Source: Roseiflexus sp.
Lineage (GTDB): Bacteria; Chloroflexota; Chloroflexia; Chloroflexales; Roseiflexaceae
Assembly: GCA_025062325.1 (NCBI GenBank)
Contig: JANXAL010000068.1
Location: 1-49,566 of the forward strand
Reading direction: 5' to 3'
Length of the DNA stretch: 49,566 nt
Each line of letters starts with the position of its first letter. The first letter of the stretch is position 1. Both the position numbers and the translations under genes were made by a program. Shown here one piece after another: positions 1 through 49,566 of the stretch. The notes beneath the pieces are model-generated. The model was not told where the DNA came from. It worked only from the letters and a program-made list of their open reading frames with translations, and searched no databases.

Positions 1-233
1 TTTTCTGGCAATCCCTTACGTCGCATCGCCCGTTTCAGGCAACCAGACGCCCCAACTCCCCCTTCTCCCCTTGTGGGAGAAGGGGGAAGGGGGGATGAGG
101 GGACAAAAAGCGTCAAGATGCGCCCCCGCCCCCTTCTCCCCTTGTGGGAGAAGGGGGAAGGGGGGATGAGGGGACAAAGAGCGTCAAGATGCAGCAAATT
201 CGCTTCGCGCGCCAAAAAGCCTACACCTGAGAG
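1..233. repeat. Left-truncated MITE-like repeat copy with duplicated hairpin
   Basis: The window opens inside the left module of the main interspersed repeat (TTTTCTGGCAATCCCTTACG). Two copies of the central perfect hairpin follow (stem CCCTTCTCCC, loop CTTGT, stem GGGAGAAGGG), each with a trailing GGGGGGATGAGGGGACA segment. The right terminus reads AAAAAGCCTACACCTGAGAG and ends at 233. Compared with complete copies of about 176 bp elsewhere, the left terminus lies outside the window and the hairpin segment is duplicated. Short open frames here are low-complexity and not credible genes. Confidence 0.7.
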
Positions 234-432
234 ACCCATTCCCCCGGCGGGCGCCAGTGGCATGCTGCCGCGGGCGCGCCGCCGGCGCGCCCCCACACAT
301 ATTTCTCGCATCTCTTCATTCATTCTCCTGAGTCATTGACAACTCCTCTCTCCGTCCGTACCATGCGAATACACGCTACAAAACGCTGATGCCTCATCCA
401 TATGCGCCCCAGGCGCTCATCAGAACACGATC
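234..432 (+). promoter_or_regulatory. Leader with GC hairpin (272-292) and promoter (336-364) for the amidohydrolase
   Basis: A perfect 9-bp inverted repeat GGGCGCGCC-GCC-GGCGCGCCC lies at 272-292. Downstream, TTGACA at 336-341 and TACCAT at 359-364 are separated by exactly 17 bp, a good sigma-70-type promoter. The predicted start is about 60 nt before the ATG at 433. No strong Shine-Dalgarno precedes that ATG. The promoter is an inference from spacing and consensus. Confidence 0.5.
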
Positions 433-2025
433 ATGGGCGATCCCATCATTCTCTACAACGGTCCTGTCTATACGCTCAACCCGGCTCAACCGCGCGCTCA
501 GGCGGTTGCTGTGCGCGATGGGCGCATCGTTGCCGTCGGCAGCGAAGGAAAGGTCCGCGCAGCAGTCACCGGTCGCGCTGAGGGAATCAATCTCCATGGT
601 CGCGCTCTCATTCCAGCGCTGACCGACGCGCACGTTCACCTGATTGCGTATGCGCTAGCGCGTCGCAATGTCCGGCTTGACGATGCCACAACTCTTGACG
701 AGGCATTGCAGCGGATCGCTGCGGCAGCCGCGCGCCTGCCGGAAGGCGCCTGGGTGCAGGGGCGCGGTTGGGACCATTCGCGCTGGGGACGCTGGCCCAC
801 CGCTGCCGACCTTGACGCTGTCATTGGCGACCGACCGGCGTACTTCTCGCGGAAGGACGGCCATTCCGCCTGGGTCAGCAGTGCTGCGCTGCGCCTGGCA
901 GGCATTACGGCCGAGACGCCCGATCCGGTCGGCGGCGCCATCCAGCGAGAACGCGGCGAGCCGACCGGCATTCTGCTGGAAACCGCTACAGATCTGGTGC
1001 GTCGCCATATTCCCGAACCAGGGCAGGAGGAGCGCCTGGCAGCCGTGCGTGAGGCAATCGCCGAAGCGCATTCCTATGGCGTGGTCGGGATGCATCTTCC
1101 TACCAGCACGACCCCTGGCGATGGCCGGACGACCCTCAGTGACCTGCAAACGCTGCGTGAGCGTGGGCACCTCCGTCTGCGCTGCCTAGTCTATCTCGGT
1201 CTCGACGGTCTCGACGCGGCGCTGGCATTGGGGCTGCACAGCGGCCTTGGCGATCGCTGGATTCGCATTGGCGGCGTCAAGATGTTTGCCGATGGATCGC
1301 TCGGCTCGCAGACCGCCGAGATGCTAGCGCCATACGAGGGGAGCAGCAATCGCGGGATCGCCGTGCTGTCGTCCGAGGAGTTACGCAACGCCGTGCGTCG
1401 CGCAATCCATGGCGGCCTGGCAGTGATGGTGCACGCTATCGGCGATGCCGCCAACCGCAGGGTGCTCGACGCTATCGAAGCAGCGTTGCCCGGCGCACCG
1501 TCGCTCCTCATTCCCAACCGTATTGAGCACTGCCAGATAGTGCACCCCGATGATCTGCCCCGCTTCGCGCGCCTTGGCGTGATCGCCTCGATGCAGCCCA
1601 TCCACTGCACCGCCGATATGGAGATGGCGAATGTGCTGTGGGGGAAACGCTGCGCTTATGCCTACGCCTGGCGCTCGCTTCTCAAGGCTGGCGCAACGCT
1701 TGCCTTCGGCTCCGACGCACCAGTCGAGTCGCTCAACCCCTGGCTCGGCGTCCACGCCGCAGTGACCCGCCAGCGGCCAGATGGCACGCCGGACGGCGGT
1801 TGGTATCCCGAACAACGCCTGACAGTCGAAGAAGCGTTGCGCGGATTTTGCCATGGATGCGCGGTTGCTGCCGGCGCTGCTGGTGAGCAAGGGATGATAG
1901 CGCCCGGCATGCTCGCCGACCTTGCGATTCTGTCTGCCGATCCGTTCAAAATCGATCCATCGGCGCTACATACGATTCGCGTCGTCATGACCCTCCTCGA
2001 AGGAAACGTCGTGTGGGAACGGTGA
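433..2025 (+). CDS. Metal-dependent amidohydrolase (YtcJ/amidohydrolase 3 type)
   Basis: 530 aa. The protein has the layout of the amidohydrolase-3 (YtcJ/NfdA-like) branch of the metal-dependent hydrolase superfamily. It starts with a small beta domain, then PALTDAHVHL near residue 61-70 gives the HxH metal motif. SRKDGHSAWVSS near residue 140, MVHAIGDAANR in the middle third and AFGSDAPVESLNPW near residue 430 (metal Asp) follow. Length and C-terminal architecture fit this family, whose members hydrolyse C-N bonds of N-acyl or cyclic amide substrates; the actual substrate cannot be told. It is probably cytoplasmic, as no signal peptide is seen. The next gene starts only about 30 nt downstream, so the two may be co-transcribed. 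The start at 433 places a promoter at a normal distance. Confidence 0.85.
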   Translation: MGDPIILYNGPVYTLNPAQPRAQAVAVRDGRIVAVGSEGKVRAAVTGRAEGINLHGRALIPALTDAHVHLIAYALARRNVRLDDATTLDEALQRIAAAAARLPEGAWVQGRGWDHSRWGRWPTAADLDAVIGDRPAYFSRKDGHSAWVSSAALRLAGITAETPDPVGGAIQRERGEPTGILLETATDLVRRHIPEPGQEERLAAVREAIAEAHSYGVVGMHLPTSTTPGDGRTTLSDLQTLRERGHLRLRCLVYLGLDGLDAALALGLHSGLGDRWIRIGGVKMFADGSLGSQTAEMLAPYEGSSNRGIAVLSSEELRNAVRRAIHGGLAVMVHAIGDAANRRVLDAIEAALPGAPSLLIPNRIEHCQIVHPDDLPRFARLGVIASMQPIHCTADMEMANVLWGKRCAYAYAWRSLLKAGATLAFGSDAPVESLNPWLGVHAAVTRQRPDGTPDGGWYPEQRLTVEEALRGFCHGCAVAAGAAGEQGMIAPGMLADLAILSADPFKIDPSALHTIRVVMTLLEGNVVWER

Positions 2026-2057
2026 CGCCTGTGACGGCATCATCGAAGGATACGTCT

Positions 2058-3554
2058 ATGAAGAATGCCGATACCCTGCATCAGGCAATCGCAGCGGCGC
2101 GTGATGGCCGCCGTGATGAGGCGCGTGTTCTGCTGATGCGCACGCTGGAAGCGGATCCGCGTAACGAGCGCGCCTGGCTCTGGCTGTCCGGGGTCGTCGA
2201 TGATCCCAACGATGTGAAAATCTGTCTGGAAAACGTGCTGGCGCTGAACCCATCCAATCCGCGCGCCCGCCAGGGGTTGGAATGGCTGCACGCGCATATC
2301 GGTCTTCCATTGCCGTCATTGCCGTCCCCAGCACAACTCGGCAGCGGCATTGAACGTGAGATCGACGCCAGCGCGCTTTCGCTGACCCGTCTGCGCGCCT
2401 ATCAGGCGACGCTGGCGGATGTTGCAACTGCGCCAGCGCCGGAGGCGGCGATCCGGTCCTCTCCAATGCCAGCGCCTGCGCCCGCTCGCCAGAGCGCTCA
2501 GACGCTAGCGCCGGGGTCGGCGCCTGTCCGCCAGAGCGTTCAGGCTGCGCCAGCGCCTGCACCTGCTCGTCAGAGCGTTCAAGCTGCGCCAGCACCAGCA
2601 TCGGCGCGCGCCGCCATTCAGAGTGGCAGCCCCGCCGCCAGTCGCACGCCAACGGCAGCCTCCTCGCGTCTGGCATCCATCGCAACGGACGACAACACAA
2701 TCCCCTGCCCTTACTGCGGCGCGCCGACCGTCGAAGCGCAGCGCCGCTGCACGCAGTGCAACGGGAGTCTGCTAGTACGGGCGGCTCTGTCGGATGAACG
2801 GTCGCCAATCGTGCAGACGCTGGTCTGGCTGTGGCGCGGCGGCGCAATTGCAACTGTGCTGATTGCGCTCATCTTTCCTGTTCTGGGGGTGTTCCTCTAC
2901 CAGGAAAACCAGGCGTATGGCTTCCCGATCGGCATTCTGATCCCGGCGGTCATCCTTGCGCTGGTCGGAATGGTTGGTTTTTCAGTCGCTCAACAACTGG
3001 CGCAACGCTCTGTTTGGGCGCTGTATCTGGCAGCAGGATTGACAATTATCGGGTTGATCGGCGCCCTTGCGCTGGTCGCTCGCCCCGATACAATCACCAA
3101 TACGCTTGACCAACTGACTGGTGCGACGCCTCTTCCCTCCGATTGGTTGGCGCCGCTGCAATCCGGCGCCAGGCTCATTGGCATAGGCGCAATTGTAACG
3201 CACATTACTGCAATTGCGCTCACTGCTGTCGGGCACAACGACATCGTCGGCAAGCTAGAGCGGTTTCGCCACGTGCTGAAGCCCTCCGATCACGTGACGC
3301 ACTACAACAATGGCGTCGCCCTCAAAAATCGCGGGATGTGGTATGCTGCGTCGCTCGAATGGGAATGGGCGGTCAAGAAAGCGCCCTATGACGCAACGTA
3401 TTTGCGCGCTTTAGGATTGGCGTACGCCCGGCTGAAACAGTTTGATAAGGCGCGTGCAATGCTCGACCGTGCACTCCAGGCGTCGCCCAATCAGCCTGGT
3501 TTGGCTGAAGATCGGGCGCTGATCGAACGCCTGGCGTCACAGAACGAACATTGA
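2058..3554 (+). CDS. TPR / zinc-ribbon multi-pass membrane protein
   Basis: About 498 aa from ATG 2058; an upstream in-frame start at 2013 would overlap the previous gene. Order of parts: an N-terminal TPR-like helical domain (residues about 1-80) with the signature AWLWLSGVVDDP and ENVLALNPSNPRARQGLEWL; a long Ala/Pro linker (about 125-210) with near-repeats of APAPARQSVQA; a zinc ribbon with CPYC near 217 and CTQC near 232; four hydrophobic segments (about 255-400); and a C-terminal TPR region (YNNGVALKNRGMWYAASLEWEWA, ALGLAYARLKQFDKARAMLDRAL). It probably sits in the membrane and binds partners through its TPRs. The same N-terminal domain recurs in the protein at 7879-9024. No specific function is recognised. 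Confidence 0.8.
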   Translation: MKNADTLHQAIAAARDGRRDEARVLLMRTLEADPRNERAWLWLSGVVDDPNDVKICLENVLALNPSNPRARQGLEWLHAHIGLPLPSLPSPAQLGSGIEREIDASALSLTRLRAYQATLADVATAPAPEAAIRSSPMPAPAPARQSAQTLAPGSAPVRQSVQAAPAPAPARQSVQAAPAPASARAAIQSGSPAASRTPTAASSRLASIATDDNTIPCPYCGAPTVEAQRRCTQCNGSLLVRAALSDERSPIVQTLVWLWRGGAIATVLIALIFPVLGVFLYQENQAYGFPIGILIPAVILALVGMVGFSVAQQLAQRSVWALYLAAGLTIIGLIGALALVARPDTITNTLDQLTGATPLPSDWLAPLQSGARLIGIGAIVTHITAIALTAVGHNDIVGKLERFRHVLKPSDHVTHYNNGVALKNRGMWYAASLEWEWAVKKAPYDATYLRALGLAYARLKQFDKARAMLDRALQASPNQPGLAEDRALIERLASQNEH

Positions 3555-3572
3555 GACGGAGAAGTAGGACCT

Positions 3573-4652
3573 ATGCCTGGCAATACCTTTGGACAGGTTT
3601 TTCGACTAACGACTTGGGGCGAGTCGCACGGACCGGCGGTTGGGTGCGTGGTCGATGGATGCCCGGCAGGTCTCGAGATTTCGGAAGAGGACATTCAGCG
3701 CGAGCTGGACCGCCGACGGGTCGGGCAGAGCCGGGTGACCTCGGCGCGCCAGGAAGCTGATCGGGTGCAGATTTTGTCGGGCGTGTTTGAGGGGCGCTCG
3801 ACCGGCGCACCTATCAGTATGCTGGTGTTCAATACCGATGCGAAGCCGGGACACTATGAGAACATTAAAGACCTCTACCGTCCTGGTCATGCTGACTACA
3901 CCTGGGATGCCAAGTATGGCTTCCGCGACTGGCGCGGCGGCGGGCGTAGCAGCGCGCGCGAGACGATCGGGCGTGTTGCTGGCGGCGCGATCGCGAAACG
4001 CCTCCTTGCCCAGTACGGCATTTCGGTGATCGCCTGGACAGCGCAACTCGGTGATCTCAAAGCCGAGGTGATTGACGAGAGCGAAATCGAACGCAATATC
4101 ATGCGCTGCCCCGATGCACGCGTCGCGGCGCTCATGGTCGAGCGTGTCGAACAGGCGCGCCGCAACCTCGATTCGCTTGGCGGGGTGGTCGAAGTGCGCG
4201 CGCGCGGCGTGCCCCCTGGTCTTGGCGAACCGGTCTTCGACAAGCTGCAGGCGGATATTGGCAAGGCAATGTTCAGCATTCCGGCGATCAAGGGCGTTGA
4301 GTTTGGTGAAGGATTCGGTGTGGCCTATATGACCGGCTCTGCTCACAATGATCCCTTCATCCGTCGCGCCGACGGCACGATTGGCACTGCGACCAACCAC
4401 CACGGCGGTATTCTCGGCGGTATTAGCACCGGCGAGGAAATTGTGCTGCGCATCGCTGCCAAACCGCCTGCCTCGATCGCCCGCCCGCAACGCACTGTTG
4501 ACCGTGAGGGGAATCCGGCAGAGATCGAAATCCACGGGCGCCACGATCCGACTGTGCTCCCGCGCCTGGTTCCGATTGCCGAGGCGATGCTGGCGCTGGT
4601 GCTGGCTGATCACCTTCTGCGTCAGCGCCTGGCACGGGTAGATAGATGGTGA
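3573..4652 (+). CDS. aroC: Chorismate synthase
   Basis: 359 aa, the usual length for this enzyme. It converts 5-enolpyruvylshikimate-3-phosphate to chorismate, the last common step of aromatic amino acid synthesis, using reduced FMN. Family signatures are all present: [18 protein letters not shown] near the N-terminus, [75 protein letters not shown], and a C-terminal [30 protein letters not shown] Shine-Dalgarno-like stretch precedes ATG 3573. It lies 18 nt after the TPR gene and 21 nt before the acetoacetyl-CoA synthetase gene. A shikimate-kinase-like gene lies two genes downstream, which may be a pathway link. Confidence 0.97.
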
Positions 4653-4673
4653 AGAAGAGACAGGTGAGGGCCT

Positions 4674-6647
4674 ATGACTGAACACCCTGTCCGCGAAGGC
4701 GACCTGCTCTGGTCGCCGCCTCCGGAAATGATGCGCGCCAGCCGTATGCAGCAGTATATCGACTGGCTGGCGCAGACGCATGGGCTAACGTTCAATGATT
4801 ACCATGCCCTCTGGCAGTGGTCGGTCACCGACCTGCCCGCTTTCTGGCAATCGATCTGGGACTTCTTCGATGTCCAGGCGACCACGCTCCCGCAGACGGC
4901 GCTCGCCGATGCGCGCATGCCCGGAGCGGTCTGGTTTCCCGGCGCAACCCTCAACTACGCCGCGCACGCTTTCCGTTACGCCGATGCGGAACGTCCCGCG
5001 ATCATCTTCCAAGCTGAAGGCGGATCGCTGCAGACAGTGACGTGGGCCGAGTTGCAGCGCCAGGTTGCTGCGGTCGCTGCCGGTCTTCGGGCGCTTGGCG
5101 TGCGCCAGGGTGACCGAGTGGCGGCGGTCCTCCCCAACGTGCCGCAGGCGGTCATTGCTTTCCTCGCCTGTGCCTCGCTCGGCGCTATCTGGTCGAGTTG
5201 CTCCCCTGAAATGGGAGTCGCCAGCGTCGCCGACCGTTTCCGACAGATTGAACCGCGTATACTGCTCGCCGTCGATGGATACCGCTACGGCGGGCGCGCC
5301 TTCGACCGTCGCGCTGCGCTGGCTGAACTGCGCGCCGCATTGCCCGGCGTCGAGCGCGTCGTGCTGGTTCCCTATCTCGATCCGGGCGCTTCTATTGATG
5401 ATACTGTTCCCTGGAGCGAACTGCTGGGCCACGACGCATCCCTCCAGTTTGAGCCGGTTCCGTTCGATCATCCGCTCTGGATCCTCTACTCATCGGGCAC
5501 AACCGGTCTGCCGAAGCCGATTGTTCAGGGGCATGGCGGCATCCTGCTCGAACACCTGAAATCGCTTGCGCTGCATCTCGACCTTCGTCCCCAGGATCGC
5601 TTCTTCTGGTTCACCACCACCGGCTGGATGATGTGGAACTTCCTGGTCAGCGGTCTGCTGGTCGGCAGCACCCTCCTGCTGTACGACGGCAGTCCCGCCT
5701 GGCCCGATATGAACGCGCTCTGGCGGTTCGCCGCTGATGCCGGCATGACCCTGTTTGGCACGAGCGCCGCCTACCTTACCGCATGCCGGAAAGCCGACAT
5801 CACGCCCGGCGAGACGTTCGACCTGACGCATCTGCGCACCATGGGTTCGACCGGTTCGCCGCTGCCGGTCGAAGGATTCGCCTGGGTCTACCAGCGCGTC
5901 AAACGCGATCTCTGGCTGGTCTCACTCAGCGGCGGCACCGATGTCTGCACCGCATTCGTCGGCGGCTGCCCGCTGCTGCCGGTCACGGCTGGCGAGATCC
6001 AGTGTCGCTGTCTGGGCGCGCGCGTCGAGGTCTTCGACGAACAGGGGCGCTCCATCGTCGGCGATGTCGGCGAACTGGTCGTCACTGCACCGCTCCCTTC
6101 GATGCCGCTCTTCTTCTGGGGCGACGCCGACGGATCGCGCTACCGCAGCAGCTACTTCGATATGTACCCCGGCGTCTGGCGTCATGGCGATTGGGTCAAA
6201 CTGACTGAACGGGGCACGCTGGTCATCTATGGGCGCTCCGACTCGACGATCAACCGGCACGGGGTGCGCATGGGCACGAGCGAAATGTACCGCGCCGTCG
6301 AGGGTGTTGCAGAAGTGCGCGACAGCCTGGTGATCGACCTGGAGAACCCCGACGGCACGGCCAGGATGTATCTGTTCGTCGCTCTCGAACCAGGCGTCAC
6401 CCTGGACGATGCGCTGAAAGAACGAATTCGGGCGCAGATCCGCACCGTGCTGTCACCACGCCACGTCCCCGATGACATCATCGCCATTCCCGATGTGCCA
6501 CGCACGCTGAACGGCAAAAAGCTGGAAGTGCCGATCAAGAAGATCCTGCGCGGCGTTCCGCCTGAAAAAGCCGCCAACCGCGACGCTATGGCCAACCCGG
6601 AAACGCTTGACGCATTTGTGGAACTTGCAGCTCGACTCCAGAGGTAG
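4674..6647 (+). CDS. aacS: Acetoacetyl-CoA synthetase
   Basis: 657 aa, typical for this adenylate-forming enzyme, which activates acetoacetate with ATP and CoA. The P-loop-like AMP-binding motif is LYSSGTTGLPKPIVQGHGG near residue 275. The stretch FWFTTTGWMMWNFLVSGLL and the C-terminal GRSDSTINRHGVRMGTSEMY, with LNGKKLEVPIKKIL carrying the catalytic lysine, are diagnostic of AacS rather than acetyl-CoA synthetase. The likely role is recycling acetoacetate to acetoacetyl-CoA for lipid, polyhydroxyalkanoate or isoprenoid precursors. It is packed between aroC and a small kinase-like gene (3 nt gap), suggesting an operon of mixed function. Confidence 0.93.
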   Translation: MTEHPVREGDLLWSPPPEMMRASRMQQYIDWLAQTHGLTFNDYHALWQWSVTDLPAFWQSIWDFFDVQATTLPQTALADARMPGAVWFPGATLNYAAHAFRYADAERPAIIFQAEGGSLQTVTWAELQRQVAAVAAGLRALGVRQGDRVAAVLPNVPQAVIAFLACASLGAIWSSCSPEMGVASVADRFRQIEPRILLAVDGYRYGGRAFDRRAALAELRAALPGVERVVLVPYLDPGASIDDTVPWSELLGHDASLQFEPVPFDHPLWILYSSGTTGLPKPIVQGHGGILLEHLKSLALHLDLRPQDRFFWFTTTGWMMWNFLVSGLLVGSTLLLYDGSPAWPDMNALWRFAADAGMTLFGTSAAYLTACRKADITPGETFDLTHLRTMGSTGSPLPVEGFAWVYQRVKRDLWLVSLSGGTDVCTAFVGGCPLLPVTAGEIQCRCLGARVEVFDEQGRSIVGDVGELVVTAPLPSMPLFFWGDADGSRYRSSYFDMYPGVWRHGDWVKLTERGTLVIYGRSDSTINRHGVRMGTSEMYRAVEGVAEVRDSLVIDLENPDGTARMYLFVALEPGVTLDDALKERIRAQIRTVLSPRHVPDDIIAIPDVPRTLNGKKLEVPIKKILRGVPPEKAANRDAMANPETLDAFVELAARLQR

Positions 6648-6650
6648 CGC

Positions 6651-7277
6651 GTGGTCATTGGACTGATTGGCATGGCAGGCATCGGCAAGTCGCGCTGGGC
6701 GGCGCGGCTGGCGGAGGCCGGATTCCACGCACTGCACTGTGACGACCTGATTGCGGAGCGATTACGAACTATCTACAACGTCGATACCGTCACCGTCTAC
6801 GATATTGGGCGCTGGATGGGGTTTCCATACGAGGCGCACTACGCTGAGCGAGAACGCATCTACCTCGCCTGCGAACACGCGGTGATGGAAGACGTTGCCG
6901 AACGTATCGCTGGTGAAGAGAACATCGTTATCGACACGACCGGCAGCATTGTCTACCTCGACGCCGCGCTCCTGGAGCGCATCAAACGCCGTGCAACGAT
7001 GGTTTACCTGGCGGACGACGCCAATCTGCGAGCGCGATTGTTGGAAGACTACCTGGCGCGCCCCCGCCCAATTGTCTGGAACGGGATGTACCAACCGCGC
7101 CCCGGCGAAACCCCCAAAGCGACGCTGGCGCGTTGTTACCCGCAGTTGGTGCGTGCCCGCGCTGCGCTCTACCGGCGGATCAGCGACATCGTGATCGAAC
7201 CGCAGTATCACCGCAATCCGGCGTTCACCGTCGCCGATTTTCTTGCGATGATCAAGGTGAGAGCGGATGCCGCCTAA
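6651..7277 (+). CDS. Shikimate-kinase-like P-loop protein
   Basis: 208 aa with a GTG start only 3 nt after the aacS stop. The N-terminus IGLIGMAGIGKSRWAARLA is a Walker A motif of the GxxGxGKS type, followed by HCDDLIAERL, resembling the DxD region of shikimate kinases. The stretch IDTTGSIVYLDAALLERIKR then ATMVYLADDANLRARLL aligns by eye with the shikimate kinase GGG/substrate-binding region, but the glycine triplet is replaced by TTG. The C-terminal third (PIVWNGMYQPRPGETP, ARCYPQLVRARAALYRR) keeps a lid-like arginine-rich segment. Linkage to aroC is suggestive, but the changed substrate motif and about 30 extra residues leave true shikimate kinase activity doubtful. Another small-molecule kinase is possible. 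Confidence 0.7.
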   Translation: MVIGLIGMAGIGKSRWAARLAEAGFHALHCDDLIAERLRTIYNVDTVTVYDIGRWMGFPYEAHYAERERIYLACEHAVMEDVAERIAGEENIVIDTTGSIVYLDAALLERIKRRATMVYLADDANLRARLLEDYLARPRPIVWNGMYQPRPGETPKATLARCYPQLVRARAALYRRISDIVIEPQYHRNPAFTVADFLAMIKVRADAA

Positions 7278-7427
7278 TTTGGCGTGACTCCGACACCCGG
7301 CGAGGGAAGCTCACAAGCGTCGATTTTTTTGGCACGCCCTTCTATTGCATCGCCCGTTTCAGGCAACCGGACGCCCCGACTTCCCCTTCTCCCCCCGCAT
7401 GCGGGGGTGCAGGGGGGAGAAGGGGGC
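7278..7427. repeat. MITE-like repeat, partial copy with GCATGC hairpin
   Basis: A left terminus like the repeat family (CTCACAAGCGTCGATTTTTT, from about 7311) leads through GCATCGCCCGTTTCAGGCAA to a hairpin with CCCCCGCATGCGGGGG at its centre. There is no right terminus, because a complete copy begins directly afterwards. The gap follows the end of the 6651 gene, so the hairpin could also act as a transcription end. Confidence 0.6.
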
Positions 7428-7603
7428 CTCACAGGTGTAGGTTTTTTCGGCAAGCCCTTATGTTGCATTGCCCGTTTTGGGCGTTGCGATGCGCACACTC
7501 CCCCTTCTCCCCTGGTGGGAGAGGGGGGCAGGGGGATGAGGGGAAAACGGGCGGCAGGAGGCGGCAAACCTGCCTTGCACACCAAAAAGCCTACGCGTGA
7601 GAG
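7428..7603. mobile_element. Complete MITE-like element, 176 bp
   Basis: The element runs from a left terminus CTCACAGGTGTAGGTTTTTT to a right terminus AAAAAGCCTACGCGTGAGAG, which are imperfect inverted repeats of each other. The middle carries the hairpin CCCTTCTCCCCTGGTGGGAGAGGG. It has no coding capacity. Length matches the copies at 44140-44316 and 46954-47129 to within one base, which argues for a discrete transposable unit rather than random GC-rich sequence. I did not find a clear target-site duplication by eye. Confidence 0.6.
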
Positions 7604-7878
7604 GAGAAGAGGGCAGGGGGGATGAGGGAAACAAGGGCGGCAGGAGGCGGCAAACTCATTTCGCGCCCTAAAAAGCCTACACTTGAGAAGGTGAGGGAAG
7701 GGATATCACTTGCATCCGCGAGATCAGAACTGCGACCTGTGAACAGTATCCGGTCGTTCATTCAGACAATCCAGAAATCAGGGGACCAACCATCTCGCAA
7801 CGTTCCGGTCCGCCTGACCCCCTGCTGGCTCACCGCAAAAACAAAGAGCCGTTGACGTTCGCCGCGTGGAGACACCCA
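7604..7878. other. Intergenic: extra right-module repeat, then unassigned sequence
   Basis: 7604-7687 repeats the right half of the MITE-like element and ends AAAAAGCCTACACTTGAGAA. The remaining bases up to the convergent gene end at 7879 hold no gene or motif I can defend. The two flanking genes converge here, so a bidirectional terminator would be expected. Confidence 0.5.
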
Positions 7879-9024
7879 TTATCTGATTGTGTGAGGCAAC
7901 GGCTTCTCCGCCGAAAGTTCCGCCTGCTGTTGATCGAAAACCTGGCGCGCCTGATCGAGGCGGCGTGCGGCTTCCGCCATCGCAAGCGCTGCGCGGTTGG
8001 CATCCTCAGCGCGAAAGCCGCGGTAGAACGCTAGCATGTGGTCGAGCGCCGTCAATTCCATCTCTAACCCCTGCAGATAGAGCGCGTGCGCTCCAGCAAG
8101 CGCTTCGGGCGGCTCGAGCGCCGCGATCACAGCGTAAGCCCGCTCGATCTCGTCCCGCAGCCGCTGCGCCGATGTCGCATGGACGATCGATGAGCCGCCG
8201 GGGCGACTCGTTGCGTTACGATACGACTCGACTGCGCCGCGCAAGCGGGCGCGCGGCTCTTCCAGTCGGCTGAGGTACGCCAGTATCGCCGCCTCGCGCT
8301 CCGCAGCCAGTTCCGCTTCGAGGATCGTCGATACGTCGGACGATAGTGCATCAGCGTTGTTCATTAGTTGCGTCTGCGTCTCAGCAGTGCTCATCCGCTG
8401 CTCTAGTTCCGCTGCAATCAGCGCCTCATTGCGTTCCACCGCCGTGCGCAGCGCATAATTGAGCGCAAGTGTGAGCAAGAGGAGCAGCACTGGCATACTC
8501 CAGAGCAATGCGCGCGCTCGACTCATCTCCTGGCGCGCGTGACGCCAGCCGACCCACCAGGATTCAGCGTGGTCGGACAGCGGCGCCGAAGTCGGGATCA
8601 GACGGCGGAATGCGTTTGCCGCGCGCATCCGCCACGAAATCGGCGCTTCCGCCGCACCACCCATTGGGGATTCGGCTGAGGCAGCCAGCGGTGTGACAGG
8701 CGCTGCGCACGCCAATGGAGCAGTGATGGCAATATCGTCATCCTGCAGCAACTGGCGGCTCTTCAGCCATGCCAGCCCACGCAGCGCACGCTCATTGTGC
8801 GGGTTGATCGCCAGCACCGAGCGCAGACAGAATGCGATCTCCTTCGGATCGTCGAGCACGCCGGAGAGCCATAGCCACCCCATTTCGTGCTGCGGATCGA
8901 GTTGCACAACCCGCGATAATAGCACTGCCGCCAGGCGGCGCTGCCCGCCGCGCGCCGCTGCCATGCCGCGTACAAAAAGTCGCGCCGCCTCGCGTTCGTT
9001 CGCTTTGATCTCCGATTTGATCAT
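7879..9024 (-). CDS. TPR-like single-pass membrane protein
   Basis: 381 aa. The N-terminal domain (residues about 10-75) has the signature MGWLWLSGVLDDPKEI and LRSVLAINPHNERALRGLAW, closely similar to the N-terminus of the 2058-3554 protein, so the two share a TPR-like module. After a linker there is one strong membrane segment near residues 175-195 (MPVLLLLLTLALNYALR). A long, Ala/Glu/Arg-rich region follows, predicted to be helical and possibly coiled coil (RNEALIAAELEQRMSTAETQ; LEAELAAEREAAILAYL). The gene's ATG overlaps the TAA stop of the GH18 gene (TAATG), so the two are probably translationally coupled. No catalytic motif is seen; function is unknown, with a scaffolding or envelope role the best guess. 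Confidence 0.8.
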   Translation of the reverse strand: MIKSEIKANEREAARLFVRGMAAARGGQRRLAAVLLSRVVQLDPQHEMGWLWLSGVLDDPKEIAFCLRSVLAINPHNERALRGLAWLKSRQLLQDDDIAITAPLACAAPVTPLAASAESPMGGAAEAPISWRMRAANAFRRLIPTSAPLSDHAESWWVGWRHARQEMSRARALLWSMPVLLLLLTLALNYALRTAVERNEALIAAELEQRMSTAETQTQLMNNADALSSDVSTILEAELAAEREAAILAYLSRLEEPRARLRGAVESYRNATSRPGGSSIVHATSAQRLRDEIERAYAVIAALEPPEALAGAHALYLQGLEMELTALDHMLAFYRGFRAEDANRAALAMAEAARRLDQARQVFDQQQAELSAEKPLPHTIR

Positions 9025-10313
9025 TAGTGCTCCGGCAACAGACGACTCAACACCCGCTGCGACTCATACGGGTCCTGCAGCAGGCGCGCGCGAATGACCT
9101 CCCAGTTGCGCGGGTCTTCGCCGCCGAGCCGCCAGATCGCAATGCCTGCCAGATCGAGTTCCTGCACCAGACGCAGTTTGGCGTCGAGACCGCTGCTCGT
9201 GGCGAACCAGACCTCGCGCTGCCCCTCGGTGCGCGAACTGTAGGTGATCCAGTTTTCCTGCACCAGACCGTTCTGATTACTCTCCATCAGGTTGACCGAC
9301 AGACGGTGCGTCTGAATGATCTCGTTAATCATCGCCCACGTTTGCCCACGGGCATTGCCGCTGCCGTTGCGGGGCCAGTTGTAGCCGTAGAACGGCACGC
9401 CGATCACCACTTTCGCCGGGTCGACGACCGTCACTGCATAGCGCGCCACCCGTTCCACCCAGTATACTGGCGCTACCGGACCGGGACCGCTGCCGCGCCA
9501 GTGGTAATCGTAGGTCATAATACGCAGTCGGTCGACCACCTGACCGATGACAGCCCAATCCTGGAATCCCCCTGACCCGCAATAATCGCAATCTTTGGCA
9601 TGGACGGCGACCGTCAGCAGTTTGCCGTGCGCGTGGAGCGCGTCCGCCAGTTCCAGAATGAAGGCGCTATAGTCGTCGCGCAGGCTGTTGCTGAGAAACT
9701 CATAATCAACATCAATCCCGTCGTAGTCGTAGGTCAGAACTTCATCGACGATCTGCTGTACGTGGTACGACCGCAGGCGCGGGTTGCGCAGGATGGCGGG
9801 AACGGGATCCTCGCCGGCGACGATATTGTGGACGGTTGGAATGACAAGGACGTTTTTGCTGTGTGCCAGTTCAACCAGTGTACGGTCGCGCGCCTCGCTT
9901 CCAAACCGCAGCGCGCCAGTCGGGGAGGGAGAGTACCAGAAGGGACTGATCTCATCAAGAATATCGGCATTTGCCTCAAACGACTCACGATTTTCGGAAC
10001 CAAACGAGTTGGGGAGCCAGGCAGCGATATAGCGCCCGGTTTTCGGATGAAGCCAGCCATCCCCGGGCGCCAAGTCACGATCGACTGCTGTCGCATCGTT
10101 CGTCTGAGTAGCAGGGACGAGCGTTGGCGCAGGCGCCGATGTGGCATCGGCAGGCGCAACTGTTGCCGCAGGGACCGGCGTGGGCGTAGGAAACACCGGC
10201 GGCTCAGCGGCGCGCCGGGCAAGATTCACCGTATCAACCACCAGTAGCGCCCAGACGATCAACGACACAGCGTAGATCGAGGCTGATAGCGGCGATGAAA
10301 CCAAGTGTCGCAT
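9024..10313 (-). CDS. Membrane-anchored GH18-family glycoside hydrolase (YaaH/SleL-like)
   Basis: 429 aa. An N-terminal hydrophobic stretch (residues about 10-30, SIYAVSLIVWALLVVDTV) is a signal anchor. A Pro/Ala/Thr-rich linker (about 38-85) follows, then a TIM-barrel domain. The GH18 catalytic signature DGIDVDYE is present near residue 200, with its glutamate as the expected acid/base. Other matches are TYDYHWRGSGPGPVAP, VIGVPFYGYNWP and the late GIAIWRLGGEDP, typical of the spore-coat/cortex-lysing YaaH branch. It probably acts outside the membrane on peptidoglycan or another N-acetylglucosamine polymer. It lies 27 nt downstream of the metallopeptidase gene and is coupled to the TPR gene below. 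Confidence 0.88.
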   Translation of the reverse strand: MRHLVSSPLSASIYAVSLIVWALLVVDTVNLARRAAEPPVFPTPTPVPAATVAPADATSAPAPTLVPATQTNDATAVDRDLAPGDGWLHPKTGRYIAAWLPNSFGSENRESFEANADILDEISPFWYSPSPTGALRFGSEARDRTLVELAHSKNVLVIPTVHNIVAGEDPVPAILRNPRLRSYHVQQIVDEVLTYDYDGIDVDYEFLSNSLRDDYSAFILELADALHAHGKLLTVAVHAKDCDYCGSGGFQDWAVIGQVVDRLRIMTYDYHWRGSGPGPVAPVYWVERVARYAVTVVDPAKVVIGVPFYGYNWPRNGSGNARGQTWAMINEIIQTHRLSVNLMESNQNGLVQENWITYSSRTEGQREVWFATSSGLDAKLRLVQELDLAGIAIWRLGGEDPRNWEVIRARLLQDPYESQRVLSRLLPEH

Positions 10314-10340
10314 GACCGGATGATAGCGAAGGATGTTCGC

Positions 10341-10706
10341 TCAGTAAGCGTCCAACTCCTGGAGCCGTTCATCGCTGATGCCAAAGAAGTGGGCAATTTC
10401 GTGCAACACGGTGCGCCGCACCTCTTCGCGCAGCGCCTCACGGGAAGGGAAATCGCGCACCAGCGGCGCCTGAAAAATCGTGATCACGTCCGGGAGAAGC
10501 GGTTCGCCTCCGGTGCGCTCGGTAAGCGGCACGCCTTCGTACAAACCATAGATCGTCTGCCAGGGGCGCAGGCCCAACGCGCGCCGTTGCTCGCGGGAAG
10601 GGCGCATTGCGATGCGCACTTCGACATTCTTCAAATAGCGGGCAAACTCTGGCGGTAACGAGTCGAGCGCTTCAACAACGATTGCTTCGAAAGTTTCGCG
10701 GTCCAT
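10341..10706 (-). CDS. Small zincin-like metallopeptidase (PF06262 type)
   Basis: 121 aa, the usual size for the possible zinc metallopeptidase family PF06262. The C-terminal part reads LHEIAHFFGISDERL, an HExxHxxGxxD motif with two zinc-binding histidines, a catalytic glutamate and a third Asp ligand. The first half holds YGLYEGVPLTER and ITIFQAPLVRDF, as in the family. No signal peptide is seen, so it is probably cytosolic. It leads the cluster with GH18 and the TPR membrane protein. A TATAAT-like box (10742-10747, minus strand) lies about 35 nt upstream of its ATG. The substrate is unknown. Confidence 0.85.
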   Translation of the reverse strand: MDRETFEAIVVEALDSLPPEFARYLKNVEVRIAMRPSREQRRALGLRPWQTIYGLYEGVPLTERTGGEPLLPDVITIFQAPLVRDFPSREALREEVRRTVLHEIAHFFGISDERLQELDAY

Positions 10707-10741
10707 ATGCGTCCATCGCCCGAGAACAACCTTCTCAGGGC

Positions 10742-10747
10742 ATTATA
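10742..10747 (-). promoter_or_regulatory. TATAAT -10 box upstream of the metallopeptidase cluster
   Basis: On the minus strand the sequence reads TGCGTATAATG, a consensus -10 hexamer about 35 nt before the ATG at 10706. It lies in the 131-bp gap after the ECF sigma gene, so the cluster probably has its own start. The -35 is not obvious. Confidence 0.4.
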
Positions 10748-10837
10748 CGCAGGCGATGGAACAGGCGTCAAGAGTTTGTACCGCATACGCGGCAACTTGA
10801 TGATGAATGAAGCGACAGATGTGGACGGCGACAAGCA

Positions 10838-11431
10838 TTAGGATGCAGCCACTGATCGGTGCGCCGGATGGTCGGCGAGCACCTCGGCGAGACGCATCAA
10901 TCCTCGATGCTGTAGCGCCTTTACCGAACCCACCGTGCGTCCAAGCGACTCGGCAATTTCGGCGAGGGAGCGATCTTCATCAAAACGCAGCCGCAACACC
11001 AGGCGCTGATCGCGGGTCAGCACACGCATCACACTCTGAAGTTCGTGGTAGGCGATGCGGGAGATGACCGCCTCATCGGGCGGTTCGAGCGCCTGAGGCG
11101 CGCTCTCGTCCAGCGGCACCGATGGCCGTCGCCGCGCCTGACGCAGCATATCCATCGTTCGCGCATAGGCAATACGGTAAAGCCAGGCGGAGAAGGGCCA
11201 ACCGCGATCCTCGTAGCGATCCAGTCCCTCCAGCATCTTGACAAACACGTCGCTACAGACGTCTTCAGCTAGAACCGGATCGCCCAGGCGCGACGCAACG
11301 TACCGACGCACCTGCGGCGCATACCGCTCGTACAACAGGCTGATCGCCTCGGCGTCGCCAGCCTTGGCGCGCGCAATGATGTGCGCCTCGCTCTCGTCAT
11401 AGCCATCGGTTGGTGTCGATCCGTATGTCAT
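10838..11431 (-). CDS. ECF-type RNA polymerase sigma factor
   Basis: 197 aa from ATG 11431; a GTG at 11446 is in frame, but the AAGAGG stretch directly after it makes a better ribosome site for the ATG. Region 2 is seen as YERYAPQVRRYVASRLGD, AEDVCSDVFVKMLEGLDRYE and FSAWLYRIAYARTMDMLRQ. Region 4 is seen as LTRDQRLVLRLRFDEDRSLA and EIAESLGRTVGSVKALQHRG. This is the two-domain layout of extracytoplasmic function sigma factors. No anti-sigma gene is adjacent; the next genes on the strand are the metallopeptidase cluster, which has a separate promoter candidate. The C-terminal tail (HPAHRSVAAS) is short, so no extra regulatory domain is present. Confidence 0.92.
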   Translation of the reverse strand: MTYGSTPTDGYDESEAHIIARAKAGDAEAISLLYERYAPQVRRYVASRLGDPVLAEDVCSDVFVKMLEGLDRYEDRGWPFSAWLYRIAYARTMDMLRQARRRPSVPLDESAPQALEPPDEAVISRIAYHELQSVMRVLTRDQRLVLRLRFDEDRSLAEIAESLGRTVGSVKALQHRGLMRLAEVLADHPAHRSVAAS

Positions 11432-11797
11432 GGTACGCCTCTTCACAGTGCATCGGCATGCCTTGCTTTGGTTGAGGTCGGGGATGTGCTGCGAGCTTCT
11501 GAAAGCAATGCCAGTGTATGCCGCGAAGATGAACGAGGCGTGTCGCGTCCATGGCCGACTGCGCCTGGCAAGGATGCGGAAACGTGAAAAACACTACTGC
11601 TTCCTACCGTGTATATGTGCTTTGCTACCCCATTCCACTGCCCGATTTCCAGACAGGAGCACGTGTTTTGATAGAGCCAATCCAGACATTTCACAAATAC
11701 GAACTTGCTACGGGTGGTCATAGATAACGCTACGGCATAGGGTCGTAATAAATGTTCTTTCACGATGTCCTTAACTTATTCCCGGGGAAAAACAGGA
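11432..11797. other. Divergent intergenic region, comparatively AT-rich
   Basis: Between the ECF sigma gene (minus) and phoU (plus). No gene is supported. The part from about 11590 is visibly richer in A and T than the surroundings, as expected for promoters or a horizontally acquired piece. CTTAACTT near 11770 resembles half of the PHO-like motif found just downstream. Confidence 0.4.
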
Positions 11798-11852
11798 TTT
11801 ACCAATCGTTAACACACTTTTAGCACAGAAGAGTTAAAATATCAGCTACTAT
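11798..11852 (+). promoter_or_regulatory. Candidate PHO box and promoter of phoU
   Basis: Three hexamers sit exactly 11 bp apart: TTTACC (11798-11803), TTAACA (11809-11814) and TTAGCA (11820-11825). Direct hexamer repeats with 5-bp spacers are how PhoB/PhoP-type response regulators bind, and TTAACA is the known Bacillus PhoP half-site. TAAAAT (11834-11839) and TACTAT (11847-11852) are possible -10 boxes directly downstream. The next gene is phoU, whose family is phosphate-regulated. Regulator identity is inference. Confidence 0.45.
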
Positions 11853-11953
11853 AGACGAAATCGGAAGCTCTTAGCGTCTTCCTTTCGGCATTATGCGCAG
11901 GTGATACGGCTGACGGGCGGCGGTGTGCAGGAGATGTCTGGCAGAAAGCGAGC

Positions 11954-12616
11954 GTGCAAATGCGGGATCACTACATCAAACAACTGCAATCGGTTCACGA
12001 TGACCTGCTCCGCATGGGGAGCCGCGTGGAGCATCAATTGGCTGACGCCATCAAGGCATTGGATCGACTCGATGTTGTGCTGGCGCGCGAGGTGATTGCG
12101 CGCGATCGCGAAATCGATGCCGCCCGTACAGCAATCGACGAGCGCGTCTTCGAGTTAATCGCTACCCAGCAACCAGTTGCCACCGACCTGCGCAGCCTGC
12201 TAGCTGCTGTCGCCATCGCCGGTGAATTGGAGCGCGCCGCTGATTACGCCAAAGGGATCGCCAAGAAAGTCGAGCGCAGCCTGCACACGCCAGCAATTAT
12301 CGAGGCGCCGGTAGAACTCCATCGTCTGGGAACGCTTGTGCAGAATATGCTGCGCATGTGCCTGGACGCTTTTGTCCAACTCGATGTGACACTGGCGCGC
12401 TCACTAGGTGATCGGGATCAGGAAGTCGACGTGCTGGAAGACCGAGTGGTCGAGATGTTGAAGAACGTTGCACGTCAGGATCCGCACAAACTCGATTGTG
12501 CCCTGCTCTTGATCGATACTGCTCACGTGCTTGAACGTCTCGCTGATCGAACGACCAACATTGCAGAACGGGTCATTTTCATCGCCACCGCAAAGTCAGA
12601 GGAAATCAATCCATGA
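11954..12616 (+). CDS. phoU: Phosphate signalling / transport accessory protein PhoU
   Basis: 220 aa from GTG 11954; ATG 11960 (MRDHYIKQL) is an equally good start and matches how family members begin. The protein is two similar three-helix bundles. Each half holds a metal-binding E/DxxxD motif: ELERAADYAKGIAK near residue 95 and VLERLADRTTNIAE near residue 195. PhoU restrains the Pst phosphate transporter and PhoR kinase signalling when phosphate is ample. No pst or phoBR genes are in the window, so it works with partners elsewhere. Upstream lies a PHO-box-like array. The stop overlaps the start of the acylphosphatase gene (ATGA), indicating coupling. Confidence 0.93.
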   Translation: MQMRDHYIKQLQSVHDDLLRMGSRVEHQLADAIKALDRLDVVLAREVIARDREIDAARTAIDERVFELIATQQPVATDLRSLLAAVAIAGELERAADYAKGIAKKVERSLHTPAIIEAPVELHRLGTLVQNMLRMCLDAFVQLDVTLARSLGDRDQEVDVLEDRVVEMLKNVARQDPHKLDCALLLIDTAHVLERLADRTTNIAERVIFIATAKSEEINP

Positions 12617-12894
12617 CAGACATCGTTCGCGCACATGTCTTTATCTCAGGTCGCGTGCAGGGGGTTAACTTTCGTGCTAGCGCCCGCGCCTACGCCCGCG
12701 AGGTCGGCGTCTCCGGCTGGGTGCGGAACCTGGAGGATGGACGGGTCGAAGCCGTCTTCGAGGGTCCACGCTCAGCAGTGCAGAAGATGGTAAGCTGGTG
12801 CTATAGCGGTCCGGCGCACGCCCGCGTCGATGCGGTCGATGTTCACTGGGAGAAGCCAACCGGCGAAGAACATGGGTTCTCGATTATCTGGTAA
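12613..12894 (+). CDS. acyP: Acylphosphatase
   Basis: 93 aa, the family's normal size. It hydrolyses carboxyl-phosphate bonds such as acetyl phosphate or 1,3-bisphosphoglycerate. The two active-site signatures are clear: VFISGRVQGVNFRASARAYA (phosphate loop GRVQGVNFR with the catalytic arginine) and GVSGWVRNLEDGRVEAVFEG (catalytic asparagine in VRNLEDG). It starts inside the phoU stop (ATGA overlap), so it is co-translated with phoU. The pairing could link acyl-phosphate level to phosphate signalling, but that is only inference. Confidence 0.95.
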   Translation: MTDIVRAHVFISGRVQGVNFRASARAYAREVGVSGWVRNLEDGRVEAVFEGPRSAVQKMVSWCYSGPAHARVDAVDVHWEKPTGEEHGFSIIW

Positions 12895-12926
12895 GATGTT
12901 CATCTGCAGCATTTTCCGGGCAGGTT

Positions 12927-12986
12927 GACGCGAAGACGCAAGGACGAAAAGTCTTGCAATATTATGCGCCTTTGCGCCTTCGCGTC
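12927..12986. terminator. Hairpin downstream of acyP, made of a recurrent GACGCGAAG repeat
   Basis: Left arm GACGCGAAGACGCAAGG (12927-12943) pairs with right arm CCTTTGCGCCTTCGCGTC (12969-12986), with one bulge and one mismatch. There is no clear T-tract. A related sequence, TGACGCGAAGGCGCGAAAA, occurs at about 48294 after another gene, so this is a small dispersed repeat that may serve as a transcription end. Confidence 0.45.
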
Positions 12987-13083
12987 GTTGCATCAGTCTT
13001 TCTAAAATCCCCCTGGAAGACGTCGAACGCCCCTCCGACAGAAGCCAAAAGAAGATGAAGAAAATACCTGGACGCTGCGGTCT

Positions 13084-13196
13084 GCAGCCCTAGCTGAGGT
13101 CATGAAAGCCCCTTTGGGCTTCTACGTCCTGAGCGAGGGCTTGAGCCCGCAGCTCAGAGGACGCGCGGCTCGGTAGCACGGGTTTACGGATTCATT
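13084..13196. repeat. Family B interspersed repeat, copy 1
   Basis: About 113 bp, closely similar to 43621-43739. Shared landmarks are GCTGAGGTCATGAAAGCCCC, ACGTCCTGAGCGAG, CAGAGGACGCGC and AGCACGGGTTTACGGATTCA. It includes an AAGCCCCTTTGGGCTT hairpin. It sits in the 487-bp gap between acyP and the next gene, where I see no other gene. Confidence 0.75.
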
Positions 13197-13381
13197 CAAT
13201 CCTCATCTGGCAGCGTTGGCCAAAATCACAGAATCGCTGGCATCATCCCTCTTCCAGCCTGCCGCACCGCCACCCACATTGCACCTCCGAACAGGACTGT
13301 CGGACGCTTTTCTGGTTGGCGCTCCGCTGCTATCGTATGCCCAGCGATACGCACACCGTCCGATCCGAAGGGGAGCCTGCA

Positions 13382-14224
13382 ATGAGCGACACATCTTCTG
13401 CCGACGCCAGCATGTACCGCGCCACAGCAGTCGGCATTCTCGACTTTTCGCCCGCGAATCGCCAGAATCCCTCCCGCCGCCCCCAGTTGCGAATAACGGG
13501 ACCGCTCGGCGGCGATTTTCGCTTGCCAGTCCGGGTAATGCGCGAGATCCCCGGGCGCGAACTGCTCGACTCTGCACACCACGGTGTGCGGCTGCTGGTC
13601 GAAGGACGGCTGGAGTGGACCACATCTTCTGATAACGCGCTGCCTGCGCCGACGCTCGTTGCCAGCGCGGTACGCCCGGTCACTCCCGACGACGAAGATG
13701 GCTGCGACATCCACATGTGCGGTGAGATCACCGGACCTGCGCGCATCGGACGGCATCCGCTTCGCTCCAGCGTCGCGCTGGCGCAAGTGACGGTGCGGGT
13801 CCAGATACCGCGCACCCGCGCAGGGAGTCGCGCCATCCTCACCGAGACGGTGCGCATTCCAGTCGTTATCCCCCTCAACCATCCAGGCGCGCCTGCTCTC
13901 CTGCGCCCCGGCAATCGCGTCATCATCGAAGGCATGCTGGAACAGGCATTGCTGCCGCGCAGCGGGCCGGATGTTGAGCAGACGCTCGCAGACCTGGAAG
14001 CGACAGCCAGCCAGCGTGCGGCGTGGGTCACGACACCGGAGGAAGCACGCGCTGTCGAGCGCGACCACGCTCGACGGCGGTGGGAAGCGACTCACACCAT
14101 TATCCATCGGGTCGTCGCAGGATACGTCGAATTACTGCACGGCGCGCCCGCAACCATCCGTGAGGCGCGCGAACTACGCCGCGTTGCAATGCAACGCCGT
14201 GCGCAACGGCGGCAGGCATCATAA
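13382..14224 (+). CDS. Hypothetical protein, possible tandem OB-fold (SSB-like)
   Basis: 280 aa from ATG 13382, preceded by AAGGGGAGC as ribosome site; an upstream in-frame start at 13316 is not needed. Two beta-rich segments look alike. The first (about 10-95) holds ATAVGILDF, LPVRVMREIPG and GVRLLVEGRLEW. The second (about 105-205) holds DIHMCGEITGPARIG, LAQVTVRVQIPR, ETVRIPVVIPL and LLRPGNRVIIEGMLEQ. The GxxVxVEGxLE pattern is what single-stranded-DNA-binding OB folds show near the end of the domain. The last 80 residues are charged and helical, rich in Arg (RRVAMQRRAQRR), suggesting nucleic-acid contact. It is not a standard SSB, and the OB-fold idea is inference from pattern only. Confidence 0.7.
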   Translation: MSDTSSADASMYRATAVGILDFSPANRQNPSRRPQLRITGPLGGDFRLPVRVMREIPGRELLDSAHHGVRLLVEGRLEWTTSSDNALPAPTLVASAVRPVTPDDEDGCDIHMCGEITGPARIGRHPLRSSVALAQVTVRVQIPRTRAGSRAILTETVRIPVVIPLNHPGAPALLRPGNRVIIEGMLEQALLPRSGPDVEQTLADLEATASQRAAWVTTPEEARAVERDHARRRWEATHTIIHRVVAGYVELLHGAPATIREARELRRVAMQRRAQRRQAS

Positions 14225-14591
14225 ATGGTGGTAACCGGCGGTCGGTCATCCGGGCCGCCGAGACCAGGCCAGCCCACCTACTCCCCTCTTCCACCAGCGA
14301 GAACGTCGGCTGGCTTCGTATCACCGGCCCGGCGGGGCCGGCAGCGGGAACCCGCTGCACTGCACCCTGACAACGCCCATACCACGTCTCGCTTTTCGAC
14401 ACGCATGCATGCGCAGTTGCGCATCTGCTTTCGGAAAGAACCTCCTCGGCGCGCCACGCGCTAGCTACGTTCGTCCCATTGTCAGTCGCCGGTCAGTGCA
14501 GCCATGACTCATTGTGCGTCATTCACACTCCTGCTGCGCCATCCGGCGCTCATGACATCACTAGGAGGAAAACGCTCTCTTCACTCTCTAT
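14225..14591. other. Intergenic upstream of the orphan caspase-like gene
   Basis: No gene is supported. It contains a GC-rich inverted pair (CCGGCCCGGCGGGGCCGG near 14323) that may end transcription of the OB-fold-like gene, and the palindrome-like GCATGCATGC near 14404. Nothing else is recognised. Confidence 0.4.
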
Positions 14592-14606
14592 GTGACGCCG
14601 CGTCAC
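14592..14606. promoter_or_regulatory. Perfect palindrome GTGACG-CCG-CGTCAC
   Basis: A 6-bp inverted repeat with a 3-bp centre lies about 145 bp upstream of the orphan gene at 14752. Its size and symmetry fit an operator for a dimeric regulator. No regulator is assigned. Confidence 0.3.
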
Positions 14607-14653
14607 CACCGCTGCTCGGCAGCGCGACGCCGCACTCATCGTCTATATCCATT

Positions 14654-14697
14654 CCCGCGCAGGGACACACCAGCTTTCTGGACGTGTCCCGCGCGGG
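14654..14697 (+). promoter_or_regulatory. Strong hairpin in the leader of the 14752 gene
   Basis: Left arm CCCGCGCAGGGACAC (14654-14668) pairs with GTGTCCCGCGCGGG (14684-14697), with a single bulge, around a 15-nt loop. It ends 54 nt before the ATG and lacks a following T-tract, so it fits an mRNA leader structure or an attenuator better than a simple terminator. Confidence 0.45.
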
Positions 14698-14751
14698 ACG
14701 TCACGGAACGTTGGCGTGCTCTGCGCTCCTGAATTGCACCAGGAGACAGCA

Positions 14752-15186
14752 ATGCTTCACAACGTTCCAGTCCTGCCCACGACGTTCAAGAACCGCTTCA
14801 TTCTGGGTTACCCGGATCGTCGCATTCGGACAGCGATGAGTCAGCCGGCGTACCCGCTGTTCTTTGAACTGATCTGTCACGGTTCGTTGCCTGATAAGAA
14901 AGGCGAGACATTTGCGGTTCCATATGTAGAAGAAGCCGGTTCGCGGATAAAACCGCTGAATGCAGAGCAACTCTACGAAATCATTGTGACCCATCCTGCG
15001 TATATCCTCGGACAACCCGTCCGTCTGATCATGTGCTACGCAGGATACGGACCTAACTCGCTGGCGCAGCAACTCGCAGATCTCCTGGGAGCGCACGTGC
15101 TGGCAGCAGACAATCTTGTATGTGCATATACGCTTACTCCTCTCAATAATGGTCGCTGGATCATGTTCAAGCCGCGCCTGCAATGA
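14752..15186 (+). CDS. Orphan small protein resembling the C-terminal domain of RHS/polymorphic toxins, caspase-like His/Cys pattern
   Basis: 144 aa from ATG 14752, with AGGAGA just upstream; an earlier in-frame start at 14716 lacks such a site. Two segments stand out: FELICHGSLPDKKGE (His43) and QPVRLIMCYAGYG (Cys95), followed by NSLAQQLADLLGAHVLAAD and a C-terminal GRWIMFKPR. A His-Gly after one beta strand and a Cys-x-x-Gly after the next is the layout of caspase-like (DUF4347/CHAT-type) folds. By memory, the same QPIRLLSC...A.QLA..LG.PV.AP pattern occurs at the C-termini of RHS and related polymorphic toxins. Here it stands alone, with no RHS core, secretion signal or recognisable immunity gene beside it. 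Function is unknown; a protease or toxin-related role is inference. Confidence 0.65.
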   Translation: MLHNVPVLPTTFKNRFILGYPDRRIRTAMSQPAYPLFFELICHGSLPDKKGETFAVPYVEEAGSRIKPLNAEQLYEIIVTHPAYILGQPVRLIMCYAGYGPNSLAQQLADLLGAHVLAADNLVCAYTLTPLNNGRWIMFKPRLQ

Positions 15187-15202
15187 TAATGATCATGCTG
15201 TA

Positions 15203-15232
15203 GGTACAGGAGCGCGGTTGCGCCCCTGTACC
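15203..15232 (+). terminator. Rho-independent-like terminator after the 14752 gene
   Basis: Arms GGTACAGGAGCGC (15203-15215) and GCGCCCCTGTACC (15220-15232) pair with one mismatch around GGTT, followed by a pyrimidine-rich CTTCTTGCTTT. It begins 16 nt after the stop codon, so the 14752 gene appears to be transcribed alone. Confidence 0.7.
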
Positions 15233-15249
15233 CTTCTTGCTTTATACCG

Positions 15250-15960
15250 AGCCGTCAGCGAATAGCGAAGCGAGTACGTGAACGGCACGAATAAGCACAT
15301 GCAGCGGCAAAACGCAAGGGCGGGCGTGCTCTCCCCGCAGCGCGCTGTCGGCAAATGGAGAAGCGAATGAGCGAGCGGACACGAATGAGTGAGCGCTGGC
15401 CGCTTGCCCTTCGTCTCGCGCCTCTGGCCGTCAGCGAATAGGGAATTCAGATCAACGAACGGTCACGAATGAGCAATCATTGGCTGCTTGCCCTTTACCT
15501 CACGCCTCTGGACTGACGCCTCCCATCCATAGGCCCTTCAGCGCGAGCATAGAGATACGTATTTTCAACACCTTACCTCACGCCTCTGGACCAACGCCTC
15601 TCACCTTGTCTAAACTGACGCAGCAAACCTGAAATACCTGAACCTTCAGCGGAGGAGTTCACATATACCTCTAACGCTAATGCCAGGGCTTTCTCCACTG
15701 CCCGGAAAATACGCTGCCCTGGCGACCGGCTGGCCCGATGACTGCTATCCTTCTCATTCGGTTCAACACAGGTTACGTTCCAAGAGCGCCTCCGCAAACG
15801 CTGTACGCAGAGAGATCCATGCACCTATGCCGGGCTTTCATCGATGCCCACTCTGCCACGCGTAGCGCATGGAAACATGGTACGGCTCTGGGCGGGTTGC
15901 GCCAATAATGGCGAAAGCTGGATTTCCCATTAGTGACTGCCACATGCGCTCACAAGGACA
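15250..15960. repeat. Family C repeats (GCGAATA / CACGCCTCTGG units), no gene
   Basis: The stretch contains several imperfect copies of TCAGCGAATAGSGAA-like and CGAATGAGYGAGC-like units, and three of TTACCTCACGCCTCTGGA (near 15411, 15496 and 15572). Related GCGAATAAACGAATG units occur at 40814-40903 and near 47370. No open frame here shows protein-like composition, and none continues a neighbouring gene. Confidence 0.5.
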
Positions 15961-15963
15961 CCC

Positions 15964-16547
15964 CTCACGAGGGTCGATTTCTCCGGCTGACCCTCGCGTC
16001 GCATCGCCCGTTCCAGGCATCAGGACGCCCTGAGTCCCCCTTCTTCCACGAGGGGAGAAGGGAGCAGGGGAAGCTCGCAAGTGTAGATTTTTCCGGCAAG
16101 CCCTTCCGTTGCATCGCCCGTTTTGAGCGTCGGGATGCGCAAACTCCCCCTTCCCCCCGCATGCGGGGGCAAAAAGGGGGGTGGGAGAAGGGGAGCAGGG
16201 GGGATGAGGGGAAGAGGGCGTCAGAACGCGCACACGCCCCCTTCTCTCCCCAACCCCCGCATGCAGGGGGCGCAGGGGGAAGCCCTTGAGCAATCGATGC
16301 ACGTCCTCCCCCAACCCCCGCATGCAGGGGGCGCGGATGCAACGATCCACGCGATGGTACGCGAGCGGCTTCCCCAACCCCCGCATGCAGGGGGCGCAGG
16401 GGGCGGGAGAGGAGGGAAACAAGGATTCTAGGACACCCTGACTCCCCCCTTCTCCCCTTGTGGGAGAAGAGGGGCAGGGGGGATGAGGGGGAAAGGGCCT
16501 CGTCCGCGGAAACAACGCCTCGCACCCTAAAAACGCTTACAGGGGAG
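15964..16547. repeat. Composite MITE-like repeat cluster
   Basis: The cluster starts with a left terminus near 15964 (CTCACGAGGGTCGATTTC) and a second one at 16074 (CTCGCAAGTGTAGATTTTTC). The second copy is almost identical over about 80 bp to the one at 44140, but then carries a GCATGC hairpin where the other has CACCAGG. Three GCATGC repeats (16248-16397) and a CTTGT hairpin follow, and a right terminus ends near 16547. It spans the space to the transglutaminase gene end. No gene is seen. Confidence 0.65.
16248..16397. repeat. CRISPR-like mini-array: three 26-nt repeats, two unique spacers
   Basis: Identical 26-nt repeats CCCCAACCCCCGCATGC plus AGGGGGCGC lie at 16248-16273, 16309-16334 and 16372-16397, separated by unrelated 35-nt and 37-nt sequences (period 61 and 63). 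Each repeat is a near-palindrome around GCATGC. The spacing matches CRISPR arrays, but the array is tiny, no adaptation genes are near, and it is embedded in a MITE-like cluster. Confidence 0.4.
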
Positions 16548-16631
16548 ACGCTCATCCAGCACTGTTATCGCCAAGATCGCAGGTGGCGCGCTTCCTCACG
16601 CGCGTCCTGCACGACTGTCATCACGTTCGAG

Positions 16632-19112
16632 TTACTGTGGACGACGCGGGAGGCGCCGCTGCGCAGGCACTGCACGAGATCTATCGCGCAATCGCGCAAT
16701 TTCCCTCGAGGGGTAGAATGCTGCACCAATTCGACCAATAAGGAGCTTCAGCAGCTCACGCCGCAGCGCGTGCCAGTTCTCGACCGGCAGCGCGGCGGGC
16801 GCCGCGTGGGTCGGGTGATACCGCTCAACGACAAAATCGCCGACAATGCGATCAATGACATCCTTCTGATGAGGAATGCGTTCCCGGATCAGCATGGCAT
16901 ACTCATACGGCGTCGCATCAGGCGGCGCTGCAATGCCAGCCCATTCCGCCAGGCGCGTCAGGCGCGCATAGGCGGCGACAACCGGTGACAGACCGCGCAC
17001 ATCCCAGTGCAGCCAGAGAAACAGAGCGCCGATCAGCATCGGTATGAGCGCCAGCGCCCCGCCCACGATGGCAGCCAGATGCAACTGCTCCTGCGCACGT
17101 CGCACTTCGACCTCGCGTTGCAATGTGCTGTCGCCGCCAGCGGCAGAACCGGTGTTACGCTCGATCATCGCGCGTAGCATAGCTTCCGGGTCGCTCAATA
17201 CGCCCCCCAATCCGTTGGTGATCCCTGGTCGTTCCGTTTCACTAGCCGGAGGAAACGCCGGACGCACCGGGACGCTAGCGTAAGGCGCAGGCGTCGGCTC
17301 GAAACGCTGCCAGCCGTAGCCTGGGAAATAGATTTCAGGCCAGCTATGAGCAATATGCTCTCGCACCAGGTACACCTGCCGATCCGGGTCGAATTCGCCG
17401 CCAGCGTATCCCTGCACCCACCGTGCCGGCACGCCCTCGGCGCGCAGAAGCACGACCATCGCCGAGGCAAAATCGTCGCAGTAGCCGCCTGGCGCATCGA
17501 ACAGGAACCAGTCGACCCAGTCGCGGTCTTCTGGCGGGATCGGACGCTGATCGTTGTACGGCAGCGTGCGCAGATACTCCTGAATCGCCAGCGCCTTGTC
17601 GTAAGGCGTGACTGCGCCAGCGTTGCGGACGATGGAGGCTGCCAGCGCGCGCACCCGTGGCGGCAACGTCTCGGGGAGCTGGAGGTACGCCACCCGCACC
17701 CATTCAGGGTAGACGGTTCCGCTTTCACGTAGACTCTGCTCATCGACTGTGGAAAGATACGTGGCGACGGTATAGGTTTGCGTCGCCTCCAGCGGCGCTT
17801 CGGCGACAACAGTGGCAATTTCGGTATAGTTGGGCAACAGTTCGCCAGATACCGCCAGGTATCCGTGCTGGATCAACACCGGCAGGCTGGTGGACGCCAG
17901 CGCGCCGCCGACCATCACCAGCCTCTCGGTGCGCGTCTGCGCCAGTTCAATCGTCGTGGTCACCAGGGTACGACCACGCAGTTCGGGCTGTTCAAGCCGG
18001 ACGCCAGGCGCCAGCGGCGTCTGCGCCGCTTCCGCCGTCGCCACTCCTAGCGCTGCGCGCGCCCGCTCACCGACCATATTCTGCCACATGCGACCAGTGT
18101 AGCGATCGAACGCCGCAGCGCGCCAGTAACTGTACTCGGCAGATCGCACCGTCATAACCAGCGCCGTGCCCACTTGACGGGGACCGCCAACCTGCGCGTT
18201 ACGGGTCAGGAACGCACCGGTTGATCCTGGCGGCGCGTTGATCGTGCTGAACGCCTCTTGCCACCCCTCGCGTAGTGCCGCGATAGGGGCGCGAAGTGTG
18301 CGCCAGAGGCGTGCCAGATGTTCATTGTCTGGTCGGTTCGGCAGAAAGGCAGTGATGATCACCAGAACCACGAAGGTCAGAAACGCAGCCAACAGCACGC
18401 GCGCCAGCAGAAAGTCGGGGAACTCAACATGCGAGGATCGCCAGAGACGCCGACGGCAGTCGATGTGCTGGTAGGCGAGCAGAAGCAATCCAGCTATCAG
18501 AAAAACAAAGAACAATCCGGTCGGTTTGGGCCAGGCATAGGTGTAATTGATCAGAATGATGCTTGCCTGCAGCGCAAGAGCAATCCAGGCGCGCTGATGA
18601 CGAAAGATGAGCCATCCTGTTACATACCCAATCCCCCAGATTATCAGTGCCAGGATCAGGACGAAGAGTACGATATCCTCGCCGCGCCCGCCTGCCTGGA
18701 GCGTGCGCAGCCAGATGAGCGTGCGCAGCGCAACTTCGGCAGCAACATCGCCCCATGTTGTCAGGCGCTGCGCCTTTGCCGCGCCGAACTCAGCCGCCGT
18801 TTGCGCGCGGACCATCGGGCTGATCTGCTGAATGACAACGACGCCCCCAAGGAGCGAGGCTAACGGATGCGCCAGCCAGGGAGGCAGCCAGACGACCCGC
18901 GCAAAGAGCGTGCCCACGAGGAGCGCTGCCAGACCAATGCCTGTCAGCATCGTGAGACCGTCCGCCCAGTTTGCGACTTCAAGACTGCGCGCCATGCTCC
19001 AGGTGATGACAACGGCAAACAGAAATGGGAGCACAAGCGGTCCCAGCTCAAGCCGGGCGAACCAGGAACGGGGCGGGGTCTCGTTTGGAAGAGTCGCAAC
19101 CGAAGAACTCAT
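16632..19112 (-). CDS. Membrane transglutaminase-like protein (DUF3488/transglutaminase type)
   Basis: 826 aa from ATG 19112, which overlaps the tatD stop (ATGA); an in-frame start at 19142 would run further into tatD. N-terminal region: at least six hydrophobic segments (residues about 20-270). A large extracytoplasmic part follows with a papain-like transglutaminase core. The catalytic Cys sits in GGYCDDFASAMVVLLRAEGV, the His in REHIAHSWPEIYFPGYGW and the Asp just after it in RFEPTP context. Another hydrophobic segment (AAIVGGALALIPMLIGALFLW) and a C-terminal cytoplasmic DUF4129-like tail complete it. Family members are common in bacteria but rarely characterised; proteolysis or crosslinking at the cell surface is likely. 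In many genomes such genes neighbour MoxR ATPases and DUF58 proteins, which are absent here. Confidence 0.88.
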   Translation of the reverse strand: MSSSVATLPNETPPRSWFARLELGPLVLPFLFAVVITWSMARSLEVANWADGLTMLTGIGLAALLVGTLFARVVWLPPWLAHPLASLLGGVVVIQQISPMVRAQTAAEFGAAKAQRLTTWGDVAAEVALRTLIWLRTLQAGGRGEDIVLFVLILALIIWGIGYVTGWLIFRHQRAWIALALQASIILINYTYAWPKPTGLFFVFLIAGLLLLAYQHIDCRRRLWRSSHVEFPDFLLARVLLAAFLTFVVLVIITAFLPNRPDNEHLARLWRTLRAPIAALREGWQEAFSTINAPPGSTGAFLTRNAQVGGPRQVGTALVMTVRSAEYSYWRAAAFDRYTGRMWQNMVGERARAALGVATAEAAQTPLAPGVRLEQPELRGRTLVTTTIELAQTRTERLVMVGGALASTSLPVLIQHGYLAVSGELLPNYTEIATVVAEAPLEATQTYTVATYLSTVDEQSLRESGTVYPEWVRVAYLQLPETLPPRVRALAASIVRNAGAVTPYDKALAIQEYLRTLPYNDQRPIPPEDRDWVDWFLFDAPGGYCDDFASAMVVLLRAEGVPARWVQGYAGGEFDPDRQVYLVREHIAHSWPEIYFPGYGWQRFEPTPAPYASVPVRPAFPPASETERPGITNGLGGVLSDPEAMLRAMIERNTGSAAGGDSTLQREVEVRRAQEQLHLAAIVGGALALIPMLIGALFLWLHWDVRGLSPVVAAYARLTRLAEWAGIAAPPDATPYEYAMLIRERIPHQKDVIDRIVGDFVVERYHPTHAAPAALPVENWHALRRELLKLLIGRIGAAFYPSREIARLRDRSRAVPAQRRLPRRPQ

Positions 19113-19882
19113 AGCCCAAAAACCGCCGCTGCGTTGCGCCACGTCGCCTGGGCCAGATCTTCGAGCGCCATGCCGCGCAGACCAGCAATTCGTTCGGCAA
19201 TCAGACGTACATACGCAGGTTCGTTCCGTTTCCCTCGGAAAGGATGCGGCGCCAGATAAGGACTATCGGTTTCGATCAGAATGCGATCAAGCGGCGCGCG
19301 CCGCGCGACATCGTGCAGAACGACAGCCTTCGGAAATGTGACCGGACCGCTGAACGAGAGGTAGAACCCGATGTCCAGACATGCACGCGCATACGCCCAG
19401 TCGCCAGAGAACGAGTGCATGATGCCGGAGAGACCGCGCGCCGCGTCACGCAGCACGCGGATGGTATTATCGTGCGCATCACGGCTATGAATGACCACGG
19501 GAAGGCGCAGATCGCGCGCCAGATCGAGTTGAGCGCGGAAACACGCCTCCTGCACAGCGGCAGGCGCAGCATTCCAGTAGTAGTCGAGACCAATTTCGCC
19601 GATGGCGATCACCTTCGGCTGCTTCGCCAGGGCGCGCACCTGATCGAGCCAGTCGTCCGGCAGATCGGCGACACGGTTGGGCTGCACGCCGACGACCGCA
19701 TAGATCGGTTCGTGTTGCGCTGCCAGCGCAACCGCGGCACGCGACGTTGCCAGATCGTAGCCGATTTCGACAATTCGCACCACTCCTGCCGCGGCGGCGC
19801 GCTCCAATACAGCGCTGCGATCCGCATCGAACTGTGCAGAGCCCAGGTGAGCGTGGGTGTCGATCAAACGCAGTGTGTTCAC
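19109..19882 (-). CDS. tatD: TatD-family metal-dependent deoxyribonuclease
   Basis: 257 aa from GTG 19882 (VNTLRLIDTHAHLG), chosen because a -10 box lies 6 nt upstream and family members start just before the DTHAHL metal motif; ATG 19921 would extend it by 13 residues unlike the family. Metal ligands are visible in DTHAHLG, AIGEIGLDYYWN, VVIHSRDAHD, GIMHSFSGDW and LIETDSPYLAPHPFRGKRNEP. TatD proteins are TIM-barrel nucleases acting on DNA ends and are linked to DNA repair and turnover. The stop overlaps the transglutaminase start, so the two are coupled despite unrelated roles. Confidence 0.93.
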   Translation of the reverse strand: MNTLRLIDTHAHLGSAQFDADRSAVLERAAAAGVVRIVEIGYDLATSRAAVALAAQHEPIYAVVGVQPNRVADLPDDWLDQVRALAKQPKVIAIGEIGLDYYWNAAPAAVQEACFRAQLDLARDLRLPVVIHSRDAHDNTIRVLRDAARGLSGIMHSFSGDWAYARACLDIGFYLSFSGPVTFPKAVVLHDVARRAPLDRILIETDSPYLAPHPFRGKRNEPAYVRLIAERIAGLRGMALEDLAQATWRNAAAVFGL

Positions 19883-19948
19883 GTCCGTATTGTACCACGC
19901 ACCTGATGCCGTTGCTGCCAAAACCAGGAGCCGTGGTACAATAGTGCT
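19883..19948. promoter_or_regulatory. Back-to-back promoters with identical cores, apparently leaderless
   Basis: Plus strand: CGTGGTACAATA with -10 TACAAT at 19937-19942, then 6 nt to the ATG at 19949. Minus strand: the same CGTGGTACAATA, -10 at 19889-19894, then 6 nt to the GTG at 19882. A start about 7 nt after the -10 would put the first base of each mRNA on the start codon. No Shine-Dalgarno fits in either gap. Confidence 0.55.
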
Positions 19949-21166
19949 ATGTGCGGTCAGACACGTATTATGGTTGTTGAGGACGATCCGACCATTGCCA
20001 GCCTCATTGAGTTCGTCCTGCGAGGAGCTGGCTATCAGACGCTTCTGGCAGCGACGGCTAGCGACGCTCTTACCCTGATTGAAACCAGCGCCAGTGATCT
20101 CGTCATCCTAGACTGGATGCTGCCGGATATTCCGGGAGTCCAGATTTGCACGGCGCTGAAGGAGCGTTCTGGTCAGGGATTTCTGCCCGTTCTGATGCTG
20201 ACTGCCAAGGGCGAATTGTCTGACCGGATCAAAGCGCTCGACTCCGGCGCTGATGATTATCTGACCAAGCCATTCTACATTGAGGAATTGCTGGCGCGAG
20301 TGCGGGCGCTGCTTCGCATTCGCGCAGCCGAAAGCGAACGTGATGCCGCAATAGCAGCGCTTGCAGCGCAGAACGATGCACTGCGAGCCGCAAACGAACA
20401 ACTGCGCGCTATGCAGGCGCAGTTAGTGCAAAGCTCAAAACTCGCTGCGCTTGGAGAACTGGTCGCCGGCGTAGCGCATGAATTGAACAATCCTCTTGCC
20501 ATCATTCTCGGCAACGCTGAACTCCTGCTGCCACAACGCGATCCCGACGACCAGCGATCAGTCGAACAAATTATTGAGAGCGCCAAGCGCGCGCGTCGCG
20601 TGGTTCAGAGTTTGGCGACATTCGCCCGTCGCGGGCCGATGACCAAAGAATGGACAGCGCCAGCCGATCTGATTGAGCGCGTGCTCGATCTCAAACGTGC
20701 AGCGTTGCGCTCCGCTGGCATCGCGCTTGAAGTCATCTGTCAGCCAGATCTACCCATGCTAAGGGTTGACGTGCCGCAAATGCAGCAGGTGTTGCTCAAT
20801 CTGCTGCTCAACGCGGAACAGGCGCTGTCAGGCAGACCCTCACCGCGAGTACGGTTGAGCGTCTCCCGTGGACACGCCGAGCCGCCGCCGCTGCTGCCAG
20901 CGCGCGCGTCTGAAGATGACGGCGCATTCGTGCGGTTCGATGTGGCAGATAATGGTCCAGGCATACCGGCGCACATCATCGAGCGACTGTTCCAGCCTTT
21001 CGTCACCACCCGTCCTCCCGGTCAAGGATCGGGACTAGGGCTGGCTATCGCTTATGGCATCGTCACGCAACATGGGGGTCAGGTGCTGGTGTCCAGCCAG
21101 CCGGATCAAGGAACAACGGTGCGGGTTGCATTGCCGATCGATCCGCCTGAAGGCGCGACCTGGTAG
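19949..21166 (+). CDS. Hybrid response regulator - histidine kinase
   Basis: 405 aa. The receiver domain comes first (residues about 5-120): VVEDD acidic pocket, LVILDWMLPDIPG with the phospho-acceptor Asp, LMLTAKGE and DDYLTKPF with the conserved lysine. A short coiled coil (about 125-165, ESERDAAIAALAAQNDALRA) leads to a kinase core: H-box ELVAGVAHELNNPLAIILGN near residue 180, N-box LLNLLLNAEQAL, G1 DVADNGPGIP, and G2 GSGLGLAIAYGIVTQHGG. It is cytosolic, with no sensor or membrane segment, so it probably relays a phosphate from another kinase. The partner is not in the window. The uracil glycosylase gene follows after 12 nt. Confidence 0.93.
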   Translation: MCGQTRIMVVEDDPTIASLIEFVLRGAGYQTLLAATASDALTLIETSASDLVILDWMLPDIPGVQICTALKERSGQGFLPVLMLTAKGELSDRIKALDSGADDYLTKPFYIEELLARVRALLRIRAAESERDAAIAALAAQNDALRAANEQLRAMQAQLVQSSKLAALGELVAGVAHELNNPLAIILGNAELLLPQRDPDDQRSVEQIIESAKRARRVVQSLATFARRGPMTKEWTAPADLIERVLDLKRAALRSAGIALEVICQPDLPMLRVDVPQMQQVLLNLLLNAEQALSGRPSPRVRLSVSRGHAEPPPLLPARASEDDGAFVRFDVADNGPGIPAHIIERLFQPFVTTRPPGQGSGLGLAIAYGIVTQHGGQVLVSSQPDQGTTVRVALPIDPPEGATW

Positions 21167-21178
21167 GAACAAGCGAGG

Positions 21179-21757
21179 ATGGTCACGCTACTGCATAACC
21201 AGGAGTGTACACGTTGCCCTGCGCTGGTCGCTAGCCGGCGGCGCATTGTGCATGGCTGCGGTGATGCAGAAAGCGGCATTGTGTTCATCGGCGAAGCGCC
21301 TGGCCGGTACGGCGCCGATCAGACAGGCATTCCGTTCTGGGGGGATCGATCCGGACGGGTGCTGCGCCGGATGCTAGTGCGGATCGGACTGGCGAGCGAT
21401 GAAACTGCGAGCGCAACCCTACGCTGTTTTATCACGAATGCGGTACGCTGCTGCCCGCCGGGAAATCGCATGCCGACGCCGGACGAAATACGCGCCTGCC
21501 GTGAATGGCTGCACATGGAACTCGACATTATCAAGCCATATCTGATCGTTCCGGTCGGGCGCATTGCCCTGCGAGAAGTCGGAATGCGGTATCTTGGGCG
21601 TGATCCGGGTTCCATCCGCGCGCTGCACGCAACCGTACTCCGTAGTAAGCGCATCACTATTCTTCCACTCATTCATCCGGCTCGCATCAGCCGTGCTGAC
21701 ATACAGGCGTTCGTGACGGCAGCGCAGCCGCTCATTGACGAGAGGAACGAACCATGA
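21179..21757 (+). CDS. Uracil-DNA glycosylase, family 4 type (iron-sulfur)
   Basis: 192 aa. It removes uracil (from cytosine deamination) from DNA. Motif A is seen as IVFIGEAPGRYGADQTGIPF with the GEAPG and GIPFWG elements. The Fe-S cysteines fit CTRCPAL near the N-terminus, then CFITNAVRCCPPGNRMPTPD and RACREWL. Motif B is LIHPARISR. The N-terminal Cys pair and the C-terminal arrangement match thermophilic family 4/5 enzymes, useful to an organism from hot springs. It starts 12 nt after the hybrid kinase and its stop overlaps the acyl-CoA dehydrogenase start (ATGA), so all three are likely one transcript. Confidence 0.9.
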   Translation: MVTLLHNQECTRCPALVASRRRIVHGCGDAESGIVFIGEAPGRYGADQTGIPFWGDRSGRVLRRMLVRIGLASDETASATLRCFITNAVRCCPPGNRMPTPDEIRACREWLHMELDIIKPYLIVPVGRIALREVGMRYLGRDPGSIRALHATVLRSKRITILPLIHPARISRADIQAFVTAAQPLIDERNEP

Positions 21758-22905
21758 ACTTCGATCTTTCTCCCGAACATCAGCGCATTCGCGCAGAAGT
21801 GCGGCGCTTCGCCGAGCAGGAGATTGCACCGCGCGCCCGCCACGTCGATGAGACGGGCGAATTTCCCGCCGAAACGTTCCGTAAAATGGCAGAGCTGGGG
21901 CTGATGGGGTTGCCATTCCCCGAAGAGTACGGCGGCGCTGGCGCCGACAGCATCTCGACTGCGATTGCTATTGAGGAGATTGCGCGCGCATGCGGTTCGA
22001 CGGCGCTGACCTATGCGGCGCACCTGGGACTAGGGTGCGCGCCCATCGCCATGTTCGGCACCGAGGAGCAGAAGCGACGTTTCCTGCGCCCTGCAGCCGA
22101 AGGACGATTTTTGGGCGCATTCGCGCTGACCGAACCGCACGCGGGATCTGACGCCGGCGCCACCCGCACGACCGCTCGCCTCGAGAACGGAGAGTGGGTG
22201 ATCAACGGCTCAAAGATGTGGATCACCAACGCATCGATTGCCGGTTATCTGATCGTTACCGCTGTAACCGATCCCGGAGAACGGCATTCTATCAGCTCCA
22301 TTATCGTGCCCGCCGGAACGCCGGGTATGAGTTTTGGCAAGCCGGAAGCCAAAATGGGATTGCGCGGATCGATTACGAATGCAGTGACATTCGAGAATGT
22401 CCGGGTGCCCGAAGAGAACCTGCTGGGGCGACGCGGGCGCGGATTGCAGCAGTTTCTTGCTGTGCTCGACGGCGGACGGATCGGCATCGGCGCTATGGCA
22501 ATCGGGCTGGCGCAGGCAGCATTTGAGATTGCCTCCGCTTATGCGCGTGAGCGCACTGCCTTCGGCAAACTGATTGGCGCCTTCGAGTCGGTCTCGAATA
22601 TGATCGCTGACATGGCGGTTGGACTGGAAGCGGCGCGCTTACTGGTCTATCAGGCGGCATGGCTGAAAGATCAGGGGCGTCAGTACAGCCGCGAGGCAGC
22701 AATCGCCAAACTGTATGCTTCGGAAGTCGGCGAAAAGATCTGCCGCGACGCAATTCAGGTGCTCGGCGGGTATGGATACAGCAGTGAGTATCCGCTCGAA
22801 CGCATCTATCGCGATCAGCGGTTGCTCACCATCGGCGAGGGAACGTCGGAGATTCTGCGCGTCGTGATTGGGCGGCAGATCTTGGGTGAGTTCGTTGGGC
22901 GATGA
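21754..22905 (+). CDS. Acyl-CoA dehydrogenase
   Basis: 383 aa, normal length. FAD-dependent enzyme for the first dehydrogenation step of fatty or branched acyl-CoA oxidation. N-terminal helical domain: FDLSPEHQRIRAEVRRFAEQ. Substrate and flavin loop: ALTEPHAGSDAGATRTTA and WVINGSKMWITNA. C-terminal domain: RIGIGAMAIGLAQAAFE, YARERTAFGKLIGAFESV, IQVLGGYGYSSEYPLERIYR, with the catalytic glutamate region TIGEGTSEILRVVIGRQ. This looks nearest to short-chain (butyryl-CoA type) members, but substrate cannot be fixed. It is coupled to the uracil glycosylase by a 4-bp overlap. Confidence 0.95.
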   Translation: MNFDLSPEHQRIRAEVRRFAEQEIAPRARHVDETGEFPAETFRKMAELGLMGLPFPEEYGGAGADSISTAIAIEEIARACGSTALTYAAHLGLGCAPIAMFGTEEQKRRFLRPAAEGRFLGAFALTEPHAGSDAGATRTTARLENGEWVINGSKMWITNASIAGYLIVTAVTDPGERHSISSIIVPAGTPGMSFGKPEAKMGLRGSITNAVTFENVRVPEENLLGRRGRGLQQFLAVLDGGRIGIGAMAIGLAQAAFEIASAYARERTAFGKLIGAFESVSNMIADMAVGLEAARLLVYQAAWLKDQGRQYSREAAIAKLYASEVGEKICRDAIQVLGGYGYSSEYPLERIYRDQRLLTIGEGTSEILRVVIGRQILGEFVGR

Positions 22906-23379
22906 GGGCGTTGGACGTTGAACGTGCGGCGGATTTGCCGCGTCCTGACGCCCTTGTTCCCTTCATCCCTCCTACCTCGCACGTGGAGCGTTTCTGGGGT
23001 GCGATGAATGTTCTCCGCATTCTGACGCCCTTTCCCCCTCATCCCCCCTTGCTCCCTTCTCCCACCAGGGGAGAAGGGGGAGCCAGGGTGTCCTGATGTC
23101 TTTTTTTCCCCTCATTCCCCTACCCCCTTCTCCCACCAGGGGAGAAAGGGGAGGGTGCGCATCCTGACGCCCTTTCCCCCTCATCCCCCTTGCTCCCTTC
23201 TCCCACCAGGGGAGAAGGGGGAGCCAGGGCGTCCTGATGCCTGAAGCAGACAGTCAGCACGAGGGGATGGCTAGAAAAATCGACACTTGTGAGATCCCCC
23301 CACCCTCTTCTCCCACCCTCTCAAGTGCAGGCTTTTTGGCGTGCGAAGCGGATTTGCCGCATCCTGGCGCCCTTTCCCC
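22906..23379. repeat. MITE-like repeat cluster in reverse orientation, no gene
   Basis: Three hairpins of the CCCTTCTCCC-ACCA-GGGGAGAAGGG type sit at about 23055, 23126 and 23198, with conserved linkers (CGCATCCTGACGCCCTTTCC, GAGCCAGGGYGTCCTGATG). A terminus GAAAAATCGACACTTGTGAG near 23275 and another, CTCTCAAGTGCAGGCTTTTT near 23319, are reverse-complement forms of the family's ends. The cluster separates the convergent acyl-CoA dehydrogenase and RNase H-like genes. Confidence 0.65.
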
Positions 23380-24339
23380 CTAATCCTCAACTCCCTGCCC
23401 TAGGATCCACCCCTCGACGCGACGAATGACCTCATCTTCAGGTTCACCGGCGGCACGGCGTCTGAGCACGACGTTGAGCGCGCCGAACAGCCCTACCGTC
23501 GCGTCGAAATCGTCATCGCCGCCGGGCGCCGCGCCAAACCCATCATCTATTGCGCAGCGCAGGGCAGGTTCAAGCACCACCTCCGCCGCATCCGCCCACG
23601 CCAGCAGCGCCGCTCCTACGGCGGCGCGGGTCGCTTGAGCGCGTTTGCTGCCGCGGAGTGTGATACTCAGGTGATGGTAGCACTCGCCGGGGTAGACTTC
23701 GGCCACGACCAGGCGCCCCGCAGCGATCAGGTCATCCAGATGCCCATCGAAAGGCCAGAGCCAAGGGAATCTCGCATCCTGCCGGGCATATGCGCGGCGC
23801 GCCGCACCCAGCATGTCGCGCCAGCCGACAATCGTCGCCTTGCCCACCTGTTGCGCGCCGAGCGTCCAGAAGATTGGCGCAGCGGCGCGCCGCGCGGCGG
23901 AAGCGAGGTCGCAGCGACGGCGCAGATCGTTGATGGTCGTCATACCGAGCGCCTGAATCAGGTGCGCCTGCCTCGCCCCACCCGGTCGCAACGGGTAGAA
24001 TGGGCGCTCGATGCTGATCTCGCACGGTCGGCTGGCAACGTCATAGAAACGCGCCCATCGCCCGGACCCTAACTCCGGCAGAAGCGCCGCAAAGTCGGCA
24101 ATCCCAGCGACAGCCGCGTAGCGAAGTGGAAGCCCAAGTGGAAAATCGACGCCGAACAGGATACCTCCCCTGGGCGCAAGCGCGCGCAACCGCGCCAGCA
24201 ACGTGTGTGGCTCGCCAGCCGGACCTGGCGCATATGCTATGAACCGTCCATCAGGCTGACGCAGTGCATACGCCAGGCGTCGCCGCGCTGCGGTCACTCC
24301 CCAATCAGCATGTGCAACCAGAACAGGAAAATCAGCCAT
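23380..24339 (-). CDS. Hypothetical protein, DUF429-like (predicted RNase H-like fold)
   Basis: 319 aa. N-terminus VLVAHADWGVTAARRRLAYA resembles the first strand-turn of DUF429, with Asp for metal binding, followed by GILFGVDFPLGLPLRYAAVA, like the GIDxPLGLP motif of that family. A late segment, VVLEPALRCAIDDGFGAAPG followed by DDDFDATVGLFGALNV, parallels the DAxxCAxxA ending where further acidic residues complete the RNase H-like site. The middle (WTLGAQQVGKATIVGWRDM; PFDGHLDDLIAAGRLVVAEV) also fits. Catalytic activity is unproven in the family. It lies 9 nt downstream of the M1 peptidase gene, so the two form an operon. Confidence 0.75.
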   Translation of the reverse strand: MADFPVLVAHADWGVTAARRRLAYALRQPDGRFIAYAPGPAGEPHTLLARLRALAPRGGILFGVDFPLGLPLRYAAVAGIADFAALLPELGSGRWARFYDVASRPCEISIERPFYPLRPGGARQAHLIQALGMTTINDLRRRCDLASAARRAAAPIFWTLGAQQVGKATIVGWRDMLGAARRAYARQDARFPWLWPFDGHLDDLIAAGRLVVAEVYPGECYHHLSITLRGSKRAQATRAAVGAALLAWADAAEVVLEPALRCAIDDGFGAAPGGDDDFDATVGLFGALNVVLRRRAAGEPEDEVIRRVEGWILGQGVED

Positions 24340-24348
24340 CGCGGGTTG

Positions 24349-25863
24349 TCAGGGAAGAGTGACAGGCGCGGCAGTCAGCACCCAATCGCGGTAGAAGTCG
24401 CCGAGATCGCAGGCGCAGGCGCGTTCCGCAACAACGCGCACATCGTCGCTTGATGCGACACGGTAGCGAAATGAGGCGTAGTAATCGCGCAGAAAGCGAT
24501 CAAACGCTGGCTCGCCAATACGGATGCGCAGCGCCTGAAAGAAGAGCGCTCCTTTTGCATACGCAATCGCGGTATAGTTGCCGCGCAACGCCGAAACCGG
24601 ACGTCTCAGCGGCGCATCACGGCCTGCCTGCCGTGCGCGCAGGTAGGTCGTGCGGAACCCGTCGAGCTCGCGTGCTGCCGCTGTCGCACCGTGGATTTCT
24701 TCTTGATAGATCACCTGCGCAAACGAGGTTAATCCCTCGTCGAGCCACGCCTCATTTTGCACATCATTGCCCACCAGACTGTACCACCACTGATGCGCCA
24801 CTTCATGTGCTACAATGATCTCCAAACCCTCGCGCTCACCCGCATACAAGAGCCGGTCAATCATGATCAGCCCAGGGTACTCGACGCCAAAGAATTTGCG
24901 CGCATCGATCTGCACGATGTCGAGTTCCGTCAGCGGGTAAGGTCCAAACCGGCGATTGAACACGCGCAGCGCATTAGCGGCAGCGTCGAGCGCCGCGCGT
25001 CCGCCTTCGGCATGCTCGGGACGGAAATACGACGTGATGCGCGTCCCATCAACCTCAGTGGAGATCGCGGGAAAACGGGTGAGCACAATCGTGAAATCAC
25101 GTTGTGGACCGCTGACAAAGCGCGTTGTTCGAAGAGCGCCATCGTTCTGGCTTTCGATTGCGGTTCCTGTCGTCACAGCAGTCCATGCGGCAGGGATGGC
25201 AAGTGTCACATCGTACAGCGCCGTGTCACTGGTGACAAGGTCGCCGCGGAAGAGAGGCGTCGTCAACTGCCAGGCGCCCTCGACCCGCCGCGCCGCCATG
25301 GGCAGCGCCGATGCCAGCGCCAGCACGCCGCGTTCGCGGTTGAAGGCGGCATAATACCGTTGACTGGCGTCGAGCGGAGCGGTGGCGCTGAAATCGAGCA
25401 GAACTTCAACGGCAGCGCCAGATGGAAGAGGTGTTGGCAGATCGAGCCGCAATAGGAACCGGTTCGACTCATAGTGCACCCGTACTGACGCGCCGTCGAC
25501 GGCGGCGCTGTGAATATCGAGGCGTCCCCCAAATTCTGGCAGATTGGGGAACAGATAGAAGTAAATGCGATCAAGCGGATCGGCAGCGCGATTGGTGTAT
25601 TCCAGACGCAACCTGCCCGCGATGGTGCGCTTCTCGGGGTCAATACGGGCGCTTACCGTGTAGCGATCCCACTGTTCCGCGGCATCAAGGTCAGCGCTAA
25701 AGGCCGGAAGGAGCGCTGCCTCCTGACGCTGCACATCGAGCGGCGCAATCAATGGGTCGTCGACGTTCGGCGCTGCGTGGATCGGCATGGCGCTGAGCCA
25801 TACCACAACGACGATCAACGCCAGAGGAACAGACCACGCCCGTGCAATCGATAATCGCTGCAT
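24349..25863 (-). CDS. Secreted M1-family metallopeptidase
   Basis: 504 aa. An N-terminal signal peptide (about residues 9-31, SVPLALIVVVVWLSAMPIHA) suggests export. A beta domain follows (YTVSARIDPEKRTIAGRLRL, typical of the M1 N-domain), then the gluzincin core VAHEVAHQWWYSLVGNDVQN with HEVAH and the third ligand in EAWLDEGLTSFAQVIY. The usual GxMEN substrate motif is replaced by VEYPGLIMIDR, as in other membrane-associated or secreted M1-like proteins, so exopeptidase specificity may differ. It is shorter than classical aminopeptidase N, lacking the C-terminal helical domain. The gene stands upstream of the DUF429-like gene and divergent from the Crp/Fnr gene. Confidence 0.88.
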   Translation of the reverse strand: MQRLSIARAWSVPLALIVVVVWLSAMPIHAAPNVDDPLIAPLDVQRQEAALLPAFSADLDAAEQWDRYTVSARIDPEKRTIAGRLRLEYTNRAADPLDRIYFYLFPNLPEFGGRLDIHSAAVDGASVRVHYESNRFLLRLDLPTPLPSGAAVEVLLDFSATAPLDASQRYYAAFNRERGVLALASALPMAARRVEGAWQLTTPLFRGDLVTSDTALYDVTLAIPAAWTAVTTGTAIESQNDGALRTTRFVSGPQRDFTIVLTRFPAISTEVDGTRITSYFRPEHAEGGRAALDAAANALRVFNRRFGPYPLTELDIVQIDARKFFGVEYPGLIMIDRLLYAGEREGLEIIVAHEVAHQWWYSLVGNDVQNEAWLDEGLTSFAQVIYQEEIHGATAAARELDGFRTTYLRARQAGRDAPLRRPVSALRGNYTAIAYAKGALFFQALRIRIGEPAFDRFLRDYYASFRYRVASSDDVRVVAERACACDLGDFYRDWVLTAAPVTLP

Positions 25864-25933
25864 AGACGCATTATATCATTTTGTCTGGAACTGCCAGGAA
25901 ACCCATTACGGTACTGTTGGCACAACAGGATCG

Positions 25934-25942
25934 TGCTATACT
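25934..25942 (+). promoter_or_regulatory. Extended -10 promoter (TGCTATACT) of the Crp/Fnr gene
   Basis: TGC followed by TATACT ends 8 nt before the ATG at 25951, so the transcript would start at or within a couple of bases of the start codon and be leaderless or nearly so. No convincing -35 at 17 bp is present, which fits an extended -10 promoter. Confidence 0.5.
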
Positions 25943-25950
25943 GTCGGACC

Positions 25951-26607
25951 ATGACGACACCCGAAGAATTGAGACATATTCCACTCTTCGCCGCGCTGGA
26001 TGATCATACGTTGGCAGACACAGCGCGCTTCATCGAGTCGCGCACCTATCGTCCCGGCGAATACATCGCTTACGAAGGCGAGCGACCGGCCGGAGTGTAC
26101 TTTGTGCAGCGCGGCAGAGTGCGATTATCGCGCACTGCGCCGGATGGCCGCGAGCAGGTGCTGGCAATGGTCGGCGCCGGTGAAAACTTTAATGCTGTCG
26201 CCGTCTTCGATGGCCATGGCAATCTGACCACAGCGCGCGCAATGAGCGCAGTTCACTGCCTGCTCTTACCGGGAGACGCCCTGATCACCCTTATTCGCCG
26301 TCATCCCGACCTGGCGCTGGCGATGCTGCGCGAAATGGCGGGGCAACTGCGCAGCCTGGCAGTGCTGGTCGAAGATCTCGCATTTCGGTCGGTGCGTGAG
26401 CGGCTGGCGCGTGAACTGTTGCGCGAAGCGCGCGGAGGCGCCGCCGAACTGACCCACCAGGAACTCGCGGAACGCACCGGCACCGTGCGCGAGATTGCCG
26501 GGCGGGCGCTGCGCCAACTGGCGCAGGAAGGACTCGTGCGGTTGGAGCGCGGGCGCGTCGTGGTGCTCGACCCGGACGGTCTGGCGCGAATCGGAGATGG
26601 GGGGTGA
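25951..26607 (+). CDS. Crp/Fnr-family transcriptional regulator
   Basis: 218 aa from ATG 25951 (MTTPEELRHIPLFAALDD); an upstream in-frame start at 25933 lies within the promoter. N-terminal cyclic-nucleotide-binding-like barrel: YRPGEYIAYEGERPAGVYFV and GREQVLAMVGAGENFNAVAVF. Long dimer helix: ALAMLREMAGQLRSLAVLVE. C-terminal winged helix: ELTHQELAERTGTVREIAGR with LRQLAQEGLVRLERGRVVVLD. There is no cysteine set for an Fe-S cluster as in Fnr, so the ligand (cNMP, CO, NO or none) is undetermined. It stands alone and divergent from the M1 peptidase; the ferredoxin gene downstream is convergent. Confidence 0.92.
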   Translation: MTTPEELRHIPLFAALDDHTLADTARFIESRTYRPGEYIAYEGERPAGVYFVQRGRVRLSRTAPDGREQVLAMVGAGENFNAVAVFDGHGNLTTARAMSAVHCLLLPGDALITLIRRHPDLALAMLREMAGQLRSLAVLVEDLAFRSVRERLARELLREARGGAAELTHQELAERTGTVREIAGRALRQLAQEGLVRLERGRVVVLDPDGLARIGDGG

Positions 26608-26761
26608 CGCGAGAGGCGAGAGGCGCAAGGGTTGCAGGTGGAAGGTGGGAAGGTTGCAGGTGGAAGGTCGAACATCCTAACCCCTAATCCCTAACTCCTA
26701 ACCTCCCCAACAGAGAAGCGCTCCTTGCGGAGCGCTCCCCTCACGTGCTGCAAACGACGTA
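26608..26761. repeat. Intergenic low-complexity repeats
   Basis: Contains a tandem-like GGTTGCAGGTGGAAGGT pair (about 26629 and 26651) and a CCTAACCCCTAATCCCTAAC run, with relatives near 35206 and 35420. A hairpin GAAGCGCTCCTTGCGGAGCGCTCC near 26713 may end the convergent ferredoxin and crp/fnr transcripts. Confidence 0.45.
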
Positions 26762-26998
26762 TTACAAACCGAAGAATGCACGGTTCTTCTCAATGTAGCT
26801 TTGCCATTGCTCCGGTACCGAGTCATCGGCAAAGATCGCCTCAACCGGACACTCTGGCTCACAGGCGCCGCAGTCGATGCACTCTTCAGGGTTGATGTAG
26901 TACTGGTCCTCACCTTCGTAAATGCAGTCTACCGGACAGACTGCCACGCACGAGGCGTCTTTCACACCGATGCACGGTTCTGCAATGATATACGCCAT
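26762..26998 (-). CDS. fdxA: 7Fe (3Fe-4S/4Fe-4S) ferredoxin
   Basis: 78 aa. Low-potential electron carrier. Cysteine pattern: C9, C17, C21 and C25 (CIGVKDASCVAVCPVDCIY), where the C-x7-C-x3-CP spacing is that of a [3Fe-4S] cluster. CIDCGACEPECP then provides the [4Fe-4S] cluster. The tail SVPEQWQSYIEKNRAFFGL is typical of Azotobacter/Thermus-type ferredoxins. AAAGGAGA lies just before the ATG as a strong ribosome site. It sits alone between convergent and divergent neighbours. The redox partner is not identifiable from context. Confidence 0.95.
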   Translation of the reverse strand: MAYIIAEPCIGVKDASCVAVCPVDCIYEGEDQYYINPEECIDCGACEPECPVEAIFADDSVPEQWQSYIEKNRAFFGL

Positions 26999-27171
26999 AT
27001 CTGTCTCCTTTAGCGTCAGGAAGATATTCCATCACCGACATCATAACACGCTCGTTTCAACTTTTCTGTGACTTTAGTTCCACAACAAAGCGCGTCGTAG
27101 CGCTTGCGGAGACGTTGCGCTGCGACATCCGCCAACCTGCCGTCTGACCTGCACCTTCCGGCTTCCCCGTG

Positions 27172-27180
27172 TGCTATAAT
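27172..27180 (+). promoter_or_regulatory. Extended -10 promoter TGCTATAAT
   Basis: A perfect extended -10 element lies 35 nt before the ATG at 27216. The same TGCTATAAT is found before serA on the other strand (40104-40112) and as TGCTATACT before the Crp/Fnr gene, pointing to a common promoter style in this genome. Confidence 0.6.
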
Positions 27181-27215
27181 GCGAGACGGACACCAGTGCA
27201 CGGAGATGCCTGCCA

Positions 27216-27692
27216 ATGGCGCGTTTTGATAGTCGCACGTTTCTGCTCATCTTCGGCGCGGCATGCCTTGGCGCGGTTTGGGCGACATATCAGCGCAGCA
27301 CGACTGTTCCCCCCTATGGCGAAGCGCAGATTCCGGCGTTGATCTGGACCGTGTTCGCCACGCCGTTTGCGATGTTCTGGGGATGGTTTGTAGCGCGTCC
27401 TAAGGAACGGTGGTGGGCGGCTTTCGTTTGCTTTTGCATCTATTTTCTTTCCGCATTTGTCGCAGCGCGCTACGAAACATGCGTTATTGTGCATGGGTCG
27501 TTTAACCTGGCCAGTTGCTTCGTCGACACGGCGCAGGCACAGGTGCTTGCGAACGCCAGCGGTCACCGCATTTATTTCGAGTCAATCGTCACGATACACC
27601 TGATGGCTGCACTGGTTACTGCTTTGCAGCGCGCGCTGAAACGACGTACAATGCATGATGCGTCGCTTCGTCCGACAGGTGAAGCAACCTGA
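27216..27692 (+). CDS. Hypothetical four-helix membrane protein
   Basis: 158 aa. Three clear hydrophobic segments are visible: FLLIFGAACLGAVWATY (about 9-25), LIWTVFATPFAMFWGWFVA (about 42-60) and WWAAFVCFCIYFLSAFVAA (about 66-84). A fourth weaker one is IVTIHLMAALVTALQRAL near the C-terminus. The loop between the last two holds RYETCVIVHGSFNLASCF, with cysteines that could form a disulfide outside. I do not recognise the family. It has its own extended -10 promoter and lies 86 nt before the dGTPase gene, whose own ribosome site follows. Confidence 0.6.
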   Translation: MARFDSRTFLLIFGAACLGAVWATYQRSTTVPPYGEAQIPALIWTVFATPFAMFWGWFVARPKERWWAAFVCFCIYFLSAFVAARYETCVIVHGSFNLASCFVDTAQAQVLANASGHRIYFESIVTIHLMAALVTALQRALKRRTMHDASLRPTGEAT

Positions 27693-27778
27693 TGTCTTCC
27701 GTGATGGTTTCGTGTGATGCATCCCTGGTTTGTCTACACGGCAGCGGTATCTGACGCTGTCAGTGCCGGAGGTTCTCC

Positions 27779-28852
27779 ATGACCCGAGCGCATGCTGGGG
27801 TACGCCAGCGTATCGAAGCCGATGAGCGCGCACGCCTGTCGCCGCTGGCAGCGTTCAGCGACAGCGCCCGACGCGCGCGTCCTGAAGAACCGTCGCCGGT
27901 ACGGAGTAATTTTCAGCGCGATCGTGATCGCATTCTGCACTCAAAACCGTTTCGCCGCCTGAAGCACAAAACCCAGGTATTTATTGCGCCGCAGGGCGAC
28001 CATTACCGCACCCGTCTGACCCATACGCTCGAAGTGACACAGATCGCGCGCACAGTTGCACGCGCCCTGCGCCTCAATGAAGACCTGGTCGAGGCGATTG
28101 GTCTCGGGCATGACCTGGGGCACACGCCCTTTGGTCACGCGGGCGAAATGGCGCTATCGCAGGCGATGGGGCGCACTTTCCGGCATAACGAGCAGAGCCT
28201 GCGGGTCGTTGATGTGCTGGAACGGAATGGCGCCGGGTTGAACCTGACCGATCAGGTGCGTGAGGGCATTTATATGCATTCCAAGGCCCGGCAGGATATT
28301 ACCATGCGCGCCTGGGGCGCCGCCAGCACGCTCGAAGGGCAGATCGTCAAACTGTGTGACGCCATCGCCTACATCAACCACGACATTGATGATGCCATTC
28401 GCGGCGGCTTGATCCGTCCCGAAGACCTGCCGCGTGATGCAATCGAGGTCCTGGGCGAAACGCACGGTCAACGCCTTGATACAATGGTCTGCGACCTGAT
28501 TGACCATAACTGGTGGGCGACTGGAGAAGAACCGCCGCCTGACCCGCCGGAACTGTCGATGAGCCCGGATGTGCTGAAGGCGACCAATACGCTGCGGGAG
28601 TTTCTCTATCAGCATGTATATCTTGGATCAAAGGCAAAGGCGGACGATGGCAAGGTCCATCTGATGATCGAGTTGCTCTACCATCACTTTCTGAAATATC
28701 CAGAGCAACTGCCCGCCGATCTGCTCCGGATCAACCAGCAGCGCGGCGAACCGATCGAGCGCGCCGTCGTCGACTATATCGCTGGTATGACCGACCGCTA
28801 CGCGCTGAAGGTGTTCAACGACCTGTACGTGCCGCGCACATGGAGTGCGTGA
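27779..28852 (+). CDS. dgt: Deoxyguanosinetriphosphate triphosphohydrolase (dGTPase-like)
   Basis: 357 aa. HD-domain enzyme that hydrolyses dNTPs to deoxynucleosides and triphosphate, adjusting precursor pools. Diagnostic features: RSNFQRDRDRILHSKPFRRL and KHKTQVFIAPQGDHYRTRLT (substrate region), then THTLEVTQIARTVARALRL (first metal His), GLGHDLGHTPFGHAGE (HD pair) and the late AIAYINHDIDDAIRGG with its Asp ligand. Length and order match the bacterial type 2 dGTPase family. GCCGGAGG precedes ATG 27779. Being directly upstream of dnaG is a common layout in bacteria, in line with replication. Confidence 0.95.
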   Translation: MTRAHAGVRQRIEADERARLSPLAAFSDSARRARPEEPSPVRSNFQRDRDRILHSKPFRRLKHKTQVFIAPQGDHYRTRLTHTLEVTQIARTVARALRLNEDLVEAIGLGHDLGHTPFGHAGEMALSQAMGRTFRHNEQSLRVVDVLERNGAGLNLTDQVREGIYMHSKARQDITMRAWGAASTLEGQIVKLCDAIAYINHDIDDAIRGGLIRPEDLPRDAIEVLGETHGQRLDTMVCDLIDHNWWATGEEPPPDPPELSMSPDVLKATNTLREFLYQHVYLGSKAKADDGKVHLMIELLYHHFLKYPEQLPADLLRINQQRGEPIERAVVDYIAGMTDRYALKVFNDLYVPRTWSA

Positions 28853-28883
28853 CGCGTAGCGTCCTCTCTCCGATGACACAGGT

Positions 28884-30845
28884 ATGTCCGGTATTACCGA
28901 TCAGATCAAAGAGAGGATCGATATTGTCGAGTTCATCTCGGCGTATGTGCCATTGCGGAAGGCAGGGCGCAGCTACGTCGGCTTTTGCCCATTTCACCCT
29001 AACACCCGCACGCCAGCGTTTCACGTCTTCCCCGACACGCAAAGCTTTCACTGTTTCAGCTGCAAAGCATCGGGGACGATCTTCGACTTCCTGATGCGCC
29101 GCGAGGGATTGGATTTCCGCGAGGCGCTCGAGCGCCTGGCGCAGCGCGCGGGCGTACAGTTGCGTCCGCGCACCGAAGCCGAAGAGCAACTGGACCGGTT
29201 GCGGTCCCGCCTTTTGGAGGTGAATGCGGCTGCGGCGGCATTCTTCCGCCACATGCTGGTGAAGTCGCAGCGCGGCGAGACAGCGCGCGCATACGTTGCT
29301 AAACGGCGCATTGACGACGCGACCAGCGAGGCGTTCCTGCTTGGCTACGCTCCCGACGACTGGAGTTTGCTGCTGACCTATCTGACTGAACGGCGCGGTT
29401 TTTCGCCCGAAGAGATCGAAGCGGCAGGTCTGGCAATCCGTCACGAAACGCGCGGGTATTATGACCGGTTCCGCAACCGGCTGATGTTCCCGATCCGCAA
29501 CGCGAGCGGCGACATCGTTGCGTTTGGCGGCAGGGCGCTGGAAGACGTGCAGCCGAAGTACATGAACTCGCCGCAAACGCCAATCTTCGACAAAGGAAAA
29601 GTGTTGTACGGACTCGACCTGGCGCGCGATGCGATCCGCCAGAATGACGCAACCGTGATCGTCGAAGGGTACATCGATGTCATCATCGCCCATCAGTATG
29701 GTTTCCGCAACGTTGTTGCGCCGCTCGGCACGGCGCTAACCGCTGATCACGTGGCGCTAGTGAAGAAGCTGTCGCACCGGGTGTATCTGGCGCTCGACGC
29801 CGACGCCGCAGGCGTACGAGCGACGCTCAAGGGGTTACAGGCGCTCCAGAGCCAGCCGGAGGGAGAATTAACCGCGGTGATCTCGCCAGAGGGAGTGATT
29901 GAGTTGCAACGCCGCCAGGATGTTGAGATCAGGATTCTGACTCTTCCCGAAGGCAAAGACCCCGATGAGGTCATTCAGGAAGACCCAGACCAATGGCGCG
30001 CAGCGCTGGCAGCGGCGCGTCCGGCGATGGATTTCTACATCGAGATGCTGACGTCCGACCTTGATCTGTCGAGCGGTCGCGGGAAGGCGGAAGCCGTCGA
30101 ACGGATCGCTCCGTTGCTTACTCAGATCGCCCATCCGGTCGAGCAGGCGCACTACATCCAGCGCCTGGCGCGACTGATCGATGTTGAGGAACGGTATATA
30201 TTTGCAGCGCTGGGAAGCAGGGCGCGCCAGGAGGGACGGCGCCGTTCGCCGGATCAAACGCGCACGGGCCGTGTTTCAGCGCAACCATCTGCTGAGGCGA
30301 CACCACAACCCGGTGAAGCAGCGTCATCACTTCCGACCCAGGAAGAGTATTTGCTAGGCTGGCTCATCCGTTATCCGGCGGCCCGCGCCGCTGTGGAGGA
30401 AAAACTTCACCGCGATCTGACGTCGTACCCAGCGCTGCGATCGCTTATGAGCGGCACGGTGGACGAGTTGTTCACCCGCGACGAGATCCGCGCATTGTGG
30501 CGCGCTTGGATCACCGCTCCTGCTGGCAGCGACCCGGATATGTGGGCAACCACCCTGTATGCGCCGCTGGACGCAGTGGCGCGGCGCGTACTGGGATTGC
30601 ATGCGCCGCAACCTCAGGCGTATCGGGTTGTCAACGATGCAATGGAATGTGCTACAATCCTTCAGCGTGACAGTGCAAAACGCTGGCTCGTCCAGATTGC
30701 GCGCATGCAGGCGGAGACGACCAGCGAGACGGAGCGGGAGACCCTGCTCGACCAGTTGGTGCAGATCAAACGGTTTATCGATATGCTGAGCATCCCACGC
30801 CGCAGTTCAGCATACATCGATCTGCACGCCTTGCACGGGCTCTGA
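28884..30845 (+). CDS. dnaG: DNA primase
   Basis: 653 aa. Makes RNA primers at replication forks. N-terminal zinc-binding domain: YVGFCPFHPNTRTPAFHVFP then FHCFSCKASGTIFDFLMR (CxxH...CxxC). Middle RNA polymerase domain with the TOPRIM fold: AFGGRALEDVQPKYMNSPQT, VIVEGYIDVIIAHQYGFRNV, LGTALTADHV and YLALDADAAGVRA (catalytic acidic residues). The C-terminal helical domain that binds the helicase follows a charged Pro/Ser-rich linker (about 455-490). The ATG at 28884 follows the dGTPase stop by 31 nt. A possible tiny ORF lies between dnaG and rpoD. Confidence 0.97.
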   Translation: MSGITDQIKERIDIVEFISAYVPLRKAGRSYVGFCPFHPNTRTPAFHVFPDTQSFHCFSCKASGTIFDFLMRREGLDFREALERLAQRAGVQLRPRTEAEEQLDRLRSRLLEVNAAAAAFFRHMLVKSQRGETARAYVAKRRIDDATSEAFLLGYAPDDWSLLLTYLTERRGFSPEEIEAAGLAIRHETRGYYDRFRNRLMFPIRNASGDIVAFGGRALEDVQPKYMNSPQTPIFDKGKVLYGLDLARDAIRQNDATVIVEGYIDVIIAHQYGFRNVVAPLGTALTADHVALVKKLSHRVYLALDADAAGVRATLKGLQALQSQPEGELTAVISPEGVIELQRRQDVEIRILTLPEGKDPDEVIQEDPDQWRAALAAARPAMDFYIEMLTSDLDLSSGRGKAEAVERIAPLLTQIAHPVEQAHYIQRLARLIDVEERYIFAALGSRARQEGRRRSPDQTRTGRVSAQPSAEATPQPGEAASSLPTQEEYLLGWLIRYPAARAAVEEKLHRDLTSYPALRSLMSGTVDELFTRDEIRALWRAWITAPAGSDPDMWATTLYAPLDAVARRVLGLHAPQPQAYRVVNDAMECATILQRDSAKRWLVQIARMQAETTSETERETLLDQLVQIKRFIDMLSIPRRSSAYIDLHALHGL

Positions 30846-30848
30846 GAG

Positions 30849-30989
30849 ATGCGGCGCCGGGTGATTCGCTGCCGGGCACAGCAAGCGCGGCTGACGGCAG
30901 AGCTGGCATACGCGACAACGGCTGCGCACATCTGCGGTCAGGTCTTCTCAGCGCTGCAAACACGAGAAAAGAGTTTTGAGTCACGCTGA
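30849..30989 (+). CDS. Possible small protein between dnaG and rpoD
   Basis: 46 codons from ATG 30849, only 3 nt after the dnaG stop, and ending 33 nt before rpoD. The peptide (MRRRVIRCRAQQARLTAELA...) is basic at the N-terminus and largely helical, with two cysteines. Its tight position within the replication-transcription operon is the only support; there is no strong ribosome site apart from the end of dnaG. It may instead be untranslated spacer. Confidence 0.35.
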   Translation: MRRRVIRCRAQQARLTAELAYATTAAHICGQVFSALQTREKSFESR

Positions 30990-31022
30990 TTAGGAAGGCA
31001 GTGGTTGCCTGCGGAGGTTTCG

Positions 31023-32648
31023 ATGGAAAAACCGAACGAGCCACTTCTGGACGATGATCTCCTACTGGACGATCTGGACGATGACATTGCTAGCCCTGCC
31101 CGCGAACCCGAAGAAGAGCCGCAGACGATTACGAGCCTGAATGATCTGCTGGCCATAGGCAAGCAGCGTGGATTTGTCACCGAGGGCGAGATCGCGCAAC
31201 TCCTTGCGGGCAGCGATGCCGATAGCGACCGTCTGGCGGAGATTCAGCAGGCGCTTCAGTCGGCGGGTATCGCCACGCGCGACGAGATGATCGCTGGCGG
31301 TGCGGATGTCGATGTCCGCTTCGAGGAAGAGGGTGATTTTGATGATCTGAGTGTTGAAGGCATCAGTATTAACGACACAGTGCGTATGTATCTGCGCGAG
31401 ATCGGGCGGGTGCCGCTGCTGACCGCGCGTCAGGAGACTCTGCTGGCGCAGAAGATTGAGATCGGCGAATACCTTCAGTCGTATCGCACCCAACTGGCGG
31501 CAGACTGGCGCCCTGAGCAGATCGATGCCGTCGGTGTACAAATGTATCAGCGCCTGCACAAAACCTGGCCCGTCGTTGAGGATGCCATTCGGCTGCTCTA
31601 TGCGGTGGTCGATCAACCTCTCCCTGATCCGCTGACCCCCGGATGCCTGCGCGATGTCTCCGCCATTCAGGAGCGCATGACCTTTGAACAGCGTCAGTTG
31701 TTTGATAAGCGCCGCAATGAACTGATCAAACAGCACCGCATGACAGCGGAGCAGTTCGATCAGACTTTCGCCCAGGCGACGATTATCTTCTCGCTCCTGC
31801 CGGCTGCTGTTCAACAACGGCTGTCGACATCCACTGAGTGGCCCTCCGTCGAGGAGGTTCAGCAGATGTGCGCTGAGGTGCGCGATCAACTCTGGCGCGA
31901 CTGGAACCTTGCCATTGAGCAAGGCAAGACGGCGCGCGAGGATCTCACCCAGGCCAACCTGCGCCTGGTGGTGTCGGTGGCGAAGAAATATATCGGGCGG
32001 GGATTGCAACTCCTCGACCTGATCCAGGAGGGGAACGTCGGCCTGATCCGGGCGGTCGAAAAGTTCGACTACCGCAAAGGGTTCAAGTTCTCGACGTATG
32101 CGACCTGGTGGATTCGCCAGGCGATCACCCGCGCTATTGCCGACCAGGCGCGCACAATTCGCATCCCGGTGCACATGGTCGAGACGATCAACCGCCTGAT
32201 GCGCGAAAGCCGCCGTATGCTCCAGGAACTGGGACGCGAACCAACCGACGAAGAATTGTCGCGCGCGCTTGGCATTCCGGTGGATAAGGTGCGCTCGATC
32301 CGCAAAACGTCGCTCGAACCGGTCTCGCTTGAAACGCCGGTTGGTCAGGAAGAAGACAGCCAACTCGGCGATTTTATCGAAGACTCAAAAGTGCTCGCTC
32401 CTTCCGACGCTGCCAGTCATCAGATGCTCCGTGAGCAGGTTGAGCAGGTGCTGAATCAACTGACCGAGCGCGAGCGTCGCGTGCTTCAATTGCGCTTCGG
32501 TCTCGAAGACGGCCACAGCCGCACCCTCGAAGAAGTCGGCAAGGAGTTCGGCGTCACCCGTGAGCGTATTCGCCAGATCGAGGTGAAGGCGCTACGGAAG
32601 CTGCGTCACCCTCGCCTCGGTAAGAAACTGCGCGATTATCTTGAATAG
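31023..32648 (+). CDS. rpoD: Primary RNA polymerase sigma factor (sigma-70 family)
   Basis: 541 aa from ATG 31023 ([14 protein letters not shown]), preceded by GCGGAGG; an in-frame start at 31005 would place that site inside the gene. The first 95 residues are acidic and region 1.1-like. Region 1.2 is [21 protein letters not shown] non-conserved insert (about 150-300) follows. Region 2 is [40 protein letters not shown] and [20 protein letters not shown]; region 3 is [20 protein letters not shown]; region 4 is [20 protein letters not shown] with [18 protein letters not shown]. All this marks the housekeeping group 1 sigma. The dgt-dnaG-rpoD order resembles the macromolecular synthesis operon of other bacteria. 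Confidence 0.97.
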
Positions 32649-32667
32649 AGGCGTATCAGGTTCCCTA

Positions 32668-32689
32668 GCGCCGGGCGCCTTCCCGGCGC
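32668..32689 (+). terminator. GC hairpin between rpoD and the J-domain gene
   Basis: GCGCCGGG and CCCGGCGC form a perfect 8-bp stem around CGCCTT, ending 3 nt before the first ATG of the next gene. No T-tract follows, so it may fold over the ribosome site of that gene rather than end transcription. Confidence 0.45.
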
Positions 32690-32692
32690 CGG

Positions 32693-34057
32693 ATGCCCCG
32701 GGGTATGCCCGTGTACGACTTCGAGGAGCTAGACTTCTATGAGCTGCTTGGCGTGTCGCGTTCGGCGTCGCCGGAGGAGATTAAGCGCGCATATCGGCGC
32801 GAGATTGCCAGGTATCATCCCGACCGGTACGTGAATGCCAGCCCTGAAGATCTGGAGTATGCGCGCCGCCGCAGTCAGTTGCTGACCGAGGCGTATGCAA
32901 CGCTGAGCAATCCGTCTGCGCGGAGCGCCTACAACCTTGATCGCCGCCGCCAATCCGGTCGGAGTCCGTCACGCACTGCACCGCCGCCGCCTCCGCCAAC
33001 CCAGCGCGACCATCAGGCGGAACTCTACCAGCAGGCGCGCAACCACTTCGAGGCGGGACGGTACGTGCAGGCGATTGCGGCATTACGCCAGTTGCATCAG
33101 ATCAATCCGTTCTACCGCGATAGCGCTGCGCTGCTGGCGGACGCTGAGTCTCGGCTGCGGGATCGTGCTGCTGAAAAACGTCTCGCTGCAGCGCCGATTC
33201 CACTGCGACATCTAACCCTGATTGCCGGAGCGGTGGTCGTTCTCGTGCTGGTTAGCGGTGCGATCTGGCGGTTGGGATCACAGCACTCGCTGCGATCTGC
33301 CGATGCCGGTGCGGGGGTGATTGTGACACCGGATACCCTGCCATCACCGGTGTCAGTCGAAGCGACACCGCCGATGCCGTTGCCAACCGTCCTGCTGGCG
33401 GCGCTAACGACCTCGCCCGTACCGTCGCCACCCCCGCAAGCGACAGTCGCACTGCCGACGCTGACGGTGCAAGAGTCATCAGACCCGCTTATGCCAACGC
33501 CGCTTTCACGATCACCTGAAGCGGAAGGCGCTCTGCTGCTGCGCGACGATACGTTTGACCGGGGATGGGCAGCGGTGCGCCGCACGACATGGAGCGTCGG
33601 ACCGCGTGATGGACGGTATCGCGTCGCTGCCGAAGCGCAGGTCGGGGTAATCTGGAGTTATCGCAGCGTCTCGAGCAGTAATATCCGCATGAACGTTGAT
33701 GTTGAAGTCGTTGAGGGCAAAGGGGGGGTGATCCTGCGGTTTCGTGACGAACAGAATTACCTGATCTTCGTCGTAGCGCCGCAGACTGGCGATTTTCTTC
33801 TTGAGCAGATGCGGAATGGAACGCCGACGACAATCGCCAGCGGTACACGCGACGATCTCCGGTTTCCCGACAGACTCTTCCGCCTCGATGCCCGTCTCCG
33901 CGCTAGCCAGATCAGCATTGCTGTCAATGGGAAGGTCGTTGTCGAGACCGATATTCCCTCGCTGCCAACTGCTTCACGCTTCGGAGTGGCCGTCGTTGCG
34001 CGAGAAACGCGGAGCGAAGCCTGGTTCGATAATCTGGAAATTCGAGCGTTGCCCTGA
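32693..34057 (+). CDS. J-domain transmembrane protein with extracytoplasmic LamG/DUF1080-like domain
   Basis: 454 aa from ATG 32693; ATG 32705 is also possible (450 aa). N-terminal DnaJ domain (about 10-80): DFYELLGVSRSASPEEIKRA and RYHPDRYVNASPEDL with the HPD motif that stimulates DnaK. A short TPR-like stretch (about 105-155, QARNHFEAGRYVQAIAALRQ) is followed by one membrane segment near 175-195 (LTLIAGAVVVLVLVSGAIW) and a Pro/Thr-rich spacer. The C-terminal beta domain (about 280-454) has DDTFDRGWAAV, GGVILRFRDEQNYLIFVVAP and ISIAVNGKVVVETDIP, as in LamG/DUF1080 concanavalin-like folds. So it joins cytosolic chaperone recruitment to an outer sugar- or protein-binding domain. Its stop overlaps the next start by one base. 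Confidence 0.85.
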   Translation: MPRGMPVYDFEELDFYELLGVSRSASPEEIKRAYRREIARYHPDRYVNASPEDLEYARRRSQLLTEAYATLSNPSARSAYNLDRRRQSGRSPSRTAPPPPPPTQRDHQAELYQQARNHFEAGRYVQAIAALRQLHQINPFYRDSAALLADAESRLRDRAAEKRLAAAPIPLRHLTLIAGAVVVLVLVSGAIWRLGSQHSLRSADAGAGVIVTPDTLPSPVSVEATPPMPLPTVLLAALTTSPVPSPPPQATVALPTLTVQESSDPLMPTPLSRSPEAEGALLLRDDTFDRGWAAVRRTTWSVGPRDGRYRVAAEAQVGVIWSYRSVSSSNIRMNVDVEVVEGKGGVILRFRDEQNYLIFVVAPQTGDFLLEQMRNGTPTTIASGTRDDLRFPDRLFRLDARLRASQISIAVNGKVVVETDIPSLPTASRFGVAVVARETRSEAWFDNLEIRALP

Positions 34058-35205
34058 TGATACGTCAGCATACGAGCCTCATCCGTCCAACCAGGCGTTC
34101 GCCCGCCTCAAGCAGGCGCCGGTTCTTCCTCGTGTTCGCTGCACTGATTATTAGTAGTTGTGGTTTGGCGAACGACCCACAACCTGCAGCCCTGCCGCCG
34201 GTCACTGCGGAGGGCGAACAGTTGCGCGCCGGAGGACGAGATTTCGAGGTGCGCGGCGTTAACTACATTCGCCCGACCGGCGACGATGAACGTCGGTGCT
34301 GGACGCTTCAGTTCGGCGCCGACGTGAACTGTCCCTGGCGCATGTCTGTCATCGAAGCTGACTTCGACGCTATGCGCGCGCGGGGGGTCAATACCGTGCG
34401 CATCTTCCTCAATTACTATGTCTTCGGCGGTCAGCGCGAAGCCGACGCATCCTACCAGAAGAGCGACGCCCTGCGGCATCTGGAGGAGTTCATTGCTGCC
34501 GCAAATCGGCGCGGTCTGTATGTCTTGCCGGTGCTGCTCGTCGAGTATCCTCAGGATCGATTTGGACCAGAGTATTACGAACGGGCGCTCGAATGGCATG
34601 TGCGACCGCTGGTGCGTCATTTCGCCAGCAGACCCGGCATCCTGGCATGGGACCTGTTCAATGAACCGGATATTGGCAGCCCGGTCGATGTGCGTTGCTG
34701 GGACTGGGACAATGCCGATTTTCCGCTCTGCTTCCCGCTCGCCGAGGAGCGCCAGCGGTTTGTGCGCGTCGTTCACGATGAGGTGAAGCGCCTCGATCCC
34801 GAACGGTTGACGACCGTGGGCATGGCTTTTGCGAAGAGCTACTTTGAGCCAGCCGAAGCGACGATCCGCATGGCGGACGTGGTCGATTTTTACACGTTCC
34901 ATTACTACGACAACGAACCCTATGATAGTGGACGCTACCGGCAGCACTGGTACTATGGCGAAGGGTTCCCCGCCGACCTGCGCCGCGCCATTGACGAACT
35001 CCACGCGCTTGGGCTGCAAAAGCCGGTGGTGGTGACCGAACTCGGATTTCCGACCGGCCCGGGCGCCACGCGCACACTCGACGATCTGCGCCGCGACCAG
35101 CGGATTGCCCTGCAAACCATCCGCAACGCGCGCGGCGCGGGGGTTGTGCTCTGGTCGTTCCAATCGTCGCCAGAAGAGTTGCTTGGCGACCTGTTTGTAC
35201 GTTGA
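34057..35205 (+). CDS. Lipoprotein GH5-like (cellulase-superfamily) glycoside hydrolase
   Basis: 382 aa. The N-terminus has an Arg-rich start, a hydrophobic core and a lipobox (LVFAALIISSCGLAN), so it is probably a lipoprotein anchored outside the membrane. The catalytic TIM barrel then reads FEVRGVNYIRPTGDDER, FDAMRARGVNTVRIFLNYYV, ILAWDLFNEPD (acid/base Glu in NEP) and KPVVVTELGFPTGPG (nucleophile Glu in TELG). That pair of glutamates and GVNTVRI are hallmarks of GH5/clan GH-A enzymes such as mannanases or endoglucanases; the substrate is unknown. The ATG overlaps the TGA of the J-domain gene (TGATG), which suggests coupled translation and a joint surface role. Confidence 0.87.
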   Translation: MIRQHTSLIRPTRRSPASSRRRFFLVFAALIISSCGLANDPQPAALPPVTAEGEQLRAGGRDFEVRGVNYIRPTGDDERRCWTLQFGADVNCPWRMSVIEADFDAMRARGVNTVRIFLNYYVFGGQREADASYQKSDALRHLEEFIAAANRRGLYVLPVLLVEYPQDRFGPEYYERALEWHVRPLVRHFASRPGILAWDLFNEPDIGSPVDVRCWDWDNADFPLCFPLAEERQRFVRVVHDEVKRLDPERLTTVGMAFAKSYFEPAEATIRMADVVDFYTFHYYDNEPYDSGRYRQHWYYGEGFPADLRRAIDELHALGLQKPVVVTELGFPTGPGATRTLDDLRRDQRIALQTIRNARGAGVVLWSFQSSPEELLGDLFVR

Positions 35206-35465
35206 AGGTTGAAGGTGCAAAGGTAGAAGGCAGGTGACTCGCTCTGCGTCCTCTGCAGCTCTGGGGTTCATTCACAAGCGCAAATCTCGGAAGGTGTGAA
35301 GGTTACGGGTTGAAGGCGGAAGGGTCGGGTGATGCGCTCTGCGTCCTCTGCAGCTCTAGGGTTCATTCACGAGCGCAAACCTCGGAAGACGCGAAGCGGA
35401 AGAGGTCGAGGCAAGCGCTCTAACCCCTGACCCTCAACCTCTAGTTTCCAGTTCTCGATACTCTC
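35206..35465. repeat. Intergenic direct repeat of 53 bp, two copies
   Basis: Copies at 35241-35293 and 35336-35388 differ at only a few positions. Both start GCTCTGCGTCCTCTGCAGCT and end CTCGGAAG, and both are preceded by GAAGGY-type purine runs. The TAACCCCTGACCCTCAACCT stretch near 35420 resembles one at 26677. No gene is present. Confidence 0.6.
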
Positions 35466-36092
35466 GTGTCCACATCCTGTATCATCATCGCTGGCGGCTC
35501 AAGCCGACGCATGGGGAGCGATAAGCGTCGCCTGCGGCTATGGGGCGAGCGCGGCCCGACGCTGCTGGAACACATGGTTGCGCAGGCAGCCCGTTTCAGT
35601 GACGATGTGATTGTCGCCTTGAACGACCCGGAAGCCTGGAGCGGATTACCGGCGCGTCTGGTGTGCGACGAAGTGGAGCAGGGCGGTCCGCTCGCCGGGC
35701 TGGCTGCCGGTCTCGCGGCGAGCCGTTACGAGTATGCGCTGGCGCTGGCGTGCGACATGCCGCTGGTGCAGGAAGCATTGATCGATGCACTCCTGGCATA
35801 TCCGCGCCCCTACGATGCACTGGCGCCGCTCCGGTCCGATGACGGCGCGCGCGCGCCGCGCAATCGGCTGGCGGCGGAGCCGCTTTTGGCGATCTACCGA
35901 CGCACATGCCTCCATGCCATCCGCGACTGCCTGCAGCGCGGCGCGCGCGCGCTCGTTGAACCGCTGGCGATGGTCGATACCCGGCATCTTGCGCCAGAGG
36001 TCTGGCGACAGTACGATCCGCAGGGGTTGTCGTTCATCAATGTCAATCGACCGGAGGATGTTGTGCGGGTGCGGATGATTCTTGCTGGCTAG
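35466..36092 (+). CDS. mobA: Molybdenum cofactor guanylyltransferase
   Basis: 208 aa, GTG start. Transfers GMP to molybdopterin to form the bis-MGD precursor. Nucleotide-binding signature: CIIIAGGSSRRMGSDKRRLR (GGxSxRMGxDK). Others: DEVEQGGPLAGLAAGLAA, ALACDMPLVQEALIDAL (metal Asp) and the late LSFINVNRPEDVVRV (INxNxPED), all in the usual order and spacing. No other moco genes are nearby. The next gene starts 11 nt downstream, so transcription continues into the membrane-protein pair. The repeat-rich gap upstream does not show a clear promoter. Confidence 0.93.
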   Translation: MSTSCIIIAGGSSRRMGSDKRRLRLWGERGPTLLEHMVAQAARFSDDVIVALNDPEAWSGLPARLVCDEVEQGGPLAGLAAGLAASRYEYALALACDMPLVQEALIDALLAYPRPYDALAPLRSDDGARAPRNRLAAEPLLAIYRRTCLHAIRDCLQRGARALVEPLAMVDTRHLAPEVWRQYDPQGLSFINVNRPEDVVRVRMILAG

Positions 36093-36103
36093 AGCAGAGG
36101 GCG

Positions 36104-37621
36104 ATGATGCCGACCATCACGCGCTTTCGATCAGCCGCGCCTGTCGCAGGCGCGTCTCTCGGTCTGATTGGCGCATTGGCGTTGCTGTGGATCACGCGAC
36201 GTGCGCCGCTCACCCTGCCGCCGCTGGCATACTTCGACGCGCTGGGAGCGTTCTTCGTCTTTGCTGTGTGGTGTGGAACGGCGCTCTCGTCGGCGCTGCG
36301 CGCGCCAGCGGAACGGGGGTGGCGTTTCTGGCTGACGGCGCTGGCGCTGACGGTCGCGTTCGTTACGTCGTTGACTCCGCTGGTCGTCGCGGCGTATGTG
36401 CTGCTGGCGCTGATGCACCTGCCGCTGGCGCGGCGCGGCGAACTGCTGGCTGCGCTCCGCAGCGCCGTCATCCCGCTGCTGGCGGCTGCGGCGCTGGCTG
36501 CGGGGTACGGCGCACTGGCGCTGCGCGGCGTAGTGCGCTTCGATGCGCCGCTGGCCGGCGCTGCGCTCGACTCGCTCGTCTTCTGGTTCGTCCTGCTGGC
36601 TGCCGCGATCCCGCTGCTCCCGTCCGGCTCGCTGTCAGGAGAAACAGGACCTCCGCCGACCCGTCCGGCGATCAAAGTCGCGGGCGACGGAATGCGAAGT
36701 TCGCCTGCGCGGGCTAGCCTGGACCTGTTCGCCTTTGCCTGGCTCTACCCGCTCACGCGGCTGTACACTCTCAGCCCCTGGAACGAAGGGTGGTCATTCG
36801 CAACACTGACGCTCGGCGGCGGCGCGATGATCTGGTTGACGCTTGGCGCGTTGACTGCAGCGGCGCGTTCGCAGCGTGCGGAGAACAACCGCCGCCGATT
36901 GATCGCGCTGGCGCTGGCGGGAATAGGTCTCAGCAGCGGCGCCGGTCTGGCAGCGGGATGCTACGCGGTGCTCGTCTACCTGGTGCTCATCGTGAGTGAC
37001 AGTACAGGATCAGAGTCAGAGTCGACCACAGCAACCGTATTGGGACTGCCGCCGTCTGTACCATCCTGGCTGCTCTCCGGGGCATTTCCGCTGACCGCGC
37101 CATTCATTGCTACGTGGATGATCGTCGGCGCAGGCGCGGCTGGCGGCGTTACGATGCTGACCGCCGTCGCCTGGCTAACGATGCTGGTCAGTGCGCTGCC
37201 AGTGGTGAGCGACCTGAAGGCTGCCGAGTCGCGTCGCCGGTGGATTGGCGGCGGCGTCAGCCTGGTGCTCGGCGTGGCATCGCCGCTGGTTGTGCGCCTC
37301 CTCATCCAGCCGGTGATCGAACAGTTGCAAGGCGGGTTGAGCGTCTACGGCGATGTCAATGTCTGGCCCTGGGTCGGGCTGGCAATGGTCAACTCAGCGC
37401 GCACCGGCATCACGGCGCTGCCGACCGTCGGCGCCGCCGGGTTGATGGTCGTGCTGAGCGCGATGGTCTACCTGCTGGCGCGGTTGCTGCGCTCGACGCC
37501 TCCATCCAACCCTTCTTCCCCTGCTCCAGCAGCATACGACGAGATACTGCAGGATCTGCGCCGTGCCGTTCCCTGGCTTAGTGAGTCGGCAACGAAGGCG
37601 TCGGACCATGACGACTGCTGA
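36104..37621 (+). CDS. Polytopic membrane protein, faintly complex I antiporter-like
   Basis: 505 aa. About twelve hydrophobic segments spread through the length. SQRAENNRRRLIALALAGIG followed by a Ser-Ser-Gly turn and a helix (LAAGCYAVLVYLVLIV) is reminiscent of the KRLLAYSSIAHAG region of NuoL/M/N-type subunits, but the conserved Lys/Glu residues of the proton channel are not evident. The C-terminus is a soluble tail. A 44-bp dispersed repeat (36674-36717) forms the loop VAGDGMRSSPARAS between two hydrophobic stretches without breaking the frame. The gene overlaps the next by 14 nt. The complex I link is inference; I cannot name the family. Confidence 0.65.
   Translation: MMPTITRFRSAAPVAGASLGLIGALALLWITRRAPLTLPPLAYFDALGAFFVFAVWCGTALSSALRAPAERGWRFWLTALALTVAFVTSLTPLVVAAYVLLALMHLPLARRGELLAALRSAVIPLLAAAALAAGYGALALRGVVRFDAPLAGAALDSLVFWFVLLAAAIPLLPSGSLSGETGPPPTRPAIKVAGDGMRSSPARASLDLFAFAWLYPLTRLYTLSPWNEGWSFATLTLGGGAMIWLTLGALTAAARSQRAENNRRRLIALALAGIGLSSGAGLAAGCYAVLVYLVLIVSDSTGSESESTTATVLGLPPSVPSWLLSGAFPLTAPFIATWMIVGAGAAGGVTMLTAVAWLTMLVSALPVVSDLKAAESRRRWIGGGVSLVLGVASPLVVRLLIQPVIEQLQGGLSVYGDVNVWPWVGLAMVNSARTGITALPTVGAAGLMVVLSAMVYLLARLLRSTPPSNPSSPAPAAYDEILQDLRRAVPWLSESATKASDHDDC
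36674..36717. repeat. 44-bp dispersed repeat inside the membrane-protein gene
   Basis: AAAGTCGCGGGCGACGGAAT followed by GCGAAGTTCGCCTGCGCGGG and CTAG matches the reverse complement of 41194-41237 with only four differences. It keeps the reading frame of the gene in which it lies. Confidence 0.75.
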
Positions 37622-38444
37622 GTTGCTGTCGTTTCTGGGGCTGGCATGGTCGCGGCTGTTGGTCTTCCCTGGCGGCGCATGCGTGCTCATCGCCGTGTGG
37701 CTTGCGGAAGCGTTCGAGCGACGACGCGCGCAGCCTGCACTTCTGTTCTTTCCAACATCATGGCTCACGTCGCCGCTCACTGCAAGCGCCGTCGTACTCC
37801 CGTGGCTCGGCGTGGCGTTGCTGCCGCTGCCAGGTGCAACAGCGCTGTCGCGCCCCGTTGACCTGGTTGCCGTCGTCGGGCTGCTGGAGTGGCCCCGTCT
37901 GCTGGCAATCACTGCCGATCTGCAACGGGGCGACCGCACGCGGGGCGTGCAAAGGCTGGCAGCGGCGCTGAACGGCTATCCGCCCCTGGTTCTCTCGCTT
38001 CTCCTGATGTCACTGAAAACAGGAACACTGGAGGTTGCGGGGTTGCTGCGCGTCCCTGAGATCGGCGCTCCTCTGCAGCACACAGCGTGGTTCTGGCTCG
38101 GCGCAGGGGCGTTGATCCTTGCCTTGCCGCCGCTGATCGAGGTCGGACCATTCGCGCTCGACACGCTTGACGAATTGCGCCCCGGTCTACGTTTGCGGAC
38201 GCTGGGGTTCATCCTGATTGCCGCGTTGCCGGGTATGGCACTGTTGACCCGCGATGACGCCGAGGACTGGTGGCGTATTGCGTTGCCGCCGCTGGCGCTC
38301 GGCGGAGCGCTGTGGGTCTTTCACTCCAGCACGCGCCAGCAGTCGGCGCTGCGCTGGGCGCGCATCTATGCAGGACTCGACCTGATCCTTCTGCTGGCGT
38401 TGCTGGCAGCCGGGCTGCTGGCGTTGCAGGCGCGACTGGCGTAG
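37608..38444 (+). CDS. Polytopic membrane protein, faintly NuoH/EchB-like
   Basis: 278 aa from ATG 37608, which overlaps the upstream gene by 14 nt; an in-frame start at 37563 would increase the overlap. Seven or eight hydrophobic segments. The segment RPVDLVAVVGLLEWPRLLAI and the loop ALPPLIEVGPFALDTLDELR recall NuoH/EchB proteins, where a helix is followed by a conserved Pro and acidic loop facing the quinone or hydrogenase site. Similarity is low, and no other complex I or hydrogenase gene is near. The pair with the upstream gene may form one small membrane complex. Function is not known. Confidence 0.65.
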   Translation: MTTAELLSFLGLAWSRLLVFPGGACVLIAVWLAEAFERRRAQPALLFFPTSWLTSPLTASAVVLPWLGVALLPLPGATALSRPVDLVAVVGLLEWPRLLAITADLQRGDRTRGVQRLAAALNGYPPLVLSLLLMSLKTGTLEVAGLLRVPEIGAPLQHTAWFWLGAGALILALPPLIEVGPFALDTLDELRPGLRLRTLGFILIAALPGMALLTRDDAEDWWRIALPPLALGGALWVFHSSTRQQSALRWARIYAGLDLILLLALLAAGLLALQARLA

Positions 38445-38447
38445 CGG

Positions 38448-40022
38448 CTAAATAATCAGCGTCGTTGCGTGCTTAATATCCGGTTCCTCGCGCAGGCGCG
38501 CCAGCACATGCGGCGGCACCGGGTCATCAAGACGCAGCACCATCATTGCCTGTTCGCGCGGCGCCAGTCGGCCCACGTCCATGCTAGCGATGTTGACGTC
38601 CGCCTCGCCGAGGAGCGTGCCAACCTTCCCGATCATGCCAGGGCGGTCCCGGTGATAGGTGAAGAGCATTGGACCAGAGGGCACGAACGTGACCCAGAAG
38701 CCGTCTGCCTCAACAACGTATGGTTCGCCGCGCAGGATCGTTCCGGCAAACTCGCGCGGGCCATCACTCGTTTGCGCGCGCAATACCAGCAATCCTGAGA
38801 AGTTTCCGGCGTCTTCAGTCGAAAATTCAGTCAGCTTCAGCCCTACTTCACGCGCCAGGATCGGCGCATTCACCGGCGTCACTCGCTCTTCACGGGTGCC
38901 AGCCAGCAACCCCTGCAAGACTGCCAGCCGCACCGGCGTGGTATCGACGGTCGCCAGTTCACCGCGATATTCGATCTCGAAGTTGCGCACTGGATCGTGG
39001 ACCAGACCAGCGCAGAGCATGCCGAGGCGTCGCCCCAGGTCGATGTAGGGCGCGACAAGACCACGGTGCTCTGGCGGGATGTAGGGGGCATTCACTGCAT
39101 AGTGCGGCGACCCGCCCGCCAGCGCCACGAGGACCCCCTCAGCGACGTCAACGCCGGTCAGCGCCTGCGCTTCGACGGTGGAGGCGCCCAGGTGCGGCAG
39201 GGTGATCACACGCGGATGCCCGACGAGGGGATTGCCAACTGGCGGCTCGGTCGAGTAAGTATCGAGCGCGGCGCCAGCGATATGCCCGCTATTGATCGCT
39301 TCAAGCAGCGCCATCTCATCCACCACGCCGCCGCGCGCCGCATTGATCAGGTAAGCGCCGCGTTTCATCTGCGCCAGGCGCTCTGCATTGATCAGGTTGC
39401 GGGTCGAGTCGATCAGCGGCACGTGGAGTGACACGATATCCGCCTGTGCCAGCACCTCCTCGAGCGGCGCAAGGGTTACGCCGAGCTGCGCAGCGCGTTC
39501 GGTCGAAACGACCGGATCGTAGCCGACGACGTGCATTTCCAGCCCACGCGCGCGACGCGCCACTTCAGAACCAATCCGCCCCAGCCCGATCAACCCTAGC
39601 GTCTTGCCGCGCACCTCGAAGCCCATAAAGCGATTGCGTTCCCACTTCCCCGCGACGACCGAACTGTGCGCCTGCGGGATGTGACGCGCCAGGCTCAGGA
39701 TCAGCCCGATGGTCAGCTCCGCTACGGCGACGCTGTTCGACGCCGGGGCGTTGACGACCATAATCCCCTGGCGGGTGGCAGCGTCAAGATCGATATTGTC
39801 CACCCCGGTTCCGGCGCGCCCCACAACGCGCAGACGGGTTCCTGCCGCCAGGACATCGGCAGTGACTTTGGTGGCGCTGCGGACGATCAGGGCGTCGTAT
39901 TCGGGAAGGATGGCGATCAGACTGGCTTTGTCGAGATCGGTGCGAACATCGACATGCGCGGCGGCGCGGAGCCGGGCAAGCCCTTCCTCGGCGATCGGCT
40001 CAGTGACAAGAATGCGGTCCAT
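38448..40022 (-). CDS. serA: D-3-phosphoglycerate dehydrogenase, long form
   Basis: 524 aa from ATG 40022 (MDRILVTEPIAEEGLARLRA); longer in-frame starts would cross the promoter. First step of serine synthesis, oxidising 3-phosphoglycerate with NAD. Substrate/NAD core: VVGRAGTGVDNIDLDAATRQ, TLGLIGLGRIGSEVARRARG (Rossmann GxGxxG), YLINAARGGVVDEMAL (catalytic Arg) and ITLPHLGASTVEAQ (catalytic His). The C-terminal half has the intervening domain and an ACT domain (MLFTYHRDRPGMIGKVGTLL, DVNIASMDVGR) for serine feedback. Length matches the Bacillus/Mycobacterium type. It lies downstream of mazEF but has its own promoter. Confidence 0.96.
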   Translation of the reverse strand: MDRILVTEPIAEEGLARLRAAAHVDVRTDLDKASLIAILPEYDALIVRSATKVTADVLAAGTRLRVVGRAGTGVDNIDLDAATRQGIMVVNAPASNSVAVAELTIGLILSLARHIPQAHSSVVAGKWERNRFMGFEVRGKTLGLIGLGRIGSEVARRARGLEMHVVGYDPVVSTERAAQLGVTLAPLEEVLAQADIVSLHVPLIDSTRNLINAERLAQMKRGAYLINAARGGVVDEMALLEAINSGHIAGAALDTYSTEPPVGNPLVGHPRVITLPHLGASTVEAQALTGVDVAEGVLVALAGGSPHYAVNAPYIPPEHRGLVAPYIDLGRRLGMLCAGLVHDPVRNFEIEYRGELATVDTTPVRLAVLQGLLAGTREERVTPVNAPILAREVGLKLTEFSTEDAGNFSGLLVLRAQTSDGPREFAGTILRGEPYVVEADGFWVTFVPSGPMLFTYHRDRPGMIGKVGTLLGEADVNIASMDVGRLAPREQAMMVLRLDDPVPPHVLARLREEPDIKHATTLII

Positions 40023-40103
40023 TGGCGTGTCTACGCTCCTGGAGATGTGCAGACCCGATACCGGCTCGGCGATGAGGCAGTCGCTCCGCTGCGACAGGGT
40101 GAT

Positions 40104-40112
40104 ATTATAGCA
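40104..40112 (-). promoter_or_regulatory. Extended -10 promoter TGCTATAAT of serA
   Basis: On the minus strand TGCTATAAT is a perfect extended -10, about 80 nt before the serA ATG. It sits between mazF and serA, so serA need not depend on the toxin-antitoxin promoter. Confidence 0.6.
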
Positions 40113-40137
40113 TAGATAATGCGGTGCGTTATATTCA

Positions 40138-40461
40138 TCACTCAGCAAACAGCTCAGCCAGGACTGCCAGCACCTGTTGCTGTGTGCTGCGATCGATCCG
40201 TCCGAGGTGTTTGATCAGCCGACGCCGGTCAATGGTGCGGATCTGATCCAGTACAATATACGCATCGCGATCCTCGAAGCGGCAGGCGACGCGCGTCGGA
40301 TATGCGCGCGATTTGGTGGTCATTGGCGCAACGATGACTGTTTGAATGGCATCATTCAATTCATCGGGCGAGATAATCAGACAGGGGCGCGTTTTCTGGA
40401 TTTCGGCGCCAACCGTCGGATCGAGCTGGACGAGAAAGACGTCAAACCGCCTGACTACCAT
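40138..40461 (-). CDS. mazF: MazF/PemK-type toxin endoribonuclease
   Basis: 107 aa from ATG 40461; a GTG at 40467 is also in frame but lies further into mazE. The MazF fold is seen as RRFDVFLVQLDPTVGAEIQK then TRPCLIISPDELNDAI, with VIVAPMTTKSRAYPTRV and IVLDQIRTIDRRRLIKHLGR. Typical KTRPxxIxS and DQxRxxDxxRL motifs line the RNA-binding groove of these mRNA interferases. The ATG overlaps the mazE stop by 7 nt, as usual for the toxin gene of a module. Sequence specificity cannot be predicted. The toxin would be inactive when bound by the antitoxin. Confidence 0.93.
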   Translation of the reverse strand: MVVRRFDVFLVQLDPTVGAEIQKTRPCLIISPDELNDAIQTVIVAPMTTKSRAYPTRVACRFEDRDAYIVLDQIRTIDRRRLIKHLGRIDRSTQQQVLAVLAELFAE

Positions 40462-40718
40462 TCCCACTCAGTCTCCTCCCAGGTTGTCAGGCTGGTATCA
40501 GGCATCAGGAGCCGATCATCGCCCTGCTCTGCCATTTGCCGAAACGCTTCCGCCCAACCCGCACGCGGTCGTTTGCCGCGCCGAACAATTAGATGGTCGT
40601 CCCGGACTTCGAGTTCGACGACGTCGGTCAACTGCAATTGTTCAAGCAACGCCGCTGGAATGCGAATACCCTGAGAGTTGCCGATTCTGACCAGGCGGGT
40701 CTGAATCACATTTGCCAT
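40455..40718 (-). CDS. mazE: MazE/AbrB-type antitoxin
   Basis: 87 aa from ATG 40718, with AGGAGG just upstream; a GTG at 40724 lies within the ribosome site. N-terminal AbrB/SpoVT swapped-hairpin DNA-binding domain: VIQTRLVRIGNSQGIRIPAA and DVVELEVRDDHLIVRR. An acidic, likely unstructured C-terminus (MPDTSLTTWEETEWEW) would wrap the MazF dimer. The arrangement of antitoxin first, then overlapping toxin, is typical. It would autoregulate its own promoter. Confidence 0.92.
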   Translation of the reverse strand: MANVIQTRLVRIGNSQGIRIPAALLEQLQLTDVVELEVRDDHLIVRRGKRPRAGWAEAFRQMAEQGDDRLLMPDTSLTTWEETEWEW

Positions 40719-41336
40719 ATCCACCTCCTGTGATTACATTGTACTTACTCTTCCATGTCTGTCAAACTGGAGAGGTCGCTTGTTTTGGCTGTCAACGAGT
40801 GTTTCTGCTGTCCACGAATGGGGAAGCGAATAAACGAATGCTGGCGCAGGACTAGGCTTCGTGCTTGTTGCGGTCAACGAATAGGGAAGCGAATAAACGA
40901 ATGATCAAAAGCTCGCCCTATGCTTCGCGCTGCTTGCCTCTTGCCCTTGCTCAGGTCAGGCAAGCCCCTGCGAGGTCGCCACGGGCGAGTCATCGGCTGC
41001 GCGGGGCAACCGCATGAATTTCGTTCGCCATCGCGCTTTTCTCAGCGTCCTGGAGCGGCGCCCGGCGCGCGGATCAGCCCTGGAGGGGCTTTACGTTCTC
41101 AGCGAGGGCTATGAACATTTACAAAATAATCCGGTATTCGCGCTGCGCCTGACGGTTGATGGTTTTTGAGGAAATAATCCGGTACCGCCGAATCTAGCCC
41201 GCGCAGGCGGGCTTCGCTTTCCGTAGCCCGCGACTTTAGGCGCCGGGCGAGCGGGCTAACACACCACGCTTGCACCCCGGTATTGCGTCCCTCTTGACCT
41301 GCCGTTTCCCCTGATCGTATAATCAGCAGCAATTGA
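40719..41336. repeat. Repeat-rich gap between mazE and the CRISPR remnant
   Basis: Includes two 27-nt direct repeats ACGAATRGGGAAGCGAATAA at 40814-40840 and 40877-40903 (one mismatch, 63 bp apart), a partial family B copy near 41072-41110, a pair of AATAATCCGGTA near 41125 and 41173, and the 44-bp repeat at 41194-41237. No gene is supported. The mix of repeats right beside the broken cmr6 suggests a recombination junction. Confidence 0.55.
41194..41237. repeat. 44-bp dispersed repeat, intergenic copy
   Basis: CTAGCCCGCGCAGGCGGGCT through GCCCGCGACTTT is the reverse complement of the copy inside the membrane-protein gene at 36674-36717, with four differences. It has internal dyad symmetry (GCCCGCGCAGGCGGGC). 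Confidence 0.75.
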
Positions 41337-42066
41337 GGACGGTATCAACTAAGAAAGGCACCGCCTACGCTGCTCCTCGAAGGGATCGCTGAACACAGCG
41401 ATGAATTTGTTGCCATCTTCGGGCGCGCGCCAGAAACCGGCGAAGATGCAACAGCAGCCCAGGCTAGCGGGGCGATCTTTTTTGACGCTGTGCCGACAGG
41501 GTCGCCGACGCTGGAACTGGATGTGATGAATCCGCACTTCCCCGATTACTACCAGAGCAAGGAACCGCCAACAAATTGGCAAAGCCCGATTCCGGTCTAT
41601 TTCCTCACCGTAGCGCCAGGGACGGAGTTCGCATTTGCTGTTGGATGGCGCGGCGCGCAGGTGGATGGAAAGTTGCGCAATAAAGCCGTCCAGTGGCTCA
41701 AACGCGGGTTGACCGAATTGGGCGCTGGCGCAAAGACCAATGCCGGGTATGGGTATTTTGCCAGTGAAGCGCCATCCGCACCATCGACGCCTGCGCTTCA
41801 AACGCAAGCGGCATCCGCACTATCATCGCCAGCCGAGCCGCCGCAGGGCGAGCTTAGGCGCAGCGAAGGGGAGACTCATTTGGGAGTCGCATCGCCGCGA
41901 ACAGCGTATCTTTGTTCAGGACGGGAGCCTCAAACTGCCAGTCCTCCAGGAACGGCTCGGCAAACAGGATTACAACAACCTTCCGGGCAACAAGCAACCG
42001 GTCGTCTACGAATACGACGAGGTGGACGGGAAACGACGAGTGGGGAAGGTTCATCGGAAGTCATAG
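41337..42066 (+). pseudogene. cmr6: Truncated and frameshifted Cmr6-like type III CRISPR RAMP gene
   Basis: No start codon with the N-terminal half is present; the open frame begins after an in-frame stop just upstream at about 41334-41336. It goes directly into LLLEGIAEHSDEFVAIFGRA, then ASGAIFFDAVPTGSPTLELD, VMNPHFPDYYQSKEPPTNWQ, SPIPVYFLTVAPGTEFAFAV and GAGAKTNAGYGYF, all typical of the C-terminal half of Cmr6. A +1 frame change around 41860 then leads to a separate-looking end, GRLIWESHRREQRIFVQDGS to the stop at 42064-42066. The conserved end sits 12 nt before the next gene, with TAGGAGA as its ribosome site, so the second frame was the original ending. Cmr6 belongs to the type III-B effector. 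Cmr1-5 and Cas10 are absent. Confidence 0.8.
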
Positions 42067-42078
42067 GAGACGCCGCTT

Positions 42079-42975
42079 ATGATCCTCGTACAACTCATTG
42101 GCGGACAGCCGCTGCCAAACTTGCTGCCACCCTTGCACTTGAAACCCGCTACAACGATCCTGGTGTATACGCCTCAAACTGAGCTGATCAAGCAGCGCCT
42201 CGAAGCATTGCTTCGTGATAGCAGTCTACAAAGCGATTCGATATGTTGCGACGCCTACGACATCCCTGCGATTACTGAGGCGCTGGATAACAAATTGAGC
42301 AATTACAACGAGGACCTCGTATTCAACCTGACAGGGGGTACGAAAGCGATGGTTCTGGCAGCGAATCAGATTGCTGCTAGAAAGCAGGCTGATTTGGTGT
42401 ATCTGGAAAGCGAGCGAGGGCAGAGCGTTCTCTACACGTATTCCTATGACGAACAATCCAATCTTCGCTCGAAGGAGAGGAAGATTTTGCCAGAGCTTGT
42501 ATCAATTGATCAGTTTCTCGACGCTCATATCGGCAAAGGTCAATGGCAGGCAACAGGACCCTCAAAAGATACCGGAGGTCTTTTTGAACAAGCCGTTGCT
42601 AAAGCGCTCAAAGGTTTGCCGAACGCAGAAATAAAACAGGGGGTTAGGTTTCTTGGAAGTGGAAACCGACCCCAGGCAGATATTGATATTGTGGTGCGTT
42701 GCGGCAATCAATTCGCCAGGATTGAGTGCAAGTCGGGCGGCAAGATAACCACCCTTGACGCTGCCAAGCAGCTAAACCTGGTCACCGAATTGCTCGGAAC
42801 GTACACCCGCAAGTTTATCGCACTCACTGGAAAACCGAATGACGACCATCTAGCGGTGTATGAGGCGACACGAACGACGGTGATTGAGTTGAGCAGCTTC
42901 GATGGCACTCATCTAAGCGATGCAGATAAAACGAAACTAGTAGGGGTTATCAAACAAGCCCTTTCTTGTGCGTGA
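42079..42975 (+). CDS. can2: CARF-domain nuclease of the Card1/Can2 (DUF1887) type
   Basis: 298 aa, shorter than Card1 proteins I know of. The N-terminal CARF-like domain (about 1-135) contains [17 protein letters not shown] and, in [15 protein letters not shown] (83-91), the NLTGGTKxM motif that contacts cyclic oligoadenylate in this family. The C-terminal PD-(D/E)xK domain has FEQAVAKAL (Glu170), QADIDIVVR (Asp201/203) and [10 protein letters not shown] (Glu216, Lys218), a complete catalytic set. Such enzymes cut DNA and RNA non-specifically when activated by cA4, the messenger made by type III Cas10. No frame damage is seen, so it may still respond to a Cas10 elsewhere in the genome. It is preceded by the broken Cmr6 and followed, 7 nt later, by the Csx15-like gene. 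Confidence 0.88.
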
Positions 42976-42982
42976 GGTCCTT

Positions 42983-43363
42983 ATGCTCCTCCTCAACTAC
43001 GCCCATCCGATCACCGACGCACAGCGCGCCCAGATCGAGGCGCTGACCGGTCAGCCGATCACGCGCCTGCTCGACCTGCCGAGTCAGATCGACCCGCAGC
43101 AACCGCTGGCGCCGCAGGTCGTTGCGCTGGTCGACGCGGCAGGGCTGACGCCGCAGCAGTGGCAGAGTGAGTCGATCCTCGTCAATCTGCCGTCGCTGAA
43201 TTTCAGCGCCGCCGTGCTGCTCGCTGAACTCCACGGGCGCATGGGGTACTTCCCGCCGGTCCTGCGACTGCGCCCCGTCCCCGGTGCGACGCCGCCGCGC
43301 TTTGAGGTGGCGGAGATTCTCAATTTGCAGGTCATCCGCGATGAGGCGCGGGGGCGGAGGTGA
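42983..43363 (+). CDS. csx15: Csx15-like type III CRISPR-associated protein
   Basis: 126 aa from ATG 42983, with GAGG just upstream; a GTG at 42968 overlaps the nuclease stop. The order [74 protein letters not shown] and [15 protein letters not shown] is what I recall of the small Csx15 family found beside type III loci. The fold is likely CARF-like/Rossmann. Csx15 has been considered a ring-nuclease candidate that removes cyclic oligoadenylate; I state this from memory. Placing it next to a CARF nuclease fits a signal off-switch. Family assignment by memory, not by search. Confidence 0.75.
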
Positions 43364-43620
43364 GGGTGAGGGGTGAGGGGTTAGATTGCTTGCCGTTGCT
43401 TTTTGCCTTTCCCCTTTGCACTTCTAATGTTCGCGCCCGGGTAGGCGCCACAGCGCCACAGGGGGTTCCGCGCGAGTCACGTGCAACTTTCCGCCTTCGC
43501 ACCTGCGACCTCTCCACCTTGTGCCTCTATGCCTTTGTGTGATAGAAACCATTCACGCGGGCGCTCACGAGGGATGCCCCTACCTCACACATAAAATATC
43601 CCGGCATTCCTGGGCGCGGC
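43364..43620. other. Intergenic after csx15
   Basis: Contains a GTGAGGGTGAGGGGTGAGGG purine run and GCGCCACAGCGCCACAGGG. No gene or CRISPR repeat is seen. A leader-array structure would be expected here if the type III locus were complete, and it is absent. Confidence 0.4.
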
Positions 43621-43739
43621 GGGCTGAAGCCCTTGCTGAGGTCATGAAAGCCCCTTTGGGGCTTCCACGTCCTGAGCGAGAGCTTTAGCCCGCAGCCCAG
43701 AGGACGCGCAGCTCGATAGCACGGGTTTACGGATTCATT
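43621..43739. repeat. Family B interspersed repeat, copy 2
   Basis: Nearly matches 13084-13196, including the perfect hairpin AAGCCCC-TTT-GGGGCTT and the end AGCACGGGTTTACGGATTCA. It lies 258 nt after csx15. Confidence 0.75.
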
Positions 43740-44139
43740 TCTTAATCCCCCATACGAGGGTAGATTTTTCCTTCGCCCCCTTACGTTGAGTCGTCTGTTT
43801 CAGGCAACGGGATGCCTCACCTCCCTCTCTCCCTCTTAGGAGAAGGGGATCTCACAAGGGTAGATTTTGTCAGCAAGCCCTTACGTTGCATCGCCCTTTT
43901 GGAGCGTTGCCTCCCCCTTCTCCCCCCAACCCCCCGCATGCGGGAGGCAACCTGGACAAGCGTACCTGCTGACGACCGCGGGCTCCCCAACCCCCCGCAT
44001 GCGGGAGGCAAAGGGGATGGGAGAACTTACAAGTGTCGATTTTTCTGGCAATCCCCCCGTGCTGACTGTCTGTTTCAGGCATCAGGATGCCTTAACTCCC
44101 CTTTCTCCCCTTGTAGGAGAAGGGGGCAGGGGGGATGAG
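43740..44139. repeat. MITE-like repeat cluster with GCATGC repeats, left part
   Basis: Several left termini (CTCACAAGGGTAGATTTTGT near 43852; CTTACAAGTGTCGATTTTTC near 44024) alternate with hairpins. Two 27-nt repeats CCCCAACCCCCCGCATGC plus GGGAGGCAA lie at 43924-43950 and 43985-44011, 61 bp apart, with a unique 34-nt sequence between. Confidence 0.6.
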
Positions 44140-44316
44140 CTCGCAAGTGTAGATTTTTCCGGCAAGCCCTTCCGTCGCATCGCCCGTTTTGAGCGTCGGG
44201 ATGCGCAAACTCCCCCCTTCTCCCACCAGGGGAGAAGGGGGTCGGGGGGATGAGGGGAAAACGGGCGTCAGAATGCGGCAAACCTGCTTCGCACCCAAAA
44301 AGCCTGCACTTGAGAG
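44140..44316. mobile_element. Complete MITE-like element, 177 bp
   Basis: The left end CTCGCAAGTGTAGATTTTT and right end AAAAAGCCTGCACTTGAGAG are imperfect inverted repeats (about 15 of 19 paired). The hairpin at the centre is CCCTTCTCCC-ACCA-GGGGAGAAGGG. The left half is almost identical to 16074-16153. No coding capacity. Confidence 0.65.
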
Positions 44317-44674
44317 GGAGGGATGAGGGGGAAAAGAGCGTCAGGATGCGGTAAACCCGCTGCGCACACTAAACAGCCTACACCTGAGAGGGGCGGGAGA
44401 AGGGGGCAGGGGGGATGAGGGGAAACAGGCCGTCAGGACGCGGAAAACATCCATCGTACCCAAAAACGCTCCGCTTGTGAGGCAGGGGGGATAAGGAGAA
44501 AACAAGCGTCGAGACGCCGAAAACGTCCATCGCACCTGAAAAACTCCACTTCCTGAGACCTCAAAGGTCGAGCGTTCGTTCAAAGTTCCGCGCCCCACAC
44601 CCTGCCTGATTACGGTACAATGTGTAGAAATACGACCTCGTATCGGGTGGTGATTGGAAAAGGGGAACATATTC
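44317..44674. other. Repeat tail and leader of the peptidase gene
   Basis: Further right-module repeats (for example ACTAAACAGCCTACACCTGA near 44368) run to about 44560. The remaining bases before ATG 44675 contain TACGGTACAATGTGTAG near 44610, where TACAAT is a likely -10, and GAAAAGGGGAA as the ribosome site. Confidence 0.5.
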
Positions 44675-46684
44675 ATGCACCTGCGGTTTGTTTTGCTGAT
44701 CGTCGCGCTGCTCCTGAGCGCGTGTACGGTTCCGTCTGCATCGAATCCGACGCCGACGCTGGCCCCTGGCGCTGAAGCGTTGCTCGGTGCGCCGACGGCG
44801 ACGCCGGTTCCGGCGCCGACGGCAGCGCCGGGATCCACGGCTGCGTCCACTACGACGCCAGCGCAGTCTGCTGCGCGCTACGAGACGGCTAGTTGTGAGT
44901 TTCCGCCGCCTGGCGGCGTTTCAGTCGAATGCGGCTGGCTGACCGTTCCCGAAAATCGCGCAAAACCCAATAACGGCAGAGAGGTGCGCCTCCACGTCGC
45001 CATTTTCCGCAGCACGCGCCCCAACCCGCCGCCCGATCCGATTGTCTATCTCGAAGGGGGTCCCGGCGTCGATGCGCTCGAGCGCCTGCCGCTGGTGTTC
45101 GATATCTGGTTCCGACCGTTCCTCGCCAACCGCGACTTTATCCTGTTTGATCAGCGCGGCACCGGGTATTCGACGCCGTCGCTGGCGTGCCCTGAATTGA
45201 CGAAGTTAAGCTTCGACATGCTGCCGATGGATATTCGCGCCGACGAGAGTTCGCGTCTCTGGAAAGAAGCGGCGCTTAAGTGCCGTGAGCGTCTAGTGGC
45301 AGAAGGCATTGATCTGACACAGTACAATACGTTGACCAGCGCCGCCGATCTGGAGGACCTGCGCCTGGCGCTTGGCTACAAGCAGTGGAATTTGATCGGC
45401 AGTTCGTATGGCACGCGCCTGGCGCTGACAGCAATGCGCGAGTATCCGCAGGGCATTCGCAGCGTGGTGCTCGACTCGGCTCGCCCGCTGCAAATCAAAG
45501 AGTCGCAGATGCCAGCCGATGCCGAACGTGCGTTTCAAACGCTGTTCCGTGGCTGCGCTGCCAATACCGATTGCAATACGTCGTATCCTAACCTCGAGCG
45601 GGTGTTTTACGACCTGGTAGCAAAACTCAATACGCAACCGGTAACGCTCCCCGGCGTCGATCCGCTCACCGGGCGCACCTATCAGGTGTTGATCAACGGC
45701 GATACGATGATCAGCACGCTCTTCCAGGCGATGTACTCGACCGAGATCATCCCGCTGCTGCCACGTGCGATCTATGATGCAGCGCAGAAGAATGAGTTCG
45801 GTCTGTGGGTGCGTCTAATTATGAACAACGTCTCGCAGAGCGACTACTTCAGTTATGGAGTGATGTATTCGGCGCGCTGTTACGAGGAGATTCTCTTCGA
45901 GACGCGCGAGGCGATGGTCAGGGCCGACGAACCCTTCCCGCATCAGCAGGACGTGTTCGATATGGCGTCGTTCTGGGATCTCTGCAACGCTTGGGGAGTC
46001 GGCGTTGCGCCGCCGATCGAAGATCAGCCGGTGCACAGCGATATCCCTGTACTTATTCTCGCCGGTACGTATGACCCGGCAACACCGCCGGACGATGGGA
46101 AAGCGGCGGTAGCGACGCTGCGCAACGGTTTCTTCTTCGAGTTCCCCGCTTCCGGGCATGGTGTCATTCTCGATGGCGGCTGCCCCTTGAGTATGGCGCT
46201 AGCGTTCCTCGACAATCCGCGACAAAAGCCGGACGCGACATGCCTGGCGCAACTTGGCGGACCAGCGTTCGAGGTCGAAGGAGCAGCAGTTCGGATGATC
46301 CCGTTTCGCGACAGCGAGATGGGGATCGCTGGTGTGACGCCGCAGGGATGGACAAACTTCGGACGGGGAGTGTATGGTCGGCCGTCGGGCGACGTGGCGA
46401 TTGTTCAAATGCTGGCGCCGGTTTCGGCACTCGAAACGCTGGTGAGATTGAGTCGGCAGTTCAATCTGGATAGAGAGCCGGAAGCGGCGGGCGAACACCG
46501 CAGTGAGCGGTATACCTGGAAACTGTACACTGCAACGATCAGCGGTCAGCCAACCGACATCGCGCTGGCGGAAGACGGCGGTCGCACGTTGCTGGTGCTG
46601 ATGATCAGCGAACCTGGCAATCGCAATGAAATGTATAAGCAGGTGTTCCTGCCAGTGCTCGATGCGTTGCGAATCATTTCGTAG
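44675..46684 (+). CDS. Secreted lipoprotein alpha/beta-hydrolase peptidase (tripeptidyl-aminopeptidase-like)
   Basis: 669 aa from ATG 44675, after AAAAGGGGAAC; an in-frame TTG at 44654 is unlikely. Lipoprotein signal with lipobox LLLSACTVPSA, then a Thr/Pro/Ala-rich spacer. The alpha/beta-hydrolase core shows IVYLEGGPGVDALERLPL (oxyanion GGPG), FILFDQRGTGYSTPSL, nucleophile elbow LIGSSYGTRLALTAMREYPQ (GxSxG), Asp in ILAGTYDPATPPDDG and the His in FPASGHGVILDGGCPLSMAL. GGPG and this order are typical of proline iminopeptidase / TAP-like C-terminal enzymes that release peptides outside the cell. The last 130 residues form a beta-rich extra domain. It stands alone between repeat clusters. Confidence 0.88.
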   Translation: MHLRFVLLIVALLLSACTVPSASNPTPTLAPGAEALLGAPTATPVPAPTAAPGSTAASTTTPAQSAARYETASCEFPPPGGVSVECGWLTVPENRAKPNNGREVRLHVAIFRSTRPNPPPDPIVYLEGGPGVDALERLPLVFDIWFRPFLANRDFILFDQRGTGYSTPSLACPELTKLSFDMLPMDIRADESSRLWKEAALKCRERLVAEGIDLTQYNTLTSAADLEDLRLALGYKQWNLIGSSYGTRLALTAMREYPQGIRSVVLDSARPLQIKESQMPADAERAFQTLFRGCAANTDCNTSYPNLERVFYDLVAKLNTQPVTLPGVDPLTGRTYQVLINGDTMISTLFQAMYSTEIIPLLPRAIYDAAQKNEFGLWVRLIMNNVSQSDYFSYGVMYSARCYEEILFETREAMVRADEPFPHQQDVFDMASFWDLCNAWGVGVAPPIEDQPVHSDIPVLILAGTYDPATPPDDGKAAVATLRNGFFFEFPASGHGVILDGGCPLSMALAFLDNPRQKPDATCLAQLGGPAFEVEGAAVRMIPFRDSEMGIAGVTPQGWTNFGRGVYGRPSGDVAIVQMLAPVSALETLVRLSRQFNLDREPEAAGEHRSERYTWKLYTATISGQPTDIALAEDGGRTLLVLMISEPGNRNEMYKQVFLPVLDALRIIS

Positions 46685-46953
46685 AGGTTTCCAAGAACCA
46701 AGTATCAGGAACCAGGCTCCCTGAAGTAATCGTCACCACTGGCATTTCGCACCTGACCCGGCGGACGCGCCGCGTGAGACAAAGGTCTGAGGACGACCGG
46801 TTCGCTCAGTGGCGATGGTCACGTCTGCCGAGACCCTGGGTCGGGCGGGGTCCCCTCACAAGTGGAGATGTTCGGCAAGCCCTTGCGTTGCATCGCCCGT
46901 TTTGAGCATGTGGATGCGTAAACTCCCCCTTCTCCCGTGAGGGGAGAAGGGGG
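46685..46953. other. Intergenic after the peptidase, leading into repeats
   Basis: No gene is supported. From about 46857 a left-terminus-like CTCACAAGTGGAGATGTTCG and a hairpin CCCTTCTCCC-GTGA-GGGGAGAAGGG precede the complete element starting at 46954. Confidence 0.5.
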
Positions 46954-47129
46954 CTCACAAGTGTAGGTTTTTCGGCAAGCCCTCACGTTGCATTGCCCGT
47001 TTCAGGCGACAGGACGCCCTACCTTCCCTTTCTCCCCTTGTGGGAGAAGGGGGCAGGAGGGATGAGGGGAAAAAGGGCGTCAGGATGCGGCAAGTCCGCT
47101 TCGCACCCCGGAAAGCCTACACTTGGGAG
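46954..47129. mobile_element. Complete MITE-like element, 176 bp
   Basis: The left end CTCACAAGTGTAGGTTTTTC and right end GGAAAGCCTACACTTGGGAG are imperfect inverted repeats. The centre is CCCTTTCTCCCC-TTGT-GGGAGAAGGG. The body is non-coding. Length equals the copy at 7428-7603. Confidence 0.65.
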
Positions 47130-47475
47130 GAAGGAGGCAGGGGGATGAGGAGAAGAAGGGCGTTGTAACGCACAAAACACACACGTATGTCCAAAAAACC
47201 TACCCTTGCAAGAGGGAGATGGAGGAAAAAAGGGCGTCAAGATGCGGCAACCCCGCTTCGCACCCCGGAAAGCCTACACCTGAGAGCGGGAGAACGAGGT
47301 GAGAAAGGCGTCCCAATACACCCAAAACAAGCGACACGACGCGAGGAGTGGCATCGAGACGACCGAATGCCGCGAACAGATACACGAATGAGCGCAGAGC
47401 ATTCGTTCATTGACGTCCGTTCGGTTGTTCGTTGACAGTCCTCATCTGTCAACTAATCGAGGAGACAGCGCTCAT
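47130..47475. repeat. Repeat tails and leader of the ABC ATPase gene
   Basis: Two more right-module tails end near 47285 (AAAGCCTACACCTGAGAG). Family C-like units (ACACGAATGAGCGCAGAGCA near 47375, TCGTTGACAG near 47428) follow. GAGGAGACAGC directly before ATG 47476 is the ribosome site. TTGTTCGTTGACAGT near 47424 could hold a -35. Confidence 0.5.
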
Positions 47476-48276
47476 ATGCAGCCGATGCTTTCCCTTAACA
47501 ACGTCGAAGTCATTTACAATGATGTCGTGCTCGTCCTCAAGGGGCTGTCGCTTAACGTGCCGGAAAAGAGTATTGTCGCTCTGCTTGGCTCCAACGGCGC
47601 AGGCAAAAGTACGACCCTCAAGGCGATCTCTGGTCTGCTCAAGCCAGAGAATGGCGAGGTGACCGATGGCGAAATCTGCTTCCTCGGTCAACCAATCCAC
47701 AAAAAGGACGCCGCCGAGATTGTACGGATGGGCATCTTTCAGGTGCTGGAAGGTCGGCGCGTCTTTGAGCATCTGACCGTCGAAGAGAACCTGCGCGCCG
47801 GGGCGTATACTAGCAATATGCGCGATTTCAATCAGGATCTTGACCTGGTCTATACATACTTTCCTCGCCTGAAAGAACGGCGGAGGCAGATTGCTGGCTT
47901 CCTCAGCGGCGGCGAGCAGCAGATGCTCGCCATCGGTCGGGCGCTCATGGCGCATCCCAAACTGATCCTGCTCGACGAACCCTCGCTAGGGCTTGCCCCG
48001 CTTCTGGTCGAAGAAATTTTTCGGATTATCAAACAGATCAACAAGGAGCGCCAGACGACAATCCTGCTAGTGGAACAGAACGCACGTCTGGCCCTTGAAG
48101 TCGCCGACTATGCCTATATCATGGAGAGTGGCCGCATTGTGCTCGAAGGATCGCCAGATAACCTGAAAGACAATCCCGACGTGCGCGAGTTCTATCTGGG
48201 CCTCAATGAGATTGGACGCCGCAAGAGTTATCGGGAAGTGAAGACGTACAAACGTCGGAAACGCTGGCTCTCGTAG
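47476..48276 (+). CDS. LivF-type ABC transporter ATP-binding protein
   Basis: 266 aa from ATG 47476, which has GGAGACAG before it; an in-frame start at 47410 is unlikely. Walker A: ALLGSNGAGKSTTLKAISGL. Q-loop and signature: FLSGGEQQMLAIGRALMAHP. Walker B: LILLDEPSLGLAPLLVEEIF. H-loop: LLVEQNARLALEVADYAYIM. The protein belongs to the branched-chain amino acid (LivF) group of importer ATPases. The C-terminus has an extra charged tail (RKSYREVKTYKRRKRW), which I recall from copies next to PaaK-type ligases. The following gene is such a ligase, so the importer may carry an aromatic acid or similar substrate. Other transporter parts would be outside the window. Confidence 0.92.
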   Translation: MQPMLSLNNVEVIYNDVVLVLKGLSLNVPEKSIVALLGSNGAGKSTTLKAISGLLKPENGEVTDGEICFLGQPIHKKDAAEIVRMGIFQVLEGRRVFEHLTVEENLRAGAYTSNMRDFNQDLDLVYTYFPRLKERRRQIAGFLSGGEQQMLAIGRALMAHPKLILLDEPSLGLAPLLVEEIFRIIKQINKERQTTILLVEQNARLALEVADYAYIMESGRIVLEGSPDNLKDNPDVREFYLGLNEIGRRKSYREVKTYKRRKRWLS

Positions 48277-48347
48277 GAGTTTGCTCAGGAAGGCTGACGC
48301 GAAGGCGCGAAAACGCAAAGACGGGGTCGTATTGATTGCGAGGTCCT

Positions 48348-49566
48348 ATGGATATCAATGCCTTTTACGCAGGCTTTGATCAGCGGGTGCGCGACATTGT
48401 CGCCTACGGATACGACCATTCTCCAGCGTTCCGGCAACGCATGGAGTCTGCCGGTCTGACGCCGGATGATATTCAGACGACGGCTGATCTCGTCAAGTTG
48501 CCCATTTTGCGGAAAGAGCAGTTAGTCGAGATTCACCGCCAGGGTCCGGGGTTAGGCGGCATGCTCACCGTTCCGCTTTCCGCCCTGCGGCGCATCTTTC
48601 AGTCGCCAGGACCGATCTACGACCCAGAGCCGGACGAACCGGACTCGTGGCGGTGGGCGCCAGCCTTCCGCGCTGCCGGGTTCGGTCCTGGCGACATTGT
48701 GCTGAACTGTTTCGGGTACCATCTCACTCCCGCCGGGGTTATGTTCGAGGAAGGCGCACGCGCAGTCGGATGTACGGTCATTCCGGCTGGCATTGGCAGT
48801 CAGACGCAGCAGATCGACGCGCTGGCTCACCTCGGCGTCACCGCGTATGCGGGACTCCCCAGTTACCTGAAGGCACTGCTCGAACGAGCTGCCGAACAGG
48901 GACACGACCCGCGCTCCTGGCCCCTCAACAAAGCCTTTGTCGCGGCTGAGCCGCTGCCCCCATCACTGCGGGCGCTCTTCGAGGAACAGTACGGCATCCT
49001 GGTCTACGACGGCTACGGAACCGCTGAAACCGGCAACCTGGGGTACAACGGTCCTGAGCGACAGGGATGGCATCTGCCGGAAGATGCGCTGGTCCAGGTC
49101 TGCGATCTGAACACCGGTGAGCCGCTGCCGCCAGGACAGACCGGCGAGGTTGTGGTAACGCTGTTCCGCCGAGATTACATCCTGGTGCGTTTCGCCGTCG
49201 GCGATCTGTCGGCGCTGATGGAACCCGGGGCGCCGACGGTCATTCCGACGCCGCGCCTGGTCGGATGGCTTGGTCGCAGCGGCGATAGCGTCAAGGTGCG
49301 TGGTCTCTTCGTCCATCCCCGGCATGTTGATGAAGCCATCCGCACCCTCCAGGGAGTGGCCACCTATCAGGCGGTCGTCGTCCGCGAACACCACCGCGAC
49401 GACCTGATCTGCCGGATTGTTCCGACAACGGATGCCGACGAAACCGCTCTGAAACAGTCCGCTGAACAGGCGCTGTACGATGCGCTCAAACTCCACTGCC
49501 GCGTTGAGATTGTGCCTGCCCTGCCCGAAGGCGCTAAACCATTCGTTGACGAGCGCGCGTGGGAGT
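48348..49566 (+). CDS. Phenylacetate-CoA ligase-like enzyme, cut by window end
   Basis: At least 406 aa, running off the window without a stop. ATG 48348 follows GCGAGGTCCT. The start resembles PaaK (FDQRVRDIVAYGYDHSPAFR, LPILRKEQL). The AMP-binding motif is YDGYGTAETGNLGYN, and ADP-ribose loop elements GYHLTPAGVMFEEGARAVGC and LVGWLGRSGDSVKVRGLFVH follow. The usual PaaK EPWTxxMR region is AAEPLPPSLRALFEEQ here, so the substrate may differ from phenylacetate. It forms an acyl-CoA from an aromatic or similar acid with ATP. Its partner is the LivF-type ATPase gene 71 nt upstream. Confidence 0.88.
   Translation, partial: MDINAFYAGFDQRVRDIVAYGYDHSPAFRQRMESAGLTPDDIQTTADLVKLPILRKEQLVEIHRQGPGLGGMLTVPLSALRRIFQSPGPIYDPEPDEPDSWRWAPAFRAAGFGPGDIVLNCFGYHLTPAGVMFEEGARAVGCTVIPAGIGSQTQQIDALAHLGVTAYAGLPSYLKALLERAAEQGHDPRSWPLNKAFVAAEPLPPSLRALFEEQYGILVYDGYGTAETGNLGYNGPERQGWHLPEDALVQVCDLNTGEPLPPGQTGEVVVTLFRRDYILVRFAVGDLSALMEPGAPTVIPTPRLVGWLGRSGDSVKVRGLFVHPRHVDEAIRTLQGVATYQAVVVREHHRDDLICRIVPTTDADETALKQSAEQALYDALKLHCRVEIVPALPEGAKPFVDERAWE

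What the first reader, a model, noticed from the sequence alone, without database searches (positions are those of the whole stretch)
14654..15232. Orphan 144-aa protein with a caspase-like His...Cys pattern, flanked by a leader hairpin and its own terminator
The gene is isolated and has a strong ribosome site, a palindrome and long hairpin upstream and a terminator 16 nt after the stop. Its protein shows FELICHGS (His43) and RLIMCYAGYG (Cys95), plus an AQQLADLLGAHVLAAD segment reminiscent of polymorphic-toxin C-termini and of caspase-like DUF4347/CHAT domains. A free-standing domain of this kind, with neither carrier nor immunity gene, is unusual. It could be a cytosolic cysteine-protease effector or a defused toxin remnant.
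Basis: partly seen in the sequence, partly recalled or inferred. Interest (0 to 1): 0.6.

Follow-up and report, generated by a model that had tools for sequence, protein, structure and literature searches.

The report
Domesticated caspase-like toxin, RNA leader
A small gene kept by Roseiflexus-type photosynthetic bacteria encodes a predicted caspase-like protein-cutting enzyme related to bacterial weapon toxins, but it has lost the delivery and antidote genes those toxins carry and instead follows a newly recognised structured RNA.

Summary
In detail: a 144-aa gene (14752-15186) with a strong ribosome site, an upstream hairpin and a terminator-like hairpin. The caspase hunch holds for fold and conservation. 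His43 and Cys95 are invariant in all 47 relatives examined; the confident AlphaFold model (pLDDT 93) aligns best with clan CD cysteine peptidases; the domain is the C-terminal toxin of FHA/CdiA-like, RHS, WXG and HINT carriers. In 32 of 35 contig loci, and all three plasmid loci examined, an immunity-type gene lies directly downstream. The window gene and its eight orthologues lack carrier and immunity gene, sit at one conserved position, form one clade (99/94; eight of nine in the tree) and evolve under purifying selection (dN/dS mostly 0.16-0.38). So it is no remnant, but a domesticated toxin-type domain, probably an active cytosolic peptidase (activity inferred). Directly upstream lie an SSB-like gene and, at 14227-14384, a structured RNA with covariation, absent from Rfam and present in exactly the genomes that hold the peptidase. 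A conserved leader hairpin covers the ribosome site. Most likely the leader holds translation down until a signal arrives; substrate and signal are unknown.

The parts
13382..14224 (+). orf302: SSB-like protein with two OB folds and a helical tail
   Evidence: Pfam SSB weak (E 0.006); AlphaFold pLDDT 84.5; Foldseek best matches are two-OB SSBs of Thermus and Deinococcus, E 4.5e-9; directly upstream of the peptidase gene in all orthologous loci that cover it
14227..14384 (+). structured RNA candidate R1: closing stem TGGTA/TACCA around further helices
   Evidence: 12 of 47 pairs change on both sides, covariation score above all 500 shuffles; no Rfam match; found in the same 9 of 100 relatives as the free-standing peptidase gene, same place
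14654..14697 (+). leader hairpin GGGACAC-CCAG/CTGG-GTGTCCC
   Evidence: conserved in 7 genomes and recognisable in G010; z -5.0 with the next hairpin; only perfect copy in the genome
14722..14750 (+). hairpin pairing CTCCTG with the ribosome site CAGGAG
   Evidence: CTCC(T)...(A)GGAG kept in all nine loci; helix 3, 82.5% of cells paired
14752..15186 (+). free-standing clan CD-like cysteine peptidase domain, 144 aa; His43 at 14878-14880, Cys95 at 15034-15036
15203..15232 (+). terminator-like hairpin
   Evidence: z -4.0; strong hairpins after the stop in G005, G004, G002, G009
16632..19142 (-). TgpA-like transglutaminase gene: conserved downstream landmark, not part of the unit
   Evidence: Pfam Transglut_core and TgpA_N; same order in the genus loci and G009

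Best explanation
The gene encodes a small cytosolic cysteine peptidase of the caspase-like (clan CD) fold, with His43 and Cys95 as catalytic pair. [quoted passage not shown] it was fixed once in the ancestor of this Roseiflexus-like family, without carrier and without the protein immunity gene, and is kept by selection. Because no immunity gene guards it, I infer that the cell controls it at the RNA level: a long leader holds structured RNA R1 and, at its end, a hairpin that covers the ribosome site, so that translation is low until a signal opens it; the peptidase then cuts a protein of its own cell, either as a stress or infection response or as ordinary regulated proteolysis. Shown: homology to the toxin family, invariance of the pair, fold prediction, single origin, synteny, purifying selection, absence of immunity gene, RNA covariation. 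Inferred: catalysis, RNA control, signal, substrate, outcome.
For: His43 and Cys95 invariant in 47 of 47 sequences, each just after a beta strand (38-41, 90-93). VIA-align second look: MARTX cysteine protease domain Z 9.5, TcdB CPD 7.8, Tce1 7.6, SAVED-CHAT 7.1, then craspase CHAT, legumain, clostripain-type C11 and metacaspase; almost all listed rows are clan CD. Relatives are the C-terminal domain of FHA (L017, L035), RHS (L010, L036), WXG100-type (L045) and PT-HINT (L052) proteins; a ~130-aa immunity-type family directly follows in 32 of 35 loci plus all 3 annotated plasmid loci, E <= 4e-31, and in none of the nine orthologous loci, nor convincingly anywhere in the genus genomes. Orphans are one clade 99/94. 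Same gene order in the genus and G009; SSB-like gene upstream even at 31% identity. dN/dS 0.16-0.53, mostly under 0.38. R1 covariation 0 of 500 shuffles and exact co-occurrence.
Against: Foldseek itself gives no significant PDB match (best E 0.06, glycerol kinase on top), and Z 9.5 is only modestly above the background of 7-8 stated by the tool. No sequence match in the PDB and no Pfam family for the window protein. The His-Cys distance could not be measured. In the two deepest orthologues the Gly after the His is Thr. The orphan clade differs from the toxins next to the Cys (Met for Ser at 94, Ala/Val for Thr/Ser at 97), so specificity may have changed. Rooting is unsettled: the toxins could descend from the free form. 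RNA control is inferred from structure only.
Confidence: 0.62

Rival explanations
1. A defused toxin remnant: a stranded cassette drifting towards loss.
For: Toxin-type domain with no carrier and no immunity gene; orphan toxin cassettes are common in polymorphic-toxin loci (own knowledge).
Against: Present in every genome of the genus and in three further genera at one place; dN/dS mostly 0.16-0.38; His and Cys never lost; leader RNA conserved.
Confidence: 0.03
2. A three-part defence or self-killing module: the SSB-like protein and the structured RNA sense foreign or damaged nucleic acid and release the peptidase, which arrests the cell.
For: Tight adjacency of a two-OB SSB-like protein, a single-copy structured RNA and a peptidase of toxin descent; exact co-occurrence of RNA and free-standing peptidase in 9 of 100 genomes; SSB-like gene in all of them.
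Against: Fixed chromosomal place next to phoU, acyP and tgpA-like genes rather than a mobile island; no PADLOC match; SSB-like relatives outside the family occur next to integrase- or recombinase-like frames without RNA or peptidase.
Confidence: 0.15
3. R1 acts in trans as an RNA inhibitor of the peptidase, replacing the immunity protein (works like a type III toxin-antitoxin pair).
For: RNA lies upstream of a toxin-type gene that lacks its protein antidote; strong own fold.
Against: No tandem repeats as in ToxI-type antitoxins; no promoter or terminator of its own seen (one search gives none); a cis leader is simpler.
Confidence: 0.08
4. The domain is catalytically dead and serves as a binding or decoy domain.
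For: Gly after His is lost in two deep orthologues; residues beside Cys differ from the toxins.
Against: Complete invariance of His43 and Cys95 down to 31% identity.
Confidence: 0.12

Closest known systems
Tox-Caspase domains of polymorphic toxins (Zhang et al. 2012, PMC3482391)
   Same: caspase-like fold with H and C, C-terminal toxin domain on RHS, WXG and other carriers, immunity gene beside it; reported there in actinobacteria, proteobacteria, chloroflexi and others
   Different: here free-standing, with no carrier and no immunity gene, vertically inherited; the immunity family found beside the relatives gives no Pfam match above cut-off, whereas that paper lists Imm36 (DUF600) and Imm57
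MARTX and clostridial-toxin cysteine protease domains (C80, CPD)
   Same: best structural matches (Z 9.5 to 7.8); similar His-to-Cys spacing (45 in TcdB per PMC13323088, 52 here)
   Different: those are internal autoprocessing domains of about 200 residues switched on by inositol phosphate (own knowledge); this is a 144-aa stand-alone protein
Tce1/Tce2 of Pseudomonas aeruginosa (PMC13323088)
   Same: putative clan CD-like cysteine protease effectors with His and Cys; Tce1 Z 7.6
   Different: carried by the T6SS tube; no secretion link seen here
CHAT proteases of craspase and SAVED-CHAT
   Same: clan CD fold matches (Z 7.1 to 4.5), proteases run by a nucleic-acid signal
   Different: those carry sensor domains on the same chain or complex; here only neighbourhood with an SSB-like gene and an RNA
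Orphan rhs toxin modules (PMC7043789)
   Same: a toxin part kept without its delivery part and used inside its own cell
   Different: that case works as a type II toxin-antitoxin pair with a protein antitoxin

Membership tests
Clan CD (caspase-like) cysteine peptidase | alpha/beta fold of the caspase-haemoglobinase type | tested here: met
   AlphaFold pLDDT 93.3; nearly all VIA-align rows are clan CD, Z up to 9.5 over 117 residues; Foldseek E not significant
Clan CD (caspase-like) cysteine peptidase | catalytic His (usually HG) and Cys, each after a core strand | tested here: met
   His43 and Cys95 invariant in 47 of 47, HG in 45 of 47; strands 38-41 and 90-93
Clan CD (caspase-like) cysteine peptidase | His and Cys side chains within reach of each other | not testable with these tools
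Clan CD (caspase-like) cysteine peptidase | peptide-bond cleavage that needs the Cys | not testable with these tools
   needs the bench
Tox-Caspase polymorphic toxin domain | homology to C-terminal domains of polymorphic-toxin carriers | tested here: met
   RHS protein L010 found by the window protein, E 1.5e-5; FHA, WXG and HINT carriers
Tox-Caspase polymorphic toxin | delivery part on the same protein | tested here: not met
   144 aa, conserved start with in-frame stops just upstream in three orthologues
Tox-Caspase polymorphic toxin | cognate immunity gene next door | tested here: not met
   none in nine orthologous loci, against 32 of 35 toxin loci; none in G000, no convincing match in the genus
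DUF4347 (PF14252) | Pfam match above the gathering score | tested here: not met
   window protein none; L036 23.0 bits against 24.6, L011 14.4
Peptidase C80 / CPD | inositol-phosphate site and autoprocessing of a large toxin | not tested
   no larger protein is present; site not examined
CHAT peptidase | Pfam CHAT match | tested here: not met
   no Pfam match, although CHAT structures appear among the fold matches
Known Rfam RNA (for R1) | match to any Rfam 15 family | tested here: not met
   best 22.5 bits against a gathering score of 50 in the window; only tRNAs in three orthologous loci

The most novel reading that the evidence does not exclude
The SSB-like protein, structured RNA R1 and the caspase-like peptidase form one functional unit in which RNA, bound by the SSB-like protein or acting as inhibitor, replaces the lost immunity protein and releases a self-directed protease on a nucleic-acid signal: a chromosomally fixed RNA-controlled protease module made from a domesticated weapon.
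Probability: 0.17. Interest if true: 0.85.

Novelty: new variant of a known kind. Interest (0 to 1): 0.58.

Why it matters
Caspase-like domains are known as parts of bacterial weapons and of nucleic-acid-triggered immune proteases. A weapon domain that lost carrier and antidote, was fixed once in a lineage and is retained under purifying selection with an intact predicted active site gives a clean case of toxin domestication. The linked structured RNA and SSB-like gene make a directly testable question: how does a cell tolerate an unguarded protease, and does RNA do the guarding? The wider toxin domain and its immunity family, found here in five phyla, also lack Pfam families.

Tried and rejected
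Remnant reading: rejected by synteny, selection and invariance. Search for an immunity gene beside or elsewhere (A5 profile): nothing convincing. Pfam, NCBIfam and PADLOC for the window protein: no match. PDB by sequence: no match (one 0.21 chance hit). Phage records by tblastn: none. Viral structure library: one phage minor capsid protein, E 3.4e-5, not followed. DUF4347 in Chloroflexota: none, but the control was silent too, so uninformative. R1 outside the family: one weak hit in G343 (29 bits) that looks like a protein-coding (HisF-like) stretch, judged chance; antisense self-matches score about 31 bits. SSB-like relatives in the order (G037, G056, G055, G057, G014): no R1, no peptidase. 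The search for related loci with the broad alignment A2 failed for lack of conserved stretches; A4 worked. A pseudoknot between the first loop (GUUGUC) and GACAAC near the 3' end of R1 was seen by eye only.

Full report
Observation. The gene 14752-15186 (+), 144 aa, is present as described with its ribosome site, leader hairpin 14654-14697 and terminator-like hairpin 15203-15232. The window is a contig of a 4.7-Mb genome. The genus is Roseiflexus or very near it; this rests on the single contig of G003, 5,801,598 bases long, which I recall as the size of the Roseiflexus sp. RS-1 chromosome, and it is not verified here.

Real gene. All six genomes of the genus hold one copy (54-80% identity), as do G009 (45%) and, far more diverged, G010 and G007 (about 31%). 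NG86 dN/dS between orthologues is 0.16-0.38, with one pair of very close sequences at 0.53. Gene order phoU - acylphosphatase - SSB-like gene - target - TgpA-like transglutaminase is the same across the genus and in G009 wherever the contigs reach, and the SSB-like gene is directly upstream even in G010 and G007. The free-standing proteins (eight of the nine were put in the tree) form one clade, support 99/94, in 98% of bootstrap trees. This is vertical inheritance from one acquisition or release, not a remnant.

Kin. The domain recurs as the C-terminus of polymorphic-toxin carriers: an RHS protein in the same order (L010), a 1445-aa FHA/CdiA-like protein of Rhizobium (L017), FHA in Ottowia, RHS in a Lachnospiraceae bacterium, WXG100-type in Streptomyces, PT-HINT in Lentzea. 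A scan of 84,980 genomes gave 35 loci in Actinomycetota, Pseudomonadota, Bacillota and Verrucomicrobiota. A profile of the downstream genes (A5; consensus TDGEWxWPxDLAYYVxxYxVxLPxEFL) finds a member directly downstream in 32 of 35 of them and in all three annotated plasmid loci, but in none of the nine orthologous loci and nowhere convincingly in the genus. That pairing is the usual mark of toxin and immunity; function is inferred. No member has a Pfam or NCBIfam name, apart from sub-threshold DUF4347 matches of two toxins.

Active site and fold. Over 47 sequences His43, Cys95 and Gly98 are invariant, and Gly44 in 45. AlphaFold on nine sequences gives pLDDT 93.3. Foldseek alone is not significant, but the VIA-align second look ranks MARTX CPD (Z 9.5, 2.7 A, 117 residues), TcdB CPD, Tce1, SAVED-CHAT, craspase, legumain, C11 and metacaspase: a consistent clan CD list. 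The published Tce1/Tce2 work reads the same His/Cys pattern the same way (PMC13323088), and Zhang et al. 2012 already describe C-terminal Tox-Caspase domains as likely toxins (PMC3482391). So the fold and the idea of a caspase-like toxin are known; the unguarded, fixed, free-standing form is what is new here. Residues next to the nucleophile differ between orphans (Met94, Ala/Val97) and toxins (Ser94, Thr/Ser97), which may mean a changed specificity.

Beyond the coordinates. The 527 bases between the SSB-like gene and the target hold two conserved blocks; 14300-14399 is 86% identical to G009, more than either gene. The first block, 14227-14384, folds into a closed multi-helix RNA; on the model-fitted alignment 12 of 47 pairs have double changes, 91.4% of cells pair, and the covariation score beats all 500 shuffles and all slid controls. 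The alignment was fitted to this structure, which favours it; the helix-by-helix listing, and the RNAalifold counts on a plain MAFFT alignment (12 pairs), point the same way. No Rfam family matches. In 100 relatives its covariance model finds one true copy in exactly the nine genomes that hold the free-standing peptidase gene. The second block is the leader hairpin, followed by CTCCTG...CAGGAG, which covers the ribosome site in all nine loci; covariation there is weak, so this rests on conservation and folding energy. The SSB-like protein is predicted as two OB folds with a helical tail, closest to Thermus and Deinococcus SSB.

Mechanism proposed. An unguarded peptidase needs another kind of restraint; the conserved leader with a buried ribosome site is the obvious candidate, as a riboswitch-like or thermosensor-like control, and the cell itself is the likely place of action, since no secretion signal or carrier is seen. 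Whether the outcome is growth arrest or ordinary regulated proteolysis cannot be told. The SSB-like gene may be a partner or only a co-transcribed neighbour.

Verdict. The caspase-like reading is well supported at the level of fold and conservation, catalysis is untested, the remnant reading is rejected. New variant of a known kind, with a new RNA candidate beside it.

Noticed in passing
window 14227-14384 (+): Conserved structured RNA (model R1) with covariation, no Rfam match, single copy, only in the nine genomes that hold the free-standing peptidase gene; possible pseudoknot between the first loop and the 3' GACAAC.
   Followed up: yes
L035-L069 and L011, L016, L017, directly downstream of the toxin domains: A ~130-aa immunity-type family (profile A5; TDGEWxW...YYVxxYxVxLPxEFL) without a Pfam match above cut-off; in several Streptomyces loci it is fused to a further domain of about 200 aa.
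   Followed up: partly
L125, L126, L127, L128, L108 (G056, G037, G055, G057, G014): Relatives of the SSB-like orf302 elsewhere in the order, in at least some cases next to integrase- or recombinase-like frames, with neither R1 nor the peptidase.
   Followed up: partly
L015 (E. coli plasmid CP088525.1) and similar E. coli records: A piece of the same toxin domain (37% over about 72 residues) just downstream of an Rhs-core-like frame and insertion-sequence remains.
   Followed up: no
A0A8S5P2H5: A predicted phage minor capsid protein whose fold matches the window protein (E 3.4e-5, 21% identity): perhaps a MuF-type carrier of the same toxin domain.
   Followed up: no
window 15240-16600: About 1.4 kb between the target and the transglutaminase gene with repeated short GC-rich stretches (CCCCTTCTCCC and CCGCATGCGGG type), poorly conserved in the genus.
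   Followed up: no
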